From the IMG/VR virus record IMGVR_UViG_3300021091_000059, positions 1-64,000 of that record: a stretch of DNA of 64,000 bases; one strand, given 5' to 3'. The DNA is from a virus. Shown one piece after another: positions 1 through 64,000 of the stretch. The notes under the pieces were generated by a model that saw only the letters and a program-made list of their open reading frames with translations, made no database searches and was not told where the DNA came from. The first letter of the stretch is position 1; every line of letters starts with the position of its first letter. The position numbers and the translations under genes were made by a program.

Positions 1-1
1 T

Positions 2-82
2 ACCACACCCGAACCAATTTCAGCTAATGTTGATGATGAGTTTGGGTTCTCTGAAACAATTTTTGAATGGCCTAATACATAA
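2..82 (+). CDS. C-terminal end of a virion gene (partial)
   Basis: The window opens inside an open frame of 26 codons that ends at the TAA at 80-82 and overlaps the next start codon (TAATG). The visible tail is acidic and aromatic and ends FEWPNT. In T4-like genomes the gene before the small terminase is usually a neck or tail-completion gene (gp13-gp15), so such a protein is likely by position only. Too little sequence is present to name it. Confidence 0.6.
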   Translation, partial: TTPEPISANVDDEFGFSETIFEWPNT

Positions 83-495
83 TGTCTAAATTAAATAATA
101 AATTATCTAAAGTATTAAACACTAAATCGATAGAAGTTAATCCCATGGTTGAAATATCAACAACTAAAGTTGTTACTACAAATATAGTTGAGGAAGATGC
201 TAATTTTGCTCGTAATAATATTAGAGAACTAATTATTAAAGGTAATCAAGCCATGGATCAATTATTAGCTGTTGCTAAAGAATCAGAACATCCTCGTGCA
301 TATGAAGTAGCTGCAACTTTAATTAAAAGTTTAGCAGATATGAATAAAGATTTGTTAGATTTGCAAAAAAAACGCAAAGATTTAATACCCAATGAAGATA
401 ATTTTGCAGGAAATACCAAAAATTTAAATGTAGATAAGGCGATTTTTGTTGGATCTACAAACGAATTAGTTAAGTTTTTAAAGAGCAATAAATAA
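82..495 (+). CDS. 16: Terminase small subunit (gp16-like)
   Basis: A 137-residue protein, short compared with T4 gp16 (164 aa). It has a predicted helical core (about residues 41-100) containing FARNNIRELIIKGNQAMDQL and ending in the DLLDLQKKRKDL helix, typical of the gp16 family in aquatic T4-like phages. The small subunit recognises DNA and stimulates the gp17 packaging motor at the portal. Its ATG overlaps the preceding stop. Gp17 lies downstream, but a Dps-like gene and a small membrane-protein gene intervene, which is unusual. Assignment rests on family resemblance plus position. Confidence 0.8.
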   Translation: MSKLNNKLSKVLNTKSIEVNPMVEISTTKVVTTNIVEEDANFARNNIRELIIKGNQAMDQLLAVAKESEHPRAYEVAATLIKSLADMNKDLLDLQKKRKDLIPNEDNFAGNTKNLNVDKAIFVGSTNELVKFLKSNK

Positions 496-503
496 GGATT
501 ATC

Positions 504-938
504 ATGGAAAAACTCATTGAACAACTCAAAACAATTTTAGGCACAAACTTTGGTTTATATTTTAAAGCTCACTCGTTTCATTGGAACATAGAGGGTGCAG
601 ACTTTATTCAATACCATAAGTTTTTAGCTAAATTATATGAACAAATTTTCAATAACACAGATTTAATTGCTGAAAAAATTCGTGCATTAGGATCTTACGC
701 TCCAACAGGTTTAGATAGAATGCTTGAATTATGTGATATTCAAGACAATGAAAATATCCCATCAGCCATTGAAATGTTTGCACAATTAAAAAGTGATAAT
801 GACCGATTTATTATTCATTTGAGAGCTGGTATTATATTAGCTGATCAAGTTGGCGAACCAGCAGTTTCTAATTTCTTACAAGAAATATTAGACCAACATC
901 AAAAACACGCATGGTTTTTAAGCACTTTGATTAAATGA
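504..938 (+). CDS. dps: Dps-like ferritin (DNA-binding/iron-storage protein)
   Basis: A 144-residue four-helix-bundle protein of the Dps/ferritin-like family. The ferroxidase ligands are all visible: H26 (in HSFHW), H38, D53 and E57. Their spacing (12, 15, 4) equals the H31/H43/D58/E62 pattern of classical Dps proteins. Dps stores iron, consumes peroxide and often coats DNA. Here it sits between the two terminase genes, 8 nt after gp16, and overlaps the next small gene by ATGA. Its role could be to protect DNA or to manage host iron; expression at packaging time would fit protection, but that is inference. Family identity is secure; function in the phage is unknown. Confidence 0.88.
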   Translation: MEKLIEQLKTILGTNFGLYFKAHSFHWNIEGADFIQYHKFLAKLYEQIFNNTDLIAEKIRALGSYAPTGLDRMLELCDIQDNENIPSAIEMFAQLKSDNDRFIIHLRAGIILADQVGEPAVSNFLQEILDQHQKHAWFLSTLIK

Positions 939-1108
939 CCAAAATATATAATAGATTGTGGTCACCAATATTCTTTATAATGGCAATTATAAGTTATTAC
1001 TTAAACTGTAATGAGATAATTTGTCATCATAGCCACAGTTTATATGAAATGCCTCTAATGTGGTCAATAATGGGATTGGCACATTTGAGCGTTTGGTTTA
1101 ACAAATAA
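935..1108 (+). CDS. Small two-segment membrane protein
   Basis: A 57-codon gene whose ATG overlaps the Dps stop (ATGA) and whose TAA directly abuts the terminase large subunit ATG. The product has two hydrophobic stretches (about residues 9-23 and 38-54) flanking a short loop with two Cys and the His-rich motif HHSHS (about 31-35). This suggests a small membrane hairpin, possibly metal-binding. Tight coupling on both sides argues it is a real gene. No family recognised. Linkage to Dps makes a metal-related role imaginable but untested. Confidence 0.6.
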   Translation: MTKIYNRLWSPIFFIMAIISYYLNCNEIICHHSHSLYEMPLMWSIMGLAHLSVWFNK

Positions 1109-2743
1109 ATGGAAAATATTGATGGTTATCTTGGAAATCAACGCCTAAAAAAAGTAGGCATTGATTTACCCTACACAGAGGAACAAGTAGCAGAAATTAT
1201 TAAATGTACCGAGAACCCGGTATATTTTATACGAAATTATGTAAAAATTGTAAATGTAGATCACGGTTTGGTTCCATTTGATATGTGGCCATTTCAAGAA
1301 GAAATGGTTAATACATTTCATAATAATCGTTTTTGTATTGCAAAAATGCCTCGTCAGGTTGGTAAAACAACCACCACCGTAGGTTATATGTTATGGTCTG
1401 TTTTATTTAATCCAGATTATACAATAGGCATATTAGCAAATAAAGGTTCATTGGCTCGTGAGATTTTAGATCGATTAACCAAAGCTTATGAATATTTGCC
1501 AGTATGGTTGCAACAAGGTGTTTTAGTTTGGAATAAAGGTAACATTGAATTAGAAAATGGGTCAAAGATATTTGCATACGCCACATCAGCTGATGGTGTC
1601 CGAGGCGGTTCTTATAATTTAATATTTCTTGATGAGTTTGCATTTGTGCCGCACAATATGGCACAAGACTTTTTTCAATCAACTTACCCTGTAATTTCTT
1701 CTGGTCAAACAACCAAAGTAATTATTGTATCTACACCTAATGGATTAAATCAGTTTTATAAAATGTGGACTGATGCAATTGAAGGTCGTTCTACATATAA
1801 ACCTTTAGAAGTTCATTGGTCACAAGTGCCAGGTCGTAACGAAGAGTGGAAAAACGAAACAATACGAAATACAAGTGAAGAGCAGTTTCGTGTAGAATTT
1901 GAAACGGAATTTATTGGTTCATCGGCAACATTAATTTCTGGAACCAAGTTAAGAAGTTTAGCATTTCATAATCCAATATCTTCAGATGAGGGATTAGACA
2001 TATATGAACAACCCATACCAGGCAATCTGTATATTGCCACAGTTGATTGTGCAGAGGGTATAGAGGCTGATTATTCTGCTATAAACGTGATTGATGTAAC
2101 ACAAACACCCTATAAGCAGGTTGCTAAATATAGAAATAATAAATTACCATTATTATTTTTTCCTACTATCATTTATTCGGTGGCAAAAAAATATAATGAA
2201 GCCTATGCGTTAATTGAAACAAATAACATAGGTCAACAAGTGGTTGATATTTTACACTATGATTTAGAGTATGAAAACATATACAAGTTAGAGCATCATC
2301 ATATCAAAGGTCAAAGTATATCAGCTGGTTTTAAACGATCTACCTCTTTTGGCATTAAAACAACAAAATCTGTCAAGAAAATTGGATGTGCTAACTTAAA
2401 AACACTTATTGAAAACGATAAATTAATCATTAATGACTTTGACACAATAGCTGAAATGAACACTTTTTCTAGGGTTCGTGGCACCTATGCGGCTGAAGAA
2501 GGCAATAATGACGATTTAGTAATGGGATTAGTTTTATTTGCATGGCTAACAGCGCAAACATTCTTTAAAGATTCTACAAGTATTGATGTAAGAAAGTTAA
2601 TGTTGGCAGAGCAAAATATGTTGGTTGACGAAGATTTAACTCCTGTGGGCATTATAGATGACGGAAAAAGAGAGGAAATTACGATTGACCGTGAAAATAA
2701 TGATATATGGACAGAAAAGGGCTATACTTCTTCAATTTTTTAA
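1109..2743 (+). CDS. 17: Terminase large subunit (gp17-like)
   Basis: A 544-residue DNA-packaging motor. The N-terminal ATPase has Walker A at about 82-88 (RQVGKTT) and Walker B plus catalytic Glu at 171-176 (LIFLDE). A C-terminal RNase H-fold nuclease begins with the TVDCAEG motif, whose Asp should bind metal, and later acidic residues (ALIETNN; GNNDDLVM) complete the site. It docks on the portal, cuts concatemers and pumps DNA into proheads. The length is close to T4 gp17 (610 aa) and to cyanophage homologues. The start is the first ATG, directly after the preceding stop. Confident by motifs and context. Confidence 0.97.
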   Translation: MENIDGYLGNQRLKKVGIDLPYTEEQVAEIIKCTENPVYFIRNYVKIVNVDHGLVPFDMWPFQEEMVNTFHNNRFCIAKMPRQVGKTTTTVGYMLWSVLFNPDYTIGILANKGSLAREILDRLTKAYEYLPVWLQQGVLVWNKGNIELENGSKIFAYATSADGVRGGSYNLIFLDEFAFVPHNMAQDFFQSTYPVISSGQTTKVIIVSTPNGLNQFYKMWTDAIEGRSTYKPLEVHWSQVPGRNEEWKNETIRNTSEEQFRVEFETEFIGSSATLISGTKLRSLAFHNPISSDEGLDIYEQPIPGNLYIATVDCAEGIEADYSAINVIDVTQTPYKQVAKYRNNKLPLLFFPTIIYSVAKKYNEAYALIETNNIGQQVVDILHYDLEYENIYKLEHHHIKGQSISAGFKRSTSFGIKTTKSVKKIGCANLKTLIENDKLIINDFDTIAEMNTFSRVRGTYAAEEGNNDDLVMGLVLFAWLTAQTFFKDSTSIDVRKLMLAEQNMLVDEDLTPVGIIDDGKREEITIDRENNDIWTEKGYTSSIF

Positions 2744-2746
2744 AAA

Positions 2747-2763
2747 ACTAAATACACTATAAA
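2747..2763 (+). promoter_or_regulatory. Late promoter candidate upstream of tail sheath
   Basis: ACTAAATA followed by CACTATAAA lies in the 77-nt gap before the tail sheath gene. The 15-mer TAAATACACTATAAA (2749-2763) recurs exactly at 63844-63858 before the fibre-like gene. It is one base off the TATAAATA late element seen elsewhere in this window. Confidence 0.55.
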
Positions 2764-2820
2764 AGAATTCAATAACAATATTATATTATTCGTAAAGTAA
2801 TTATTTAAAGGAGAAATCCA

Positions 2821-4518
2821 ATGGCATTTCAGCTCTCACCTGGGGTAAATGTATCAGAAATAGATTTGACTACAATTGTCCCCTCAGTTCCAACTTCAAT
2901 TGGAGCATTTGCTGGTATATTTCAATGGGGTCCAATCGATGAAATTGTAACTGTTTCAGACGAAGTAAATCTAGTTGAAAGATTTTTTAAACCATATTCC
3001 GATAACTATGAATATTGGTTTTCAGCAGCGAATTTTTTAGCATACTCAAATAATCTTAAAACTGTTCGTGCAGGTAGTATTGCTTCAACAAAAAATGCTG
3101 TGTCTAATGGTTCAGCAGTATTAATTAAAAATGATGATGCTTATGATGATAATTTTTCAGGCGGTGCAAACACATATGGTGAATTCGCAGCTCGCTATGC
3201 TGGTGCTGTAGGCAACTCACTTAAAGTTTCTTTATGTGACGCAAATACTTACTCTGGTTGGGCTTTTGCCTCACAATTTACAGCTGCACCAGGCACTTCA
3301 ACATATACATCATCCGTTGGTGGTGCTAATGATGAAATTCACGTTATTGTTATTGACCAAGACGGCGAATTTACAGGCACACAAAATACAGTTCTTGAAA
3401 AATATGCTTTTGTATCTAAAGCGTCAGATGCTAAAGATGATTCAGGCAATACTAATTACTATAAAAATGTTATTACAAATAAATCAAAATATATTCATTG
3501 GTTAAGTCACCCAACAGCAAACGGCGGAGCTTCATATGCTAATGCAAGCTCAACATGGGGCACTACAGCTACCAATAAATCTTTTAGTAATTTATCAGCT
3601 AATGTGACAATATCACTTATTAATGGTGCAGATGGCACAATTTCTACTGCAAACGTTATTACAGCTTATGATCAATTTGCTAATGCTGATTCAGTTGATA
3701 TCTCATTAATTGTTTCTGGTCCTGCTGGTACAACTCTTGCTGCTAATCTTATTACATTGGCAGGAACTCGTAAAGATTGTTTAGCATTCTTATCACCAGA
3801 AAAAGCAGATTGTGTTGATAACGCTGGTTCTGAAGTAACAGATATTAAAGCTTATCGTGATACATTAACAAGCAGTTCATATGCGGTATTAGATTCTAAT
3901 TGGAAATATCAATACGACAAATACAACGATGTGTATCGCTGGGTACCATTAAATGGTGACATTGCTGGTCTATGTGCAAGAACAGACCTTGAACGTGATC
4001 CATGGTTCTCACCAGGCGGTCTCAATCGTGGTATTATCAAAAATGTAATTAAACTTGCATGGAATCCAACAAAAACAAATCGTGATGATTTGTATGTAAA
4101 AGGTATTAATCCTATTGTTACATTCCAAGGTGAAGGTGTAGTATTATTTGGCGATAAGACGCTTTTATCTAAACCAAGCGCTTTTGATCGTATTAATGTT
4201 CGTAGGTTGTTCATTGTTCTTGAGAAAGCTCTTGCTCGTGCAGCTCGCTTCTCTCTCTTTGAGTTCAATGACCAATTTACCAGAGCTCAGTTTGTTGCTC
4301 TTGTAGAACCGTTCTTGCGTGATGTTCAAGGTCGCCGAGGCATCTTTGACTTCCGTGTGGTTTGTGATGAAACAAACAATACGCCAGAGGTTATAGATAG
4401 AAACGAATTTATCGGTGATATTTTCATTAAACCATCTAGATCAATTAACTTTATTCAACTTAACTTTATAGCAGTAAGAACAGGTGTAAGTTTTGATGAA
4501 GTTGTTGGTAAGTTTTAA
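2821..4518 (+). CDS. 18: Tail sheath protein (gp18-like)
   Basis: A 565-residue contractile sheath protein. The N-terminus (PGVNVSEIDLTTIVPSVPTS) is the conserved strand region that threads between subunits. The C-terminal third contains the sheath core with WFSPGG and then NVRRLFIVLEKALARAAR, a hallmark of phage sheath proteins. The middle is Thr/Ser/Ala-rich and probably forms outer protrusion domains. Sheath polymerises around the tube and contracts at infection. A good ribosome site (AAGGAGA) precedes the ATG. The tail tube follows after 27 nt. Confidence 0.96.
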   Translation: MAFQLSPGVNVSEIDLTTIVPSVPTSIGAFAGIFQWGPIDEIVTVSDEVNLVERFFKPYSDNYEYWFSAANFLAYSNNLKTVRAGSIASTKNAVSNGSAVLIKNDDAYDDNFSGGANTYGEFAARYAGAVGNSLKVSLCDANTYSGWAFASQFTAAPGTSTYTSSVGGANDEIHVIVIDQDGEFTGTQNTVLEKYAFVSKASDAKDDSGNTNYYKNVITNKSKYIHWLSHPTANGGASYANASSTWGTTATNKSFSNLSANVTISLINGADGTISTANVITAYDQFANADSVDISLIVSGPAGTTLAANLITLAGTRKDCLAFLSPEKADCVDNAGSEVTDIKAYRDTLTSSSYAVLDSNWKYQYDKYNDVYRWVPLNGDIAGLCARTDLERDPWFSPGGLNRGIIKNVIKLAWNPTKTNRDDLYVKGINPIVTFQGEGVVLFGDKTLLSKPSAFDRINVRRLFIVLEKALARAARFSLFEFNDQFTRAQFVALVEPFLRDVQGRRGIFDFRVVCDETNNTPEVIDRNEFIGDIFIKPSRSINFIQLNFIAVRTGVSFDEVVGKF

Positions 4519-4524
4519 TAAATA
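4517..4524 (+). promoter_or_regulatory. Late promoter-like element before tail tube
   Basis: AATAAATA at the end of the sheath gene, 21 nt before the tail tube ATG. It matches the T4-type late element in seven of eight positions. Confidence 0.4.
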
Positions 4525-4545
4525 GAGAAACAGGAGATATAAAAA

Positions 4546-5091
4546 ATGGCTTTTTCCGTAAATGAATTTAGAAGTCAAATGGTTGGTGACGGCGCTCGTC
4601 CAAATCTGTTTGAAGTGTCTATGCCTTTTCCCGTGTTCTCTGCACCAGGAGATGCACAAACTAAATTAACTTTCATGTGTAAAACAGCACAATTACCAGG
4701 TTCAACTATTGGTGTTGTGCCAGTTCAATATTTTGGCCGTGAATTAAAATTTGTTGGCAATAGAACATTTGCAGACTGGACAATTAACATTATCAATGAT
4801 GAAGATTTTATCATTCGTAACGCATTTGAAAGATGGATGAATGGTATTAATAGTCACAATCTTAATGTGCGTAATCCGGCTGCTCTTGCACCGTTAGGAT
4901 ATTCAGTTGATGGCGATGTCAGACAATTTGGCAAAAAAGGTGATACACTTAAAAGATACAAATTTGTTGGTTTATATCCAACAGATTTAGCTCCAATTGA
5001 TGTTGATTGGGGCGCTAATGACACAATTGAGGAATTTACAGTAACTATGTCCTACCAATGGTGGGAATCAGTTGAAACTGGTGTGGTGTAA
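4546..5091 (+). CDS. 19: Tail tube protein (gp19-like)
   Basis: A 181-residue tail tube subunit of the T4 gp19 family (T4 gp19 is 163 aa). The family signature includes the N-terminal ARPNLFEV strand, the central AQLPGSTIGVVPVQYFGRE segment and the C-terminal YQWWES region. It stacks as hexameric rings inside the sheath to form the DNA channel. A strong ribosome site (CAGGAGA) precedes the ATG, and a terminator follows, so sheath and tube form a unit. A second gp19-like gene occurs at 11936. Confidence 0.95.
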   Translation: MAFSVNEFRSQMVGDGARPNLFEVSMPFPVFSAPGDAQTKLTFMCKTAQLPGSTIGVVPVQYFGRELKFVGNRTFADWTINIINDEDFIIRNAFERWMNGINSHNLNVRNPAALAPLGYSVDGDVRQFGKKGDTLKRYKFVGLYPTDLAPIDVDWGANDTIEEFTVTMSYQWWESVETGVV

Positions 5092-5097
5092 TTTAAC

Positions 5098-5126
5098 GAG
5101 AAAGGCTTCGGCCTTTCTCTTTTTTT
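5098..5126 (+). terminator. Rho-independent terminator after tail tube
   Basis: A perfect 9-bp stem, GAGAAAGGC and GCCTTTCTC, closed by a TTCG tetraloop and followed by a run of seven T. It separates the tail genes from the portal operon. Confidence 0.93.
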
Positions 5127-5139
5127 AGGATGATATAAA

Positions 5140-6786
5140 ATGGCAGTCAAACTCTTTGGATTTACCCTAGGTCGAAAAGATGTTGTTCAACCGCAATTAC
5201 CTGAACAACCTTCTTTTGCACTCCCAACACAAGCTATGGATGATGGTGCAGTCACCATCACATCTGCAGCTCACTATGGAACTTATGTAGATTTAGAAGG
5301 TTCTGTTCGTAATGAAATTGAACTAATAACACGCTATCGTGAGATGGCAAACCATCCAGAATTAGAAATGGCGATTGATGATATTGTCAATGAAGCCATC
5401 ACCCATGATGAAACAGGTAAAGTAGCTAATATTGTTTTAGATAAACTAACTCAACCTGAAACCATTAAAAAGAAAATACTCGAAGAATACAATAATATTC
5501 AGAAGATGCTTAACTTTAGCAATCTGGCTGATGACCTTTTTAAGCGTTGGTACATTGACGGTAGAATTAATTTTCATGTAGTTGTTGATGAAAAATCGCC
5601 AAAAGAAGGTATTAAAGAATTAAGATACATCGATCCACGCAAGATTCGTAAAGTGCGTGAGATTAAAAAAGAGCGTGATCCAAAAACTGGCGCTCAAATT
5701 ATTTCCTCTATTGCTGAGTATTATGTTTATAATGACAAAGGCACTACATCACAAACTTATACAAGTAATGTAAATGCTGGTTTAAGAATTGCGCCAGAAT
5801 CTATTATTAATGTAAATTCAGGTTTGATGGATGCAAAAAACACTTTTGTCATTTCATATTTACATAAAGCTATCAAACCACTCAATCAGTTAAGAATGAT
5901 TGAAGATGCTATCGTTATTTACCGTTTATCAAGAGCGCCTGAAAGACGAATATTTTATATTGATGTAGGTAATTTACCAAAAGGTAAAGCAGAACAATAT
6001 CTTCGTGATGTTATGGTCAAATATCGTAACAAAATGGTATATGATGCTCAAACAGGTGAATTAAGAGATGACCGCAAACACATGTCAATGCTTGAAGATT
6101 TTTGGTTACCTCGCCGTGAAGGCGGTAAAGGTACTGAAATTACCACACTTCCAGCTGGTCAAAACCTTGGTGAATTAGAAGATGTAAAATATTTTCGTCA
6201 GAAGTTATTACAGTCATTAAATGTGCCTATTTCACGATTAGACTCGCAACAAGGTGGTATGATTGGTGTAGGTAGAGTGGCTGAAGTAACAAGAGATGAA
6301 GTTAAATTTGCTAAATTTGTTCAAAGATTAAGAAATAAGTTTTCTCAAATCTTCGATCAAGCTCTTCGTGTTCAATTGGTACTTAAAGGCATTTGCACAC
6401 AAGAAGAATGGGAAGATTTCAAAGAAGCCATTTACTATGACTTCTTAAAAGATAATAATTTTACCGAAATGCGTGATGCTGAATTACTCCGTGAAAGAGT
6501 AAATCTACTTCAAACGGTTGACCCATATATTGGTCGTTATTATTCATCTAAATGGGTTCGTAAAAATATTCTTCAAATGAATGAAGAAGACATTGAACAA
6601 ATGGAAAACGAAATTAAACAAGAAGAAAATGACGGAACTGGTGGTCCAATAATGCAAGGTGGTGAACAAGTATCAGCTGACCAATATCCTCCAGAAGACA
6701 ACACGGTTGAACGTGGTGCCGAAGATTCAAAAACACCTCAACTTGATGCTGATGTTGAAAAGTATAGTAACATAAATAGAGCTTAA
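5140..6786 (+). CDS. 20: Portal vertex protein (gp20-like)
   Basis: A 548-residue portal protein, close in length to T4 gp20 (524 aa). Recognisable family segments include LEMAIDDIVNEAI near the N-terminus, the central clip/stem region with YIDPRKIRKVREIKKE, and LPAGQNLGELEDVKYF plus VPISRLDS near the crown. Twelve copies form the channel for DNA entry, initiate prohead assembly and dock terminase. The C-terminal tail is acidic and disordered. It follows a terminator and begins the prohead gene block. Confidence 0.96.
   Translation: MAVKLFGFTLGRKDVVQPQLPEQPSFALPTQAMDDGAVTITSAAHYGTYVDLEGSVRNEIELITRYREMANHPELEMAIDDIVNEAITHDETGKVANIVLDKLTQPETIKKKILEEYNNIQKMLNFSNLADDLFKRWYIDGRINFHVVVDEKSPKEGIKELRYIDPRKIRKVREIKKERDPKTGAQIISSIAEYYVYNDKGTTSQTYTSNVNAGLRIAPESIINVNSGLMDAKNTFVISYLHKAIKPLNQLRMIEDAIVIYRLSRAPERRIFYIDVGNLPKGKAEQYLRDVMVKYRNKMVYDAQTGELRDDRKHMSMLEDFWLPRREGGKGTEITTLPAGQNLGELEDVKYFRQKLLQSLNVPISRLDSQQGGMIGVGRVAEVTRDEVKFAKFVQRLRNKFSQIFDQALRVQLVLKGICTQEEWEDFKEAIYYDFLKDNNFTEMRDAELLRERVNLLQTVDPYIGRYYSSKWVRKNILQMNEEDIEQMENEIKQEENDGTGGPIMQGGEQVSADQYPPEDNTVERGAEDSKTPQLDADVEKYSNINRA
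6771..6778 (+). promoter_or_regulatory. Late promoter element CATAAATA before gp67-like gene
   Basis: CATAAATA lies inside the last codons of the portal gene, 24 nt before the next ATG. The same 8-mer recurs at 11921, 41064 and 48718. Confidence 0.55.
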
Positions 6787-6802
6787 CATAACGGAGAAAA
6801 TT

Positions 6803-7129
6803 ATGGAAACAACACAATTTATTGATCAACTTGTAGCCGGTAAATCTGCTCAAGCTAAAGAAACACTTACAGATATTTTATCTGCTAAAGCCTTTAATGC
6901 ACTTGAAAATCGTAAAATTGAAATTGCTAAATCATCTTTTGGTGGTATAGAACAAGATCAGAATGAAGATCAAGATATTGAAGTTTTAGATGCAAATGAA
7001 GTCAATGGTGTTCAAATGAGTGATATTGAAGTGCAAGATACTGCCGATACACCAATGAAAGATGAGCTTATAACACAAGAAGAATTTGATGCTTCAGGAT
7101 TAATTCCTGCTAAAGTAATGGCAAAATGA
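6803..7129 (+). CDS. 67: Prohead core protein (gp67-like)
   Basis: A 108-residue acidic protein. The N-terminal segment (FIDQLVAGKSAQAKETLTDI, then a run ending ENRKIEIAKSSFG) is the conserved feature of T4-like prohead core proteins placed after the portal. The rest is acidic and low complexity, as expected of a core component degraded by the gp21 protease. T4 gp67 is similarly small and acidic. A good ribosome site (CGGAGA) precedes it, and the stop overlaps the next ATG (ATGA). Assigned by context and the N-terminal motif. Confidence 0.72.
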   Translation: METTQFIDQLVAGKSAQAKETLTDILSAKAFNALENRKIEIAKSSFGGIEQDQNEDQDIEVLDANEVNGVQMSDIEVQDTADTPMKDELITQEEFDASGLIPAKVMAK

Positions 7130-7821
7130 AATCTTTAGAACAGTTTAGACTTTTAATAGAAGAGGAGAAACAAGATTACTCCAAATTTGATGCGTTGGTA
7201 CGAGCTGGATTAGCAAACAGGTCTCAAATACAAAGAATTCATCGTGTTTTAAATAAAATGGGTGAAGAAAAACCAACTTTTAACCCAACTGACCGAGCAT
7301 TGATGCAAATGCTTTTTTTAAAAATGGCTGATTTAATTACAAGTAAGCAACTATTTCAAAAAACAAGGCAAACAGTTCGTGAGGAATATGAAGAAATTAA
7401 TGAGGCATTAGATTCAAGTGATCCACCTTTTGTATTAGTATTAAAGAGAAAAGCCATTCGTTTATATCCAAATGGTCAAAAAATTGCTCTTTATTTTAAC
7501 AACAAAATTAACAAATATTTTAGTGTTCCTTATGGTCCTGGTGTTGACTCTAATATACAGGCGGAAAATTTAAAAAACGGTATAAATACTATTAATGAAA
7601 ACAACATAACACAGTTGCAAAAGATTAAAGATAATCACCAACTTGGTGCGATTAAACATAATGATGGAACTTCAAGTAAAGTTGATGTGCAAACTGCTCA
7701 TGCAATTCTTAATGTTCATAAAAAATTGAATGATGAGAATAAAAAGAAGTTTGAAGACATGATTAATAAATCACGTCAACATTTACAAAAAGCGGCAGAA
7801 TTTTCACAAAAGAGAATGTAG
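7126..7821 (+). CDS. Prohead-region protein of unknown function
   Basis: A 231-residue, lysine-rich protein between the gp67-like and gp21 genes. It starts MKSLEQFRLLIEEE, similar to the capsid-targeting-type tags seen on several late proteins in this window. A helical block follows (about residues 20-90, with LVRAGLANRSQIQRIHRVL), then a short beta-like part (about 100-130) and a basic helical C-terminus. It overlaps its neighbours by 4 nt and 3 nt, consistent with coordinated expression in the prohead operon. A core or scaffold-associated role (in the position of T4 gp68) is plausible. I do not recognise a characterised family. Confidence 0.6.
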   Translation: MKSLEQFRLLIEEEKQDYSKFDALVRAGLANRSQIQRIHRVLNKMGEEKPTFNPTDRALMQMLFLKMADLITSKQLFQKTRQTVREEYEEINEALDSSDPPFVLVLKRKAIRLYPNGQKIALYFNNKINKYFSVPYGPGVDSNIQAENLKNGINTINENNITQLQKIKDNHQLGAIKHNDGTSSKVDVQTAHAILNVHKKLNDENKKKFEDMINKSRQHLQKAAEFSQKRM

Positions 7822-8270
7822 TGTTAAATTTTGTTGATTTAATATTACAAAATAAATTAGACGAAGCAAAAAAAATATTATTTGATCGTCTTGATGAAAT
7901 GATCGCAGATCGTATAAAAAGTGCTAAACGATATGTAGCTGAAGATAGATTTGAAAAAGTAGAAAACCTTGAAGAAGTTGCTAGACGTAATGTTAATATT
8001 ATTAGAATGGGAAGAATCAATAAGATTCGCCGTAGAATAAGAAGAAACGCTAAAGGACGAATTATTGTTCAAAAAAACAGAAGACGTTCAGGTATAAAAG
8101 GTTATCGTATTTCTGGTAATACAGTTAGACGAATACCAGCAACAACAAGACTTAAAAAAGCCCGTTTATTAAAACGGTCATGGAAAACAACTAGAAGAGC
8201 TAAACTTCGTAGAACATTATTAAAACGAAAAATGTCTATGCGAAGAAGAGCCGGATTAGGACTAAAATAA
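7821..8270 (+). CDS. Strongly basic prohead-region protein
   Basis: A 149-residue protein starting at GTG, whose G is the last base of the upstream TAG stop. The first 55 residues are ordinary helices. From about residue 55 onward it becomes a dense Arg/Lys sequence with repeated RRR and RxxR motifs (for example RINKIRRRIRRNAKGR), ending RRRAGLGLK. Such composition suggests nucleic-acid binding or charge neutralisation of the acidic core (gp67, gp22) inside the prohead. It occupies the place of gp68 in T4-like genomes. Function is inference from charge and position. Confidence 0.6.
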   Translation: MLNFVDLILQNKLDEAKKILFDRLDEMIADRIKSAKRYVAEDRFEKVENLEEVARRNVNIIRMGRINKIRRRIRRNAKGRIIVQKNRRRSGIKGYRISGNTVRRIPATTRLKKARLLKRSWKTTRRAKLRRTLLKRKMSMRRRAGLGLK

Positions 8271-8271
8271 A

Positions 8272-8622
8272 ATGCCATTTGAATTAATTAACTCTATAAG
8301 AAGTCCTTCAATTATTCGTATTGAAGGAACAGGTACAACTACAGTTGCTTTAGCTAACTTATCAGCGAGTGCTAATGAAACTGTAACATCCGCAAGCATT
8401 AAAAGAATAAATTGGTCAACAAACGGCAATATTCAAATTGTCAGAAGTTCTGTTCCAATTGTTTCTTTACACAATACGGGCGAAATGCGTCTTGATGAGT
8501 ATGGTTATTCAATTGCAAATAATAATACCTCATCTATTGTAATTACAATTAATACCGGCGGTACAGTAGTATTAGAAGTATCTAAAGAAGCAACTTATGC
8601 AACAGCATTAACAGGATTCTAA
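8272..8622 (+). CDS. Small beta-rich virion-type protein
   Basis: A 116-residue protein rich in Ser, Thr, Asn, Ile and Val, with alternating hydrophobic strands (for example SIVITINTGGTVVLEVS) and almost no charged clusters. It lacks a signal peptide or membrane segment. It lies one base after the basic protein and one base before the gp21 protease, inside the prohead operon. Composition suggests a beta-sandwich structural protein, perhaps a capsid decoration or accessory protein. I do not recognise a named family. Confidence 0.55.
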   Translation: MPFELINSIRSPSIIRIEGTGTTTVALANLSASANETVTSASIKRINWSTNGNIQIVRSSVPIVSLHNTGEMRLDEYGYSIANNNTSSIVITINTGGTVVLEVSKEATYATALTGF

Positions 8623-8623
8623 C

Positions 8624-9274
8624 ATGAAACTTATTAGAGAAACCGTAGAAAATGTAAAGTATGTTACAGAGGCTTCAGAAAACGGTAAAAAGCATCTTTT
8701 CATTGAAGGTACATTTCTTGTTGGCGATACAGTCAATCGTAACAATCGCATGTATAAAATGGATACTCTTCGAAAAGAAGTCAACCGTTACAATGAAGAA
8801 TATATTAAAACGAATCGTGCATTAGGTGAGTTAGGTCATCCTGACACACCAACAATCAATCTTGAAAGGGTATCCCATAAAATTGTATCACTATCTGAAG
8901 ATGGTAATACATTCTATGGTAAGGCTTTAATCCTTGAAACACCATATGGTCAAATTGTCAAAAACTTTATTGATAACGATGTAAGTATTGGTGTATCTTC
9001 AAGAGCTCTTGGTTCAGTAGTTACAACTAAAGACGGTTATAGCCTAGTCCAAGATGACCTCAAATTAGCAACAGCGGCAGACATTGTTGCGGATCCATCA
9101 GCACCGGGTGCGTTTGTAAATGGCATCATGGAAAATAAAGAATGGATGTTTATTGAAGGTAAATTTGTAGAAACTGACTTTGACCTTGCAAAAACACAAA
9201 TTCGTAAGGCATCTTCAAAAGAAATTGAAGAGGTGGCCTTAAAATTATTTGAAAATTACCTCAGAAAACTTTAA
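8624..9274 (+). CDS. 21: Prohead maturation protease (gp21-like)
   Basis: A 216-residue serine protease of the T4 gp21 type (herpesvirus-protease-like fold). NRNNRMY near residue 40, H72 in ELGHP, and S125/S126 in GVSSRALGS mark the expected catalytic region. The protease digests the scaffold and trims capsid and internal proteins, typically after (L/I)xE. A VTE|A sequence at residues 14-17 could be a self-processing site. It is followed by a perfect TATAAATA late element and then scaffold and capsid genes. Confidence 0.95.
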   Translation: MKLIRETVENVKYVTEASENGKKHLFIEGTFLVGDTVNRNNRMYKMDTLRKEVNRYNEEYIKTNRALGELGHPDTPTINLERVSHKIVSLSEDGNTFYGKALILETPYGQIVKNFIDNDVSIGVSSRALGSVVTTKDGYSLVQDDLKLATAADIVADPSAPGAFVNGIMENKEWMFIEGKFVETDFDLAKTQIRKASSKEIEEVALKLFENYLRKL

Positions 9275-9277
9275 TTT

Positions 9278-9285
9278 TATAAATA
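9278..9285 (+). promoter_or_regulatory. T4-type late promoter TATAAATA before scaffold gene
   Basis: A perfect TATAAATA lies 22 nt before the scaffold ATG, with an AAGGAGA ribosome site between them. This is the canonical sequence read by gp55-programmed RNA polymerase in T4, and gp55 is encoded at 15367. Confidence 0.8.
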
Positions 9286-9307
9286 AGAAATCATAAGGAG
9301 ATTCCTA

Positions 9308-10477
9308 ATGGCAACAAATAAACTCATGGAAGCAGCTGCTGAAGTTCTTGCAACACGCAAGCAACCCGTACCAGCTGAACCAATGCACAAAGTGGACGCA
9401 GAGGTCACAGACCTTGGTGGTCCAAAACAAGATTTAGACGACAATAAACCGGGCGGTGATATTTACGGCAAGTATAAAGTTGATACTGCTAAAGCGACCA
9501 GTGGTTTTAAAATGATACATTCGCCAACAACTAAACCCTCAGCTGCTTCAGCTGATCCGGAAGCAGGTAAAAAACTTGTAGGTGAAGAAGAAGAATCAGA
9601 CGAAGAAGAAACAATCGATGAAGCTTCTGATATGCACAAAGATGAAAAACATAACGATGAAAAGAAAAAAGTAAAAGATGAAGCATATCACATGATGACT
9701 AAAGCGCCTGCAAACAAATATGCGATGAATAAAGAAGAAATGAAGAAAAAAATGCAAGAAGATATTGATGCTCTTTTTGCAGATGATTCTACAATTTCTG
9801 AAGATTTTAAATCTAAAGTTTCTACAATTTTTGAAGCTCGTGTTAATGACCGTGTTTCACAAATTCAAGAAGAAATTGAAGCAAACTATGCTGATATGCT
9901 TGAAGAAGCAATCACATCTGTTCGTAAAGATTTAACAGAAAAAGTAGATGATTATCTTTCTTACGTTGTCGACCAATGGATGGGTGACAATGAAATTGCT
10001 ATTGAATCTGGTTTACGCACAGAATTAACAGACGACTTTATTGCTGGTTTACGCAATCTATTCGCAGAACATTATATTAGTGTTCCTGATGAAAAAGTTG
10101 ATCTCGTTGATGAACTTGCTGGTAAAGTTGAAGAACTTGAAAGCAAACTCAATGAAGAAATTGAGCGTGGTGTTAGCTTTGCTAAAGCATTAGTTGAATC
10201 ACGCAAAAATGAAGTAACTCGTGAAGTAAGTGAAGGTCTCACATCAACTCAAGTTGAAAAAATCAAATCACTCGCAGAGAGTGTTGAATTCTCCACAGAG
10301 GACGAATACAAATCAAAACTTGAAACAATTCGTGAGAATTATTTTCCATCTGGCGTTAAAAAAGCTGATGAATCACAACTTAACGAAATCGTAGAAGATA
10401 CTGAAGGCGAAAAGAAAGTTATTAATGATCCATTTGTAGCTGCAGTATCCGATGCAATTAGTAAAACGAAATTTTAA
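9308..10477 (+). CDS. 22: Prohead scaffold protein (gp22-like)
   Basis: A 389-residue, highly charged, Glu/Lys-rich protein with long predicted helices and coiled-coil character (about residues 130-340). Many Glu-rich (L/I/V)xE sites suit digestion by gp21. It sits between the protease and the major capsid protein, as in T4 (gp22 is 269 aa), but is longer because of an extended acidic N-terminal region (about residues 1-130). It forms the internal core that directs capsid assembly and is then destroyed. Strong promoter and ribosome site upstream. Confidence 0.9.
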   Translation: MATNKLMEAAAEVLATRKQPVPAEPMHKVDAEVTDLGGPKQDLDDNKPGGDIYGKYKVDTAKATSGFKMIHSPTTKPSAASADPEAGKKLVGEEEESDEEETIDEASDMHKDEKHNDEKKKVKDEAYHMMTKAPANKYAMNKEEMKKKMQEDIDALFADDSTISEDFKSKVSTIFEARVNDRVSQIQEEIEANYADMLEEAITSVRKDLTEKVDDYLSYVVDQWMGDNEIAIESGLRTELTDDFIAGLRNLFAEHYISVPDEKVDLVDELAGKVEELESKLNEEIERGVSFAKALVESRKNEVTREVSEGLTSTQVEKIKSLAESVEFSTEDEYKSKLETIRENYFPSGVKKADESQLNEIVEDTEGEKKVINDPFVAAVSDAISKTKF

Positions 10478-10506
10478 TTAAAAAATTATCTAGGAGATAA
10501 AAAAAA

Positions 10507-11829
10507 ATGTATTTGTCCGAATCATTACAGAAAAAGTGGGAAGGTGTTCTTGAACACCCCGACTTACCTGCAATTAAAGACCCGTATCGTAAGGCTGTGA
10601 CTGCTGTCATTCTTGAGAATCAAGCTCAAGAAATGCAAAAAGCAAGTCAAATGCTTACTGAAGCTACACCAGCTAACGCAGCAGGTACAGGCGGTTTTGG
10701 TGCTGGAGCAGCTGCCGGTGGTCCAGTTGCCGGTTTTGATCCAATCTTAATCAGTTTAGTTCGCCGTTCATTACCAAACTTAATCGCATACGATGTATGC
10801 GGTGTTCAACCAATGACAGGCCCAACTGGTTTAATCTTTGCTATGCGTTCTACATTTAGCACATCTAATGTGACCGCAGGCGCAACAGAAGCATTTTACA
10901 ACGAAGCTAATACAGGTTTTGGTGGTGTTTCTGCCGCACAAACAACTCTTGCTGTTGGTACTGCTGCTGCTAACACATTCGTTGGTAATGCTGCTCCATC
11001 ACTTGGTTTAACAACAGCTTCTGCTGAAGATTTAACATTTGCAGAAATGGCATTCTCAATTGAAAAAGTTACTGTTACTGCTAGAACAAGAGCATTAAAA
11101 GCAGAATACTCAATTGAACTTGCACAAGACCTTAAAGCAGTTCATGGTTTAGATGCAGAAACAGAATTAGCAAACATCTTGTCTGCTGAAATTCTTGCTG
11201 AAATTAACCGTGAAGTTGTTAGAACAATCTATGGTACTGCTGTAACAGGTTGCCAAGTTGGTACAACTACTGCTGGTAAATTTGACCTCGACACCGATTC
11301 AAACGGTCGTTGGATGGTTGAAAAAGTTAAAGGTTTAGCTTTCCAAATTGAAAGAGAAGCCAATACTATCGCTAAATTAACTCGTAGAGGCAAAGGTAAT
11401 ATTTTAATTTGCTCAAGCGATGTTGCTTCAGCGTTGGCGATGTCTGGTATTCTTGATTACAATTCAGCTTTACAAGCAAATGTAGCCTTGACTGTTGATG
11501 ATACAGGTAACACATATGCCGGTACTCTCTTCGGTCGTATCAAAGTGTATATTGATCCGTTTGCTCCAACATCAGCAACTCAAGAATTTGCAGTTGTTGG
11601 TTACAAAGGTTCAAATGCTTATGATGCAGGTTTATTCTATTGCCCATATGTTCCTTTACAAATGGTTCGTGCAGTTGACACATCGAATTTCCAACCAAAA
11701 ATTGGTTTCAAAACTCGTTACGGTCTAGTTGCAAACCCATTTGCACAAGGTACAACACAAGGCCTTGGTGCATTGACTGTGTTGGTTAACAACTACTATC
11801 GTGCATTTAAAGTTGCAAACTTGATGTAA
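10507..11829 (+). CDS. 23: Major capsid protein (gp23-like)
   Basis: A 440-residue HK97-fold major capsid protein. The N-terminus has a removable leader ending LTE|A at residues 50-53, matching the gp21 consensus; a Gly/Ala-rich hinge follows (GTGGFGAGAAAGG). The core includes PILISLVRRSLPNLIAYDVC, QPMTGPTGLIFAMRS and the KAEYSIELAQDLKAVHGLDA segment typical of gp23 (T4: 521 aa). It assembles the icosahedral/prolate shell. A strong ribosome site (AGGAGAT) precedes it, and a terminator follows. Confidence 0.97.
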   Translation: MYLSESLQKKWEGVLEHPDLPAIKDPYRKAVTAVILENQAQEMQKASQMLTEATPANAAGTGGFGAGAAAGGPVAGFDPILISLVRRSLPNLIAYDVCGVQPMTGPTGLIFAMRSTFSTSNVTAGATEAFYNEANTGFGGVSAAQTTLAVGTAAANTFVGNAAPSLGLTTASAEDLTFAEMAFSIEKVTVTARTRALKAEYSIELAQDLKAVHGLDAETELANILSAEILAEINREVVRTIYGTAVTGCQVGTTTAGKFDLDTDSNGRWMVEKVKGLAFQIEREANTIAKLTRRGKGNILICSSDVASALAMSGILDYNSALQANVALTVDDTGNTYAGTLFGRIKVYIDPFAPTSATQEFAVVGYKGSNAYDAGLFYCPYVPLQMVRAVDTSNFQPKIGFKTRYGLVANPFAQGTTQGLGALTVLVNNYYRAFKVANLM

Positions 11830-11887
11830 TTTAAAAGTCTTATAATTATAACTATAATAAAAGACTAGAAAAGTAGTAAAACTCAAA

Positions 11888-11918
11888 AGAGGGCTCTGTA
11901 AGGAGTCCTCTTTTTTTT
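11888..11918 (+). terminator. Rho-independent terminator after major capsid gene
   Basis: A 9-bp stem AGAGGGCTC and GAGTCCTCT with one G-T pair, 6-nt loop and a run of eight T. A second AT-rich hairpin (AGTCTT and AAGACT ends) occurs just before it at about 11835-11866. Confidence 0.9.
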
Positions 11919-11920
11919 AG

Positions 11921-11928
11921 CATAAATA
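11921..11928 (+). promoter_or_regulatory. Late promoter element CATAAATA before gp19-like gene
   Basis: CATAAATA follows the capsid terminator and ends only 7 nt before the next ATG. With T4 geometry the transcript would start about two bases upstream of the ATG, giving a leaderless message. Confidence 0.55.
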
Positions 11929-11935
11929 AACCACT

Positions 11936-12475
11936 ATGACAATAAGCACTCGTAATCCAACAAATCCCAACTTTCTACAACCAAATAAGTTTCAACTTAA
12001 TTTTGGTCGTTCACCCAATGTTAGATATTTTTGTCAATCATTAAGTGTACCCGGTATTTCTTTGTCTGAAATTCCACAAACTAATCCATTTGTTGATGTG
12101 TATATTCCTGGTGAAAAAGCTATATACGATTTATTGAATATTACATTTATTGTTGATGAAGAATTAAGATCATGGCTTGAAATACACGATTGGATTCGTG
12201 CTATGACTTTTCCTAAAGAATTTGCTGAATATAGAAATCTTAGTAAATTAAACAAATATGCAACAAACATTCCAATAAGCAAACCTCAATACTCTGATGC
12301 GACTGTTACTTTGCTTTCATCATCAAATACTCCATACTATAATATTAAATTTTTTGAAGTATTTCCTACCACTCTTTCTACATTTGTAATGAGTGTGACA
12401 GATTCACCAGATACAATCATTACGGCTGATGCTACTTTTAGATATTCGTATTTTGATGTAGAAAAATTGTTTTAA
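11936..12475 (+). CDS. Second gp19-like tail protein
   Basis: A 179-residue protein that resembles tail-tube-fold proteins of aquatic T4-like phages: LNFGRSPNVRYFCQSLSVPG near the N-terminus, PFVDVYIPGEKAIYDLLNIT, LRSWLEIHDWIRAMTFP and a C-terminal ADATFRYSYFDVE strand. It differs from the tube protein at 4546. Position between capsid and uvsY is that of the tail-completion gene 3 in cyanophages, so a tube-terminating, initiating or tip role is plausible. It has no visible ribosome site and sits very close to a late promoter element. Family confident; exact role not. Confidence 0.75.
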   Translation: MTISTRNPTNPNFLQPNKFQLNFGRSPNVRYFCQSLSVPGISLSEIPQTNPFVDVYIPGEKAIYDLLNITFIVDEELRSWLEIHDWIRAMTFPKEFAEYRNLSKLNKYATNIPISKPQYSDATVTLLSSSNTPYYNIKFFEVFPTTLSTFVMSVTDSPDTIITADATFRYSYFDVEKLF

Positions 12476-12535
12476 TCAAATATTTTTATTTGGCCAATAC
12501 ACATACATTTATACCTAAATTATTCTAAAAAACGC

Positions 12536-12564
12536 TTGACAATTTAATGGAGGTGATGTATCCT
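12536..12564 (+). promoter_or_regulatory. Sigma70-type promoter for uvsY
   Basis: TTGACA, 17-bp spacer, TATCCT, located 24 nt upstream of uvsY. The -35 is perfect and preceded by C, as at the other early promoters in this window; the -10 is weaker. Confidence 0.65.
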
Positions 12565-12587
12565 TGAAGTAAAAGGATAACAATTAT

Positions 12588-13022
12588 ATGAAACAACTTG
12601 AAGAATTATTAGAAATGTGGCGCAAAGATTCTGAAATAGATAGAACAGAACCAGGCAAAGCGTTATTAGACATTCCTAAATTACACAGCAAATATTTAAA
12701 TATTCTTTCAAAACATCGTCTATTAGCCAAAGAAGCTGATTTTAAGTTAAATAAGATGAAGGTTTTGAAATGGGAATATTATACAGGTAAATTAGATGAA
12801 GACCAACTAAAACAATACGGTTGGGAACCATTTCCATATGTCTTAAAAGCTGAAGTTAATAATTACATTGAAGCTGATAACGACATCAACACTCGTTTAG
12901 CACAAAAAGCCTTGCATGAAGAAATCGTAGATGTATGCAGTTCAATACTCAAAGAATTAAATAATCGGACTTGGGAACTTAGGTCGTTTATAGATTGGGA
13001 AAAATTTATTCAAGGTGTCTGA
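12588..13022 (+). CDS. uvsY: Recombination mediator UvsY
   Basis: A 144-residue protein matching UvsY (T4: 137 aa) in length, helical composition and family signatures: the N-terminal LEELLEMWRKDSEIDRTE, the central LKMRxxYY-like segment LKWEYYTGKLDEDQL and the C-terminal RTWELRSFIDWEKF. UvsY loads the UvsX recombinase onto gp32-coated single-stranded DNA. It precedes uvsW with an 8-nt overlap, as in T4-like cyanophages, and has its own early promoter. Confidence 0.92.
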   Translation: MKQLEELLEMWRKDSEIDRTEPGKALLDIPKLHSKYLNILSKHRLLAKEADFKLNKMKVLKWEYYTGKLDEDQLKQYGWEPFPYVLKAEVNNYIEADNDINTRLAQKALHEEIVDVCSSILKELNNRTWELRSFIDWEKFIQGV

Positions 13023-14502
13023 TTTAATACTCCATAAAAAAAACGAAGTATTCATACAATTCGAATGTGAAAGAGGACTAGCTCAAGAACTTTCAGATCA
13101 TTTTACATTTTTTGTTCCTGGATATCAATTCGTTCCAGCTTATAAAAACAGACTTTGGGATGGTAAAATAAGGTTAGTAGATTTACGCAACTTTACCATT
13201 TATCATGGTCTAGTTTCATATATTCAAAACTTCTGTCAAGAAAGAAACTATAATCTTGAAATAGATTCAAATGTAATTTCTACTGATATATTATCGGTAG
13301 TAGAAGCTGAAAGTTTTATAAAAACATTAAACTTACCATATGAAATTCGTGATTATCAGTTAAAGTCTTTTATTCATGCTATTCGAAATAGAAGAATTCT
13401 TTTATTATCACCAACAGCTTCAGGTAAATCACTTATACTTTATCTTGTTGTAAGATATCTACAAGAGCTAAGATTAAACAAAGGACTACTAATTGTTTCA
13501 ACCACATCATTAGTTGAGCAAATGTTTTCTGATTTTAAATCTTATGGTTATGATTCTGATCGATATTGCCATCGCCAATATTCAGGTAAAGACAAACACA
13601 CAAACAATTTTTTAACGATTACTACATGGCAGTCAATTTATAAAAATCCTGTAGAATATTTTGAACAATTCGATTTTGTTTTAGGTGATGAAGCTCACCA
13701 ATTTAAAGCTAAATCACTTACCACCATACTTACAGGTTGCTCAAATTCTAAATATAGAGTAGGTACAACAGGAACTTTAGACGGAACTCAAACTCACCGT
13801 TTGGTACTAGAGGGTTTATTTGGTCCAGTTTATAAGGCAACCTCAACATCTGAATTAATTGAGAAAGGTCAGTTAGCGGATTTTAACATTAAATGTCTGA
13901 TTCTCAAGTATCCTGAACCTATATGTAAAGCGGCTCGTGATTGGGATTATAAAAAAGAAATTGATTTTATAGTTGCAAACAAAGCTCGTAATGATTTTAT
14001 ACGCAATTTAGCTTTATCGCTAAAAGGCAACTCACTTATTTTATTTCAATTTGTTGAAAAACATGGTAAAGACCTTTACACTAATATTAAACAACATGCA
14101 AAAAATAGGCATGTTTTTTTTGTCTTTGGCGGAACTGATGTTGAGGTTCGTGAGTCTGTTCGTTCAATTACTGAAAAAGAAAAAGACGCCATTATTGTAG
14201 CTTCATATGGCACCTTTTCAACAGGTGTCAATATTCGTAATCTACATAATATTATATTTGCATCACCTAGCAAATCAAGAATTCGTAATCTACAATCAAT
14301 TGGCCGTGGCTTAAGAATTGGAAATAATAAAACAGTAGCTGAATTATTTGATATCGCTGATGATTTTCGTATAGGTAAATATGTAAATTATACCTTAAAA
14401 CATTTTATTGAGCGAGTAAAAATATATGATGATGAAAAATTTAATTATAAATATTACAATATAGATTTAAAAAATGACACCTTTTCCACAACACAAAATT
14501 AG
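13015..14502 (+). CDS. uvsW: UvsW-like RNA/DNA helicase
   Basis: A 495-residue superfamily-2 helicase. An N-terminal domain (about 1-105) is followed by motif I at about residues 138-145 (SPTASGKS), DEAH at about 224-228 (LGDEAHQF), motif III (GTTGTL) and motif VI (QSIGRGLR). UvsW unwinds R-loops and branched DNA and helps switch T4 from origin- to recombination-dependent replication. Start is GTG, overlapping the uvsY stop in GTGTCTGA, so translation is probably coupled. The overlap geometry resembles that at 36585. Confidence 0.94.
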   Translation: MSDLILHKKNEVFIQFECERGLAQELSDHFTFFVPGYQFVPAYKNRLWDGKIRLVDLRNFTIYHGLVSYIQNFCQERNYNLEIDSNVISTDILSVVEAESFIKTLNLPYEIRDYQLKSFIHAIRNRRILLLSPTASGKSLILYLVVRYLQELRLNKGLLIVSTTSLVEQMFSDFKSYGYDSDRYCHRQYSGKDKHTNNFLTITTWQSIYKNPVEYFEQFDFVLGDEAHQFKAKSLTTILTGCSNSKYRVGTTGTLDGTQTHRLVLEGLFGPVYKATSTSELIEKGQLADFNIKCLILKYPEPICKAARDWDYKKEIDFIVANKARNDFIRNLALSLKGNSLILFQFVEKHGKDLYTNIKQHAKNRHVFFVFGGTDVEVRESVRSITEKEKDAIIVASYGTFSTGVNIRNLHNIIFASPSKSRIRNLQSIGRGLRIGNNKTVAELFDIADDFRIGKYVNYTLKHFIERVKIYDDEKFNYKYYNIDLKNDTFSTTQN

Positions 14503-14923
14503 AGTTATCCGATTACAAAACGGAGAGGATCTTATTTCTACTTGTATTATGGATGAGGAAAATGAATGGATTCAATTAAATGATCCTATGTCTTTGATTG
14601 TTAAACGCACCATTAAAGGCACGGCAATAATGATGATACCATGGTTGCCACTTGAGGTAATTTCTGATAATATAGCCACTATATCTTCTCATGATGTATT
14701 AACGTTTGCTGAACCAAAAGAAGATTTAATTGAATATTATAATAATATGGTTGAGCAAGCTAAAATATCAATTGTAAAAAACGATGATGTATTAAAAGTA
14801 TTAAAAGAAGAAATAACAGAATATCGTGATGACATTATTAATGAAATGTTACCTGAAGAGCAAGAGAAAGTAAAAAACTATTTAAATATTTTAGCTGATG
14901 ATAGAAAAAAGAAATTACATTAA
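14474..14923 (+). CDS. Conserved phage protein with Sm-like N-terminal region
   Basis: A 149-residue protein overlapping uvsW by 29 nt. The N-terminal half (about 8-85) is beta-rich and begins IRVIRLQNGEDLISTCI; it resembles a small Sm-like barrel found in many aquatic T4-like phages. The protein at 33740 has a similar opening and could be a paralogue. The C-terminal half is a charged helix pair. Function unknown; an RNA-binding or adaptor role is only a guess from the fold impression. Confidence 0.6.
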   Translation: MTPFPQHKIRVIRLQNGEDLISTCIMDEENEWIQLNDPMSLIVKRTIKGTAIMMIPWLPLEVISDNIATISSHDVLTFAEPKEDLIEYYNNMVEQAKISIVKNDDVLKVLKEEITEYRDDIINEMLPEEQEKVKNYLNILADDRKKKLH

Positions 14924-15327
14924 TGTTGGATTATACACCAAACAATTTTAAATTAGTAAGTGATGAAATAATAAATAATTTAACATTTGATTTATTACCT
15001 AAAAAATGGATTGAAAGAAATAAATCTAACCCTATGTTTGGTCATTGTCATACAGCATCAGCTTGCTTACAAAAGATATTTGGAACAAAAATAATTAAGT
15101 TATATCATGCCCTAGATGATGAAGGCATCTATCATTGGTGGGCAGTTGATAATAAAGGTCAAAGAATCGATTTGACAGCTGACCAATATTATTCAACAGG
15201 TAGAAAACCTCCATATGAAAATGGAACTAAATCAGGAATGTTAGGATTTGAATATCGTGTAAGAGTGCTAACATTACTGGATAAGGTACTAAAGCAATTA
15301 CAATTAAAGGGGGCAAGGCTAGATTAA
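14923..15327 (+). CDS. YunG-like cysteine hydrolase-fold protein
   Basis: A 134-residue protein with a papain/transglutaminase-like arrangement: C42 in FGHCHTASACLQ, H71 in YHWWAVD and D83 in RIDLTADQ. This C-H-D order and the HWW and DLT motifs are typical of small uncharacterised YunG-like proteins. It could be a protease, amidase or deamidase; no substrate can be deduced. Its ATG shares an A with the preceding stop (TAATG), and gp55 follows 39 nt later. Confidence 0.6.
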   Translation: MLDYTPNNFKLVSDEIINNLTFDLLPKKWIERNKSNPMFGHCHTASACLQKIFGTKIIKLYHALDDEGIYHWWAVDNKGQRIDLTADQYYSTGRKPPYENGTKSGMLGFEYRVRVLTLLDKVLKQLQLKGARLD

Positions 15328-15366
15328 CACATGTCAAGCACTTTTTGAGGCAATTAAGGATGAAAT

Positions 15367-15909
15367 ATGAGTGAAAAAAAACCAAAACACTATGTAAATA
15401 ATGCTGACTTCTTGAAGGCTCTAATAGAGTATAAAGAAAAATGTGATGAGGCAAATAAAGCAAAAAAAGAGGAACCTAAAATTCCAAATTATGTTGGCGA
15501 ATGTTTTTTAAAAATTGCTGAACATTTATCTCGCAAACCAAATTTTATATCATATTCTTTTCGTGATGAAATGATAGCTGATGGTATTGAAAACTGTATG
15601 ATGTATTTCCGTAATTTCGATCCAGCTAAATCTAAAAATCCATTTGCATACTTTACACAAATTATATACTTTGCCTTTCTTCGCCGTATAATGAAAGAAA
15701 AGAAACAACTTTATGTTAAGTATAAGGCAACCGAACAGTTTGGTATTCTAGATGAACATGAATTACTAGAAGATTCAGATGGAGTGGCCAAACAATTTGA
15801 ATTATACGACAACATTTCTGAATTCATTCATAATTTTGAAGAAAATAAGAAAAAGAGAAAAGAAAATAAAACTAAAGGATTGGATAAATTTTTTAGTGAA
15901 GACCTATAA
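15367..15909 (+). CDS. 55: Late-transcription sigma factor (gp55-like)
   Basis: A 180-residue protein matching the T4 gp55 family (185 aa). The central region (about 60-115), with MIADGIENCMMYFRNFDP and NPFAYFTQIIYFAFLRRIMKE, corresponds to sigma region 2, which melts promoters and contacts core polymerase. It directs host RNA polymerase to late TATAAATA promoters, several of which occur in this window. A ribosome site (AAGGA) lies just before the ATG. The coactivator gp33 was not identified here. Confidence 0.93.
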   Translation: MSEKKPKHYVNNADFLKALIEYKEKCDEANKAKKEEPKIPNYVGECFLKIAEHLSRKPNFISYSFRDEMIADGIENCMMYFRNFDPAKSKNPFAYFTQIIYFAFLRRIMKEKKQLYVKYKATEQFGILDEHELLEDSDGVAKQFELYDNISEFIHNFEENKKKRKENKTKGLDKFFSEDL

Positions 15910-15924
15910 TTACCTGTAAAATAC

Positions 15925-15953
15925 TTGACTTTAATTATATTATGTGTTATTAT
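15925..15953 (+). promoter_or_regulatory. Sigma70-type promoter before gp47/gp46 operon
   Basis: TTGACT, 17-bp spacer, TATTAT, 60 nt upstream of the small gene at 16013 that heads the gp47-gp46-def operon. Confidence 0.75.
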
Positions 15954-16012
15954 CAGAGAGTGCGCTGAAGTTAGTTTCAGATTTCCTAATTCTTTTTCAT
16001 ATGAGGACACAA

Positions 16013-16207
16013 ATGAATACAGAAAAGTTACTTCAACATATTAGAATTTTAGAAGAAGAACATTTAATTTTAGATAGTAATATCAAAGATGGGTATAGTC
16101 ATTTTGTAAATGATGCAGAATTAAACAAAATGAAATATCAAAAGCTTGAGATAAAACGAGAAATAGAAACACTTAAAAACCAATATAACAATTTAAGAAT
16201 TAAATAA
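16013..16207 (+). CDS. Small helical protein, DUF465/YdcH-like
   Basis: A 64-codon gene. I chose the ATG at 16013 because it follows a GAGG ribosome site; the longer frame from 15944 would begin inside the promoter. The product is a helical hairpin (LEEEHLILDSNI, then KLEIKREIETLKNQY) resembling the small DUF465/YdcH family of proteobacteria. It heads the operon with gp47. Function unknown. Confidence 0.65.
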   Translation: MNTEKLLQHIRILEEEHLILDSNIKDGYSHFVNDAELNKMKYQKLEIKREIETLKNQYNNLRIK

Positions 16208-16209
16208 TA

Positions 16210-17280
16210 ATGCAAATTTGTGTATTGGGTGATACCCATTTTGGTATGCGTGGTGATTCTTTAGAATTTCACAAGTATGTTAAAAAGTTTTATGATAATG
16301 TATTTTTTCCATACCTTAAAGAAAATAACATTACAACCGTATTTCAGTTAGGCGATTTATTTGATAGACGAAAGTTTATTAATTTTAATTCACTCTATCT
16401 ATGCCGTCAATACTTCTTTGATAAATTAAAAGAAAACAACATTATATTCCATACCATTCTTGGTAATCATGATATTTCTTTTAAAAACACTCTTGAAGTT
16501 AATTCTCCGCAACTATTACTTAAAGATTATGACAACATCATAGTATATGATGATTTTGCCACCGTTGATTTTGATGGCATATTTTTTGATGTTATTCCTT
16601 GGCTTTGTGCTGAAAATGAAGAAACAATTTTTAAGGCAATCAATGAAAGTAAATCACAATTAGCTTTTGGTCATTTTGAGATTGATGGGTTTGAAATGGA
16701 TCGTGGTAATGTTTTTCGTGGTGGTATTGACAAAAATAAGCTTAATAAGTATGATATGGTATTAACTGGACATTTTCATCATAAATCAGATGATGGCCAC
16801 ATATATTATGTCGGTACTCCAAATGAAATAACTTGGGCTGACTATAATGATCCACGAGGGTTTCACATTTTTGATACGGCAACTCGTGAAATGGAATTTA
16901 TACAGAACCCATATCGCATGTTTCATAAATTAAATTATGATGATGGTGCTCAAGATTTTGAATTTTGGAAAACTTATAATTTTAATAAATTAAAAGAAAC
17001 ATTTGTGAAAGTGGTTGTTATTAATAAACAAAATCCATATTTGTTTGATAATGTAATTGATAATCTTTATAAAGCTGGCGTGTCTGATATATCTATTGTT
17101 GAAGATTTCACCGATACAAGTTTTGATACTGATCAAGATATTATTAACCAAGCTGAAGATACAATGACTATTCTTAATCGATATATTGATAATTTAGCCT
17201 TAAATGTAAATGGTGATAAACTTAAAACACTTATGCGTGAGCTTTATGTAGAAGCACTTAATACGGAAACAACTGAATAA
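16210..17280 (+). CDS. 47: Recombination endonuclease subunit gp47 (SbcD/Mre11-like)
   Basis: A 356-residue metallophosphoesterase. The signature motifs appear in order: GDTHFG (about residue 7), GDLFDRR (about 48), GNHD (about 87), GHFEIDG and GHFHH (about 155 and 185). It forms a complex with gp46 that resects double-strand breaks for recombination-dependent replication. T4 gp47 is 339 aa. It overlaps gp46 by one base (TAATG). Confidence 0.96.
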   Translation: MQICVLGDTHFGMRGDSLEFHKYVKKFYDNVFFPYLKENNITTVFQLGDLFDRRKFINFNSLYLCRQYFFDKLKENNIIFHTILGNHDISFKNTLEVNSPQLLLKDYDNIIVYDDFATVDFDGIFFDVIPWLCAENEETIFKAINESKSQLAFGHFEIDGFEMDRGNVFRGGIDKNKLNKYDMVLTGHFHHKSDDGHIYYVGTPNEITWADYNDPRGFHIFDTATREMEFIQNPYRMFHKLNYDDGAQDFEFWKTYNFNKLKETFVKVVVINKQNPYLFDNVIDNLYKAGVSDISIVEDFTDTSFDTDQDIINQAEDTMTILNRYIDNLALNVNGDKLKTLMRELYVEALNTETTE

Positions 17281-18992
17281 TGCTCGTCTTTCGTTATGTT
17301 CGTTGGAAGAATTTACTTTCAACAGGTAATTACTTTACTGAAATTAAATTAGACAATACAAGCAACACACTTGTTGTTGGTGAAAATGGATCTGGCAAAT
17401 CTACGATGCTAGACGCATTATGCTTTGGTCTTTTTGGTAAACCTTTTCGTTCAATTGTTAAACCCAATCTAATTAACTCAATTAATGGTAAAGATACTAT
17501 AGTTGAAGTTGAGTTTAATTCTGGTAACAAATCATATAAGATTATTCGTGGTATCAAACCAAACACCTTTGAAATTTATCAAGATGGTGAACTACTTAAT
17601 CAAGACGCAGCTGCTCGTGACTATCAAGAATACCTAGAGAAGTTTATTCTTAAAATGAATTATAAATCCTTTACACAGATTGTTATTCTAGGTTCAGCAT
17701 CATTTACACCATTTATGCAATTATCAAATACTGATAGACGAACTATCATCGAAGACTTACTTGACATTCAAATCTTTTCTACTATGAGCGGACTGGTCAA
17801 AGAACGAATGATCAACAATAAAGATTTGTCTTTAACCAAGAAGCATGAAATTGATATTGATCAACAAAAATATGAACTTAAAGAATCTCATATTAAACAA
17901 TTAAAACAAAACAATGATGAAAAAATTACTGAATGTGAATTAGATATTGCCAACAATTCAAATTATGTTGTAACATTAGAATCAGAAACAAACGAAAACA
18001 ACAATAAAATTAATACACTTCAAGCTGAAGTAATTGCTCGCTTGGAAACAGAACAAAAGGTTAAAAAATTTAATCAACTTGAAACACAGATTGAAACCAA
18101 TCTAAACAAATATAAAAAAGATATAAATTTCTTTGAGCATAATGATAATTGTCCAACGTGCCGACAAACTATTAATAAACAATTTAAAGAAGAAGAAATT
18201 GGTAATCTAAACAATAAAATTACAGAATGTGCCGAAGGCCTTTCGCAATTAGAAATTAAATTATTAGAAGAACAAAACAAACTAAATCAGATTAGTGAAA
18301 AACAAAAACAAATACAAGAACTACAAATTAAAATTGCAACCAATACCACTTCTATTACCGAAGTAAAAAAATATATTGCTCGTATTGAAAAACACATCAA
18401 TGAATTAAAAAATACTAAAGATATATCAGATACCGAACAGAAACAATTGGAAGAACTTAAAGTTAAGATTGATACAGCCGAAAAAGAACTCAAAGAATTA
18501 ATTGATGAAAAAACCTATTATGAAGTGGCTTCTGGTTTGTTAAAAGATACCGGCATTAAAACAAAAATTATTAAACAATACTTACCTATTATTAATAAGT
18601 TAGTCAACAAGTATTTGGCATCATTAGACTTCTTTGTGAACTTTAATCTTGATGAATCATTCAAAGAAACCATTAAGTCAAGGCACCGTGATGAATTTAC
18701 TTACAATAACTTTTCAGAAGGTGAAAAACAGCGTATAGACATGGCTCTAATGTTAACATGGCGTGCTATTGCTAAATTAAAGAATTCATCTAATACTAAT
18801 TTATTAATACTTGATGAGATATTTGATTCAAGTCTTGATGTAAATGGTACAGACGAATTGATTAAGATATTACATATGCTTGAAAATGTTAATTTATTTG
18901 TAATTTCCCATAAAGGCGATATATTACAAGATAAATTTAACAATGTAATTCGGTTTCAAAAAATTAAAAACTTTAGTAGGATTGTAAAATGA
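17280..18992 (+). CDS. 46: Recombination endonuclease subunit gp46 (SbcC/Rad50-like)
   Basis: A 570-residue SMC-type ATPase. Walker A is GENGSGKST (about 38-46). Long coiled coils flank a zinc hook CPTC (about 291-294). The ABC signature NFSEGEKQR and Walker B LLILDE with DSSLD follow near the C-terminus. It powers the gp47 nuclease and tethers DNA ends through the hook. T4 gp46 is 560 aa. It overlaps the peptide deformylase gene by 4 nt. Confidence 0.97.
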   Translation: MLVFRYVRWKNLLSTGNYFTEIKLDNTSNTLVVGENGSGKSTMLDALCFGLFGKPFRSIVKPNLINSINGKDTIVEVEFNSGNKSYKIIRGIKPNTFEIYQDGELLNQDAAARDYQEYLEKFILKMNYKSFTQIVILGSASFTPFMQLSNTDRRTIIEDLLDIQIFSTMSGLVKERMINNKDLSLTKKHEIDIDQQKYELKESHIKQLKQNNDEKITECELDIANNSNYVVTLESETNENNNKINTLQAEVIARLETEQKVKKFNQLETQIETNLNKYKKDINFFEHNDNCPTCRQTINKQFKEEEIGNLNNKITECAEGLSQLEIKLLEEQNKLNQISEKQKQIQELQIKIATNTTSITEVKKYIARIEKHINELKNTKDISDTEQKQLEELKVKIDTAEKELKELIDEKTYYEVASGLLKDTGIKTKIIKQYLPIINKLVNKYLASLDFFVNFNLDESFKETIKSRHRDEFTYNNFSEGEKQRIDMALMLTWRAIAKLKNSSNTNLLILDEIFDSSLDVNGTDELIKILHMLENVNLFVISHKGDILQDKFNNVIRFQKIKNFSRIVK

Positions 18993-19585
18993 GTGACGAT
19001 ATATTAAACCAAGAAATATTCACCATTGATACTGGTGCTAATATTACAAAAGAGGAAAAGATTGAGCCTTTGCCATTGTTTGATGAAAATCATCCAATGC
19101 TAAACAAGCCAATACCAATATACAAAAACGCATTACCTAATAAAAACATGAATACTTTAATTAAACGATTAAAGATGACAATGAAACAATTCAACGGATT
19201 AGGCCTTTCAGCTAATCAATGTGGTGTTTTTGAAAGAGTATTTGTGATTGGCACCGAACACTTTCAATTTGCCTGTATCAACCCACAAATCACCAGCCAA
19301 TCGGCAGAAATGACAAAAGACAATGAAGGTTGCCTCTCCTATCCCGCTTTATATATTAAAATAAAAAGACCGTCATGGATTATGGCATCATTCTATAATG
19401 AAAACGGTGAACATATTGAAATGAAAATGGAAGGTTTAACAGCAAGATGTTATCAACACGAACTAGATCACATGAATGGTGTAAAGTTTGTGCAATACGC
19501 TGGGCCAGTTTCATTAAGATTAGCAAAACAGAAACAAGAAAAACTTATTAAAACAATTACACGCAGAAAAAAAAATGGCAGATAG
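18989..19585 (+). CDS. def: Peptide deformylase
   Basis: A 198-residue peptide deformylase. All three family motifs are present: GLGLSANQ at 70-77, EGCLS at 113-117 and HELDH at 157-161, providing the Cys and two His metal ligands and the catalytic Glu. The enzyme removes the formyl group from new proteins. Phage copies are known in cyanophages and others. An N-terminal extension of about 35 residues precedes the enzyme core. It is coupled to gp46 and overlaps the next gene by 11 nt. Confidence 0.95.
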   Translation: MSDDILNQEIFTIDTGANITKEEKIEPLPLFDENHPMLNKPIPIYKNALPNKNMNTLIKRLKMTMKQFNGLGLSANQCGVFERVFVIGTEHFQFACINPQITSQSAEMTKDNEGCLSYPALYIKIKRPSWIMASFYNENGEHIEMKMEGLTARCYQHELDHMNGVKFVQYAGPVSLRLAKQKQEKLIKTITRRKKNGR

Positions 19586-19865
19586 ACAAGTAGCTTGGAT
19601 TTTATTTTTAGTATCACTCACAATATCACTTATATTTTTAGGTGAAATAGTGAACATGAATTACGAACTAGACACTCAAAAAAGAAGAGCAGATAGTTTA
19701 GATAAAGAAATTACTATTCTAAAAAAACACCAAGATGATTTGAAATTACAATTAACAATTGTAAATAAAACTACAGCCTCTATTGAAAAAGACATAGACA
19801 ACACACAAGAATTACAAAGAATACAAGCACAAAGAATGTCTGAAATTATTAAGAGAAAAAAATAA
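19575..19865 (+). CDS. Small single-pass membrane protein with coiled coil
   Basis: A 96-residue protein with an N-terminal membrane segment (about residues 8-26) followed by a predicted coiled coil to the C-terminus (about 32-96). This anchored-coil layout resembles inner-membrane spanins, but the lysis cassette lies elsewhere (54886-57139), so that role is unlikely. It overlaps def upstream, and its stop overlaps the next ATG (TAATG). Function unknown. Confidence 0.6.
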   Translation: MADRQVAWILFLVSLTISLIFLGEIVNMNYELDTQKRRADSLDKEITILKKHQDDLKLQLTIVNKTTASIEKDIDNTQELQRIQAQRMSEIIKRKK

Positions 19866-21145
19866 TGGCATACGCATTTGACCCAAAAGACGATGTAGAA
19901 ACCCAATGGAAGAAATGGTCAGCAGAAAATCCTGCTAACGATATGCCTTTTGTTGATGAAAACGAACTCAAACAAACCGTCATCAAAGACTTGACTTATG
20001 TATCAAGGATGGACGTAAAAGAATATACACTTTATCAAAAGTGGTGTGAGGTTCAAGACCGCTATCCAGCTGTTATCGTAAATGATTTATGGGAAGGTGA
20101 AAAACGGGTTATTGAAGATGAAGACCAAAGACGAGCCATTGAAGAAGTAAAAACTAATTTTTGGAATCCACAGGATCCTGATGAATATTTAAAATTACAA
20201 CCAGAACTCATCTATGCCAATAAACAAGATAAGTATCCAGAGTTGTGGAATTGTATTCGTACCTTTTCATCTACCATGAAAAACAATTCAAACATTGGCC
20301 GTAATTTGAATTTTATTGTAAGAGATAAAGCTACTCAAAAATATCTAGGTGTGATTTGTATTTCATCTGACTTCCTAGATTTAACACCAAGAGATAATTA
20401 TATTGGTTGGAGCCGTGAACTGAAAACACAAGGCGGTATGATTAACCATACTGCAATTGGCTCAACGATTGTTCCATTACAACCACTTGGTTACAATTAT
20501 GTTGGTGGTAAATTATTAGCTTTACTATGTTTAGCCACACCCATACAAGAATTATGGGAAAAACTCTATGGCGATAAATTAGTTTCAATTACAACTACAT
20601 CATTATATGGCCAAGCAAAACCAAATGGTTTATCACAATATGATGGTCTACCTTATTGGCAAAAAATGGGTTTTACAGCAGGTTCAGTATCATTTGAACC
20701 TGAAAAAGAAACACGATACAAAATTCGTCAATGGTTAATGAAGAATTATACCAAGAAATATTTTGAATGGTATATCGCAAAGAAACCAAGCGGTCAGCCA
20801 CACAAACGTGACCACAAGAATCGTTCACTACAATTTACTTATTCTAAATTAAATATTCCTAAAGAACTGATTAGAACAGCTCATGCTCGTGGCATATATT
20901 GGTGTCCATTGTATGATAAAACAGTAGAGTTTTTAAAAGGTGAAGATTCAACAGGCATCAAGAAAAACTTTGATACATCGATTGAAGCATTAGTAGAAAT
21001 TTGGAAAAAAGATTTAGCTAAACCAAGAATTAGTGTTTTGAAAAAGAAAGGTAAAATTTCGCATGAAACACTTTTCTATGATGATTTAATTACTTTAACA
21101 TGGCAAGAAACAAAAGACAAATATCTAGGTCAAGTTGGTCGGTAA
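19865..21145 (+). CDS. DruA/DUF4338-like protein, paralogue 1
   Basis: A 426-residue cytoplasmic protein. Its middle part (about 145-270) contains NLNFIVRDKATQKYLGVI, IGWSRE, the block PLGYNYVGGKLLALLCLA and TTTSLYG. The same block occurs in the protein at 39936 (PFGYNYLGGKLLAALCC; ETTSLYG), so the two are paralogues. The arrangement is reminiscent of DUF4338, the domain of the Druantia defence protein DruA, but this match is from memory and tentative. N- and C-terminal parts differ between the copies. Function unknown in phages. Confidence 0.6.
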   Translation: MAYAFDPKDDVETQWKKWSAENPANDMPFVDENELKQTVIKDLTYVSRMDVKEYTLYQKWCEVQDRYPAVIVNDLWEGEKRVIEDEDQRRAIEEVKTNFWNPQDPDEYLKLQPELIYANKQDKYPELWNCIRTFSSTMKNNSNIGRNLNFIVRDKATQKYLGVICISSDFLDLTPRDNYIGWSRELKTQGGMINHTAIGSTIVPLQPLGYNYVGGKLLALLCLATPIQELWEKLYGDKLVSITTTSLYGQAKPNGLSQYDGLPYWQKMGFTAGSVSFEPEKETRYKIRQWLMKNYTKKYFEWYIAKKPSGQPHKRDHKNRSLQFTYSKLNIPKELIRTAHARGIYWCPLYDKTVEFLKGEDSTGIKKNFDTSIEALVEIWKKDLAKPRISVLKKKGKISHETLFYDDLITLTWQETKDKYLGQVGR

Positions 21146-21146
21146 A

Positions 21147-21154
21147 TATAAATA
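21147..21154 (+). promoter_or_regulatory. Perfect late element TATAAATA upstream of RNA genes
   Basis: TATAAATA lies immediately after the stop of the DruA-like gene and 6 nt before the -35 of an early promoter, so the downstream RNAs may be made both early and late. Confidence 0.55.
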
Positions 21155-21160
21155 AAATTC

Positions 21161-21189
21161 TTGACATACGATTAAAGTTATGTTAGAAT
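21161..21189 (+). promoter_or_regulatory. Sigma70-type promoter for tRNA-like genes
   Basis: TTGACA, 17-bp spacer, TAGAAT. Predicted transcription start (about 21196) is just before the first tRNA-like RNA at 21203. Confidence 0.8.
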
Positions 21190-21202
21190 GATTATTGTAA
21201 AT

Positions 21203-21270
21203 GCGGTGGGTTGTAGAACATTAATGAATCCCCTTTATTAAGGTCTGTGCAAGCCAGACACACCGCTCCA
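21203..21270 (+). tRNA. Reduced tRNA-Gly-like RNA (anticodon CCC), copy 1
   Basis: A 68-nt tRNA-like sequence with encoded CCA. Acceptor strands GCGGTGG and ACACCGC pair at six positions with a G-A mismatch at the seventh; discriminator is T. Next come a mini D-hairpin GTT-GTAG-AAC, an anticodon arm AATGA-ATCCCCT-TTATT placing CCC at positions 34-36, and a T-arm GTCTG-TGCAAGC-CAGAC. Compared with normal tRNAs it lacks about positions 8-14, has G instead of U55 and only a 3-nt variable region. The GCGG start and CTCCA end resemble bacterial tRNA-Gly. It may be a working unusual tRNA, a tRNA-like regulator or a decayed gene. Confidence 0.55.
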
Positions 21271-21273
21271 ATT

Positions 21274-21342
21274 GCGGGAGGTTGATAGAACAAAGTAGGT
21301 GTCCAGCTTACTTACTAGGTGCAAATCCTGGATCCCGCTCCA
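21274..21342 (+). tRNA. Reduced tRNA-Gly-like RNA (anticodon TCC), copy 2
   Basis: A 69-nt companion 3 nt after copy 1, with the same unusual plan. Acceptor GCGGGAG and ATCCCGC pair with the same final G-A mismatch. The mini D-hairpin is GTT-GATAG-AAC, the anticodon arm GTAGG-TGTCCAG-CTTAC (TCC, Gly; position 33 is G, not U), the variable region 3 nt, and the T-arm CTAGG-TGCAAAT-CCTGG. It ends CTCCA. The shared deviations in two different sequences argue for a maintained architecture rather than random decay. Confidence 0.55.
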
Positions 21343-21353
21343 TTTTCTTATTT

Positions 21354-21406
21354 TGTTGTTTCCACGCAACATGTTGTTTTTTTACAACATTTGTTGTTTT
21401 TTTACA
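21354..21406 (+). terminator. AT-rich hairpins and T-runs with a direct repeat
   Basis: Downstream of the tRNA-like RNAs is TGTTGTTTTTTTACA twice (21372-21386 and 21392-21406, period 20). It can form hairpins such as ACAAC-ATTT-GTTGT followed by seven T, plausible weak terminators. Nothing coding is seen in the 21146-21481 gap apart from the RNAs and promoters. Confidence 0.5.
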
Positions 21407-21424
21407 CCAACCCTCATATTTCGC

Positions 21425-21453
21425 TTGACAAATCTGTTTTTTTATGTTAGGAT
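21425..21453 (+). promoter_or_regulatory. Sigma70-type promoter for VWA/HExxH gene
   Basis: TTGACA, 17-bp spacer (T-rich), TAGGAT, 28 nt before the chosen ATG at 21482. Confidence 0.78.
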
Positions 21454-21481
21454 GGTCATATAACAATTGAGAAGTAATTAT

Positions 21482-23794
21482 ATGACGAACTTTACCGTAG
21501 AATCAAAATCACAATTAGCCAAGTTGATGGCTACTGAAAACCTCACGATTCAACATTCAAAAATCCAAACAGCTAAGTTTGACCCAAAGAATCGTGTATT
21601 ATATCTTCCAATCTGGCAAAATATGACAGGCGCTCTATATGACCTTTTAACAGGCCATGAAGTGGGCCATGCCCTTTATACTCCTGCCGAAGGTTGGCAT
21701 GATGCCGTGATTGATAAGACCAAATCTAAAAATTTCAAATCATTCTTAAATGTAGTTGAGGATGCCCGTATTGAGAAAAAAGTCCAACGAAAATATCCAG
21801 GCTTAAAAGCTTCCTTTATTAAAGCTTATACTGATTTAATGGGTCGTGATTTTTTCGGCATTAAAGGCCGTGATATTAATGATATGGCTTTCATCAACCG
21901 ATTAAACATTTATACCAAAAGCCAATACAGTATGAAAATATTTTTTACTGGTGAAGAACAAAAAATGGTTGAAAAAGTTAAAGCTGCTGAATCGTGGGCT
22001 GATGTAATTAAAATTACCAATGAAATCTACGCTTACTCTAAAGATGAGCAATTTGACTTATCTGAATTAGAGGACTTTAATTTTATTATTCAAAATAATA
22101 ATTTTGATGGTGAATTCGAAGAAGATTCTGATTCCGTTGAAGAAGCGGGCACTGGTGATGATGAAGGTAAAAATTCAGATGATGAATCTGAGCAAGAATT
22201 AGAAGCGGAAAAAGAAAAAACCAAAGAATTTGAAGTAAATAATGATAAAGAATCCAATGTGGCTATGGAAGACCAATTTGAACCTAACTGTGAAACCGAT
22301 GAGGCCTTCCGTAAAAATGAGTCTATGCTTTTAGATGAATCAAGTAAGGATTATGTTTATGTGACTTTCCCTAAAGCTCATTTAGATAAAATTGTTACAC
22401 CATATAAAAAAGTCCATTCATTGATGGAAAAATCATGGAACGAACAATTAGGTAATAATCTATTTACCGAAGGTGATGTCCAACAATTGGTTCGTGATTT
22501 CAAAAATAAAAATGAAAAATATATCTCATTACTTGCCAAAGAATTTGAGATGAAAAAGGCAGCTAAAGCTTTTGCTAAGGTTAAAATATCTGATACAGGC
22601 GATATTGATATCAATAAAATTGCTACCTATTCTTTTGATGATAATATCTTCCGTAAAGTGATGATGGTACCAAAAGGCAAATCACACGGACTTATTTTAT
22701 TGTTGGACTATTCTGGTTCAATGTCATCAAACATGGGAGGTTCAATTGAGCAAATCCTTGTCTTGGCGATGTTTTGCCGTAAAGTAAATATTCCATTTCA
22801 TGTTTATAGCTTTTCTGATTCATGGTCAAATTGGGAAAAAGACCATGATATAGGTATAAATAATCAATCTTCTTCTGAAGATGAGATAAACAAGATGTTT
22901 ACCAGTAATCCTGGTGAAGTAAGAATGAGGTGTGTTTTACTCCGTGAATACCTTAATTCAAAAATGGGTAATGCAGAATTCAATCGATGCCTCAAGAATA
23001 TGCTAATGCTCAAAGCGTCTTATGATGACCGTAGCACTAGGTATGGTCCCATAAGATTCTATAGACCACAATCAGAAAATTTATCTAATACACCTTTAAC
23101 ACAAGCTATTTGTGCTATGAAAGATGTAATGTTAAACTTCCGTAAAGTGAATAACCTAGATTTAAGTAGTTTGGTTATTGTTCACGATGGCGAAGCTGAC
23201 CAAACGAGCACATATTACCCAACCAATTCAGATGATAACGATCTCTTGACCACCTATGACTTAGAAAAAAAAGTCTTCAATCGTGGTCGTGATAAAGTGT
23301 TTGATTCACATTCTACCAATATCATTTTTATGGATCCAAAAATTAAATTTGAGTATAGGGTTAATCCACAAGATGATATTAACCGTGATTATGTGATTAA
23401 AGCTACACTAGAATGGTTCCGTAAGGCAACAAATTCTAAAATATTTGGTTTCTTTATTACACCAAATACCAGCCGTAATTTACAAGGTGCTATCGCTAAT
23501 AAGTATTATGATAAAAATGGCACATTATTTACTAATAGAGTTTTACATTGGGAAAAAGTTACACAATTATCTAAAGAATTGAAAACAAACAAAGCTTTGG
23601 TGTCCCATAATCCTGGTTTTAATAAATTCTTTTTCATTCTTGGTGGCAAAGATTTGAATACCGAAATTGATGAAATTGAAATTGAAGGTAAAGTGACAAC
23701 CAATAAATTAAAAAATGCCTTTATGAAGTTTAATAAAAAGCGCCAAGTAAATAGAATCGTGGTGTCCAAATTCATTGAGGGCATCGCCGCCTAA
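21482..23794 (+). CDS. VWA-domain protein with HExxH motif (CobT-like partner of CobS)
   Basis: A 770-residue protein; the ATG at 21482 is preferred over the TTG at 21467. An N-terminal zinc-peptidase-like HEVGH lies at residues 59-63, with ARIEKK and other helices after it. An acidic Glu/Asp-rich linker follows (about 208-285). A C-terminal von Willebrand A domain carries the metal site DYSGSMS at 409-415. The order acidic linker then VWA resembles cobaltochelatase CobT. The next gene is a CobS/MoxR-type ATPase, the usual partner. Such pairs remodel proteins or metal sites; the substrate here is unknown. Confidence 0.82.
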   Translation: MTNFTVESKSQLAKLMATENLTIQHSKIQTAKFDPKNRVLYLPIWQNMTGALYDLLTGHEVGHALYTPAEGWHDAVIDKTKSKNFKSFLNVVEDARIEKKVQRKYPGLKASFIKAYTDLMGRDFFGIKGRDINDMAFINRLNIYTKSQYSMKIFFTGEEQKMVEKVKAAESWADVIKITNEIYAYSKDEQFDLSELEDFNFIIQNNNFDGEFEEDSDSVEEAGTGDDEGKNSDDESEQELEAEKEKTKEFEVNNDKESNVAMEDQFEPNCETDEAFRKNESMLLDESSKDYVYVTFPKAHLDKIVTPYKKVHSLMEKSWNEQLGNNLFTEGDVQQLVRDFKNKNEKYISLLAKEFEMKKAAKAFAKVKISDTGDIDINKIATYSFDDNIFRKVMMVPKGKSHGLILLLDYSGSMSSNMGGSIEQILVLAMFCRKVNIPFHVYSFSDSWSNWEKDHDIGINNQSSSEDEINKMFTSNPGEVRMRCVLLREYLNSKMGNAEFNRCLKNMLMLKASYDDRSTRYGPIRFYRPQSENLSNTPLTQAICAMKDVMLNFRKVNNLDLSSLVIVHDGEADQTSTYYPTNSDDNDLLTTYDLEKKVFNRGRDKVFDSHSTNIIFMDPKIKFEYRVNPQDDINRDYVIKATLEWFRKATNSKIFGFFITPNTSRNLQGAIANKYYDKNGTLFTNRVLHWEKVTQLSKELKTNKALVSHNPGFNKFFFILGGKDLNTEIDEIEIEGKVTTNKLKNAFMKFNKKRQVNRIVVSKFIEGIAA

Positions 23795-23858
23795 GCTCTT
23801 GATTTATAAGGGTTTAATTAAATCCTGTAAGTTATTGATTTAAAAGAACATTTAGTGC

Positions 23859-23887
23859 TTGACAAATAGTGAAATACCTGATATAAT
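23859..23887 (+). promoter_or_regulatory. Strong sigma70-type promoter for cobS-like gene
   Basis: Perfect TTGACA, 17-bp spacer, perfect TATAAT, 30 nt before the ATG, with AAGGAG as ribosome site. Upstream is a near-palindrome GGGTTTAATTAAATCC. Confidence 0.92.
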
Positions 23888-23917
23888 GGTTATACAATTA
23901 AAAAGGAGTTTTATATT

Positions 23918-25132
23918 ATGAGTAGCAATCGTGCCGAATTGCGTGACAAGTTTATCAACGCCCTAAAGGCTACAGGTAAACAGGAAGTCACCAAAAGTGA
24001 AATTAAAGACATTATGAAGGGCATAGGTCTAACCAATGTCCAATGGTTCACCAAAGACAATTCCAATCGTATTGGTCGTGGTCTCTATCGTGTTCCAAAC
24101 GCTATAGGCGCACCCAATGTTCAATTTGAACCATTACCTGAATTACAGGCCCAAATCGTTCCAATCGTCAGGAAACGAGAGGATTCTAATAATCGTATTA
24201 CCAATGTTACTACTGAATTGGATCTCTCCGATTTAGTTCCAAAGACATATAAAAATTATGTTCCTTTCGGTAACTTTGATGATGTGGCCTCTATTGTAGA
24301 ATCCAAACGATTTTTTCCAGTTTTTATAACAGGCCATTCTGGTAATGGTAAAACAATGTCCATTGAACAGGCTTGTGCCAAACTTAAAAGAAAATTCGTA
24401 TTGGTGTCTATGACACCAGAAACCGATGAAAGTGACCTCCTTGGTAACTATGTTTTAATCAATGGTGAAATGGAATGGCGAGATGGTCCTGTGACCACTG
24501 CCGCTCGTCAAGGCGCTGTTTTGTGTGTCGATGAGATTGACTATGGCGCTCAAAATCTATCTTGCTTGCAACGGGTGCTTGAAGGTAAACCTTTCTTACT
24601 TAAAAAGAAAGGTGAATTGATTACACCAGCTGAAGGCTTTACAGTATTTGCAACCGCTAATACCAAAGGTAAAGGTTCAGAAGATGGTCGTTATATGTTT
24701 ACCAATGTTTTGAATGAAGCGTTCCTTGAGCGTTTCCGTAACACCTACGAACAGGATTGGCCACCAGTTGCCACCGAGAAAAAAATTATCAAAAAAGAGT
24801 TAGAATCAGTCGATAAGGTTGACGATGATTTTGCCGAAAAACTTGTAACGTGGGCAACAGTCATTCGCCAAACTTTTGATGAAGGTGGTTGCGATGAAGT
24901 GATTTCTACCCGTAGATTAGTCCATATCGTAGAAACATTTGGCATCTTTGGTGACAAAATGAAAGCGATTGAATTATGTTTGAATAGGTTTGATGATGAC
25001 ACCAAAACATCATTTATAGACCTTTATACCAAAGTTGACGCAGGTGCTTCAGTTGAAGAAATTATGGCACCAGCGCCTGAAGTAGTTGAAGAGGCTTCCC
25101 GTCCTGATGACACGGTTGCCGCTTCGTTTTAG
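23918..25132 (+). CDS. cobS: CobS/MoxR-type AAA+ ATPase
   Basis: A 404-residue AAA+ ATPase. Residues 1-60 form a small helical, possibly nucleic-acid-binding domain. Walker A is GHSGNGKT at 139-146, Walker B includes LCVDEID (about 204-210), and FATANT is sensor 1. The sequence resembles CobS proteins common in T4-like cyanophages. In bacteria CobS works with VWA-bearing CobT in cobalt insertion, but phage homologues need not act on cobalamin; the partner at 21482 fits a MoxR-VWA chaperone pair. It has the strongest early promoter in the region and its own terminator. Confidence 0.88.
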   Translation: MSSNRAELRDKFINALKATGKQEVTKSEIKDIMKGIGLTNVQWFTKDNSNRIGRGLYRVPNAIGAPNVQFEPLPELQAQIVPIVRKREDSNNRITNVTTELDLSDLVPKTYKNYVPFGNFDDVASIVESKRFFPVFITGHSGNGKTMSIEQACAKLKRKFVLVSMTPETDESDLLGNYVLINGEMEWRDGPVTTAARQGAVLCVDEIDYGAQNLSCLQRVLEGKPFLLKKKGELITPAEGFTVFATANTKGKGSEDGRYMFTNVLNEAFLERFRNTYEQDWPPVATEKKIIKKELESVDKVDDDFAEKLVTWATVIRQTFDEGGCDEVISTRRLVHIVETFGIFGDKMKAIELCLNRFDDDTKTSFIDLYTKVDAGASVEEIMAPAPEVVEEASRPDDTVAASF

Positions 25133-25148
25133 TAGTAGTTCGGCACTT

Positions 25149-25176
25149 GACCCGTTGGTAACAATGGGTCTTTTTT
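25149..25176 (+). terminator. Rho-independent terminator after cobS-like gene
   Basis: Stem GACCCGTTG and CAATGGGTC (9 bp with one G-T), loop GTAA, followed by six T. Confidence 0.9.
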
Positions 25177-25198
25177 ATAATGTTTACCTTGAAAGGGC

Positions 25199-25227
25199 TT
25201 GACAATGTTTAAATTTTTTGATATAGT
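25199..25227 (+). promoter_or_regulatory. Sigma70-type promoter for winged-helix gene
   Basis: TTGACA, 17-bp spacer, TATAGT, placing the transcription start near 25234, just ahead of the predicted pseudoknot and 70 nt before the ATG. Confidence 0.85.
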
Positions 25228-25237
25228 TAATACTCAA

Positions 25238-25284
25238 ATTGAGAGAAGAATCACCTCTCAATCAATTTTATTTAAGAGTGATTC
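25238..25284 (+). promoter_or_regulatory. Predicted H-type RNA pseudoknot in mRNA leader
   Basis: Stem 1 is ATTGAGAG (25238-25245) with CTCTCAAT (25255-25262). Its loop contains GAATCAC (25248-25254), which pairs perfectly with GTGATTC (25278-25284) downstream to form stem 2. Connecting loops are 2 nt and 15 nt, normal for H-type pseudoknots. The ribosome site GGAGA begins 8 nt later. The layout resembles the leader pseudoknot of T-even gene 32 and could mediate translational autoregulation. Confidence 0.6.
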
Positions 25285-25303
25285 ATATTATGGAGAAAAA
25301 AAG

Positions 25304-25594
25304 ATGTCAAAAAGACAATCTAATTCTGTAAAATCAAAAATCCTTGCGTATCTTTCAAAAGAAAGCGGTTACAATACATTAACAGCAGCTAAAATGCAAT
25401 CTGTTTTTGGTGTTGCAAACCCATCAGCAACAATCAATGAGTTGCGAAATGATGGTCATGCTATCTATTTGAACACACGCATTAATGCTAACGGTGATAA
25501 AGTTTCATTTTACCGTTTAGGTGCGCCAACGAAGCGTATGGTTGCAGCTGGTATCGCCGCTATTCGCCAACAAGGTGAAAGAGCATTTGCCTAA
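25304..25594 (+). CDS. Small winged-helix DNA-binding protein
   Basis: A 96-residue basic protein; the ATG at 25304 follows GGAGA, whereas the longer frame would begin in the promoter. Residues about 8-70 fit a winged helix: helix SVKSKILAYLSKE, recognition helix around NPSATINELRNDG, then a wing with IYLNTRINANGDKVSFYRLG. Such proteins regulate transcription or RNA. It is a single-gene unit with its own promoter, structured leader and terminator, suggesting high and controlled expression. Confidence 0.78.
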   Translation: MSKRQSNSVKSKILAYLSKESGYNTLTAAKMQSVFGVANPSATINELRNDGHAIYLNTRINANGDKVSFYRLGAPTKRMVAAGIAAIRQQGERAFA

Positions 25595-25616
25595 AATAAT
25601 TTAGGAACCACAAAAG

Positions 25617-25651
25617 AGGTGTGATACATATAGGTGTCACACCTTTTTTTT
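25617..25651 (+). terminator. Rho-independent terminator after winged-helix gene
   Basis: Perfect 8-bp stem AGGTGTGA and TCACACCT with a 12-nt loop and eight T. Confidence 0.92.
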
Positions 25652-25671
25652 ATTATTAAAATGGACTTATC

Positions 25672-26487
25672 ATGGAAATTCAAGTTAAGATTGAAGAATT
25701 AAAAAAGAATAAATTGTTTGTGGCAACACCAATGTATGGTGGTATGGCACACGGTCTATATGTTAAATCATGCCTAGACTTACAAACAACCATGTCAAAA
25801 TATGGGATTGAAACCAAGTTTTCATTTCTATTCAACGAATCGCTTATTACACGAGCAAGAAATTACCTAGTAGATGAATTCTTACGCTCAGGTTTTACAC
25901 ACCTACTATTCATTGATTCAGATATTCATTATTCACCACAAGACATCATCGCTTTAATGGCGCTTGATAAAGATGTTATTGGTGGTCCTTACCCTAAAAA
26001 ATCTATCAATTGGGCTAATGTAGCACAAGCTGCACGAAATCATCCTGATTTGGAACCAAAAGAATTAGAAACATTGGTTGGTGAATATGTATTTAATGTG
26101 GTAAAAGGCACAAAACAATTTCAGGTGACTGACCCATTAGAAGTATTAGAAATTGGTACTGGTCACATGATGGTGAAACGCCATGTATTTGATAAGATGA
26201 AAGAAGCTTATCCATTGATTCAATACAAACCAGACCATGTAGGTCAAGCTAACTTTGATGGTTCTCGTTATATCCATGCCTACTTTGATACTGTGATTGA
26301 TAGTAAAGATTCAATTACTGGTGGTGGTTCAGAACGATACCTATCAGAAGATTATATGTTCTGCCAAATGTGGCGTAAAATTGGTGGTCAAATTTTCTTA
26401 TGCCCATGGATGAAGACGCAACATATTGGCACTTATGCCTTTACAGGAGATATGCCAAAGGTTGCACAATATACAGGTAAATTGTAA
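25672..26487 (+). CDS. GT-A-fold glycosyltransferase
   Basis: A 271-residue glycosyltransferase-like protein. It begins with a Rossmann-type strand (KLFVATPMYGGMAHGLYV), carries the metal-binding DxD in LLFIDSDIHY (about 83-92), and has SEDYMFCQMW near the C-terminus, a typical catalytic-end motif. Similar proteins are common in aquatic T4-like phages. Likely roles are sugar addition to phage or host surface glycans or DNA; the acceptor is not evident. One-base overlap with the next gene. Confidence 0.82.
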   Translation: MEIQVKIEELKKNKLFVATPMYGGMAHGLYVKSCLDLQTTMSKYGIETKFSFLFNESLITRARNYLVDEFLRSGFTHLLFIDSDIHYSPQDIIALMALDKDVIGGPYPKKSINWANVAQAARNHPDLEPKELETLVGEYVFNVVKGTKQFQVTDPLEVLEIGTGHMMVKRHVFDKMKEAYPLIQYKPDHVGQANFDGSRYIHAYFDTVIDSKDSITGGGSERYLSEDYMFCQMWRKIGGQIFLCPWMKTQHIGTYAFTGDMPKVAQYTGKL

Positions 26488-27116
26488 TGTTTATTGGTGT
26501 GGTTGGGTTTATTGGTTCAGGTAAAGGCTCCGTTGGTGATTTATTAGAGCAAAAAGGTTTTATCAAAGATAGTTTTGCTAGACCTTTGAAAGATGCCTGC
26601 TCTATCATGTTTGGTTGGCCTCGTGATTTATTGGAAGGCAATACTGAAGCCTCTAGACAATGGCGAGAACAACCTGATGAATTTTGGAGTGAGAAGACAG
26701 GTAAAGAATTTTCGCCTAGATTAGCACTTCAATTATTGGGCACCGAAGCGGGTCGTAATGTTTTTCATAAAGATATATGGATTAATTCACTATTGAAACG
26801 AGCGGGTGATAAGAATGTGGTCATTACCGATGTTCGTTTTAAGAATGAGTTAAAGTTTATTCATAAGCATAATGGTATCATTGTTCGTGTTAAACGAGGG
26901 CCTGAACCAGATTGGTATCAAGATGCTATTACATTTAACAAGGGTGACCGCCATATTGGATGGGCATTAGCAAAAGAGAGGTTGAAACAAAAAGGTATTC
27001 ACCAGTCAGAAACAGATTGGGTGGGTTCAAAGTTTGATTATGTAATAGAGAACGAAGGCACTTTAGAAGAACTTGGCAATAAAGTAGATGACCTCTTGCA
27101 ATTTATTCAAAAATGA
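26487..27116 (+). CDS. 1: Deoxynucleoside monophosphate kinase (gp1-like)
   Basis: A 209-residue P-loop kinase. The nucleotide-binding loop is GFIGSGKGS near residues 7-15, and VVITDVRFKNEL is Walker-B-like. RLALQLLGTEAGR is typical of the dNMP kinase family of T4 gp1 (241 aa). It phosphorylates dNMPs for phage DNA synthesis, complementing the NrdA/NrdB reductase at 58279. It precedes the sliding clamp gene. Confidence 0.9.
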   Translation: MFIGVVGFIGSGKGSVGDLLEQKGFIKDSFARPLKDACSIMFGWPRDLLEGNTEASRQWREQPDEFWSEKTGKEFSPRLALQLLGTEAGRNVFHKDIWINSLLKRAGDKNVVITDVRFKNELKFIHKHNGIIVRVKRGPEPDWYQDAITFNKGDRHIGWALAKERLKQKGIHQSETDWVGSKFDYVIENEGTLEELGNKVDDLLQFIQK

Positions 27117-27124
27117 TTTATAAT
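27096..27124 (+). promoter_or_regulatory. Sigma70-type promoter for sliding clamp
   Basis: TTGCAA, 17-bp spacer, perfect TATAAT, overlapping the end of the dNMP kinase gene and 32 nt before the clamp ATG. Confidence 0.7.
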
Positions 27125-27156
27125 GATTTTGTTATTATTAGAAAAGGTGAAAGTAT

Positions 27157-27843
27157 ATGAAATTATCAAACGAAACATTTGCTATATTAAAGAATTTTGG
27201 TGCCATTAATCCTGGTATTCACTTTAAAAAAGGCAAAACTCTTAAAACAGTTTCTTCACATAAAAATATTTTAGCTCAAGTAGATATTACTGAAGAAATT
27301 CCTGCTAACTTTGGTGTGTATGACTTAAACAACTTCTTATCTGCGGTATCTTTACACAAAGATAATCCGTCATTTGAGTTTGATGAAAAGCATGTTGTAA
27401 TTGTTGGTAATGGCGGTCGTAGTAAGACCAAGTATCGCTTTTGTGAACCAGCCATGTTAGTAATACCACCAGAAAAAGATATTGTATTGCCTGAATGTGA
27501 AATCTCATTAGAATTATCTGAAGCAGATTTTGATTGGATTATGAGATCCGCAGTCGTATTAGTTTCACCACAGATTGCATTTGAATCTGATGGTTTATCT
27601 GTTAAGGCTGTTACTTTAGATTTAGCTAATGATGCTGCCCATACCGATGCCCTTGAGATTGCTAAAGGTAATGGTGATAAGTATCGTATGATTTTTAAAA
27701 CAGAGAATCTGTCCAAACTATTAAACGGTAGTTATAGTGTTAAGATTACCTCTAAAGGTATTTCACATTTTAAACATAAAAACATTCCATTACAATATTG
27801 GATTTCAACAGAGCAAGGTTCTAAATTTGAGAAAGGTAGTTAA
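27157..27843 (+). CDS. 45: DNA polymerase sliding clamp (gp45-like)
   Basis: A 228-residue clamp protein, the same length as T4 gp45. Family features include FAILKNFGAINPGIHFKKGK at the start, NFGVYDLNNFLSAVSL, and the C-terminal strand region ending LQYWISTEQGSKFE. It forms a trimeric ring that tethers the polymerase; in T4 it also activates late transcription through gp55. It precedes a small conserved gene and the gp44 clamp loader. Confidence 0.95.
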   Translation: MKLSNETFAILKNFGAINPGIHFKKGKTLKTVSSHKNILAQVDITEEIPANFGVYDLNNFLSAVSLHKDNPSFEFDEKHVVIVGNGGRSKTKYRFCEPAMLVIPPEKDIVLPECEISLELSEADFDWIMRSAVVLVSPQIAFESDGLSVKAVTLDLANDAAHTDALEIAKGNGDKYRMIFKTENLSKLLNGSYSVKITSKGISHFKHKNIPLQYWISTEQGSKFEKGS

Positions 27844-27845
27844 TC

Positions 27846-28061
27846 GTGGCTGTTAAAATTTTTCAAAACGCCTTTGGTGGTAATGCCTCAAACTCTATTG
27901 CAATTAACCCAAATCATGTCATGTCAGTATTTGAAACAATGAGTATTAATCCAGATACTGGTGATGAAGAGCGCATGACAAACATTTTTAGTGTTTCAGG
28001 TAACACCTGGCAAGTTAAAGATTCATATCTTGATGTGCTTGCTAAATTGAATGAAGATTAA
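27846..28061 (+). CDS. Small conserved protein between clamp and clamp loader
   Basis: A 71-residue protein with a GTG start, 2 nt after the clamp stop. It has a simple beta-alpha layout: AINPNHVMSVFE, TNIFSVSGNTWQVKDS, then a helix YLDVLAKL. The layout recalls small FlbD-like proteins. Small proteins at this position occur in related phages. Function unknown; possibly a clamp-associated factor, by position only. Confidence 0.6.
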   Translation: MAVKIFQNAFGGNASNSIAINPNHVMSVFETMSINPDTGDEERMTNIFSVSGNTWQVKDSYLDVLAKLNED

Positions 28062-28090
28062 TTTTATATTTTATATTATGAGGTGTGTAA

Positions 28091-29023
28091 ATGGAACATT
28101 TATTATGGACGGAAAAATATCGTCCTAAAAGAATAGAAGACTGCATATTGCCTGAACGGTTGAAGAAACCATTTCAGGAGTATGTTAATCAAAGCAGTAT
28201 TCCTAATCTTCTACTTGCTGGTGGTGCGGGTGTTGGTAAAACAACTGTCGCTAAGGCTATGTGTGAAGAAATTGGTTGTGATTATATGGTCATTAATGGT
28301 TCAGATGAATCAGGTATTGACATATTCAGAACCAAAATCAAAAGCTATGCTTCATCAATGTCACTTACTGGTGGCCGTAAAGTCATTATTATAGACGAAG
28401 CAGATTATCTACAAGCAAACTCAACTCAACCAGCTCTTCGTAGTGCGATAGAAGAATTCGCAGCTAATTGTTCATTCATCTTTACATGTAATTATAAATC
28501 TAAACTAATACAACCACTTCATTCGAGATGTGCTGTTATTGACTTCAGTCTTAAAGGTGATGAGAAGTCCTCTATGGCATCTCAATTCTTTAAGAAAATT
28601 CAAGGCATATTAGAATCTGAAGAAGTAATATATGATGATAAAGTAATTGCTGAAGTAATTAAGAAACACTTTCCAGATTTTCGTAGGGTGTTAAATGAGT
28701 TACAAAGATACAGCCAGTTTGGTAAAATTGATGTAGGTATTTTATCTCAAATTGAAAATGTTCAGATCGATGAAGTCATTAAGTATATTAAAGCAAAAAA
28801 TTACTATGCTATTCGTAAATGGGTGGCTACAGCTGGGTTAGATGCTAATATGGTGTTTCGCCAAATATATGATGCTTTATATGAAGTTATGAAACCACAT
28901 TTTGTACCACGAGCAGTTTTAATTATAGCTGACTATCAATATAAGAACGCATTTGTAGCTGATCCTGAAATCAATCTAGTTGCCTGTTTAACTGAATTGA
29001 TGGCTAACTGTGAGTATATATGA
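28091..29023 (+). CDS. 44: Clamp loader large subunit (gp44-like)
   Basis: A 310-residue AAA+ clamp loader ATPase. It opens with WTEKYRPKRIEDCILP, has Walker A GGAGVGKT (about 44-51), Walker B IIIDEAD (about 100-106) and the SRC arginine-finger motif (HSRC). T4 gp44 is 319 aa. With gp62 it loads the gp45 ring. It overlaps the next gene by 4 nt (ATGA); two unrelated genes separate it from gp62, unlike T4. Confidence 0.96.
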   Translation: MEHLLWTEKYRPKRIEDCILPERLKKPFQEYVNQSSIPNLLLAGGAGVGKTTVAKAMCEEIGCDYMVINGSDESGIDIFRTKIKSYASSMSLTGGRKVIIIDEADYLQANSTQPALRSAIEEFAANCSFIFTCNYKSKLIQPLHSRCAVIDFSLKGDEKSSMASQFFKKIQGILESEEVIYDDKVIAEVIKKHFPDFRRVLNELQRYSQFGKIDVGILSQIENVQIDEVIKYIKAKNYYAIRKWVATAGLDANMVFRQIYDALYEVMKPHFVPRAVLIIADYQYKNAFVADPEINLVACLTELMANCEYI

Positions 29024-29637
29024 TAAATTATAGACAAGTAAAAACATATCCTATTAATAATGTGATTACAACTTTGTTTGGTCATGAATATGAGATAACA
29101 TCATATCTAAAAGATAATGTCCAATGGAATAAAGTTATGAGTGTTATGGTTTCTTACAAAAACAAATATAATGATTTTGCTGGAAGATTTCTGAAATCAA
29201 CATTGGTTCATTATGCGATTTATAGGTTTTCAAACCATAAAATTAAATATATTGATGAGATTGGTTGTGATTTCTTTGTTCCAGAAAAAAACATAAGGTT
29301 AGAATTTAAGGGTGGACTAAAAATGTTTCAACATAACGCTAAAACAACAGTTAAAATTAAATTGAAAAATTTTAATGGATATGAAACGCCATTAGAAAAA
29401 ACTTTTGATTATCTAGTGTTATGTGATGGTAATACTGTTGGTGTTGTTTCTTTTGAAAATATTTTACCTTATACAAGTAGAAAAGATGATGGAATCTATG
29501 GTAAAATACCATACAATGTTATAGAGTTTTTTATAGAAACCGGTAAAATAAAAGATACGAAAATCAATTTAATAGATATTGAAAAAAGAATAATAGAAGA
29601 AGCTTTAGATAAAGTAGAAGCCTCTTATGCGATTTGA
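29020..29637 (+). CDS. PD-(D/E)XK-like nuclease candidate
   Basis: A 205-residue protein. D84 in DEIGCDFF followed by E95-F-K97 in RLEFKGG gives the D-(x)n-E-x-K pattern of PD-(D/E)XK nucleases; a core strand FDYLVLCDG and IPYNVIEFF follow. An N-terminal helical region precedes it. This resembles restriction-type or mobile endonucleases. It is inserted between gp44 and gp62 and translationally coupled on both sides. Fold call is by motif only. Confidence 0.55.
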   Translation: MINYRQVKTYPINNVITTLFGHEYEITSYLKDNVQWNKVMSVMVSYKNKYNDFAGRFLKSTLVHYAIYRFSNHKIKYIDEIGCDFFVPEKNIRLEFKGGLKMFQHNAKTTVKIKLKNFNGYETPLEKTFDYLVLCDGNTVGVVSFENILPYTSRKDDGIYGKIPYNVIEFFIETGKIKDTKINLIDIEKRIIEEALDKVEASYAI

Positions 29638-30055
29638 AGATGAGGATCCGGCTAGGAGAAACAATTTACCATATCCTATGGATGTTGGTTCTCCAAAATT
29701 TGATTTAGTTCCAGTTAAATCACAAAAAGACCATATGCTTAATATCGCAAGATTAAGCGCTCAACAAGAGTATGATAGAATTATGGAATTGGTCAATGTG
29801 TTAAGAAAGCAAGCTGATCAAATTAAAAAAAGATTAGATTTAACCAATATGATTTATGATGCCCATTATGAGTTTCAAATAACTCAAGGACAAATATATT
29901 GGTTAATTTATAATAAAAGAACACAAAGAAATATGTTAATTATTAATGGTCCTAAAGATTGGAGTTCTGGACCACCTTTAGATTATGAATACATATGTGC
30001 TGTTAAGTCATTAGGTGACCACACATGGATAGAGATTGAAAGTGAGAAGATATGA
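29627..30055 (+). CDS. DUF2452-like protein
   Basis: A 142-residue protein strongly reminiscent of the bacterial DUF2452 family: LPYPMDVGSPKFDLVPVKSQ, then a long helix (about 38-75) and the aromatic stretch YEFQITQGQIYWLIYNKR, ending in WSSGPP and WIEIE. The family has no known function. Here it overlaps the nuclease-like gene by 11 nt and gp62 by 4 nt, so it is co-expressed with the clamp loader. Confidence 0.7.
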   Translation: MRFEDEDPARRNNLPYPMDVGSPKFDLVPVKSQKDHMLNIARLSAQQEYDRIMELVNVLRKQADQIKKRLDLTNMIYDAHYEFQITQGQIYWLIYNKRTQRNMLIINGPKDWSSGPPLDYEYICAVKSLGDHTWIEIESEKI

Positions 30056-30444
30056 GTGTATTTGATTATGTAAATGCGATATTAGAGAACAAGAAAGATT
30101 TAATTGTTGATGAGATATCTGAAAAATCATATGACGCTTTCATCGTAAATAGAGCCCTTTCTTTACATAAAGACTGTATATTTTATGCAAATGAAATGAA
30201 TCGTTTGCATTTTTTAGATAAAAAACTACAGAATGATTTTTTACTAAATATAGTCAGGTCACAAAAGAGACCATTTGCTAAGTGGGTTAAAACTGAGAAA
30301 AGTGAAGATTTAAAATGTATAAAGCAAGTCTTTGGTTTCTCCAATATAAAAGCTCGTGAAGCCATTCGCTTACTTAGCAAAGAACAAATCCAAAAATTAA
30401 AAGAACAAACCGATACCGGTGGATTAGGAAAGAAAAATGGTTGA
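30052..30444 (+). CDS. 62: Clamp loader small subunit (gp62-like)
   Basis: A 130-residue protein matching the shorter gp62 of aquatic T4-like phages (T4: 187 aa). Features are FIVNRALSLHKDC, NEMNRLHFLDKKLQNDFLL, FAKWVK and the C-terminal LLSKEQIQKLKEQTDTGG. It joins gp44 to form the clamp loader. It overlaps regA by 8 nt, preserving the T4 order 44-62-regA despite the inserted genes. Confidence 0.88.
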   Translation: MSVFDYVNAILENKKDLIVDEISEKSYDAFIVNRALSLHKDCIFYANEMNRLHFLDKKLQNDFLLNIVRSQKRPFAKWVKTEKSEDLKCIKQVFGFSNIKAREAIRLLSKEQIQKLKEQTDTGGLGKKNG

Positions 30445-30841
30445 TTTGAGTAAGTTCGTTGAAGTCATTTTCAATGAACCAGATGATTTTCTCAAAGTTC
30501 GTGAAACACTAACACGAATTGGAGTATCATCTCGTAAAGAAAAAGTTCTTTACCAGTCTTGTCATATTTTACATAAACAAGGACATTATTATATTGTTCA
30601 TTTCAAAGAATTATTTGCATTAGATGGTAAACCATCCAATTTATCAGAAAATGACATACAAAGACGAAACGCAATCGCTAAACTATTAGAGGAGTGGGGT
30701 CTAATTAAGATACTAAATCCTAAACTATTAGAAAACAATATTGCACCACTTCACCAAATTAAAATCATCGCTTTTAAAGAAAAGGATGAATGGAGTTTAA
30801 TTCCAAAATATAATATTGGTAAAAAACCACAGGAATATTAG
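30437..30841 (+). CDS. regA: Translational repressor RegA
   Basis: A 134-residue protein of RegA length (T4: 122 aa) with family segments VEVIFNEPDDFLKVRETLTR, LYQSCHILHKQGHYYIVHFK and RRNAIAKLLEEWGLI. RegA binds ribosome sites of early mRNAs and silences them. It ends the clamp-loader cluster, as in T4. Confidence 0.93.
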   Translation: MVDLSKFVEVIFNEPDDFLKVRETLTRIGVSSRKEKVLYQSCHILHKQGHYYIVHFKELFALDGKPSNLSENDIQRRNAIAKLLEEWGLIKILNPKLLENNIAPLHQIKIIAFKEKDEWSLIPKYNIGKKPQEY

Positions 30842-30915
30842 TCAATCTGACTAAATATGGACGTGATGCCTTTTGGGTCACATTTTGAAAACTTGCTTAT
30901 TTTAAGGAGAAAGCT

Positions 30916-31395
30916 ATGACATTAAGTCGTTTAACACCGTTGTATCATACAACATTGGGTTTCGAAAACTTCTTTGATGAAGTTGAAAAACTATTAAATT
31001 CAGATTTTAAGAATACAACAACCTCATTTCCACCACATAACATTCTAAAACTAGATGATAATCATTACGTTGTAGAATTAGCTGTGGCAGGCTTTAGTAA
31101 AGAAGATATTGATGTATCTGTAAATGATGGTGAATTGATTATTAAAGGAAACAAAGAAGATAAAGCCGAATCTGGCGAATACCTACATAGAGGTATAGGT
31201 CTTCGTTCATTTACTAAGACTTTGCGTATTGCTGATACCGTAGAAGTTAAAGGTGCAGAATATAAAAATGGTATTTTAAAAATTGGTTTAGAAAATGTTA
31301 TTCCTGACCATAAAAAACCTCGTAAGATTGAAATCGGTAAAGAATTAAATTTCTATAAACCAGAACTTCTTAACGAACAGGCAGCAGCAGTATAA
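30916..31395 (+). CDS. hsp20: Small heat-shock protein (Hsp20/IbpA-like)
   Basis: A 159-residue alpha-crystallin-domain chaperone. The N-terminus (TPLYHTTLGFENFFDEVEKL) resembles IbpA. The domain (about 40-135) includes YVVELAVAGFSKEDIDVSV and LHRGIGLRSFTKTLRI, followed by the conserved GxLxI-type strand (NGILKIGLEN). Hsp20 holds unfolded proteins and is frequent in cyanomyophages. A CTAAATAT element (30851) and a strong AAGGAGA site precede it; a terminator follows. Confidence 0.94.
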   Translation: MTLSRLTPLYHTTLGFENFFDEVEKLLNSDFKNTTTSFPPHNILKLDDNHYVVELAVAGFSKEDIDVSVNDGELIIKGNKEDKAESGEYLHRGIGLRSFTKTLRIADTVEVKGAEYKNGILKIGLENVIPDHKKPRKIEIGKELNFYKPELLNEQAAAV

Positions 31396-31399
31396 GAGA

Positions 31400-31425
31400 T
31401 GGAGGCTTCGGCCTCCACTTTTTTT
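31400..31425 (+). terminator. Rho-independent terminator after hsp20
   Basis: Perfect stem TGGAGGC and GCCTCCA with a TTCG tetraloop, then C and seven T. Confidence 0.92.
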
Positions 31426-31445
31426 AATAATAAATGGAGTATATT

Positions 31446-31619
31446 ATGTTTGGTTCTGATAGTAACTTTAAAATGCCAAAAACAGTCAAAAGATTAATGG
31501 CAAGTTTTGGTGGTAGAAAAAAAATTGAATTTAAACATGCGATGATTAAAGCTATTGTAACCGCAGTCAAAGCGCCGCCACTTAAACGAGGAAAAAATAT
31601 CGAAAAAGAAAAGGATTAA
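31446..31619 (+). CDS. Small basic protein
   Basis: A 57-codon gene. The ATG at 31446 is chosen because GGAG lies 6 nt before it; an in-frame ATG at 31434 includes that ribosome site. The product is Lys/Arg-rich with a helical middle (KKIEFKHAMIKAIVTAVKA). No family recognised. It precedes the peptidase gene by 4 nt. Confidence 0.6.
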   Translation: MFGSDSNFKMPKTVKRLMASFGGRKKIEFKHAMIKAIVTAVKAPPLKRGKNIEKEKD

Positions 31620-31623
31620 AAAG

Positions 31624-32100
31624 ATGGATTTAAAACAAAAACTAAGCGAAAATTTTTCATTAAGCGAATTGACAAAAAGTGAAACAGCTATTCGAAATAA
31701 TTTAGATAACACTCCAACACAAGAAGTTGTAAATAATTTAAAAACATTATGTGAAAATATTTTGCAACCAGTCCGTGAAGGATATGGTGTTGCAGTTAAA
31801 GTAAATTCTGGTTATAGAGCACCAGAAGTTAATGCAGCTGTAGGTGGTTCAAGAACATCTGACCATTGTAAAGGTCAGGCAGCAGACATTGAGATTCCAG
31901 GTGTACCTAATGCTGAATTAGCAGAATGGATTAAAGACAATTTAGATTTCACACAATTGATTCTTGAATTCTATACACCAGGTATTCCAGATTCTGGTTG
32001 GGTTCATGTATCTTATGATGCTAATAACCTCAAGAAACAAGCATTAACAGCGGTAAAAGAAAACGGCAAAACAGTTTATAAGCCAGGACTAATTGCCTAA
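31624..32100 (+). CDS. M15-family peptidase (endolysin candidate)
   Basis: A 158-residue peptidase M15-type protein. Zinc ligands are predicted as H81 and D88 (SDHCKGQAADIE) and H128 (WVHVS), with SGYR at 62-65 as the substrate-binding motif. Such enzymes cleave D-Ala or other peptide links in peptidoglycan. No signal peptide is seen, so release would need a holin, or the protein could be virion-borne. The holin and spanin candidates lie 23-25 kb downstream. Confidence 0.88.
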   Translation: MDLKQKLSENFSLSELTKSETAIRNNLDNTPTQEVVNNLKTLCENILQPVREGYGVAVKVNSGYRAPEVNAAVGGSRTSDHCKGQAADIEIPGVPNAELAEWIKDNLDFTQLILEFYTPGIPDSGWVHVSYDANNLKKQALTAVKENGKTVYKPGLIA

Positions 32101-32160
32101 TTTAAACAGATAAACAGTAGTAGTAATTAATGATTTTTAGTAATGACTTTTAGCTGAAAG

Positions 32161-32288
32161 TGTTATAAAATATAAATGTTAAGTAATAATATTTAACAAT
32201 AAAACTCAAGTTAGACCTTTGCAATTATATTGTATCTCTAACGATTTGGATTATAAATTAAAAACTTATCAATCTAAGGAGAAATAAT
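32161..32288 (+). promoter_or_regulatory. Promoter region and structured leader of pqqA
   Basis: TGTTATAAA at 32161-32169 is an extended -10 (TGnTATAAA). It is followed by TATAAATG (32171-32178), one base from the late element. The leader of about 110 nt contains GTTAGA (32210-32215) complementary to TCTAAC (32237-32242) and a smaller GTTAA/TTAAC hairpin. No protein is apparent in 32101-32288. The ribosome site AAGGAG is at 32276-32281. Confidence 0.45.
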
Positions 32289-32360
32289 ATGTGGACAACA
32301 CCATCAGCTCAAGAAATGCGTTTTGGCTTTGAAGTGACCATGTATGTAATGAATAAATAA
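32289..32360 (+). CDS. pqqA: PqqA, PQQ precursor peptide
   Basis: A 23-codon gene (MWTTPSAQEM... then RFGFEVTMYVMNK). It carries the diagnostic PqqA core GFEVTMY, including the Glu and Tyr (E15 and Y19, spaced ExxxY) that the radical-SAM enzyme PqqE cross-links to build pyrroloquinoline quinone. N-terminal MWT and the overall length of 23 residues agree with proteobacterial PqqA. A strong AAGGAG site lies 7 nt before the ATG and a TTCG-loop terminator follows, so it is a separate unit. No other pqq gene is in the window, so the host would supply PqqB-F. Confidence 0.9.
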   Translation: MWTTPSAQEMRFGFEVTMYVMNK

Positions 32361-32380
32361 TAACAATATTCTTACAACAT

Positions 32381-32408
32381 AAAACCTCACTTCGGTGAGG
32401 TTTTTTTT
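32381..32408 (+). terminator. Rho-independent terminator after pqqA
   Basis: Perfect 10-bp stem AAAACCTCAC and GTGAGGTTTT with TTCG tetraloop and a run of eight T. Confidence 0.95.
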
Positions 32409-32420
32409 ATTTGGAGTTTT

Positions 32421-32858
32421 ATGATAAATAGAATCACAGGATTCACCTGTTCAACTTTTGATTTGCTTCATGCGGGTCATATTCTTATGCTTCGTGAAGC
32501 TAAATCTCAATGTGATTATTTAATTATTGGATTACAAACCAATCCATCCATTGATAGACCACAAACCAAAAATAAACCAGTTCAATCTATTGTTGAAAGA
32601 TATGTTCAACTATCAGCTGTAAAATATGTTGATGAAATTATTGTGTATGAAACTGAAAAAGACCTTGAAGATTTGTTAATGTTTTTACCATTAAATAAAA
32701 GATTCATTGGTGAAGAATATCAAGGCAAAGATTTCACCGGAAAACAAATTTGTGTTGATCGTAACATAGATATAATATACAATTCAAGGACACATCGTTT
32801 TAGTTCTACTGAGCTTCGTCAAAGAACCTATCAACATGAATTAGAGAGAAAAACATAA
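32421..32858 (+). CDS. Cytidylyltransferase-like nucleotidyltransferase (TagD/RfaE type)
   Basis: A 145-residue nucleotidyltransferase. The catalytic HxGH is H17-AG-H20 (DLLHAGH), and the C-terminal RFSSTELRQR matches the SSTxLR motif that holds the nucleotide phosphates. Length fits glycerol-3-phosphate cytidylyltransferase. It probably makes CDP-activated precursors for surface polymers; similar genes occur in cyanophages. One-base overlap with the next gene. Confidence 0.88.
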   Translation: MINRITGFTCSTFDLLHAGHILMLREAKSQCDYLIIGLQTNPSIDRPQTKNKPVQSIVERYVQLSAVKYVDEIIVYETEKDLEDLLMFLPLNKRFIGEEYQGKDFTGKQICVDRNIDIIYNSRTHRFSSTELRQRTYQHELERKT

Positions 32859-33517
32859 TGGCATTTCTAGTCCACAATTTACCACCAATTCAATGTTATG
32901 TAAAGAAAGAGTTTCTCTATGACTTTGAAAAAGGTTATGGAGAATACGAACCATGTATTTGGATTTCAATAAAGTGTATCAAAGGCCAAGCATTTCGTAT
33001 TGAATCGTTATTACCTAACTATGGCGCCATGTATGATAAACTTCCTTTACATGCTTTTGTATCAAGGCAAACAGACCTTAAAAATGCAACTTTACCTTTG
33101 GATTACTTGCAAATTTGGGATTGTTTAAGTTATAATATTACTGTAGTTGAAAAAGATAATTTACGAATGTTAAAATGTAAATTTCTTGATAAAGATAGGA
33201 AATGGCACTTTGGTGAATATATGTTTACCGTAGATTTTTGTCAAAATGATCCTGGATATCTAAACACAGGATTTTCTGAAACAGTAGAAGAACATAAGAG
33301 CTATAATTTTATGAAGTTGGATAATGGACAATTTGCTGCTCAACCAAACAACAAAACATTATTTTATGATGCTTCTTTGACGGTGCCTGAATTCAAAACA
33401 CCAGATTTTAAAATAGCAACAAAGTTGTATTCAGTAGAAAGTAATCCTAAACATTCTGCCAGAAACAACAATGATTTTTTCTATGATTTTAAGGAAATTA
33501 AGGAAAGAAAAGAATGA
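32858..33517 (+). CDS. Conserved phage protein of unknown function
   Basis: A 219-residue protein with a mainly beta composition and many aromatic residues. Segments such as EPCIWISIKCIKGQAFRIES and DYLQIWDCLSYNITVV suggest a compact fold, and the C-terminus is charged. No signal peptide or membrane segment. It sits between the cytidylyltransferase and polymerase genes with one-base and four-base overlaps. I recall similar hypothetical proteins in aquatic T4-like phages but no function. Confidence 0.6.
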   Translation: MAFLVHNLPPIQCYVKKEFLYDFEKGYGEYEPCIWISIKCIKGQAFRIESLLPNYGAMYDKLPLHAFVSRQTDLKNATLPLDYLQIWDCLSYNITVVEKDNLRMLKCKFLDKDRKWHFGEYMFTVDFCQNDPGYLNTGFSETVEEHKSYNFMKLDNGQFAAQPNNKTLFYDASLTVPEFKTPDFKIATKLYSVESNPKHSARNNNDFFYDFKEIKERKE

Positions 33518-33738
33518 ATACTCGTGAAGTAGCAAAGAAACTAGCCATTGAACACAAAATGCCTCGTGCAGATCGGTATGATCTATTTTTTCGTGAATAT
33601 GATAACATGGTTGAAATTGTTGGGTGGGTTCAAGATCCAACTTATAATATGAATGAATTTAAAGGCCGTGAAATGTTATACCCAAAAAGATGGGTCACTA
33701 TCGGCGTTTTGCCAGCAAGTTTAACAATTGGATTATAA
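33514..33738 (+). CDS. Small conserved protein before DNA polymerase
   Basis: A 74-residue protein: a charged helix (TREVAKKLAIEHKMPRADRYDL) then an aromatic stretch (VEIVGWVQDP). It overlaps the preceding gene by 4 nt. The next ATG follows closely (TAATATG). No family recognised. Confidence 0.5.
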   Translation: MNTREVAKKLAIEHKMPRADRYDLFFREYDNMVEIVGWVQDPTYNMNEFKGREMLYPKRWVTIGVLPASLTIGL

Positions 33739-33739
33739 T

Positions 33740-34039
33740 ATGAAACTAAAATTAATTACACTTAAAACAACACAAACACTTATTGGTGAAGTTGATTGTA
33801 ATGATAAAAATGAAATTACCATCAAGCAACCCGTTCAAGTAATCGCTCAACCAACAAAAGAAGGAACTGTAATGGGCTTTGCACCATTTTTAGAGTTTGC
33901 TTCTGAATTTAAAACTGGTATTAAGATTTCAATGGACAATGTTTTATGCCTTACTGAACCTGTTCGTGAATTAGAAAATCAATATAACAAAGTATTTGGT
34001 GCGGGTATCGAAATTGCCTCAATTATTCCAAAAGTGTGA
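33740..34039 (+). CDS. Sm-like small protein before DNA polymerase
   Basis: A 99-residue beta-rich protein; the ATG at 33740 is preferred to the TTG at 33728. It begins with LKLITLKTTQTLIGEVD and continues through alternating strands (ITIKQPVQVI; MGFAPFLEFA), an arrangement like the N-terminal part of the 14474 protein. Such Sm-like proteins recur in aquatic T4-like phages. Function unknown. Confidence 0.6.
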   Translation: MKLKLITLKTTQTLIGEVDCNDKNEITIKQPVQVIAQPTKEGTVMGFAPFLEFASEFKTGIKISMDNVLCLTEPVRELENQYNKVFGAGIEIASIIPKV

Positions 34040-34045
34040 TATACT
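34037..34045 (+). promoter_or_regulatory. Extended -10 promoter directly before DNA polymerase
   Basis: TGATATACT is an extended -10 (TG-n-TATACT) with no clear -35. Transcription would begin about at the polymerase ATG (34052), giving a leaderless mRNA; no ribosome site is visible upstream of that ATG. Confidence 0.45.
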
Positions 34046-34051
34046 CTTTGA

Positions 34052-36592
34052 ATGTCAAATTATTATACAAGTGCCATAACTTTTGGTAATCAAATCCTTT
34101 ATCGTGGAATATCCAACGGTCGTCAAGTCAAAAGTAAAGTAGCTTATAAACCCACGCTATATTTGCCATCTAAAAAGGTAACAGAATGGAAAACACTTCA
34201 TGGTGAATATGTTGAACCAATGAGGTTCGAAAATATTCGTGAAGCTCGTGACTTCGTGAAGCGATATGCAGAAGTAGATAACTTTAAGATATTTGGTAAT
34301 ACCATGTATCAATATGCACTTATCGCTGAAAACCATCCAGAAGAAATTATTGATTGGAAGTATTCAGACCTATGTATTGCCAATCTTGACATCGAAGTTG
34401 GATCTGAAAATGGATTTCCAGAACCAAAAACTGCAAGCGAACCTATTACAGCTATTACCGTTAAATTCTCTGATGATCGCATGTATTATACATTTGGTTG
34501 CGGTGTCTATCAAAAACATCGTGATGATGTTCAATACATTTTCTGTAAAGATGAATATACTCTTATTAAAGAGTTTCTAATTGTTTGGCAACAAAAATCT
34601 CCACATGCAATAACCGGTTGGAACATTTATGGTTTTGATATTCCATATTTGGTTAATCGTATCAGTAGAATATCTGGTGAAGATGAAGCTAAAAAGTTAT
34701 CGCCATGGGGTGTTATCAATGATCGTGAAGATATATTATATAACCGAAAATTTCAAATTTATGAAATTCTAGGCTGTGTAACATTAGACTATATGCGTTT
34801 ATTCCGTAAGTTTTCACCGAATCGATCACAAGAATCATATAGACTTGATCATATTGCACAGGTTGAAGGTGTTGGCCAAAAAATTTCATATAATGAATAT
34901 GATGGTCTTCATGATTTATATAAAAAGAATTACCAAAAGTTCATTGAATATAATATACGAGATGTTGAACTTGTTGAAAAATTAAATGCAAAAGGTCGCC
35001 TTATTGAAATGGCACTTACGATTGCTTATGATGCTAAAGTAAATTATGATGATATCTTTGCTCAAGTTCGTATGTGGGATACAATAACACATAATTATCT
35101 TCATCAAAAAAAGATTGTGGTACCACCGAAATTTGTATCTAAAAAAAATCAAGCTTATGAAGGTGCATATGTTAAAGAACCACAAATTGGTTTATTTAAA
35201 TGGGTAGCATCGTTTGATTTAAATTCACTTTATCCACACTTAATGATGCAATACAATATTGCACCAGATACTATTGTTGAACCAAAAGATTATACACCAA
35301 GAATGAGAGATATACTTTCACAAGGTATTACAGTTGAAAAGTTATTGCATCAAAAGATTGATTTAAGTGGTTTAGAGGGCGTAACTCTTACACCCAATGG
35401 TCAATTCTTTAGAACAAATAAACAAGGTTTCTTACCAGAGATTTTAGAAAAGATGTATAATGATCGAACAAAGTATAAGAATTCCATGTTAGAGGCTAAA
35501 AAGAAATATGAAACAGCAACCACAACTGAAGCTAAAAAAGAATACGGTGCATTAATATCTCGTTATGCCAATCTACAACTTACTAAAAAAGAATGTTTGA
35601 ATTCTGCTTATGGTGCCTTAGGTTCTGAATACTTCCGATTCTTTGATATACGCCAAGCTGAGGGCATTACTATGGCGGGTCAATTAAGCATTCAATGGGT
35701 TGAAAGAAAGCTTAATGAATACCTCAATCGTTTATTAAAAACAGAAAATAAAGATTTTGTAATCGCAATTGATACTGATTCAGTTTATCTTAACCTTGAA
35801 CCATTGGTTAACTCTGTAATGAAAGATACAAGTGATACTAACAAAGTTATTAATTTTCTAGACAAAGTATGTGAAGATAAATTTCAACCATTTATCGATA
35901 AATCATATCAAGAGTTGGCAGATTATATCCATGCTTATGATCAAAAGATGAAAATGAAACGTGAAAATCTAGCAGACAAAGCCATTTGGACTGCCAAGAA
36001 AAGATACATTATGAATGTGTATAATTCTGAAGGTGTTCAATATGCTGAACCTCAAATTAAGATTACAGGTCTTGAAGCTATTAAATCATCTACACCAACA
36101 GCATGTCGTGATAAGATTAAAGAAGCCTTATACATAATTATGACAAGTGATGAAAATGAATTACACACAATGATTGAAAACTTTCGTGATGAATTTAGAA
36201 AAATGCCTGTAGAAGATATTGCTTTTCCAAGATCAATGAATGGCCTAAATGAATACAAAGATTCTAAACACATCTGGTCTAAAGGCACACCAATTCATGT
36301 TCGTGGTGCTTTGGTCTATAATCATATGCTTGACCAATTAAATATATCTAAACAATATCAAAAGATTCAAGATGGCGAAAAAATTAAATTTATCTATCTT
36401 CGTGAGCCAAATATATTTAAGACTGATATCATTTCTTTTACAAATAAAATGCCTAATGAATTTCGTGTTGATGAATTCATTGATTATGAAACACAATTTC
36501 AAAAGTCTTTCATTGATCCATTACAAATCATTTTAGATTGTATTGGCTGGAAAACTGAGAAAGCTAATTCGTTGGAGAGTTTCTTTGTCTGA
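34052..36592 (+). CDS. 43: DNA polymerase (gp43-like, family B)
   Basis: An 846-residue replicative polymerase (T4: 898 aa). Proofreading exonuclease motifs are NLDIEVG (ExoI) and GWNIYGFDIPYL (ExoII). Polymerase motifs are FDLNSLYPHL (A), KKECLNSAYGALGSEY (B) and AIDTDSVYL (C). The C-terminal tail (about the last 15 residues, LESFFV) would contact the sliding clamp. No intron or split is seen. Overlaps the next gene by 8 nt. Confidence 0.98.
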   Translation: MSNYYTSAITFGNQILYRGISNGRQVKSKVAYKPTLYLPSKKVTEWKTLHGEYVEPMRFENIREARDFVKRYAEVDNFKIFGNTMYQYALIAENHPEEIIDWKYSDLCIANLDIEVGSENGFPEPKTASEPITAITVKFSDDRMYYTFGCGVYQKHRDDVQYIFCKDEYTLIKEFLIVWQQKSPHAITGWNIYGFDIPYLVNRISRISGEDEAKKLSPWGVINDREDILYNRKFQIYEILGCVTLDYMRLFRKFSPNRSQESYRLDHIAQVEGVGQKISYNEYDGLHDLYKKNYQKFIEYNIRDVELVEKLNAKGRLIEMALTIAYDAKVNYDDIFAQVRMWDTITHNYLHQKKIVVPPKFVSKKNQAYEGAYVKEPQIGLFKWVASFDLNSLYPHLMMQYNIAPDTIVEPKDYTPRMRDILSQGITVEKLLHQKIDLSGLEGVTLTPNGQFFRTNKQGFLPEILEKMYNDRTKYKNSMLEAKKKYETATTTEAKKEYGALISRYANLQLTKKECLNSAYGALGSEYFRFFDIRQAEGITMAGQLSIQWVERKLNEYLNRLLKTENKDFVIAIDTDSVYLNLEPLVNSVMKDTSDTNKVINFLDKVCEDKFQPFIDKSYQELADYIHAYDQKMKMKRENLADKAIWTAKKRYIMNVYNSEGVQYAEPQIKITGLEAIKSSTPTACRDKIKEALYIIMTSDENELHTMIENFRDEFRKMPVEDIAFPRSMNGLNEYKDSKHIWSKGTPIHVRGALVYNHMLDQLNISKQYQKIQDGEKIKFIYLREPNIFKTDIISFTNKMPNEFRVDEFIDYETQFQKSFIDPLQIILDCIGWKTEKANSLESFFV

Positions 36593-37130
36593 TATTCGTA
36601 TCATTAAAACTGGCATTAATGTTTCTAAAATTAAAGCTCAACTAGAACAATATGCTGATGATTGGGGCAATCAAAAAGAACTTGATTCTGCTCAACAATT
36701 AGACAAAGATATTTACACTATTAAAGCTGGAGTATTACAATTAATAGTTGGTGCTATATCAACACCTGGTGAAATGGCTTACAATACGGAACTTTCTGTT
36801 AAAGTGCCAGCATATGATAGACATACAGAGATTGTAAATTTTATGAAAAGACATTTTCATGCTCATTCTCGTTGTGGTTTCTTATCGTTACCAGTTGGCG
36901 AAATAGTAGGCACACACATAGACCAAGGCAGTTATTACTTAACCAAAGATAGATACCATCTTTCCATACAAGGCCGATATAAGTACCATTGTGGTGATGA
37001 TGAATTAATTGTAGAACCAGGCACACTTTTTTGGTTTGATAATAAAAAACCACATGGAGCTAAAAACATTGGAGATGAATTAAGAATTACTTTTGTATTT
37101 GATGTGCCTCATCATAAAAGTAATCCATAA
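36585..37130 (+). CDS. 2-oxoglutarate-dependent hydroxylase-like protein
   Basis: A 181-residue protein. I chose TTG at 36585 (GGAGAG ribosome site upstream, overlap TTGTCTGA with the polymerase stop); a longer frame begins at 36543. The iron-binding pattern HID (in GTHIDQGSYY), RYHLSIQG, WFDNKKPHGAKN and RITFVFDV resembles the aspartyl/asparaginyl beta-hydroxylase cupin family. It may hydroxylate a protein or small molecule; no substrate can be deduced. It lies between polymerase and uvsX. Confidence 0.68.
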   Translation: MSDIRIIKTGINVSKIKAQLEQYADDWGNQKELDSAQQLDKDIYTIKAGVLQLIVGAISTPGEMAYNTELSVKVPAYDRHTEIVNFMKRHFHAHSRCGFLSLPVGEIVGTHIDQGSYYLTKDRYHLSIQGRYKYHCGDDELIVEPGTLFWFDNKKPHGAKNIGDELRITFVFDVPHHKSNP

Positions 37131-37151
37131 CGGTAAATAATAATAAAACAC

Positions 37152-37181
37152 TTGACATACACACTAGATATACTGTATAAT
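37152..37181 (+). promoter_or_regulatory. Strong sigma70-type promoter for uvsX
   Basis: Perfect TTGACA, 18-bp spacer, perfect TATAAT, 26 nt before uvsX with TTGAGGAG as ribosome site. Confidence 0.92.
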
Positions 37182-37207
37182 ACGATATAAACAATTGAGG
37201 AGTTTGC

Positions 37208-38275
37208 ATGAGTATATTAGATAAATTAAAAAAGAATTCTACTATCAAAGAAAGTTCTATTCTTTCCAAATCAAAGTTTTTCACCGAAAAAGATATAATT
37301 CCTACCGATGTGCCAATGGTGAATGTGGCATTATCAGGTCGCCTTGATGGCGGTTTAACACCAGGCCTCACGATGTGGGCTGGCCCATCTAAACATTTTA
37401 AGACAGCTTTTAGTTTGCTCATGGCAAAATCATATATGAACAAATATCCTGATGCTGTATTACTATTCTATGATTCAGAGTTTGGTACACCAGTAAAATA
37501 CTTTGAAACATTTCAGATTGATATGGAAAGAGTATTACATACTCCATTGACTGATATTGAGCAATTGAAGTTTGATATTATGCAACAACTACAAGAGGTC
37601 AATCGTGGTGATAAATTGATTATTGTTTTAGATTCTATTGGTAATTTGGCATCTAAAAAAGAAGTTGAAGATGCCCTTGAAGGCAAATCTGTGGCAGATA
37701 TGTCAAGAGCTAAACAAGTTAAATCTTTATTCCGTATGGTGACACCACACCTAAACCTTAAAGATATTCCGATGGTTGTGGTGAATCATACCTACAAAGA
37801 AATTGGTATGTTCCCTAAAGATATCGTTGGCGGTGGCACGGGTTCTTATTATTCGGCTGATAATATTTACATCATTGGTCGTCAACAAGAAAAAGATGGT
37901 ACCGAAATTGTGGGTTATAACTTTATTATTAATGTTGAAAAATCAAGATACACCAAAGAAAAGGCAAAGATACCAATTGCCGTTTCATTTGATGGTGGTA
38001 TTCAGAAGTATTCTGGCCTTGTTGATATTGCAATTGAAGGTGGGTTTATTTCTAAACCAAGTCCTGGTTGGTATGCAAAGATTGACCGCAAGACTGGTGA
38101 GATTGGTGACCGTGTTCGTTTTGAAGCTACACAAACTGACGAATTTTGGAAAGACCTACTCTTTGATAACGACTTTAAAGAATATGTGAAGAAAAAATAT
38201 GAAATCGCTTATAGTAGCATTATGGGAGAAGGTGCAGAATCTCCTGTGGTGGAAACAGAAGAAGAAGATGTATAA
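37208..38275 (+). CDS. uvsX: UvsX recombinase (RecA-like)
   Basis: A 355-residue RecA-family recombinase (T4: 391 aa). The phage-type Walker A is GPSKHFKT (about 59-66), Walker B is LIIVLDSIGNL (about 138-148), and GGGTGSYYSADN is the L2-like region. It forms filaments on single-stranded DNA with UvsY and drives recombination-dependent replication. Overlaps the next gene by 8 nt. Confidence 0.96.
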   Translation: MSILDKLKKNSTIKESSILSKSKFFTEKDIIPTDVPMVNVALSGRLDGGLTPGLTMWAGPSKHFKTAFSLLMAKSYMNKYPDAVLLFYDSEFGTPVKYFETFQIDMERVLHTPLTDIEQLKFDIMQQLQEVNRGDKLIIVLDSIGNLASKKEVEDALEGKSVADMSRAKQVKSLFRMVTPHLNLKDIPMVVVNHTYKEIGMFPKDIVGGGTGSYYSADNIYIIGRQQEKDGTEIVGYNFIINVEKSRYTKEKAKIPIAVSFDGGIQKYSGLVDIAIEGGFISKPSPGWYAKIDRKTGEIGDRVRFEATQTDEFWKDLLFDNDFKEYVKKKYEIAYSSIMGEGAESPVVETEEEDV

Positions 38276-38582
38276 AGAAGGTATTGATTACCAATTTGTA
38301 GATTTTAATGATTCAGAGCTTACAGGTATAGGACTTCTTATAGATGGTTATAAAGGAGTTCTTTATCATTACCATAAAGCTAGAGTTGTTGAAGAAGGTG
38401 AAATTGCCAGACTACAATTTGGTTATACTATCATAAATCCAGGTGAACACGATATTGACACCTTGACAAATGATGAAAAATTGCATACCATTATGGGTGA
38501 TATATTATCAGAAATATTATTGAAGAAACAAACCTACGATGAACAGACTAGAACAGACGATACTCAAGAATCTAATTTATAA
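38268..38582 (+). CDS. Conserved small protein between uvsX and gp41
   Basis: A 104-residue protein starting at the ATG at 38268 (a longer frame begins at 38199 inside uvsX). It has a beta-rich body, FQFVDF-type EGIDYQFVDFNDSELTGIG, then LYHYHKARVVEEGE and ARLQFGYTII, and a helical acidic C-terminus. Position suggests a replication or recombination accessory protein. No characterised family recognised. Overlaps gp41 by 44 nt. Confidence 0.6.
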   Translation: MYKEGIDYQFVDFNDSELTGIGLLIDGYKGVLYHYHKARVVEEGEIARLQFGYTIINPGEHDIDTLTNDEKLHTIMGDILSEILLKKQTYDEQTRTDDTQESNL

Positions 38583-39936
38583 TGAAGAATATACACGAAA
38601 AGTTTTACCATTTGTTCGTGCAGAATATTTTTCAGATAACAGCGAGCGTTTAGTATTCCGTGAAATATTTGAATTTATTCATAAATATAAAAATCCACCA
38701 ACACACGAAGCTCTTGTAATTAATTTCACAGAAAAGAAATCTCTCACAGAGGCTGAAGTTTCTAATGCAATTGATCTTCTTAAACAAATTAATCTTGTTA
38801 AAAATGAACCAACTGAAACACAATGGCTCATTGAACAAACTGAAAAGTTTTGTCAAGATAAAGCCATCTATAATGCAATTATGGAATCTGTTGGTATTCT
38901 TGACCATAAAAATATTAAAAAATCAAAAGGTGAAATCCCTAAATTATTAAGTGATGCTCTTGGCGTAGCATTTAATAATAATGTTGGTCATGATTACATT
39001 AATGATTCAGATTCTCGTTATGATTTTTATCATGCAGTAGAATCTCGTGTTCGTTTTGATCTAGATTTATTTAATAAAATTACCAAAGGTGGTCTTCCAG
39101 TTAAAACATTAAATATTGTTTTGGCAGGAACTGGTGTTGGTAAATCTCTGTTTATGTGTCATATGTCAGCTGCTGCTCTTGCACAAGGTCTTAATGTGTT
39201 GTATATCACAATGGAAATGGCCGAAGAGAAGATTGCAGAGCGTATTGATGCTAACTTGTTAAATATTAATTTAAATGAACTTCACACTTTATCTAAATCT
39301 GATTATAGCCGTAAGTTTGATACTGTCAAAGCAAAAACTGATGGTAAATTAATTATCAAAGAATATCCAACAGCTGCAGCCTCTGTATTGCATTTCAGAG
39401 CTTTAATCAATGAACTTCAACTGAAAAAAAACTTTGTACCTCAAATTATATTTGTTGATTACCTTAATATTTGTACCTCAGCACGAGTTAAACCTGGTGC
39501 TAACGTGAATACTTATTCTTACATCAAGTCTATTGCCGAAGAACTTCGTGGTCTTGCTGTAGAGAATAATGTGCCAATTGTGTCCGCAACCCAAACCACA
39601 AGGTCAGGTTTTACAAACTCCGATCCTGGCCTTGAGGACACATCTGAATCTTTTGGTCTACCAGCAACTGCTGACTTTATGTTTGCTTTGGTGACCAACG
39701 AAGAACTTGAAGGACTAAATCAGATTCTTGTTAAACAGTTAAAGAATCGTTATTCTGACCCAACTTATTATAAACGATTTGTTATTGGTGTTGATAGAGC
39801 AAAAATGAGATTGTATGATGCTGAAATAACAGCACAAAATAACCTTGCTGATTCTGGTCAAGTAGATGATAAACCATTAAATAGTTTTGGTAATCGTGAA
39901 AGAGATTATAATAAATTTGAAGACTTCAAGTTATAA
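38539..39936 (+). CDS. 41: Replicative helicase (gp41-like, DnaB family)
   Basis: A 465-residue DnaB-type helicase (T4 gp41: 475 aa). A helical N-terminal domain (about 1-150) is followed by Walker A GTGVGKS (about 197-203), IIFVDYLNIC (Walker B, about 306-315) and SATQTTRSG (about 349-357). It forms the hexameric helicase at the fork with gp61 primase. One-base overlap with the DruA-like paralogue. Confidence 0.95.
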   Translation: MNRLEQTILKNLIYNEEYTRKVLPFVRAEYFSDNSERLVFREIFEFIHKYKNPPTHEALVINFTEKKSLTEAEVSNAIDLLKQINLVKNEPTETQWLIEQTEKFCQDKAIYNAIMESVGILDHKNIKKSKGEIPKLLSDALGVAFNNNVGHDYINDSDSRYDFYHAVESRVRFDLDLFNKITKGGLPVKTLNIVLAGTGVGKSLFMCHMSAAALAQGLNVLYITMEMAEEKIAERIDANLLNINLNELHTLSKSDYSRKFDTVKAKTDGKLIIKEYPTAAASVLHFRALINELQLKKNFVPQIIFVDYLNICTSARVKPGANVNTYSYIKSIAEELRGLAVENNVPIVSATQTTRSGFTNSDPGLEDTSESFGLPATADFMFALVTNEELEGLNQILVKQLKNRYSDPTYYKRFVIGVDRAKMRLYDAEITAQNNLADSGQVDDKPLNSFGNRERDYNKFEDFKL

Positions 39937-41054
39937 TGAAACTGAATAAAGAACAAGCTCTATTTTGTGCCAAATATATGGAAGATTACTACCATCATTT
40001 TGACCGTATTGATGACTATATGCGTAGTCAGAAAAAAACACAAATATCAGAATTGCCATCTCATCTTCCAGGTATGGGACCAGAAGAAGATTTGTTTTCT
40101 GATTTTACTATACACCCTAATGATATGGAATTTGAAATTGTAAATTTAGGTTCTACTCGTTGGTGGGATTACATTACAATTATCTCATCACATTTAATAT
40201 CAAGAGCTGTTCCTGGTAGATGTATTCAGTTTGCTATATTTGAAAAAAATACAAAAAAGATTGTTGGTTTTATTCGTCTTGGTTCACCGGTGATTAATTG
40301 TAAACCTCGTAACGAGTTACTTAGGCAAGTATTCACACAATCTAAAGAATCAGCTGCTAATTTTAATAATACAACAGCTATGGGTTTTACTATTGTTCCA
40401 TCACAACCTTTTGGTTATAATTATCTAGGTGGTAAGTTGTTGGCAGCTCTATGTTGTTCACATGAAATTCGTGAACTAATGAATGAAAAATATAAAATGA
40501 ACTTATGTTTATTTGAAACAACAAGTCTTTATGGATCTTCTAAAGCTATATCACAATATGACGGTATGAAACCATATCTCCGATTCAAAGGTTTAACTGA
40601 TAGTAATTTTGTTCCTATGCTTGATGGTGAAGCTTATAAGAAACTTAAAGACTATGTTGAAGAATGTACCGGCGAACAACTCATTGACCCAACAGATTCA
40701 AGTAAAAAATTAAAAGCAACACTAAAAGTAATAAGCATGGTTAAAGTTGCACTCAAAGGTGAACCGGAACTGGTCAAATTCAATGAAGTAATTGAAAAAG
40801 CAAAAGGTCTCACAGAGAGAAAAAGATACTATATTTCAAATTATGGATTTAAGAACTTTGTTGATGTGGTTAATGGCAAAGATACTAAACTCATTCCTGA
40901 CCCCGAAAACTATGATAAATTCTACATGAAAAACATAGTGGACTGGTGGAAAAAGAAAGCCTCCAATCGTTATGAAACGCTAAAATCTGAAAGTCGCATT
41001 AGAACTGATATGGAAGTTTGGACCTCTGGAAAAGAGCTTGACATTATTCGGTAA
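39936..41054 (+). CDS. DruA/DUF4338-like protein, paralogue 2
   Basis: A 372-residue protein sharing with the 19865 gene the block TTAMGFTIVPSQPFGYNYLG, GGKLLAALCC and ETTSLYGSSKAISQYDGM (about 145-215). The rest has diverged, and this copy has a longer middle insertion and different ends. It is attached to the replication operon (TAATG overlap with gp41). The resemblance to the DruA/DUF4338 domain is tentative; function unknown. Confidence 0.6.
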   Translation: MKLNKEQALFCAKYMEDYYHHFDRIDDYMRSQKKTQISELPSHLPGMGPEEDLFSDFTIHPNDMEFEIVNLGSTRWWDYITIISSHLISRAVPGRCIQFAIFEKNTKKIVGFIRLGSPVINCKPRNELLRQVFTQSKESAANFNNTTAMGFTIVPSQPFGYNYLGGKLLAALCCSHEIRELMNEKYKMNLCLFETTSLYGSSKAISQYDGMKPYLRFKGLTDSNFVPMLDGEAYKKLKDYVEECTGEQLIDPTDSSKKLKATLKVISMVKVALKGEPELVKFNEVIEKAKGLTERKRYYISNYGFKNFVDVVNGKDTKLIPDPENYDKFYMKNIVDWWKKKASNRYETLKSESRIRTDMEVWTSGKELDIIR

Positions 41055-41071
41055 TTATGTTAGCATAAATA
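41038..41071 (+). promoter_or_regulatory. Combined early and late promoter before the tagged-protein region
   Basis: TTGACA (41038-41043), 17-bp spacer, TAGCAT (41061-41066) overlaps the late element CATAAATA (41064-41071). The next ATG is at 41103, after AAAAGGAG. Confidence 0.6.
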
Positions 41072-41102
41072 CTCTAATAATTAAAAAAAAAAGGAGTGTT
41101 GA

Positions 41103-42362
41103 ATGGCAGATTCCCCAAAAGAAGGCGAGGCGGCCCAAGCCCTATTTTGTGCAATAGCTGACAATCTTGGCGCCACAAAAACTTCAAAAGAATTTGACCT
41201 TAAAAAATTACCAAATTATAAAACTTTTAAACAACATTATGGTAAATTGATAGATGATTGTTTTAAAAAAACCGATTTGCCATCAATCACATTAATTGAA
41301 ATTGAGAAGTTTTTAAATGATTCTGCTGGTTGGTATGAATCGTCATTAAATATTGCTAAAAAACTTATTGTTGATATTAAAAGTATAAGTTTAAAGTTTT
41401 CAAAGATTCAAGCACCAAAATGGCAAGACTTTATGTATGTTCGTGGAGCTGCAAAAGAAAAAGGACGAAATTCAAATGCTATGGAAAATATAGCCTATTT
41501 GTTTGATGTCGCCAACAAAAATGAAGGTAATTATTTTGGTGATATTAACAAATGGAGTCCTGCTGACATTTACTTTGTTTCTAAAAAAGGAACTGAGGTT
41601 ATTTTGAAAGAAGTTAAATTAGTAGAAGGCAAATTAAATAAATCGTATAATTTCATCAATTTAAACAAAATAACTGGTCAATTGGTTAGTGACGGTGAAT
41701 TACTTCCATTATCACTAAAAAAAGCGGAAAATGAAGTTAAAATAGTAAAAGTTAATTTCAAAAGGTCTGATGAAGAAAAATATTTAAGTAACATTGAATA
41801 TTATGGTGTGAGTGATTGGAGTAAAAAATATACTAGAGCAAAACCCGTAACTAGAGATATTAAAATTTATTTTAGTAAAGATAAAAAAGATAAACTTAAA
41901 ATACGCCATGATCCATATAGTGGAAATTATGGAGTAAATAAAGCGGTTAAGTGTGAGATTGAGGTTACTGGTGCTGGTGGTCGTGGTGGATCTGTTGTTG
42001 GTATTCCATTGATTGCTCAGATTTTATCAGAAGTTGATAAATCTCTTGGTCAAAATCTAAAAACAGCCTTCAATACCGGTATTGTTAAATATACCACAGA
42101 GTTAGCAAAAGTTAATAAAACATTTAAAGTTAAATCTGGAATAAAATTAGAAAATCCAGCAAAAGAACTTTATGATGAAGAAAGAGCAACATTGAGTGCT
42201 CTGTATGTAGCAAATGCTATTATGCCAGTAATATATAATTGGTTTAAAAAAAATGAAGATAATGAAAAATTAAAACCATTAAATACAAAAGCTGTTCAGA
42301 AATTTATTGAATATACTTCAAGTAGGACTATAAAATCAGGCAAATTTGTAATTGCAAAATAA
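41103..42362 (+). CDS. PD-(D/E)XK-like nuclease candidate (late gene)
   Basis: A 419-residue protein. SPADIYF (D155) followed by E170-V-K172 in VILKEVK, with 15 residues between, fits the PD-(D/E)XK nuclease core; a Gln-containing helix (KITGQLVSD) follows. N-terminal helical and C-terminal mixed domains flank it. It starts a late unit behind a dual promoter and lies 8 nt before a ligase-like gene, suggesting DNA or RNA processing together. Similar uncharacterised proteins occur in aquatic T4-like phages. Activity is inferred from motif only. Confidence 0.55.
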   Translation: MADSPKEGEAAQALFCAIADNLGATKTSKEFDLKKLPNYKTFKQHYGKLIDDCFKKTDLPSITLIEIEKFLNDSAGWYESSLNIAKKLIVDIKSISLKFSKIQAPKWQDFMYVRGAAKEKGRNSNAMENIAYLFDVANKNEGNYFGDINKWSPADIYFVSKKGTEVILKEVKLVEGKLNKSYNFINLNKITGQLVSDGELLPLSLKKAENEVKIVKVNFKRSDEEKYLSNIEYYGVSDWSKKYTRAKPVTRDIKIYFSKDKKDKLKIRHDPYSGNYGVNKAVKCEIEVTGAGGRGGSVVGIPLIAQILSEVDKSLGQNLKTAFNTGIVKYTTELAKVNKTFKVKSGIKLENPAKELYDEERATLSALYVANAIMPVIYNWFKKNEDNEKLKPLNTKAVQKFIEYTSSRTIKSGKFVIAK

Positions 42363-42370
42363 GAGATAAA

Positions 42371-43600
42371 ATGAAATTCACAGAATACTTAACAGAAGGC
42401 AAAGAAGGCAAGAATGTTCATCTTGAACACATTGAAGATGAAGTTCTTAATCGTGGTGTAGCCGGCACTCGTGATTCAATTAATTTTCTTCGTTCATTAC
42501 GAGATATGTTAGCAGGCAACGCTGAATCAAAAGTAAATATCACTACAAAATGGGACGGCGCACCTGCTGTATTTGCTGGTATCAATCCAGAGAATGGTAA
42601 ATTCTTCGTAGGAACTAAAGGCGTTTTTGCAAAGAATGCTAAATTAAATTATACAGATAAAGATATTAACATAAATCATCCAGCTGAGGGTCTTAATAAG
42701 AAACTTAAAGTTGCATTAAGATACTTACCAAAACTAGGTATTAAAGGTGTTTTACAGGGTGACATGATGTTCACTAAAGGTGATTTGAAAAATGAAGTCA
42801 TTGATGGTACCGATTACATTACATTTCAACCAAATACAATTGTGTATGCTGTTCCTGTTGATTCTAAATTAGCACAGATGATGATGGCTGCACAAATAGG
42901 TGTGGTGTTTCATACTTCATATACAGGTAAAAAATTGGAAGATATGAAAGCTTCATTTAATATTGATGTTAATAATCTAACGACAACCAAAGATATTTGG
43001 TTCCGTGATGCTTCTTTTGTAGATGCCTCAGGTACAGCTACATTTACAGCACAAGAAACAAAACAAATTACAAATATTTTATCTGATATTGGTAGTTTAT
43101 TCAGAGGAATTAATCCTGTGGTGTTAAATAGAATAGCAACAACAGAAATCATTAGAACACAAATTAAAACATTTAACAATTCTAAAGTTCGTGCAGGTCA
43201 AGTCATTGGTGATACATTTAAACATGTTCGTGAATTAACTCGTTTTATTGAAGATAAGTTAAATAAAGAAATACTTTCTGCTAAATTAGATAAAACTAAA
43301 AAGAAAAGAATTGCTGAGAAATCAGAATTGATGAGGTTTTATCGTAATAATGCAACAGAATTAAAAAAGATATTTGATATTCAAAATGGTTTAGTTGAAT
43401 CTAAATCAATGATTGTTAAAAAGTTACAACAAATTCGTCAGGTCACAGGAACATTTCTAAAAACAGATAAAGGTTTCAAGATTACAAACGCAGAAGGTTT
43501 TGTGGCCGTAGATAAACTAAAAGGTAACGCAGTTAAATTAGTTGATAGGCTTGAGTTTAGTCAGGCTAATTTCAATGCTGCGAAATCCTGGGAGAAATAA
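42371..43600 (+). CDS. Ligase/nucleotidyltransferase-fold protein with capsid-targeting-like tag
   Basis: A 409-residue protein. The first ten residues, MKFTEYLTEG, fit a T4-type capsid-targeting tag with an LTE|G site for gp21. A covalent nucleotidyltransferase (ligase/capping) fold is suggested by motif I K60-WDG, followed by FFVGTKG, KGVLQGDMMF and ITFQPNTIVYAV as later strand motifs. A basic helical C-terminal part (about 270-409) might bind nucleic acid. I recall this as an uncharacterised DUF in marine phages. It could join or cap nucleic acids, possibly after injection with the genome; that is inference. Confidence 0.6.
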   Translation: MKFTEYLTEGKEGKNVHLEHIEDEVLNRGVAGTRDSINFLRSLRDMLAGNAESKVNITTKWDGAPAVFAGINPENGKFFVGTKGVFAKNAKLNYTDKDININHPAEGLNKKLKVALRYLPKLGIKGVLQGDMMFTKGDLKNEVIDGTDYITFQPNTIVYAVPVDSKLAQMMMAAQIGVVFHTSYTGKKLEDMKASFNIDVNNLTTTKDIWFRDASFVDASGTATFTAQETKQITNILSDIGSLFRGINPVVLNRIATTEIIRTQIKTFNNSKVRAGQVIGDTFKHVRELTRFIEDKLNKEILSAKLDKTKKKRIAEKSELMRFYRNNATELKKIFDIQNGLVESKSMIVKKLQQIRQVTGTFLKTDKGFKITNAEGFVAVDKLKGNAVKLVDRLEFSQANFNAAKSWEK

Positions 43601-43601
43601 A

Positions 43602-43874
43602 ATGGCATATGATTTAACCAAAATATTACAAGAGTATGGTGATAACGATTTCGGCTTTACGGCTGTAGATGAAGCGGAATACAATGCAGTTATCGCACAA
43701 AAAGACGAAACAGTTGAAGAATATAAATCAAGACTTCAACAAGTAGAAAAGATTGTAATGCCTCTTTTGATTAATTTATTGAAAACAGCTAATCAACCAA
43801 TTATTAAATGGCCTAATCGTAAACCTATTTTAGAATCACAAATTGAAAAGATAATTAAGCTTACAAGAGATTAA
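43602..43874 (+). CDS. Small conserved phage protein
   Basis: A 90-residue protein; the ATG at 43602 follows GGGAGA. Segments NDFGFTAVDEAEY, a charged helix (EEYKSRLQQVEKIVMPLLIN) and IKWPNRKPILESQIEKI are familiar from aquatic T4-like phages, where it is unnamed. Virion or scaffold-associated role possible from late location. Ends one base before the next ATG. Confidence 0.65.
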   Translation: MAYDLTKILQEYGDNDFGFTAVDEAEYNAVIAQKDETVEEYKSRLQQVEKIVMPLLINLLKTANQPIIKWPNRKPILESQIEKIIKLTRD

Positions 43875-43875
43875 A

Positions 43876-44490
43876 ATGAAATCATTTTACGGTTTTATTA
43901 CTGAAGAATTCAAAGATGGTGGACTAACCATATTTGATATTGATGACACTTTGTTCAAAACAACAGCTCGTGTCAATGTTAAAAAAGGTAATAAGATTAT
44001 TAAAAGACTTGCTCCACATTCATACAATACATATGAATTAAAAGATGGCGAAGAATTTGATTTCAAAGAATTTCGTGATGCTGAAAAGTTTTACAATGAA
44101 TCTAAACCTATTAAAGGTATGATGGCCAAAGCTAAGGCAATTCTAAAAAACTCATTGAAAAGCGAATTAAGTCGTGTTATTATTGTAACAGCACGAGATG
44201 ACCTTGATGATCGTGAAAAGTTTTTAGATACATTTCGTAAATATGGTTTTGATATTGATCGTGTTCGTGTTGAAAGAGCTGGTAAAATTAAAGATATTCG
44301 TGGCACAGCTATTTCAAAGATGGTTATTATTCGAAACTATTTAAATACCAAGCAGTTTTCAAGAGTAAGATTGTTTGATGATTCAATTGAAAATCTAAAA
44401 GCATTCTTACATCTACAAAAAGAATTTGAAGATATTAAGTTTGAAGCCTATTTCGTTAAAGAAGATGGCACAATAAGGACAGTTAAATAA
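43876..44490 (+). CDS. HAD-superfamily phosphatase with capsid-targeting-like tag
   Basis: A 204-residue haloacid-dehalogenase-fold protein. Motif I is DIDDTL (D21, D23), motif II VTARDD, and motif IV LFDDSIENL near the C-terminus. This arrangement resembles the 3'-phosphatase part of polynucleotide kinase. The N-terminus MKSFYGFITEEF matches the tag seen on neighbouring late proteins. It lies close after the ligase-like gene, so end-healing followed by ligation is a reasonable hypothesis. One-base overlap with the next gene. Confidence 0.72.
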   Translation: MKSFYGFITEEFKDGGLTIFDIDDTLFKTTARVNVKKGNKIIKRLAPHSYNTYELKDGEEFDFKEFRDAEKFYNESKPIKGMMAKAKAILKNSLKSELSRVIIVTARDDLDDREKFLDTFRKYGFDIDRVRVERAGKIKDIRGTAISKMVIIRNYLNTKQFSRVRLFDDSIENLKAFLHLQKEFEDIKFEAYFVKEDGTIRTVK

Positions 44491-44774
44491 TGTTAAAACA
44501 AGTCAATGGTCGCTGGGCATTAGTGTCAAAAAAGACACAGAGACCTTTAGCTTATTATAAGGGTGAGGGCAAACCATCTGACGAATGGGTTGCTAAACAT
44601 GAAAGAAGAATTCAATTCTTTAAAAGTGGTATGAATGAAGCTGTGAGTTCTGATATTCTACCTAAATCGGGTGCAGGACAAGAGGGAACAGATACATTAT
44701 TAAAATCGTATCAAAAAGATACACCCGGCCAATCTAAAATTATAGGATTCAAACAGTACCGCAAGACTAAATAA
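44490..44774 (+). CDS. Small conserved basic protein
   Basis: A 94-residue protein beginning VNGRWALVSKKTQRPLAYYK, then EWVAKHERRIQFFKSGMNEA and a flexible Gly/Ser-rich tail. The tail motif KSGAGQEGTD is low complexity. I recall similar unnamed proteins in aquatic T4-like phages. Late location suggests a virion component. Confidence 0.6.
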   Translation: MLKQVNGRWALVSKKTQRPLAYYKGEGKPSDEWVAKHERRIQFFKSGMNEAVSSDILPKSGAGQEGTDTLLKSYQKDTPGQSKIIGFKQYRKTK

Positions 44775-44794
44775 AATATATTATTGGAGTTATT

Positions 44795-45652
44795 ATGAAA
44801 GACATAGTGGTTGGTTGTATTACTGGTTATAATTTTGAGAAAATAAAACCTTGGGTTAATTCATTAGACACCTGTGGTTTTACTGGCACCAAAGCCATGA
44901 TTTGTTATAATGTTGATTATGAAACGACTGAAGAATTAGTTAAGCGTGGTTACACCATTTTTGCATTTAAGAAAAATGATGAAGCTAAACGATTTGAATA
45001 TAAAGATAATTTCTCCATCGTTGTTGAACGATTCTACCATCTCTGGTATTTCTTAAAAGGTCTCAAAGGACAATATCGTAACATCATTACAACCGATGTT
45101 AAAGATGTGGTCTTTCAAACCAACCCATCTTTATTTTTAGAACGAGTTATCAAAGACGGCAAAAAGATTAATGTTGCCTGCGAATCTATTCATTATAAAG
45201 ATGAAGATTGGGGTGATAACAACTTATTGAAATCTTTTGGTCCGCTAATACACGAACACAATCGTAACAATCTTATCTACAATGCAGGCACAATCTCTGG
45301 TGATTTTGACACTATGATTGACGCCTTTCTAAACATCTATCTATTATGTAACGGTTCAAACCCATTTATTGAAGGTGGTGGTGGGCCAGACCAAGCTGCA
45401 CTCAATGTTTTATTACAATTAGAACCATATAAATCAATCACTAATTTTGCCATGAGTGAAGATGGTTATGCAGCTCAATTAGGTACCACAGGTCCACAAA
45501 TACAAAATAAATATGGTGATAAAGTGGTAGAAAAAACACCAATTTTAGTGAATAATATGGTTTGCACTAGCAACGGACAGGTATTCTCCTTGGTTCACCA
45601 ATATGATAGAGTGCCTGAATGGAAAGAATTGATTGAGAAAAAATATGCGTAA
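44795..45652 (+). CDS. Glycosyltransferase-like protein
   Basis: A 285-residue protein. Features of a nucleotide-sugar transferase are VVGCITGYNFEKIKPWV at the start, IITTDVKDVVFQTNP (metal-binding-type DVKD), LIYNAGTISGDFDTM and PDQAALNVLL. It starts a cassette with a second glycosyltransferase-like gene, a radical-SAM enzyme and two methyltransferases. The cassette probably builds or modifies a glycan or other surface group. Stop overlaps the next gene by 8 nt. Confidence 0.72.
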   Translation: MKDIVVGCITGYNFEKIKPWVNSLDTCGFTGTKAMICYNVDYETTEELVKRGYTIFAFKKNDEAKRFEYKDNFSIVVERFYHLWYFLKGLKGQYRNIITTDVKDVVFQTNPSLFLERVIKDGKKINVACESIHYKDEDWGDNNLLKSFGPLIHEHNRNNLIYNAGTISGDFDTMIDAFLNIYLLCNGSNPFIEGGGGPDQAALNVLLQLEPYKSITNFAMSEDGYAAQLGTTGPQIQNKYGDKVVEKTPILVNNMVCTSNGQVFSLVHQYDRVPEWKELIEKKYA

Positions 45653-46391
45653 CATTATCTTTGTACCTGTAGGCCAAGAACTATCATTCCATGAAGCGTA
45701 TGATAAGAACAATCATTGGCGTTACACTAAATCTAACAGAGATTATGAAGTTATTGCTTATCAATATAAAGATTTTGATATTGAACCAGACACTTACGAT
45801 TATTTAATTAAAGATGTTGGTTTCAAATGGGATTTAGTAAAACATTTCCTTGATACTTTTGATTGGCGAGATTATAATTATATTGGTTTTTGGGACGATG
45901 ATTTGGTTACAGATATTCAAAGTGTCAATCGTGGTTTAGAATTAGCAGAAAAACATGATATGAAACTTTTTCAATTATCAACACTTGCAGGTTCAGCATC
46001 TTCTCATGCGGTGCTACATCAAAATAAAGAATGGGTTTATAGTAGAACTAATTTTATTGAAGGCATGGCACCATTCTTTCATACTTCATTGATACCGATT
46101 CTATTAGATTTTTGGGAATATCATAAAGTTTATAGTGGTTGGGGATTTGATATGGTGTTTTCATCCATCTGCCGTGAAAAGGCTGGAGTAATACACGAAG
46201 TTTCAATGTATCATCCAGATAGACCAAGTAATTATGATAAACACAAAGCCTTCCTTGAAATGGAAGAAATACTCAACAAAGTTTATCCTAAATTTATGCA
46301 AGACAAATATGGCACACCTGACAAAAAGGATATTGATTGGTCAGGTGCTCAAAGACACGAAGTTGTATATGAATTCACACTAAAGGGTTAA
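45645..46391 (+). CDS. DUF707-like glycosyltransferase
   Basis: A 248-residue protein (ATG at 45645; a TTG four codons upstream is possible). The metal-binding strand YIGFWDDDLVTDI and VYSGWGFDMVFSSI with HPDRPSNYDKH resemble DUF707-type glycosyltransferases. Together with the preceding gene it supports a glycan-building cassette. Acceptor unknown. Confidence 0.7.
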   Translation: MRNIIFVPVGQELSFHEAYDKNNHWRYTKSNRDYEVIAYQYKDFDIEPDTYDYLIKDVGFKWDLVKHFLDTFDWRDYNYIGFWDDDLVTDIQSVNRGLELAEKHDMKLFQLSTLAGSASSHAVLHQNKEWVYSRTNFIEGMAPFFHTSLIPILLDFWEYHKVYSGWGFDMVFSSICREKAGVIHEVSMYHPDRPSNYDKHKAFLEMEEILNKVYPKFMQDKYGTPDKKDIDWSGAQRHEVVYEFTLKG

Positions 46392-46393
46392 AA

Positions 46394-47512
46394 ATGGATG
46401 TTATTAATGTAAGTAAAATTATCAAACCAAAAAAAGAATATGTGATTGATAATCAAATTAGAGGCCGTAGTTATTCAAGTAATCACGCAAAGTTACTTAA
46501 ACACATGGATCGCCTGATTGATTTACAACAAGGTAAACGACCTAGACCGGTCATGTTTCATATGTCACCTTGTAATCCATGTAATCTAACGTGTTCATTC
46601 TGTTGTTTTGCTAATCGTGCCATGACAGAAATGCTTACGGTTGAACAAATGAAATCAGCCATTGACCAATTTACAGCCCTAGGTGTTACTGGTATGGAAT
46701 TTACAGGCGGTGGTGAACCGACACTACATCCAAAATTAGATGAAATTATTGAATATGGTTATAACAAAGGCCTAAAAATGGGTATTTGTACCAACGGTTC
46801 AAAACTTAAAAAGATTAAAAATTGGCATATGATGTCATGGGTTCGCCTAGGCATGTATTCATGGGACGAAAAGAAACCATACCCATATCATCTTGAAGTG
46901 TTTGATGGGTTAGACATTGAAATTTCAGCCGCATATGTTTGGGATGGCGCCACAGACACCTCAACGAACCCAAATATTACGGGTGAATGGACAGATAACC
47001 ATGCTAAAAAACTTGCAACCAATGAATATAAAGAAGAAAACTTTATGAAGATGTTAGCTTGGGTTGAAGAAAAGAAAATACCAACACGGATTGCTTTTAA
47101 TGCAATTAAATCCACAGACATTGTTGCAAAAGATATTGAATCAATTAGAGTGTTAATTGGTAAACATGAAGAAAAACATGGTAAATTACAATACGCTTTC
47201 TTATCAGATTTTAACTTCAAAGGTACAAGAAGAAACAATCATTGTTATATGCACGGAGTAAAACCTTGCGTGTTCACCGATGGTAATGTTTATGTTTGTC
47301 CTTCAGCCGAATTAGCACCAGAAAATAATTATCAAGTCAATGATGAATTTAAGTTATGTGATATTGCTGGTATTACAGACTTTTATAATTCACAAGTTGG
47401 TGGGCCTGATGTTTTTAGAAGATATCATGACTGTTCATTCTGTAAATATGCTTATCAGAATGAATTGATTGATGATGTATTAATGCCAACTAAACATAAT
47501 GAATTTGCATAG
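46394..47512 (+). CDS. Radical SAM enzyme with SPASM-like C-terminus
   Basis: A 372-residue radical SAM protein. The cluster-binding motif is C63-NLT-C67-SF-C70 (CNLTCSFC), followed by MEFTGGGEPTLHP. Near the C-terminus, KPCVFTDGNVYVCPSAE and YHDCSFCKYA supply further Cys pairs typical of SPASM/twitch auxiliary clusters. It is probably a modifying enzyme in the glycan/methyltransferase cassette. It does not carry PqqE-type motifs, so I do not link it to pqqA. Enzyme class is secure, substrate unknown. Confidence 0.85.
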   Translation: MDVINVSKIIKPKKEYVIDNQIRGRSYSSNHAKLLKHMDRLIDLQQGKRPRPVMFHMSPCNPCNLTCSFCCFANRAMTEMLTVEQMKSAIDQFTALGVTGMEFTGGGEPTLHPKLDEIIEYGYNKGLKMGICTNGSKLKKIKNWHMMSWVRLGMYSWDEKKPYPYHLEVFDGLDIEISAAYVWDGATDTSTNPNITGEWTDNHAKKLATNEYKEENFMKMLAWVEEKKIPTRIAFNAIKSTDIVAKDIESIRVLIGKHEEKHGKLQYAFLSDFNFKGTRRNNHCYMHGVKPCVFTDGNVYVCPSAELAPENNYQVNDEFKLCDIAGITDFYNSQVGGPDVFRRYHDCSFCKYAYQNELIDDVLMPTKHNEFA

Positions 47513-47520
47513 GATATAAT

Positions 47521-48141
47521 ATGAACTTAAAAAAAGTGTTTGATGAAAAGTATTTTGAAGATGGTGTTCGTAGTCGTGTAAGTGCCTATGAAAATTATCG
47601 TTGGATGCCAGAGAGAACCATTCGTGAAGCCTCTTCAATCATTAACAATATACAATTTGATAATGTATTAGATTATGGTTGTGCCAAAGGTTTCATGGTG
47701 TATGCGATGAGATTACTTGGTAAAGAAGCTTATGGTGTTGATGTATCAGAATACGCTGTCACACATGGCCATGAAAAAGTAAAACCATACCTTTCAGTCA
47801 TTGAAACAACTGAAGACATCAAGGGTGGCTGGGATTTAATTATTGCTAAAGATGTTCTTGAGCATATACCTAAAGAACAATTACCTGAAGTGTTGGCTGC
47901 ATTTAGACGCCGTTGTAAATATCTATTTGTTGGTGTTCCACTTGGTGATGGTAAACGATATAGAATCCGTGAGTATGAAATGGATGTCACTCATGTTGTC
48001 CGTGAACCAGAGGAATGGTGGTTAACCACTCTAGTTGAAGCTGGTTTTAAGATTAAATATTTTGACTATCAGTTTGGTCATCTCAAAGAAAACTGGACAA
48101 CCAGCCATCCACACGGTAACGCATTTATTGTTGCCGAGTAA
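47521..48141 (+). CDS. Class I SAM-dependent methyltransferase 1
   Basis: A 206-residue methyltransferase. SAM-binding motif I is VLDYGCAKG, the acidic end of strand 2 is AYGVDVSEYAV, and LIIAKDVLEHI is motif IV. Length and motifs suit small-molecule or sugar methylation. It is in the middle of the modification cassette and overlaps the next methyltransferase by one base. Confidence 0.85.
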   Translation: MNLKKVFDEKYFEDGVRSRVSAYENYRWMPERTIREASSIINNIQFDNVLDYGCAKGFMVYAMRLLGKEAYGVDVSEYAVTHGHEKVKPYLSVIETTEDIKGGWDLIIAKDVLEHIPKEQLPEVLAAFRRRCKYLFVGVPLGDGKRYRIREYEMDVTHVVREPEEWWLTTLVEAGFKIKYFDYQFGHLKENWTTSHPHGNAFIVAE

Positions 48142-48722
48142 TGGATCATTTCTACAAAAAAATACAAGAAAAAACATTCTTCAATTATGAAAATGTTTAT
48201 GATTATGTTATCAAACAATATGATACAGCCAAATTTGTTGAAATAGGTGTTTGGCGTGGTCAGTCTGTTTGTTATGCAGCCGTAGAGATTATCAATAAAG
48301 GCAAAAATATTACTATTGATGCCGTTGATACTTGGGAAGGTTCGCCTGAAGAAAATCTACATTTCAAAGACCCATTTGAAGAAGAAGGGTCACTTTATAA
48401 CATCTTCCTCAAGAACATTGAACCAGTCAAACATATTATCACTCCTGTAAAAATGGATAGCGTCCAGGCCTCTTCCAGATATGAGGATAGGTCATTGGAT
48501 TTTGTTTTCATAGATGGTTCTCATCTATATGAAGCCGTTCTGGCAGACATTCACGCATGGTTACCCAAAGTTAAGATTGGTGGTTTCCTTGGAGGCCATG
48601 ATTATGGTAACATGGGTGAACCACTTAATGGTGTGCAAAAAGCCGTTGATGAGATTTTTGGTGACGATAAAAGAACCTATAATCCTGGCTGGGGCAGTTG
48701 GTTGCATCATCTAAAAGCATAA
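48141..48722 (+). CDS. Class I SAM-dependent methyltransferase 2
   Basis: A 193-residue protein with VEIGVWRGQSVCYAA (SAM loop), TIDAVDTWEG and LDFVFIDGSHLYEAVLADI, the pattern of Methyltransf_24-type enzymes that accompany glycosyltransferases. It ends the cassette and carries a CATAAATA late element over its stop codon. Confidence 0.85.
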   Translation: MDHFYKKIQEKTFFNYENVYDYVIKQYDTAKFVEIGVWRGQSVCYAAVEIINKGKNITIDAVDTWEGSPEENLHFKDPFEEEGSLYNIFLKNIEPVKHIITPVKMDSVQASSRYEDRSLDFVFIDGSHLYEAVLADIHAWLPKVKIGGFLGGHDYGNMGEPLNGVQKAVDEIFGDDKRTYNPGWGSWLHHLKA

Positions 48723-48725
48723 ATA
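48718..48725 (+). promoter_or_regulatory. Late promoter element CATAAATA before 48760 gene
   Basis: CATAAATA overlaps the preceding stop codon, 34 nt before the ATG. Identical to elements at 6771, 11921 and 41064. Confidence 0.55.
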
Positions 48726-48759
48726 AACGATAATAATTAACTGCTGTAGAGGCGGAAGA

Positions 48760-50670
48760 ATGAAGTTTATAGACTTTTTAATTAAAGAATCAAAAGATAG
48801 ACATGCCGTTTTGGCCTTTGGAAGGTTTCAACCACCTACGACTGGTCATGAGGTTCTTGTCAATAAAGTCAAAGAAGTAGCAAAACAACATAACGCTGAA
48901 CATCACATCGTTTTATCACATTCAAACGATCCTAAATCTAACCCTCTCACAGCAAAACAAAAAGTTAAACACGCTAAACGTTTCTTTCCAAATACAAATA
49001 TTCGCACTTCTAATAAAGAACATCCTAACTTTTTAACACAAGCTGCAAAACTACACAAGTCTGGTGTAACACATTTACACATGGTTGCTGGTTCAGATCG
49101 CATACCAGAGTATAAAAGAGTGTTAAAAAAATATAATGGATCACATGAAAGTGCTTTATTTAATTTTAAAAATATTCAAATTCATTCTGCTGGTGAACGA
49201 GATCCAGATGCAGAGGGTACCACAGGCATGTCAGGTTCTAAAATGAGAGTTCATGCAGCTTCTGGTAAATACAGAGAATTCAAAAAAGGTGTGCCTAAGC
49301 ACATATCAGATGGACACGCAAAAGAATTATACCACGATTTGCGTAAGGGTATGAATATGAAAGAAGATATTAACGAAACATTCAATGAAGTATTAAATGA
49401 AGGTGTCCATGACCAAAATATATTCAAGGCTGTGTTCCTTGCTGGTGGTCCAGGTTCAGGTAAAGATTATGTATTAAGTAACACACTTGAGGGCCAAGGC
49501 CTAGTAGAGATTAATTCAGATAAAGCTCTTGAATTCTTAATGGATAAAAAAGGCCTTGATAAAACAATGCCTGCTACTGAAAAAGATAAAAGAGATATTG
49601 TTAGAACAAAAGCAAAAACAATTACAGAATTAAAACAAAGATTGGCATTATTAGGTCGTAATGGTTTGATTATCAATGGCACAGGTGATGACTATGAAAA
49701 GATTTCTCGTATCAAAGAGAAACTAGAAGAATTAGGATATGAATCAGCTATGATTCTCGTCAACACAAATGATGAAATATCCAAACAAAGAAATATTGAA
49801 AGAGGTCAACGAGGCGGCCGTGTCGTTCCTGAAAATATTCGTAAAGAAAAGTGGGATAGTGTTCAACGCTCAAGACCAGAATTTGCAAAACTATTTGGTC
49901 AGAATTACATAGAGTTTGATAATTCTGAAGATTTACGCCAAGCTTCACCTGAAGTAGTTAAAGCTAAAAAAGAAGAATTACTCCAACTCTATACAAACAT
50001 ACAACAATTTGTAGGTAGACCGCCAGCTACTGAAACATCGCAACAATGGGTGGCTACACAAATGCAAGCTGTTGATACATTACCAATTGCAAAAAATGGT
50101 GCTGAAAAAACACCAGATATTGGTTCAAAAGCTGCACAAGAGGCACAAAGACTTGGTCTACAATATTATGGTTTTGGTCGTTACGGACAAAACGGCGAAG
50201 TTACATATCGCTCGGTTCATGATACATTAGTAAAAGTTGTAAAACAACCAACAGAGAAACCTATGAAAAAAAATATCAATGAAGAATTTGAAAACTTCTT
50301 AAGTGAAGAAAAATATGTTACAGATAAATCTGGCAATAAAAAGGTTTACACGCTTCGTTCACATGCAGCTTCAGAAGCACACAAAAAACAAGGCGTTATA
50401 TATAAACATAAACAAGGGTATGTGATTAAATTAAAAGAATCTATTGACAAAGGTATTGAACCCGGTCTATCCATGGCGGCTTCAGGTGAAAGTCCAGATA
50501 GAGATATGGGTGAAAAAATTAAAAAGAAAACAGGTAAAGCTTCACAAGTAGCAGAAACAATTGGTGATGGTGGTGAAATGGCAACATCAATGTCAGATCA
50601 AAAAGAAGGTGAATTAAAAAGAAAAGGTATTTCATTATCATCATTCAAAGCTAAAAGGGCCATAGGATGA
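48760..50670 (+). CDS. Nucleotidyltransferase-kinase fusion with capsid-targeting-like tag
   Basis: A 636-residue multidomain protein. Tag-like MKFIDFLIKES begins it. A nucleotidyltransferase domain (about 15-195) has GRFQPPTTGH (21-30) and SGSKMR, as in NMN adenylyltransferases. A P-loop kinase domain (about 220-410) has GGPGSGK at 229-235 and the GGRVVPE motif of zeta-toxin/polynucleotide-kinase-like enzymes. Basic, low-complexity modules follow. It may act in NAD metabolism or on nucleic-acid or sugar nucleotides; the exact substrates are unknown. A late promoter is upstream. Confidence 0.72.
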   Translation: MKFIDFLIKESKDRHAVLAFGRFQPPTTGHEVLVNKVKEVAKQHNAEHHIVLSHSNDPKSNPLTAKQKVKHAKRFFPNTNIRTSNKEHPNFLTQAAKLHKSGVTHLHMVAGSDRIPEYKRVLKKYNGSHESALFNFKNIQIHSAGERDPDAEGTTGMSGSKMRVHAASGKYREFKKGVPKHISDGHAKELYHDLRKGMNMKEDINETFNEVLNEGVHDQNIFKAVFLAGGPGSGKDYVLSNTLEGQGLVEINSDKALEFLMDKKGLDKTMPATEKDKRDIVRTKAKTITELKQRLALLGRNGLIINGTGDDYEKISRIKEKLEELGYESAMILVNTNDEISKQRNIERGQRGGRVVPENIRKEKWDSVQRSRPEFAKLFGQNYIEFDNSEDLRQASPEVVKAKKEELLQLYTNIQQFVGRPPATETSQQWVATQMQAVDTLPIAKNGAEKTPDIGSKAAQEAQRLGLQYYGFGRYGQNGEVTYRSVHDTLVKVVKQPTEKPMKKNINEEFENFLSEEKYVTDKSGNKKVYTLRSHAASEAHKKQGVIYKHKQGYVIKLKESIDKGIEPGLSMAASGESPDRDMGEKIKKKTGKASQVAETIGDGGEMATSMSDQKEGELKRKGISLSSFKAKRAIG

Positions 50671-51068
50671 AATCGTTCAAAACTTACATTACAGAAAGAT
50701 GCTGGGACGGCTATAAAGCTGTAGGTCTCAAGAAAAAAGGAGATAGAATGGTACCTAATTGTGTACCAGTTTCCGAATCTCAAGAGTTAAGTGAAGTGGC
50801 TGCATGGCAACGCAAAGAAGGTAAAAATCCTGAAGGCGGTTTGAATCGCAAAGGTATTGAATCATATCGCCGTGAGAATCCAGGTTCAAAACTTTCTATG
50901 GCAGTTACAACAAAACCAAGCAAACTAAAACCAGGTTCAAAGGCCGCTAATCGCCGTAAATCATTTTGTGCTCGTATGGGAGGTATGAAGAAAAAATTAA
51001 CCTCTACAAAAACTGCCAATGATCCAGATAGCCGTATTAATAAAGCGTTAAGAAAATGGAATTGTTAA
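50667..51068 (+). CDS. Basic Cys-containing virion-type protein (DUF6321-like)
   Basis: A 133-residue basic protein. The N-terminus MKSFKTYITERC fits the shared late-protein tag. The C-terminal part (about 60-133), with GLNRKGIESYRRENPGSKL, RRKSFCARMGGMKKKL and NDPDSRINKALRKWNC, is a module common in aquatic phages (DUF6321-like, from memory). Positive charge and conserved Cys suggest a DNA-bound internal head protein. Overlaps the previous gene by 4 nt. Confidence 0.65.
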   Translation: MKSFKTYITERCWDGYKAVGLKKKGDRMVPNCVPVSESQELSEVAAWQRKEGKNPEGGLNRKGIESYRRENPGSKLSMAVTTKPSKLKPGSKAANRRKSFCARMGGMKKKLTSTKTANDPDSRINKALRKWNC

Positions 51069-51095
51069 TAAAAATTAAAACTTAGGAGAATCACA

Positions 51096-51989
51096 ATGAA
51101 CCTCAAAAAAGAATTAAGCGGAGTTGCTGAGGCAGTCATCAAAGTAATGGAAGCTGAATTATCACCAAAACAAAAAGCAATCGCTAAACTTGCTGAACCT
51201 AAAGATAAAATTGATGGTAGCGATTTAGCAAAACTTCGTGCAGGTCATAAACCTGTTAAAGAAGATACAGTAGATGAAGGTTACTATAAAAATATTGACA
51301 CTAATCGCAAAGAAGATGAGCGTTTAGCTGCACAAAAGAAAAAAGAACCACCATTTACACCAGATAAACCTGCTAAAAAGATTGCTACTGCTGGTAAATA
51401 TGGTTATGGTTATTCAGCGGCTCGTCATTTAGCACGTCAAGGTATGGCAGGTGTGACTAAAGAAGAAACAGAACAAGTTGAAGAAGCGATTACAAAAACA
51501 GCTACAGGTTATATTCACCACGCAAGACCGGGTGTATATGGTGGTTCAGAGAAAGAAAAACATGTAATTGATACATTAAGAGGTCCAAAGAAATCAGAAT
51601 TAAATGCTATTGAAAAGGAAAAGAAAATGAAAAAATCATTTAGCGAAATGTTAGATTTAATTAATTCACAAGGCCTCAAAGCTTTGTCTGAAATGATTAA
51701 TGAAGAACCTGATAATGAAACTTTCACAAAAGAACTTAAAGACCAAGAAGCAAAAGCTGCAGGTAAAAAGAAACAAGCAGACATAGCAAAAGGCTCAGTT
51801 CAAGCAGTTAAAATTGAAGAAGAAGTTGAACAAATTGAAGAACGTTCACTTACAGAACCAGAAATGAAAAAGAAAGAAGAAATTGTTAAATCAATGAAAA
51901 AAGGTTTAGCTGGTTTCAAAGCTCGTTACGGTGACCGTGCAAAAGAAGTAATGTATGCAACTGCTACGAAACAAGCTAAAGGTGAATAA
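51096..51989 (+). CDS. Lysine/glutamate-rich late protein
   Basis: A 297-residue, strongly charged protein of Glu/Lys-rich segments with several possible gp21-like sites (VMEAEL; VEEAI; LSEMINEE). A Gly/Tyr patch (GKYGYGYSAARHLARQG, about 103-120) and a conserved C-terminus (GLAGFKARYGDRAKEVMYAT) are the only ordered-looking parts. The C-terminal motif recurs in aquatic phage proteins. Probably an internal head or scaffold-associated protein, by composition and late location. Confidence 0.55.
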   Translation: MNLKKELSGVAEAVIKVMEAELSPKQKAIAKLAEPKDKIDGSDLAKLRAGHKPVKEDTVDEGYYKNIDTNRKEDERLAAQKKKEPPFTPDKPAKKIATAGKYGYGYSAARHLARQGMAGVTKEETEQVEEAITKTATGYIHHARPGVYGGSEKEKHVIDTLRGPKKSELNAIEKEKKMKKSFSEMLDLINSQGLKALSEMINEEPDNETFTKELKDQEAKAAGKKKQADIAKGSVQAVKIEEEVEQIEERSLTEPEMKKKEEIVKSMKKGLAGFKARYGDRAKEVMYATATKQAKGE

Positions 51990-53105
51990 ATGAAGTCTTT
52001 TCTTAACCTACACGAAGATTTAAGAAAATGGTTTAGTAAAACTGATCCTGCTGGTGATTGGAAAAGAATCAACAGTAAAGGCGAGGTTGTAGGTCCGTGT
52101 GCAAGAGAACCTGGTGAACCAAAACCTAAGTGTATGTCTAGAGAAAAAAGAGAATCTCTTACTAAAAAAGAAAGAGCAGCTGCTGTTCGAGCTAAAAGAA
52201 AACATGATCCAGACCCTGAAAGAAAAGGCAAACCAATCAATGTTTCTAATTTTGGAAAAGGAAAGATAAGCGAAAATATGGAAAACTTAAACGAAAAAAA
52301 TGTACCAACAAATCCAGAACTTTGGTCTCGTGCTAAATCGTTAGCTCGTTCTAAATTTGATGTATATCCGTCCGCATATGCAAATGGCTGGGCATCAAAA
52401 TGGTATAAATCAAAAGGTGGTAGTTGGAAAACGGTTTCAGAGGAAATTAAAGATGAATTTGATATTGGTGAATATGACCAAGAAGGCGATATGGCTAAAT
52501 CAGATTTGCGTTCAATCATAGTTAATGCAAAACGATTACATGATATGATTGAAGATTCTGATAATCTACCTGAATGGTGTCAAAACAAAATTACTTTAGC
52601 AGAAGATTACATTTCAACAGTTGCTAATTACTTAACCGCTGAAATGAATGAAGATGTAGAACAAATTGATGAAATCACTCGAAAATTAGCAGGCAATTAC
52701 TTATCAAAAGTTACACGACAAAATTTACAAAAACATGGTATGCAACCTGATATGTATGGTAAATTAACTAAAAATAGACAACAAGGGGTTACTAACGCAT
52801 TTAAGAGGTTACAAGTAGATAAAGAGGGTAAACCAGTTTATCATCTTGTAACGAAAGAAGAAACAGTAGAAGAATCCCGTGGCCATAAAGTATTGTCAAC
52901 ATTCTTTAAGAATCGTGAAGTTGCACAAAGAGCATTTACTGGTCAAAATAAACCGGTTGAAAAACCTAAAGAAGAGAAAAAACCAGTCAAAGAATCACGC
53001 AAGGCTGAAATTGTAAAAGATATTATGAAAAAGAAAAAGTCTGATAAGTTTGAACCAGAACCAGAGTTAAGTAATACTCAACCCAAATCAGACCGGACTG
53101 TATAA
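51990..53105 (+). CDS. Mosaic late protein with several small phage modules
   Basis: A 371-residue basic protein that begins MKSFLNLHEDLRKW, similar to the shared tag. Modules in order: a Cys-containing part with VVGPCAREPGE and PKCMSREKRESLTKKERA (about 10-90); ELWSRAKSLARSKFDVYPSA with WASKWYKSKGGSW (about 108-150, DUF5872-like from memory); KSDLRSIIVNAKRLHDMIED (about 169-225); then a charged tail. These modules occur separately in aquatic phages. Likely virion-associated; function unknown. Confidence 0.55.
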   Translation: MKSFLNLHEDLRKWFSKTDPAGDWKRINSKGEVVGPCAREPGEPKPKCMSREKRESLTKKERAAAVRAKRKHDPDPERKGKPINVSNFGKGKISENMENLNEKNVPTNPELWSRAKSLARSKFDVYPSAYANGWASKWYKSKGGSWKTVSEEIKDEFDIGEYDQEGDMAKSDLRSIIVNAKRLHDMIEDSDNLPEWCQNKITLAEDYISTVANYLTAEMNEDVEQIDEITRKLAGNYLSKVTRQNLQKHGMQPDMYGKLTKNRQQGVTNAFKRLQVDKEGKPVYHLVTKEETVEESRGHKVLSTFFKNREVAQRAFTGQNKPVEKPKEEKKPVKESRKAEIVKDIMKKKKSDKFEPEPELSNTQPKSDRTV

Positions 53106-53119
53106 TTATTTGGTTGTGT

Positions 53120-53127
53120 TATAAATA
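53120..53127 (+). promoter_or_regulatory. T4-type late promoter TATAAATA before 53165 gene
   Basis: Perfect TATAAATA 37 nt before the ATG, with TAGGAGAT as ribosome site. Confidence 0.75.
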
Positions 53128-53164
53128 TATTATCTAATTAAGTAAAAATCTAGGAGATATTAAA

Positions 53165-53506
53165 ATGGCTTTATGGTCAAATACAGATGCAAATACAAGC
53201 GTACCAAAGTTTGCACCTTCATTAGTTAATTTAACTAATACACAGAACAACAGCAACTTAATGTATGCAAATACAACAGCTAGCGCTTTCATCGCAGGCG
53301 AAACTATCGGTGTTTTTGGTGTTGATGCAACAGAACAAAGCGTTGCAGCTAATCCAAAAGGCGGTCATGCTGGTTGGGTATTATTAAAAACAGGTTCAGG
53401 CGGTCGTTCAGGTCGCAAACATGTAGAAACTTTAGTGGCTATGGGTTCTATGACAGGTGACGGCGGCGCTGTTGCTAATGACGATGTAGTTTTCGCAGAT
53501 AGTTAA
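53165..53506 (+). CDS. Small abundant-type virion protein
   Basis: A 113-residue Gly/Ala/Asn-rich protein with a perfect late promoter and strong ribosome site. Its C-terminal part (GWVLLKTGSGGRSGRKHVET then GSMTGDG) is familiar from many aquatic T4-like phages, unnamed. Composition and strong late signals point to a structural virion component made in quantity. No signal peptide. Confidence 0.65.
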   Translation: MALWSNTDANTSVPKFAPSLVNLTNTQNNSNLMYANTTASAFIAGETIGVFGVDATEQSVAANPKGGHAGWVLLKTGSGGRSGRKHVETLVAMGSMTGDGGAVANDDVVFADS

Positions 53507-53508
53507 TT

Positions 53509-53883
53509 GTGGACTTTACACAGACGATTATAGCTCAAGGGCCTAATGCGCCTATTTCTATCACGGATGAAAAAATCCGTGAGGGTATTAATCGTCAATT
53601 AGATAATGAATTGAATGATATGATTCTTTCTCCAGAATCTGGTATTCAGAAAGTCCGTAAAGTGCTATATCGCTATGGTATAAACATTCCAGCACTTTAC
53701 GGAACTGATCCAGAAGGAGACGAAATCGTTCTTGATTTAGATGAAGAAAATGGTAAATATTATTTGTATTTAATTTATGTTCTCACCGATGATAATCGAT
53801 ATGAATTTTACGCTGAAATTATAGATGAAGAAAATTTAAATGAAATAGAATCGGATGAGGGGGAAGACGAAGAAGAAGAATAA
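53509..53883 (+). CDS. Conserved late protein of unknown function
   Basis: A 124-residue acidic protein starting with GTG two bases after the previous stop. ILSPESGIQKVRKVLYRYGI and PALYGTDPEGDEIVLDLDEE form the conserved core; the C-terminus is a Glu run. It may bind a basic partner; no family function known. Overlaps the next gene by one base. Confidence 0.6.
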   Translation: MDFTQTIIAQGPNAPISITDEKIREGINRQLDNELNDMILSPESGIQKVRKVLYRYGINIPALYGTDPEGDEIVLDLDEENGKYYLYLIYVLTDDNRYEFYAEIIDEENLNEIESDEGEDEEEE

Positions 53884-54275
53884 TGGTCTTTAATGACTTA
53901 AATAATGACAATGTGACAATGTATGCGATGAAAGCTTATGATAGACCAAATTGTATTATGAGTGAGTTTAAAGATGATATGAAGAGATTCAATTATCTTA
54001 AACGTTTATTCAAAAGATACCGTAAATTTGATGAGCTTCGTGAACGATTAGTTTTAAATCATCTAGTTGTTCTTTATAATGTTTTTGGTCCAGAAGCAGC
54101 AACTCGCTTGCTATTTTACAAAATGTCAAAAGACGATTATTCATCACTTAAAACATATTTGGTGTTTTTAAGTATGATGCCTGATCGTGTTTTTGGTATT
54201 AAAGGTCAAGATATAATTTCTTCAGAAATACAAATAGATTTTAAAATAGTCAAAACATTAAGAGATATTAAATAA
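53883..54275 (+). CDS. Conserved helical late protein
   Basis: A 130-residue basic helical protein with the recognisable sequence FNDLNNDNVTMYAMKAYDRP and LVLNHLVVLYNVFGPEAATR, unnamed but common in aquatic T4-like phages. It follows the acidic protein directly, so the two may be partners. No membrane segment is certain. Function unknown. Confidence 0.6.
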   Translation: MVFNDLNNDNVTMYAMKAYDRPNCIMSEFKDDMKRFNYLKRLFKRYRKFDELRERLVLNHLVVLYNVFGPEAATRLLFYKMSKDDYSSLKTYLVFLSMMPDRVFGIKGQDIISSEIQIDFKIVKTLRDIK

Positions 54276-54278
54276 AAA

Positions 54279-54884
54279 ATGGCAAACGAATTTAAAAAAG
54301 AATGTGGTTTAGGAATGTATTGGTGCAATACTGATAAAAAATGTAAACCAATGCAAGAAAATGCTAGAATACCAAAAAAACCAGGTCAACCAGATAAATC
54401 AGATAAACATTCTGATTTATATACCGATGAAGACCCTAAAGGTACAATTCATGGTTTAAAATTTGCTACATCAGAAGACGCAAAAAAAAGTGTGAGTAAA
54501 ATTAAATCAAGTGGTCGCTCACATGCTCATAAGATACAGGCTGCCATTGCCATGGAACAAAGAGCTCGTGTCATGGGTAAAACAGAAGCCGCTGGTGTAT
54601 ATCGAGAATTTATTAATTCTATGAAAAAGAAAACAAAAGATATGCGTGAAGAATGGTCACAAAAATATAAAAAAAGTATAAATTGTAATAATCCAAAAGG
54701 ATTTTCACAAAAAGCTCATTGTCAAGGTCGTAAAAAACGAATGAGTGAAGATGCTCCAGCAAATGCCGTTGGAACAGGTTCGATTGCTGGTCTTGGTGTT
54801 GGATCACAAGGTGAACCCGGTGTCAATAAGAAAAAAAAATTAGCTTCGTTTATAACGTTTATTCGTAGAAAGAAACCTGAATAA
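54279..54884 (+). CDS. Basic late protein with capsid-like cleavage-region motif
   Basis: A 201-residue Lys-rich protein. Two short Cys motifs (ECGLGMYWCNTDKKC at the start; SINCNNPKGFSQKAHC about 133-148) and a helical HAHKIQAAIAMEQRARVM segment are visible. The SEDAPANAVGTGSIAG stretch near residue 156 resembles TEATPANAAGTGG at the gp21 cleavage site of the capsid protein. It may be processed or carried in the head. It precedes the lysis cassette. Confidence 0.6.
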   Translation: MANEFKKECGLGMYWCNTDKKCKPMQENARIPKKPGQPDKSDKHSDLYTDEDPKGTIHGLKFATSEDAKKSVSKIKSSGRSHAHKIQAAIAMEQRARVMGKTEAAGVYREFINSMKKKTKDMREEWSQKYKKSINCNNPKGFSQKAHCQGRKKRMSEDAPANAVGTGSIAGLGVGSQGEPGVNKKKKLASFITFIRRKKPE

Positions 54885-54885
54885 T

Positions 54886-55341
54886 ATGTGGTTGTTGTCA
54901 TTTATACCTGATTCGTGGATTCAGTTAGCTGTTCATGTTATATTTGGACTAGGTGTTGCTGGTCTTGTATTGACATGGTTAATTCAAAACATATTCAATC
55001 ACTTCACAAGATTGCTTCCATGGATTAAAACAATTCGTTGGATTTCTATTGTATTGTTTGTATGCGGTCTTTATTTTGAAGGTGGTATTGGAGTAGAATC
55101 AGAATGGCGTGCTCGTGTAGCACAATTAGAAGCTAAAATTAAAGTAGCTGAACAACAATCAAAAGATGCAAATGATAAACTTAAAAATCAAGTTACTTCA
55201 AAAGTTAAAATTATTAAAATCAATTCTGCAATCAATAAAGAATCTATTGCTCAAAATAAAGAAGTAATTGATGCTGAATGTAGTTTGAATGATAAAGCAA
55301 TTGACATTTATAATAGTGCTGTTAAGAATGGTGCCAAATGA
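54886..55341 (+). CDS. Inner-membrane spanin candidate
   Basis: A 151-residue protein with two N-terminal membrane segments (about 12-34 and 46-65) and a long predicted periplasmic coiled coil (about 75-130). It overlaps a small lipoprotein gene, the typical Rz/Rz1-like arrangement. Classical i-spanins have one membrane segment, so two is atypical. Would span the periplasm to fuse membranes at lysis. Confidence 0.6.
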   Translation: MWLLSFIPDSWIQLAVHVIFGLGVAGLVLTWLIQNIFNHFTRLLPWIKTIRWISIVLFVCGLYFEGGIGVESEWRARVAQLEAKIKVAEQQSKDANDKLKNQVTSKVKIIKINSAINKESIAQNKEVIDAECSLNDKAIDIYNSAVKNGAK

Positions 55342-55601
55342 AAAAATTATTATTGATTAGTTTATTACTAACTGGATGTGCAACAAGTGTGCCCGTGAAG
55401 ATGTCTTTTCCACAAGCACCTGAACCTTTATTAGAATCATCTAAAGAGTTGACACCTTTAGACCCTAGTAAAAATAAATTATCTGATTTATTAGATAACG
55501 TAAATACAAACTATACAGAATACCATGAATTACAAGAAAAACATAAGGCTTGGATTGAATGGTATAATACTCAACGAAAAATATTTGAAGGTGTGAAATG
55601 A
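55338..55601 (+). CDS. Outer-membrane spanin-like lipoprotein
   Basis: An 87-residue lipoprotein: signal peptide MKKLLLISLLLTGCATS with lipobox LTGC (Cys14). A short helical domain follows, with NYTEYHELQEKHKAWIEWYN. Size, lipobox and overlap with the coiled-coil membrane protein suit an o-spanin. T4-like marine phages carry comparable Rz1-like proteins. Confidence 0.7.
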   Translation: MKKLLLISLLLTGCATSVPVKMSFPQAPEPLLESSKELTPLDPSKNKLSDLLDNVNTNYTEYHELQEKHKAWIEWYNTQRKIFEGVK

Positions 55602-55999
55602 AAAAATTAATACTTATAGCATCCATGTTTTTCTTAACTAGCTGTGCAGCTATTGATGCTTATCGCATGGCTAAATTTGATAACAATGAATATGCTCTTA
55701 TCAATTCAGTAAGAACACAAGCCAATTTAGGCGCAGCCAAATGTGGTACACCAGAAGTAAAAGATACTGTCAATAAAATTTATTACAAGGCAGTAGAATT
55801 AAGAAATTATAGTCAATCAATACCAAAGAATGAAGAAACAATTAAGATGTCTTCAGAGTTGGCAGAAATTGTAAAAGGGTTAAGTGAAAGATATAAAGAA
55901 ACTGAACCTGTAAGTTTACCATATTGCACAACTAAATTTGGTTTGATAGAAAAGAATGCTGTAACAATCCAAAATGTAGTAGGAGGTAAACCAAGATGA
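55598..55999 (+). CDS. Second small lipoprotein
   Basis: A 133-residue lipoprotein with signal MKKLILIASMFFLTSCAA (lipobox LTSC, Cys16), then a helical domain with two further Cys (AAKCGTPE; LPYCTTK) that could form a disulfide in the periplasm. It overlaps both neighbours by 4 nt within the lysis cassette. It may be a spanin partner or a superinfection-exclusion-like protein; not distinguishable here. Confidence 0.65.
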   Translation: MKKLILIASMFFLTSCAAIDAYRMAKFDNNEYALINSVRTQANLGAAKCGTPEVKDTVNKIYYKAVELRNYSQSIPKNEETIKMSSELAEIVKGLSERYKETEPVSLPYCTTKFGLIEKNAVTIQNVVGGKPR

Positions 56000-56241
56000 G
56001 CGATTTATTAAACGAATTATTAGGTTCAGATAATGCGGCCGTGGCAGATTTTGCCAAAGAGGCCAACGACTTCAAATCTATGTTTGAAGCAAAACAAATT
56101 AGTGCTAGTGAATATAAAGAATTACTCCGTGATTTAGAGCATAGTAAGGCTATCGCAGCTGCGGCTGGCGATTTAGAAACGAAAACTAAATTAAATGAAC
56201 TCATTGAAAATCTAATCAATGTAGTTTCATTAGTTGCTTAA
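55996..56241 (+). CDS. Small helical protein in lysis cassette
   Basis: An 81-residue soluble helical protein (NELLGSDNAAVADFAKEAND, KQISASEYKELLRDLEHSKA). No signal peptide or membrane segment. It sits between a lipoprotein and the holin candidate and could be a lysis regulator by position only. No family recognised. Confidence 0.55.
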   Translation: MSDLLNELLGSDNAAVADFAKEANDFKSMFEAKQISASEYKELLRDLEHSKAIAAAAGDLETKTKLNELIENLINVVSLVA

Positions 56242-56250
56242 GGAGGAAAC

Positions 56251-56679
56251 ATGGCAGAGATAAAACAAGGCGTAAGTGATAACGCTTACCAACATTTAAG
56301 AGAAGCAGATACTAATGGTGATGGTTATGTAAGTAGCCAAGAGTTAGCTATGTATTTGGAATTTAAGCGTAAAGAACTTGAAGACCAAGACGCACAACGA
56401 GATGCTATGCGTAAGATGACATGGTTTGCTTTGTGGGGTATGTTATTATATCCAGTCACTATTGTTATTGCTTCATGGCTTGATGTTGATGACGCAGCTA
56501 CTATCATTGGTAATATTGCACCCACATATTTTGTGGCTATCTCCGCTTTAGTTGCAGCTTTCTTTGGTGCTAATGCTTATTCATCAGCAAAAAAGTCTGA
56601 AACATCTAATTTTATTCAACCACCAATGCCAATAAAACCAAAACCAGCAGCTAAGGTAGAAGAAGAATATGTTGCCTGA
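56251..56679 (+). CDS. Holin candidate with an EF-hand
   Basis: A 142-residue protein combining a canonical EF-hand loop D20-T-N22-G-D24-G-Y26 ending at E31 with two membrane segments (about 55-75 and 85-108) and a Pro/Lys-rich tail. The membrane hairpin is holin-like; calcium binding at the N-terminus could gate it. It has a strong AAGGAGGA ribosome site and overlaps the next gene. Holin role is inferred from layout and neighbours. Confidence 0.6.
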   Translation: MAEIKQGVSDNAYQHLREADTNGDGYVSSQELAMYLEFKRKELEDQDAQRDAMRKMTWFALWGMLLYPVTIVIASWLDVDDAATIIGNIAPTYFVAISALVAAFFGANAYSSAKKSETSNFIQPPMPIKPKPAAKVEEEYVA

Positions 56680-57139
56680 TGAGCAAGAAGTTCAAGATTT
56701 GAAATTAGGCATCGGTTTGCTCAAAAAAGATGTAGAGCAGACCGATGAACTTTGCCACAAATTATCTGATTCATTGAGTAAGCTTCAAGAAATCAATATC
56801 AATCTCATGCAAATGATTACCTTGCATGAGCAGAGGCACGAACAACATGAAAAATCAGAACAAGAATTAAAAGAAGATATTAAAGAACTTCATTCTCGTA
56901 TTACCACTATCAATCGTGAAATTCATGAGCGCATTGATCAAGTAGAAAAACACATTACTGATAGATTAGATGATATTCGTTCCGATTTAGCAAGGCACAA
57001 ACAACAAGACAAAAAAACAATTATTACCGAATTAAGTGAAGTTGAAAAATGGAAATGGATGCTTCTTGGTGGAGTTTTGGTTGGCGGTTTCATTTTAGGT
57101 AAAGTTGATATATCTACCTTACTTCCTTACATAAACTAA
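56669..57139 (+). CDS. Coiled-coil protein with C-terminal membrane anchor
   Basis: A 156-residue protein. Residues about 5-120 form a long, charged coiled coil with His-rich HEQRHEQHEK, and residues about 128-146 (WMLLGGVLVGGFILGKV) are a membrane anchor. It overlaps the holin candidate by 11 nt. It may tune holin or act as a spanin-like or tail-anchored factor. No family recognised. Confidence 0.58.
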   Translation: MLPDEQEVQDLKLGIGLLKKDVEQTDELCHKLSDSLSKLQEININLMQMITLHEQRHEQHEKSEQELKEDIKELHSRITTINREIHERIDQVEKHITDRLDDIRSDLARHKQQDKKTIITELSEVEKWKWMLLGGVLVGGFILGKVDISTLLPYIN

Positions 57140-57168
57140 TTGACATTTTTTGAAAGTTGTGTTATAGT
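57140..57168 (+). promoter_or_regulatory. Sigma70-type promoter directly before primase
   Basis: TTGACA, 17-bp spacer, TATAGT. The -10 ends 8 nt before the primase ATG and no ribosome site is seen, predicting a nearly leaderless mRNA. Confidence 0.82.
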
Positions 57169-57176
57169 ATGATTCT

Positions 57177-58211
57177 ATGTCACTTATTATTGATTCAAAA
57201 TATCTAAAGTTAATTTCTTACCGTTTAAGAAACTTTAAACAAAAAAAAGATTATCTCTGGAACTTTTCATGCCCATTCTGCGGTGATTCTAAAAAGAAAA
57301 TCAGCAAAGCTCGTGGTTATGTATTTCAAAAAAGCAATAATTTAGTCTTTCGTTGTCACAATTGTGGGCATGGTGCCAACATTAGCAATCTGCTTAATCA
57401 AGTTGATCCATCACTTCAAAAAGAATATATCATGGAAAGATATAAATCTGGCGAAATGAAATCATCTAATTATAAAGAACCAAAATTTAACGTACCTGTA
57501 CCAAGATTTGATAAACTAGAAAAACAAAAAGTATTTGATCATGCTGAATTTTGTGATAAACTTCCACAAGGCCATTTTTGTTTAACATATTTACAAAAAA
57601 GAAAAATACCAACTAAACATTATGGTCGTTTATTATTTACATTACACTATAAACAATTCATTGATGCTTTGATTCCAAATAATGAGCATCAACTAATTGA
57701 TGATGCTCGCTTGGTCATACCATTCTATGATGAATATGATAATTTGATTGCGGTATCGGGTCGTGCATTAGAGAATAGTGATAAAACATTAAGATATATA
57801 ACATTGAGAACTCATGATTCTGATAAGAAGTTAATTTATGGTATGGATCGTGTGGATTTATCAAAACCTGTGACGATTGTTGAAGGCCCAATTGATAGTT
57901 TGTTTTTGAATAATTGTTTAGCTTCTGGTGATGCTAACTTAACAACTGTTGCAAAAAGCATCAATGCACCCAAGAAGATACTCATATTTGATAACGAACC
58001 ACGAAATAAAGAAATCGTAAAAATGATGCAAGATGCAATCAAATCACAGCATGATGTCGTCATTTGGCCGAAAACTCTTTCTGATAATAAAGATATAAAT
58101 GAAATAATTTTATCAGGAATTACCTTGGATGAGATAAAAAATATTATAAGTAGAAGCACCTTCTCTGGTTTAGAAGCGCAAACAAACTTTGTATTCTGGA
58201 AAAAAATATAG
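57177..58211 (+). CDS. 61: DNA primase (gp61-like)
   Basis: A 344-residue DnaG-type primase (T4 gp61: 342 aa). The N-terminal zinc ribbon has CPFCGDS and CHNCGHG (about residues 34-64). A TOPRIM domain follows with VEGPIDSLFL and LIFDNE. It makes primers and works with gp41 helicase. Its own early promoter lies only 8 nt upstream. Confidence 0.95.
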   Translation: MSLIIDSKYLKLISYRLRNFKQKKDYLWNFSCPFCGDSKKKISKARGYVFQKSNNLVFRCHNCGHGANISNLLNQVDPSLQKEYIMERYKSGEMKSSNYKEPKFNVPVPRFDKLEKQKVFDHAEFCDKLPQGHFCLTYLQKRKIPTKHYGRLLFTLHYKQFIDALIPNNEHQLIDDARLVIPFYDEYDNLIAVSGRALENSDKTLRYITLRTHDSDKKLIYGMDRVDLSKPVTIVEGPIDSLFLNNCLASGDANLTTVAKSINAPKKILIFDNEPRNKEIVKMMQDAIKSQHDVVIWPKTLSDNKDINEIILSGITLDEIKNIISRSTFSGLEAQTNFVFWKKI

Positions 58212-58278
58212 CATACACAATCTGACACACATTTGCGTTTAATATCTCAGTAATTTTTTAATAATTTGGAGTATTTGA

Positions 58279-60078
58279 ATGACTAATATCGTTCACGGTA
58301 TAAAGATAGACTATTCTCGTGATTCTCTCTTTGATGAACTTGGATTAAAAAGACTTAAAGAATCATATATGCGTGAAGATGAACAGTCACCACAGGAAAG
58401 ATTTGCATATGTATCAAAAACTTTTGGAAGTAATGAAGAACATTCACAACGGCTTTATGATTACGTTAGTAGGCATTGGCTTTCTTATTCTACTCCTGTC
58501 CTTTCTTTCGGTCGTAGCAAACGTGGTCTGCCTATTTCTTGTTTCTTACCTTATCTGGATGATTCGGCAGAAGGTCTCGTTGAAACATTATCAGAAGTAA
58601 ATTGGTTGTCAATGCTAGGAGGTGGAGTTGGAATTGGTATCGGTATTCGTTCTACTGATGATAAGTCTGTTGGCGTTATGCCTCATCTTCGCACTTATGA
58701 TGCTTCTTCTTTGGCTTATCGTCAAGGTCGCACTCGTAGGGGTTCTTATGCTGCTTATTTGGATATTTCTCACCCTGATATTATGATGTTTCTTGAAATG
58801 AGAAAACCAACGGGTGATCAAAACATGCGTTGCTTAAATCTTCATCATGGTATTAACATTACTGATAACTTCATGCACATTATTGAAAGATGTATGCTTG
58901 ATCCAAACGCAAATGATGATTGGGAATTAAAAGATCCGCACAATGGCGAAGTTCGTGAAGTAGTATCAGCAAAACATTTATGGCAAGCCATTCTTGAAAT
59001 GCGTATGCAAACAGGTGAACCCTATATTCACTATGTTGATACAAGTAACAATGCAATGCCACAATGGCAAAAAGATTTAGGCCTCAAGATTCGTCAGAGT
59101 AATCTTTGCTCTGAAATTGTTTTACCAACAGATGATGAAAGAACAGCTGTGTGTTGCTTATCATCATTAAACCTAGAATACTATGATAATTGGAAAGAAG
59201 ATGCACTCTTTTTAAAAGATGTAGCAGAAATGCTTGATAATGTTTTACAACATTTTATTGATAATGCACCAAAACAAATTAAGAGAGCTAAATATTCTGC
59301 TATGCGTGAAAGAAGTATTGGTATCGGCGCATTAGGATTTCATGCTTATCTACAAAAGAACAATTTACCATGGGAAAATCCAATGACCGTTGGTCGTAAT
59401 AAAACTATGTTTAATCATATTAGGAGTAAATTAAATGAAGCAAATAAAGAATTGGGTAGAGAGCGTGGCGAAGCACCTGACGCCAAAGGTACGGGTAACC
59501 GTTTTAGCCATCTTATGGCTATTGCTCCTAACGCTTCTAGCAGTATCATTATGGGAAACACCAGTCCAAGTATAGAACCTTATCGTGCTAATGCTTATCG
59601 CCAAGATACTTTAAGTGGTGCTTTCTTAAACAAGAATCGTTATTTGGATATAATCATTAAAAAGAAATGTGAAGAAGATACTAAATTAGATTATAATGAA
59701 ATTTGGTCGAGTATTATTGCGAATGATGGTTCGGTTCAACATTTGGATATTTTAGATGATTGGACTAAAGATGTATTCAAAACATCCATGGAAATAGATC
59801 AACGCTGGATTATTCAACATGCAGCTGATCGCCAAGAATATATTGATCAAGCTCAATCACTTAATTTATTCTTTAGACCAGATGTGAATGTGAAATACCT
59901 CCATGCAATTCATTTTATGGCATGGAAAACAGGACTTAAAACACTATACTATTGCCGTTCTGAAAAGATTGGTAAAGCTGATAAAGTGGCCAAGAAGATT
60001 GAGCGTGAAGCAATTAAAGAGATAGACTTAAAACAATTAGCAACGGAAGAATCCGTTTGCGTAGCTTGCGAAGGATAA
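58279..60078 (+). CDS. nrdA: Ribonucleotide reductase alpha subunit (NrdA)
   Basis: A 599-residue class I reductase large subunit. Active-site Cys motifs are LPISCF and AVCCLSSLN; NLCSEI holds the conserved Asn and Glu; SVCVACEG at the C-terminus is the redox Cys pair. It lacks the N-terminal ATP-cone found in longer NrdA (E. coli 761 aa), so dATP feedback inhibition is probably lost, which suits a phage. Reduces NDPs to dNDPs with NrdB. Confidence 0.95.
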   Translation: MTNIVHGIKIDYSRDSLFDELGLKRLKESYMREDEQSPQERFAYVSKTFGSNEEHSQRLYDYVSRHWLSYSTPVLSFGRSKRGLPISCFLPYLDDSAEGLVETLSEVNWLSMLGGGVGIGIGIRSTDDKSVGVMPHLRTYDASSLAYRQGRTRRGSYAAYLDISHPDIMMFLEMRKPTGDQNMRCLNLHHGINITDNFMHIIERCMLDPNANDDWELKDPHNGEVREVVSAKHLWQAILEMRMQTGEPYIHYVDTSNNAMPQWQKDLGLKIRQSNLCSEIVLPTDDERTAVCCLSSLNLEYYDNWKEDALFLKDVAEMLDNVLQHFIDNAPKQIKRAKYSAMRERSIGIGALGFHAYLQKNNLPWENPMTVGRNKTMFNHIRSKLNEANKELGRERGEAPDAKGTGNRFSHLMAIAPNASSSIIMGNTSPSIEPYRANAYRQDTLSGAFLNKNRYLDIIIKKKCEEDTKLDYNEIWSSIIANDGSVQHLDILDDWTKDVFKTSMEIDQRWIIQHAADRQEYIDQAQSLNLFFRPDVNVKYLHAIHFMAWKTGLKTLYYCRSEKIGKADKVAKKIEREAIKEIDLKQLATEESVCVACEG

Positions 60079-60080
60079 AA

Positions 60081-61070
60081 ATGACCAAGAAATACGATTA
60101 CAAAATTACAGACGAAAGAACCAGTTTCAAACCATTTTTTTATCCTTGGGCCTACGATTCTTGGCTTAAACATGAACAAAGTCACTGGCTTCATACTGAA
60201 ATTCCTATGGCTGAAGATGTCAAAGATTGGAAGAATAAAATTACACCATCACAAAAACAATTTTTAACACACATCTTTCGTTTTTTTACTCAAGGTGATG
60301 TAGATGTAGCTTCAGGATATGTAAAGAATTATCTACCATATTTTTCACAACCAGAAGTTCGTATGATGTTATTAGGTTTTGCAGCTCGTGAAGCACTTCA
60401 TGTTGCAGCTTATTCTCACCTCATTGAAACATTAGGTTTACCAGATACAACTTATAATCAATTTTTAGATTATCAACAAATGAAGGATAAACACGATTAC
60501 GTTACGGATATTAGCTCAAAGAATGGTGACCTTGCGTCAACTGCAAAACACATCGCCGTCTTCTCTGCTTTTACGGAGGGCATGCAGCTTTTTAGTTCTT
60601 TTATTATGTTGCTTAATTTTCCTCGTCATGGTATGATGAAGGGTATGGGCCAAGTGATTACATGGTCTATTGTGGATGAAACACAACATTGTGAATCTAT
60701 GATTAAATTATTCAGAACCTATATAGAAGAAAACAAAGAAATCTGGAACGATGAATTAAAGAGCCAAATCTACACCATCGCAGAAAAGATGGTTGAATTG
60801 GAAGATAGGTTTGTTGATTTAGCTTTTGAAATGGGTGATATGCCAGACTTAACTGCAGCTGATGTAAAACAATATATTCGTTATATCTGTGATAGGCGCC
60901 TTATTTCACTTGGTATGAAAGGCGTATTCAAAGTGAAAAAGAATCCATTACCATGGGTTGAAGAAATGATTAACGCACCGACACACACAAACTTTTTTGA
61001 GAATCGTGCTACTGATTATGCCAAAGGTGCTTTATCAGGTAATTGGAGTGATGTTTGGAGCCAAACCTAA
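60081..61070 (+). CDS. nrdB: Ribonucleotide reductase beta subunit (NrdB)
   Basis: A 329-residue class I reductase small subunit; the ATG at 60081 follows nrdA by 2 nt (a longer frame begins inside nrdA). REALHVAAYSHLIE carries the metal ligands Glu and His and the radical Tyr with ExxHxxxY spacing; DETQH supplies the second Glu/His pair. This agrees with tyrosyl-radical enzymes. It supplies the radical to NrdA. Confidence 0.95.
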   Translation: MTKKYDYKITDERTSFKPFFYPWAYDSWLKHEQSHWLHTEIPMAEDVKDWKNKITPSQKQFLTHIFRFFTQGDVDVASGYVKNYLPYFSQPEVRMMLLGFAAREALHVAAYSHLIETLGLPDTTYNQFLDYQQMKDKHDYVTDISSKNGDLASTAKHIAVFSAFTEGMQLFSSFIMLLNFPRHGMMKGMGQVITWSIVDETQHCESMIKLFRTYIEENKEIWNDELKSQIYTIAEKMVELEDRFVDLAFEMGDMPDLTAADVKQYIRYICDRRLISLGMKGVFKVKKNPLPWVEEMINAPTHTNFFENRATDYAKGALSGNWSDVWSQT

Positions 61071-61170
61071 AACTATGATATATACTAATTGGTGTATGTC
61101 ATTTAGCATATCCTGATGTATATAAGCAGACATTCAAATTTTAACCTCTCCTTTGTATAAGTAATTGTAA

Positions 61171-61187
61171 TTGCATAGGTTATGCAA
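61171..61187 (+). repeat. Inverted repeat (operator-like)
   Basis: TTGCAT and ATGCAA flank AGGTT in the 135-nt gap between nrdB and the secreted protein gene, 18 nt before its ATG. It could be an operator or a leader hairpin. No strong promoter was recognised in 61071-61205. Confidence 0.4.
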
Positions 61188-61205
61188 ATATTAAGGAGAA
61201 ATTAA

Positions 61206-61460
61206 ATGTTAAAAAATCTACTATTGGTAACACTATTAAGCACAACAATATCAGTATATGCAGAAGATGATGTTCAACAAAAGAATACGGGTAATCAACA
61301 ACAACTATCAAAACGACCATATTCAGCTCCAGTAAACAAAGCTGAAGAATACGAAGGCAATACTATTGATGAAGATTCAGTTAAACATGACCGTATTCAA
61401 AAAACTTTGAACCTACATATGTTAGGCAAGCGTCCGTGGGTTGATAACAGAACGGATTAA
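61206..61460 (+). CDS. Small secreted protein
   Basis: An 84-residue protein with a signal peptide (about 1-19, ending VYA before EDDVQ). The mature part is hydrophilic and includes RPYSAPVNKAEEY, similar to [12 protein letters not shown] near the mature N-terminus of the secreted nuclease encoded next. It has a strong AAGGAGA site. It may be a partner or inhibitor of the nuclease; hypothetical. Confidence 0.6.
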   Translation: MLKNLLLVTLLSTTISVYAEDDVQQKNTGNQQQLSKRPYSAPVNKAEEYEGNTIDEDSVKHDRIQKTLNLHMLGKRPWVDNRTD

Positions 61461-61492
61461 ATAATATAATTTAATAAAGGTTATAAATTAAT

Positions 61493-62221
61493 TTGAGGAA
61501 AATATTACTATTATTACTATTACCATTAACATCTCTGGCGAATCCTATTGATGATAAATGTCCACAATTTACACCTTATGGTGCACCGGTGTCAAAGGCG
61601 GTCAATGTTCAGTATATGTGTAAAAAGAATTATGCTTTACAATACAATTACAATACAAAGACCGCTGTATATGTGCTAGAGCATCTTACTAAAGAATCAA
61701 TTACAGGCCCAGCAAAACGCAAAGATGACTTTCGTCCTGATCCTGAAGTTCCTGTTCAACATCAAAGTCAACTAGCAGATTATGCTGGTAAACCATATGA
61801 CCGTGGTCATTTAAGTCCTGGCGCTGACAATACACAAAATGATGAAATCATGTCTGAATCATTCTTTTTAACGAATATGATTCCACAGATACCAAATAAT
61901 AACCGTGGTATCTGGAAACAATTAGAAATTAAAGTGCGTGAATATGTATTGAAAAATAATGATGTATATATAGCTTCTGGACCAATTTATGAAAAAGGTT
62001 ATGCGGTCATTGGTAACAATGTTGGTATTCCTACAAAAATATATAAAGTAATTGTTGATGTAAAGAATCAAAAGTCAGCAGCTTACATATTTCCAAATAC
62101 ATCGTTACCTGTTGCAGATTTAGAAAAATATAAATTATCCATAACAGAGGCTGAAAAGATTATTCGTGTCAATTTTAACCCTAAACTTAAAGATTCATTA
62201 GAGAGTAAAAACAATTGGTAA
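61493..62221 (+). CDS. Secreted DNA/RNA non-specific endonuclease
   Basis: A 242-residue beta-beta-alpha-metal nuclease with a signal peptide (about 1-16). The active-site motif is DRGH at 103-106, with [14 protein letters not shown] (about 128-141) providing the metal-binding Asn. Such enzymes degrade DNA and RNA outside the cytoplasm. Start is TTG after TAAATTAAT; it overlaps the erpA-like gene by 7 nt. In a phage it could destroy incoming or extracellular DNA in the periplasm; that is inference. Confidence 0.88.
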
Positions 62222-62538
62222 CATTAGAACAAGGCGCTATTAATAAAATTAAAAGCTTACTCGCCGAGGAAGACAATCAAAACCTTAAATTAAGACTGTT
62301 TGTTTCTGGTGGTGGTTGCTCTGGTTTTCAATATGGTTTTACTTTTGATGAATCTCAAGGTGAAGATGATTTTGTAGTAGAAAAAGATGGCGTAACTTTA
62401 CTTGTAGATGCTATGAGTATGCAATATCTTGATGGTGCTACAATAGATTATAGTAAAACATTAATGGCTGAACAATTTCAAATTAAGAACCCAAATGCCA
62501 CAAGTAAATGTGGTTGTGGTTCATCATTTTCAGCATAG
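62215..62538 (+). CDS. erpA: A-type iron-sulfur carrier protein (ErpA/IscA-like)
   Basis: A 107-residue protein starting at TTG. The three cluster Cys are in [11 protein letters not shown] and [10 protein letters not shown]. Sequence is very close to proteobacterial ErpA ([12 protein letters not shown]...). It transfers Fe-S clusters to client proteins. HesB/ErpA-like genes occur in other aquatic phages. It precedes iscU. Confidence 0.93.
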
Positions 62539-62547
62539 GATAATTTT

Positions 62548-62931
62548 ATGGCATATTCTGAAAAAGTATTAGATCATTATGAAAATCCAAGAAATGTTGG
62601 CTCTTTTCCTAAAGACGAACCAAATGTTGGCACAGGAATGGTTGGTGCACCGGCCTGTGGTGACGTAATGAAATTACAAATCAAAGTAGAAAATGGTGTC
62701 ATTACAGATGCTAAATTTAAGACCTATGGTTGTGGTTCAGCCATAGCCTCATCAAGTTTAGTGACAGAAATAATCAAAGGTAAAACTCTTCAAGAGGCCT
62801 CTACTATCAAAAACTCAGCTATTGCTGAAGAACTCGCACTCCCTCCAGTAAAAATACATTGTTCAGTTCTTGCTGAAGATGCTATCAAAGCTGCAATTAA
62901 AAACTACGAACTTAACTGTTCGTGTAAATAA
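62548..62931 (+). CDS. iscU: Iron-sulfur cluster scaffold IscU
   Basis: A 127-residue scaffold protein nearly matching proteobacterial IscU. Cluster ligands are C37 (PACGDVM), C62 (YGCGSAIASSS) and Cys in KIHCSVLAEDA. The chaperone-recognition LPPVK motif is intact, so host HscA/HscB and IscS are presumably used. N-terminal MAYSEKVLDHYENPRNVGSF is nearly identical to E. coli in my memory. Suggests recent host origin. Confidence 0.95.
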   Translation: MAYSEKVLDHYENPRNVGSFPKDEPNVGTGMVGAPACGDVMKLQIKVENGVITDAKFKTYGCGSAIASSSLVTEIIKGKTLQEASTIKNSAIAEELALPPVKIHCSVLAEDAIKAAIKNYELNCSCK

Positions 62932-62947
62932 TTCAATAAAATAACTT

Positions 62948-63121
62948 ATGGCAAACAAACACCATTCGTGTGAATGTGGGTCTAAATATGTGATACAGTA
63001 TGACAAAGAGATATGTGAAACAGATCCTCTCTATTGTCCATTCTGTGGTGAATACATGATAGACGAAATTGATAAAATTAAAAAATCATTCAACGAGGAA
63101 GATGACGGTTACACAGATTGA
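62948..63121 (+). CDS. Small zinc-ribbon protein
   Basis: A 57-codon gene following iscU. Two Cys pairs, CEC (after HHS) and CPFCGEY, form a probable zinc ribbon; the C-terminus is acidic. The ATG at 62948 is the only nearby start, and its stop overlaps the TTG start of the next gene (TTGA). Function unknown. Confidence 0.6.
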   Translation: MANKHHSCECGSKYVIQYDKEICETDPLYCPFCGEYMIDEIDKIKKSFNEEDDGYTD

Positions 63122-63570
63122 AATGGACATATAATCATAAAGAATTTACGGGTGAAGAAATTGGTGAATATTTTGGCATGGTGTATCTTATTACAAATGT
63201 CAGAACTGGTCGTAAATATGTAGGTAAGAAGTTTTTTACCAAAGCTGCAAGGCGTCAAGTAAAAGGTAAATCCAAAAAAGTTAGAATTACTTCTGATTGG
63301 GAAAAATACTTTGGTTCTAACAAAATTATTCAAGAAGAGGTAAAAACACTTGGAGAAAATGTGTTTAGAAGAGAGATATTACATCTCTGTAAATCACGCT
63401 CTGAATGTGCTTATTGGGAGACCTGGGAGATATTTAATCGGGACGCTTTAAGAACTGATGATTACTATAATGATTGGGTTTCATGTCGGATTAGGAAAGC
63501 TCATTTATTATCAAACCGGACACCAGCTATGTATAAAACAAAGATGCGCCGGCCAACACATTTTCGCTAA
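63118..63570 (+). CDS. GIY-YIG-like nuclease protein
   Basis: A 150-residue protein with TTG start overlapping the previous stop. FGMVYLITNVRTGRKYVGKK corresponds to the GIY-YIG motif, followed by SDWEKYFGSNKII, VFRREILHLC and YWETWEIF with its catalytic-type Glu. Resembles small GIY-YIG proteins of T4-like phages that may be homing or repair nucleases. No intron or split gene is nearby. Call by motif. Confidence 0.7.
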   Translation: MKWTYNHKEFTGEEIGEYFGMVYLITNVRTGRKYVGKKFFTKAARRQVKGKSKKVRITSDWEKYFGSNKIIQEEVKTLGENVFRREILHLCKSRSECAYWETWEIFNRDALRTDDYYNDWVSCRIRKAHLLSNRTPAMYKTKMRRPTHFR

Positions 63571-63592
63571 ATAAATTCAATTATTGCCCAAT

Positions 63593-63829
63593 ATGCAGAA
63601 AAATTTAGAGACCGACATTATCAAACATCTTCGTTCATGGCACCCAGTTGTTCATGAATATTGGTGGATTAAATTTTCAAATTACAAAGGAAACATACTT
63701 ATATTTGTTTGTTCTACACTTACGGGACAAGTAATGACTCGTTACTTCACAAATGAAGATTTAGCTTGCAAATTTGTTAATTGGATATTCAATCAAGACC
63801 CAACTCAATTGATAAAACATCAGGATTAA
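63593..63829 (+). CDS. Small conserved-looking protein
   Basis: A 78-residue protein; the ATG at 63593 is preferred to the TTG at 63584. CTAAATAA lies upstream (63567-63574). It has many Trp/Tyr (SWHPVVHEYWWIKF) and a compact alpha-beta layout with NEDLACKFVNWIF. No family recognised. Confidence 0.5.
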   Translation: MQKNLETDIIKHLRSWHPVVHEYWWIKFSNYKGNILIFVCSTLTGQVMTRYFTNEDLACKFVNWIFNQDPTQLIKHQD

Positions 63830-63841
63830 ACATTTTGAATA

Positions 63842-63858
63842 GATAAATACACTATAAA
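63842..63858 (+). promoter_or_regulatory. Late promoter candidate before fibre-like gene
   Basis: GATAAATA followed by CACTATAAA, sharing a 15-base identity with the element before the tail sheath (2749-2763). Confidence 0.55.
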
Positions 63859-63892
63859 TGTAAATTCATCAATCATTGTTTAGAGAGATTCT

Positions 63893-64000
63893 ATGGCAAT
63901 CAGTCAAATAACAGCTGCTTCAATTGCAGACGGAACAGTAGTTGCAGCCGATATTGCAGCTAACGCAATCACCACAGTTAAAATAGCAGACGCCAATGTA
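63893..64000 (+). CDS. Start of a repetitive fibre-like virion protein (partial)
   Basis: The first 36 codons of a gene cut by the window end. The protein starts MAISQITAASIADGTVVAAD, then IAANAITTVKIADANV: short repeats of the I(A/T)xxxIADG type characteristic of trimeric tail-fibre or structural proteins in aquatic phages. A late promoter-like element lies upstream. Full function cannot be judged. Confidence 0.6.
   Translation, partial: MAISQITAASIADGTVVAADIAANAITTVKIADANV

Follow-up and report, generated by a model that had tools for sequence, protein, structure and literature searches.

The window analysed here is the 64,000-nucleotide stretch formed by positions 1 to 64,000 of the 70,088-bp virus record IMGVR_UViG_3300021091_000059, and pqqA with its signals and neighbours, like the capsid, terminase, polymerase, and radical SAM genes, lies on the + strand. 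At 32289-32360, 69 coding bases and a stop codon encode a 23-residue peptide with the translation MWTTPSAQEMRFGFEVTMYVMNK. The peptide matches Pfam PF08042 with 40.3 bits (E=3e-10, curated cut-off 21.1) and the NCBIfam equivalog TIGR02107 with 37.2 bits (E=1.8e-9, cut-off 20), which bears out the first-pass annotation of this gene as pqqA, encoding the PQQ precursor peptide. It shares with the PqqA family its length, the MWTxP start, and the GFEVTMY core already recognised in that annotation: EVTMY occupies residues 15-19, placing Glu15 and Tyr19 in the E-x-x-x-Y spacing of the pair that is cross-linked by PqqE (PMC10906245). The setting, however, is unlike that of the family, as this copy lies in a phage without PqqE and possesses its own promoter, leader RNA, and terminator. 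PHROGs holds no family for the peptide and a PDB sequence search with it gave no match. The gene is the only PF08042 match in the record, and no PqqE over the cut-off was found in the whole record, in keeping with the earlier observation that no other pqq gene is visible. A radical SAM protein encoded at 46394-47512 is generic and not PqqE (TIGR02109 27.1 bits vs a cut-off of 381.35); comparable weak PqqE similarities (27 bits in the window protein) are seen in G020 and G050. Radical SAM genes of VP_139, the companion population of the Lake Baikal phage VP_266 discussed below, have been linked to PQQ synthesis (PMC7678222), a link that was checked here for the window protein only and rejected for it (27 vs 381 bits).

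The phage itself is T4-like, with a gp23-type major capsid protein (10507-11829, PF07068), portal, sheath, terminase (large subunit at 1109-2743), UvsX, and a T4-type DNA polymerase (34052-36592, PHROG 262) that served as the query for finding relatives. A DruA (Druantia defence) domain match (PF14236, 42 bits) is also present in this T4-like phage at 39936-41054. The upstream neighbour of pqqA is an endolysin gene (31624-32100, PHROG 894) and the downstream neighbour encodes a nucleotidyltransferase-family protein (32421-32858, PHROG 7878, TIGR00125 domain). The 188-nt gap ahead of pqqA is the longest in its neighbourhood. It holds a sigma70-like promoter at 32143-32171 (ATGACT, 17 nt, TAAAAT), which is conserved in relatives and which a consensus scan alone finds at chance level, and a short predicted 5' hairpin directly after it (32178-32197), in which relatives differ in sequence and keep the pairing as judged by eye. 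The ribosome-binding site AAGGAG (32276-32281), 7 nt before the ATG, is invariant in relatives. An intrinsic terminator (32381-32412), with AAAACCTCACTTCGGTGAGGTTTT and a T-run at 32381-32404, is indicated by folding and by the alignment of relatives, whose stems carry the compensatory changes CTCAC/GTGAG, CCCAC/GTGGG, and CTCGC/GCGAG. Both of these last signals had been named in the first-pass annotation and both hold; the structured leader described below was absent from it. The T4 late promoter motif TATAAATA was considered as a driver of pqqA and rejected, being neither enriched nor located upstream of the gene.

Upstream of the promoter, the element TTAATGATTTTTAG (32127-32140) is a near-match to the pattern TMATGATTTTM, with a T at a position that the strict pattern reserves for C or A. 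The pattern occurs within 220 nt upstream of 108 of 185 phage and 62 of 117 host pqqA genes, mostly 60-180 nt ahead, and in control stretches 800 nt further up in 5/158 phage and 7/101 host cases, an enrichment that is descriptive only, these being the sequences that yielded the pattern. It is also found upstream of pqqA in the cultured phages P19250A, Melnitz, and MEP301. The element may be a putative binding site for a host regulator, and its palindromic form, present at 27 of the 117 host copies, suggests a candidate regulator site.

Between promoter and ribosome site lies a leader RNA element of stacked stems, P1 (outer), P2, and P3 (inner), at 32196-32256. Covariance model R1 matches the window only there (60.4 bits, E=1.2e-12), this leader being one of the 24 seeds of the model. 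In the 24-sequence alignment the letters CUCAA, ACYU, CUC, and GAYYUG around P2 are near-invariant. First counts for the P2 helix were inflated, as the seeds had been picked by requiring P2 pairing; in 16 distinct strand pairs selected by their flanks alone, with pairing not required, P2 is 98.75% paired (shuffled partners: mean 73.6%, maximum 86%). P1 and P3, which were not selected for, each have 70.8% of cells paired vs 35-52% when the whole structure is slid, and 7 of 8 pairs in P1 and P3 together have changed on both sides. The stems thus show the covariation by which a cis-regulatory RNA is recognised.

The leader motif precedes pqqA in phages of the window's group and of other groups and also in OM43-type hosts. 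A scan of 121 whole Methylophilaceae genomes with R1, unconditioned on pqqA, returned matches in 14 small genomes (1.2-1.4 Mb), one per genome and with E between about 1e-10 and 1e-13; each of the 14 is followed, after 41-46 nt, by a tandem pqqA pair. In these OM43-type genomes (L429-L442) a single leader RNA precedes both copies, of which the first usually ends in ..MYVCNK/R and the second in ..MYVMNK. Among viral loci totalling 1.8 Mb, mostly chosen for their pqqA, every match with E<0.01 is upstream of pqqA. No leader was found in the cultured phage isolates, nor in 274 genomes sampled across the class, which include no positive control and so are weak evidence. Rfam yielded no family above chance; a freshwater-2 match of the window leader (15.5 bits, E=3.4) was discarded, as none of ten other leader loci matched. 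The element is therefore apparently undescribed. A separate pqqA-bearing contig of the same phage group carries a ROSE-type RNA thermometer (L333:1445-1510, RF02523, 54 bits).

The distribution of pqqA among phages was followed in several ways. A tblastn search of 50,697 phage records with the peptide matched P19250A, Venkman EXVC282S, MEP301, MEP401, MEP402, and four Melnitz isolates, i.e. 9 of 9 cultured Methylophilaceae phage genomes found in the collection, which belong to several unrelated types. This count is without MEP431-434 and Venkman EXVC038S, taxa that are named but whose sequences were not found in the collection, and HIM624-A is present as a 23-kb fragment only. A Manatee Spring podovirus contig was also matched. 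The remaining matches were two weak ones to records of Acinetobacter phage MD-2021a, rejected as phage pqqA since the record examined (CAKLQF020000010.1, L375), deposited as phage, looks like a bacterial contig with ppk and a pqqABCDE-type operon. In all phage copies read, the frame is complete and preceded by a ribosome site of the AGGA type. The earlier remark that such a gene is easily missed by gene callers agrees with the cultured-phage records examined, in which pqqA is unannotated or covered by a hypothetical gene on the wrong strand, and the publications that describe MEP301, MEP401/402, Venkman, and Melnitz (PMC8024684, PMC10580990, PMC8163748, PMC9004378) are silent on phage PqqA. 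In a 6-kb stretch of MEP301, similarity to the DNA of P19250A, MEP401, MEP402, or the Manatee Spring phage is confined to about 75-90 bp at pqqA, so the gene has passed from one to another of these otherwise unrelated phages or was acquired by them independently.

Environmental relatives were sought with degenerate DNA patterns, the query having only 23 residues. A strict pattern for GFEVTMYVMNK (about 53 bits by our own count, for which zero chance matches are expected) is found in at least 120 IMG/VR contigs. At least 120 contigs likewise match a pattern that covers the N-terminal half and not the core, and Glu and Tyr are present in 120/120 of the matches listed, as they are in 149 unique copies. 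Loss of this pair in related phages had been named beforehand as a refutation of the annotation; the pair is present in every related copy read. When three shared genes are required, the pqqA neighbourhoods fall into ten groups of at least two loci plus singletons. Close relatives found through the polymerase have pqqA at the same place as the window, and the gene is present in all those with polymerase identity of at least 90% and enough flank. No pqqA lies near the polymerase gene in relatives at 71% identity and in most below, so that T4-like phages as a whole do not depend on the gene. Among the pqqA-bearing contigs, IMGVR_UViG_3300025120_009955 (L030; also G010 and L420) carries a XoxF-like methanol dehydrogenase (624 aa; L420: 3990-5864), a formate dehydrogenase alpha subunit (946 aa; 5944-8784), and pqqA (at 11888) within 9 kb, as well as a protein with weak CsgA/CsgB curli similarity.

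Phage pqqA is under purifying selection, with pN/pS of 0.22 for codons 2-12 and 0.08 for codons 14-23, each computed on gene halves not used to select the copies. As a host-like metabolic gene under selection in a phage genome, it is a candidate auxiliary metabolic gene. The host is indicated by the C-terminal signature FGFEVTMYVMNK, which marks Methylophilaceae: in a pattern search against 84,980 bacterial and archaeal species genomes, the informatively named records among the matches listed are all from this family (Methylotenera, Methylophilus, Methylopumilus, OM43). Seven phage copies equal a host copy at the DNA level. All 121 Methylophilaceae genomes contain pqqA, in 1-12 copies (median 4), in line with the 3-12 copies, usually with one pqqBCDE set, published for the family (PMC4109929). 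PqqE over the cut-off occurs in 117 of the 121 host genomes and in none of 46 phage records. The PQQ-using, methylotrophic host that the first-pass annotation had hinted at is thus in agreement with the signature and with the gene content of Methylophilaceae. Sequence comparison supports the window gene as a genuine pqqA in a T4-like phage of a Methylophilaceae host.

The window copy has no intron, but in eleven related contigs (L252/L378, L267, L268/L382, L269, L270/L379, L276/L385, L380, L383, L384, L386, L387) pqqA is split by an insert of 231-278 nt (eight copies measured). The gene is interrupted after GG-N-T and resumes with TT-GAA, i.e. at the codon just before the reactive Glu. The inserts match the group I intron model RF00028, with 70.0 bits in L252 (gathering score 50) and 65.3 bits in L267 (targeted search), and they show the U at the exon end, the G at the intron end, and the intact spliced frame of group I introns. 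Unspliced, the frame meets a stop shortly after Phe-Gly; predicted splicing restores an intact PqqA in 9/9 copies with a complete second exon, the L386 product having Ile in place of Val after Glu. A pattern match in L381 was set aside as chance. Unlike usual group I introns, these sit within a gene of 69 coding bases, just before the catalytic Glu codon. They occur in two sublineages, whose polymerases are 91% and 67% identical to that of the window and which both also include intronless members, so gain or loss has happened repeatedly. Given how short the gene is, the intron makes a striking example of a mobile element that inserts at the best-conserved positions of an auxiliary gene.

Based on these observations, it is likely that phage pqqA supplies a consumable PQQ precursor to the PqqB-E enzymes of the host under host-type control. 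Transcription during infection would start at the gene's own promoter and give a small monocistronic RNA. Host PqqD would bind the peptide and host PqqE would cross-link Glu15 and Tyr19, after which PqqB, PqqC, and proteases of the host would trim it to PQQ. In this way PQQ-dependent methanol dehydrogenase, the energy source of the host, could be kept supplied during the shutdown of host transcription. As one peptide is consumed per PQQ and the enzymes are reusable, a phage would need only the consumable substrate, a stoichiometric reasoning that also takes in the hosts, which themselves multiply only pqqA. Disruption of pqqA lowers PQQ in M. extorquens, as cited in PMC6520949. Family membership, the conserved Glu and Tyr, low pN/pS, and the host signature all count for precursor supply, as do the promoter, terminator, and leader of the gene, the intron-split copies that regain PqqA on predicted splicing, its presence in all nine cultured methylophage genomes, and the isolated pqqA segment in MEP301. 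The XoxF-like methanol dehydrogenase and formate dehydrogenase on the L030/G010 contig would likewise fit a boost of methanol oxidation. Against it count the several pqqA copies that hosts already own, given that a precursor shortage is only presumed, and the lack of pqqA near the polymerase in the more distant relatives.

Control of this supply could lie in the leader. The 3' strand of P1 could also pair with bases adjoining the ribosome site, in stems of 7.5 bp on average as against 5.5 (maximum 6.25) after shuffling, and in some predicted folds the ribosome site itself is paired with the conserved CUC. This pairing pattern is what a translation-controlling switch would look like, and the leader may represent a candidate new riboswitch class. 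To our knowledge, no riboswitch is known for the PQQ cofactor pathway. Like riboswitch-type leaders in Rfam, the element has covarying stems around conserved loop letters, lies upstream of a biosynthesis gene, and shows possible competition near the ribosome site; unlike them, it lacks an Rfam match above chance. Perhaps, and we put this forward tentatively, such a riboswitch senses PQQ or another methanol-oxidation signal ahead of pqqA in marine OM43-type hosts and their phages, so that a common signal would tune both precursor supplies, with the group I intron of some alleles as a second layer of control comparable to that of cyanophage psbA. With the host-type leader and the shared upstream element, phage pqqA would then answer the same signal as host pqqA. 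Just as tentatively, the stems could serve not to sense a ligand but to stabilise or process the transcript. An mRNA can gain stability from a structured leader, and the separate hairpin directly after the promoter likewise varies in sequence and retains its pairing. Stabilisation by the leader has been discussed for psbA (PMC5931967). On the other hand, the unpaired CUCAA, ACYU, and GAYYUG loops are more conserved than the stems, and the alternative partner of the P1 3' strand adjoins the ribosome site, both of which are typical of sensors.

Phages often interfere with their hosts through small peptides, and the product of pqqA might act as a decoy or brake that occupies host PqqD or PqqE, or floods the pathway, and thereby disturbs PQQ synthesis. 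This is improbable: an inhibitor should have dispensed with Glu15 or Tyr19, and the complete reactive core is conserved like that of the host, seven phage copies match a host copy letter for letter in DNA, and the L030/G010 contig brings its own methanol and formate dehydrogenases, which fits boosting rather than braking. The identity of these seven copies in nucleotides does indicate frequent transfer, and pqqA might be thought of as passenger host DNA acquired by recombination and of no use to the phage; the low pN/pS already disfavours this, and the presence of the gene in nine cultured methylophages of several types, the conserved promoter, leader, and terminator, and the retention of both exons in frame in split copies make it very unlikely. 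A chance reading frame or host contamination of the assembly, for which the shortness of a 23-codon frame and the precedent of the Acinetobacter phage MD-2021a record might speak, has a negligible probability given the HMM E-values, the endolysin and T4 replication genes that flank pqqA in the window and its relatives, and the presence of the gene in cultured, completely sequenced phages.

The proposed supply of PQQ precursor by phages of methylotrophs has a forerunner in the literature. One phage PqqA, from Lake Baikal, was reported in 2020 and given the role suggested here (VP_266, PMC7678222), and viral pqqA also figures among the auxiliary metabolic genes of a sediment survey of 2026 (PMC13188868). 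VP_266 resembles the window phage in being T4-like, in its predicted Methylophilaceae host, and in PqqA as the proposed auxiliary metabolic gene; it differs in being a single contig reported without cultured phages, intron, or leader RNA. New against the literature searched are the intron, the leader RNA, the common upstream element, and the finding that pqqA occurs in every cultured methylophage examined. Every cultured methylophage checked and many environmental phages carry pqqA, which makes it a marker for viruses of methanol-oxidising bacteria; the covarying leader that hosts and phages have in common is a candidate for a new regulatory RNA of cofactor synthesis. Phage-host pairs already exist, namely Melnitz or Venkman on H5P1 and MEP401/402 on FZCC0133.

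The closest parallel to the proposed supply of precursor is psbA of cyanophages, which in S-PM2d has a group I intron and a long leader (PMC5931967). Both genes would provide a consumable component for host energy metabolism, and the intron situation in phage pqqA is that of psbA, with a group I intron in some alleles. A long upstream region with a sigma70 motif and a hairpin is likewise common to the two. The genes themselves are unrelated, and psbA encodes a short-lived protein that is damaged and replaced, whereas PqqA is a peptide consumed as a substrate. PQQ supply may be a pressure point in the infection of methylotrophs, as photosystem repair is for cyanophages.
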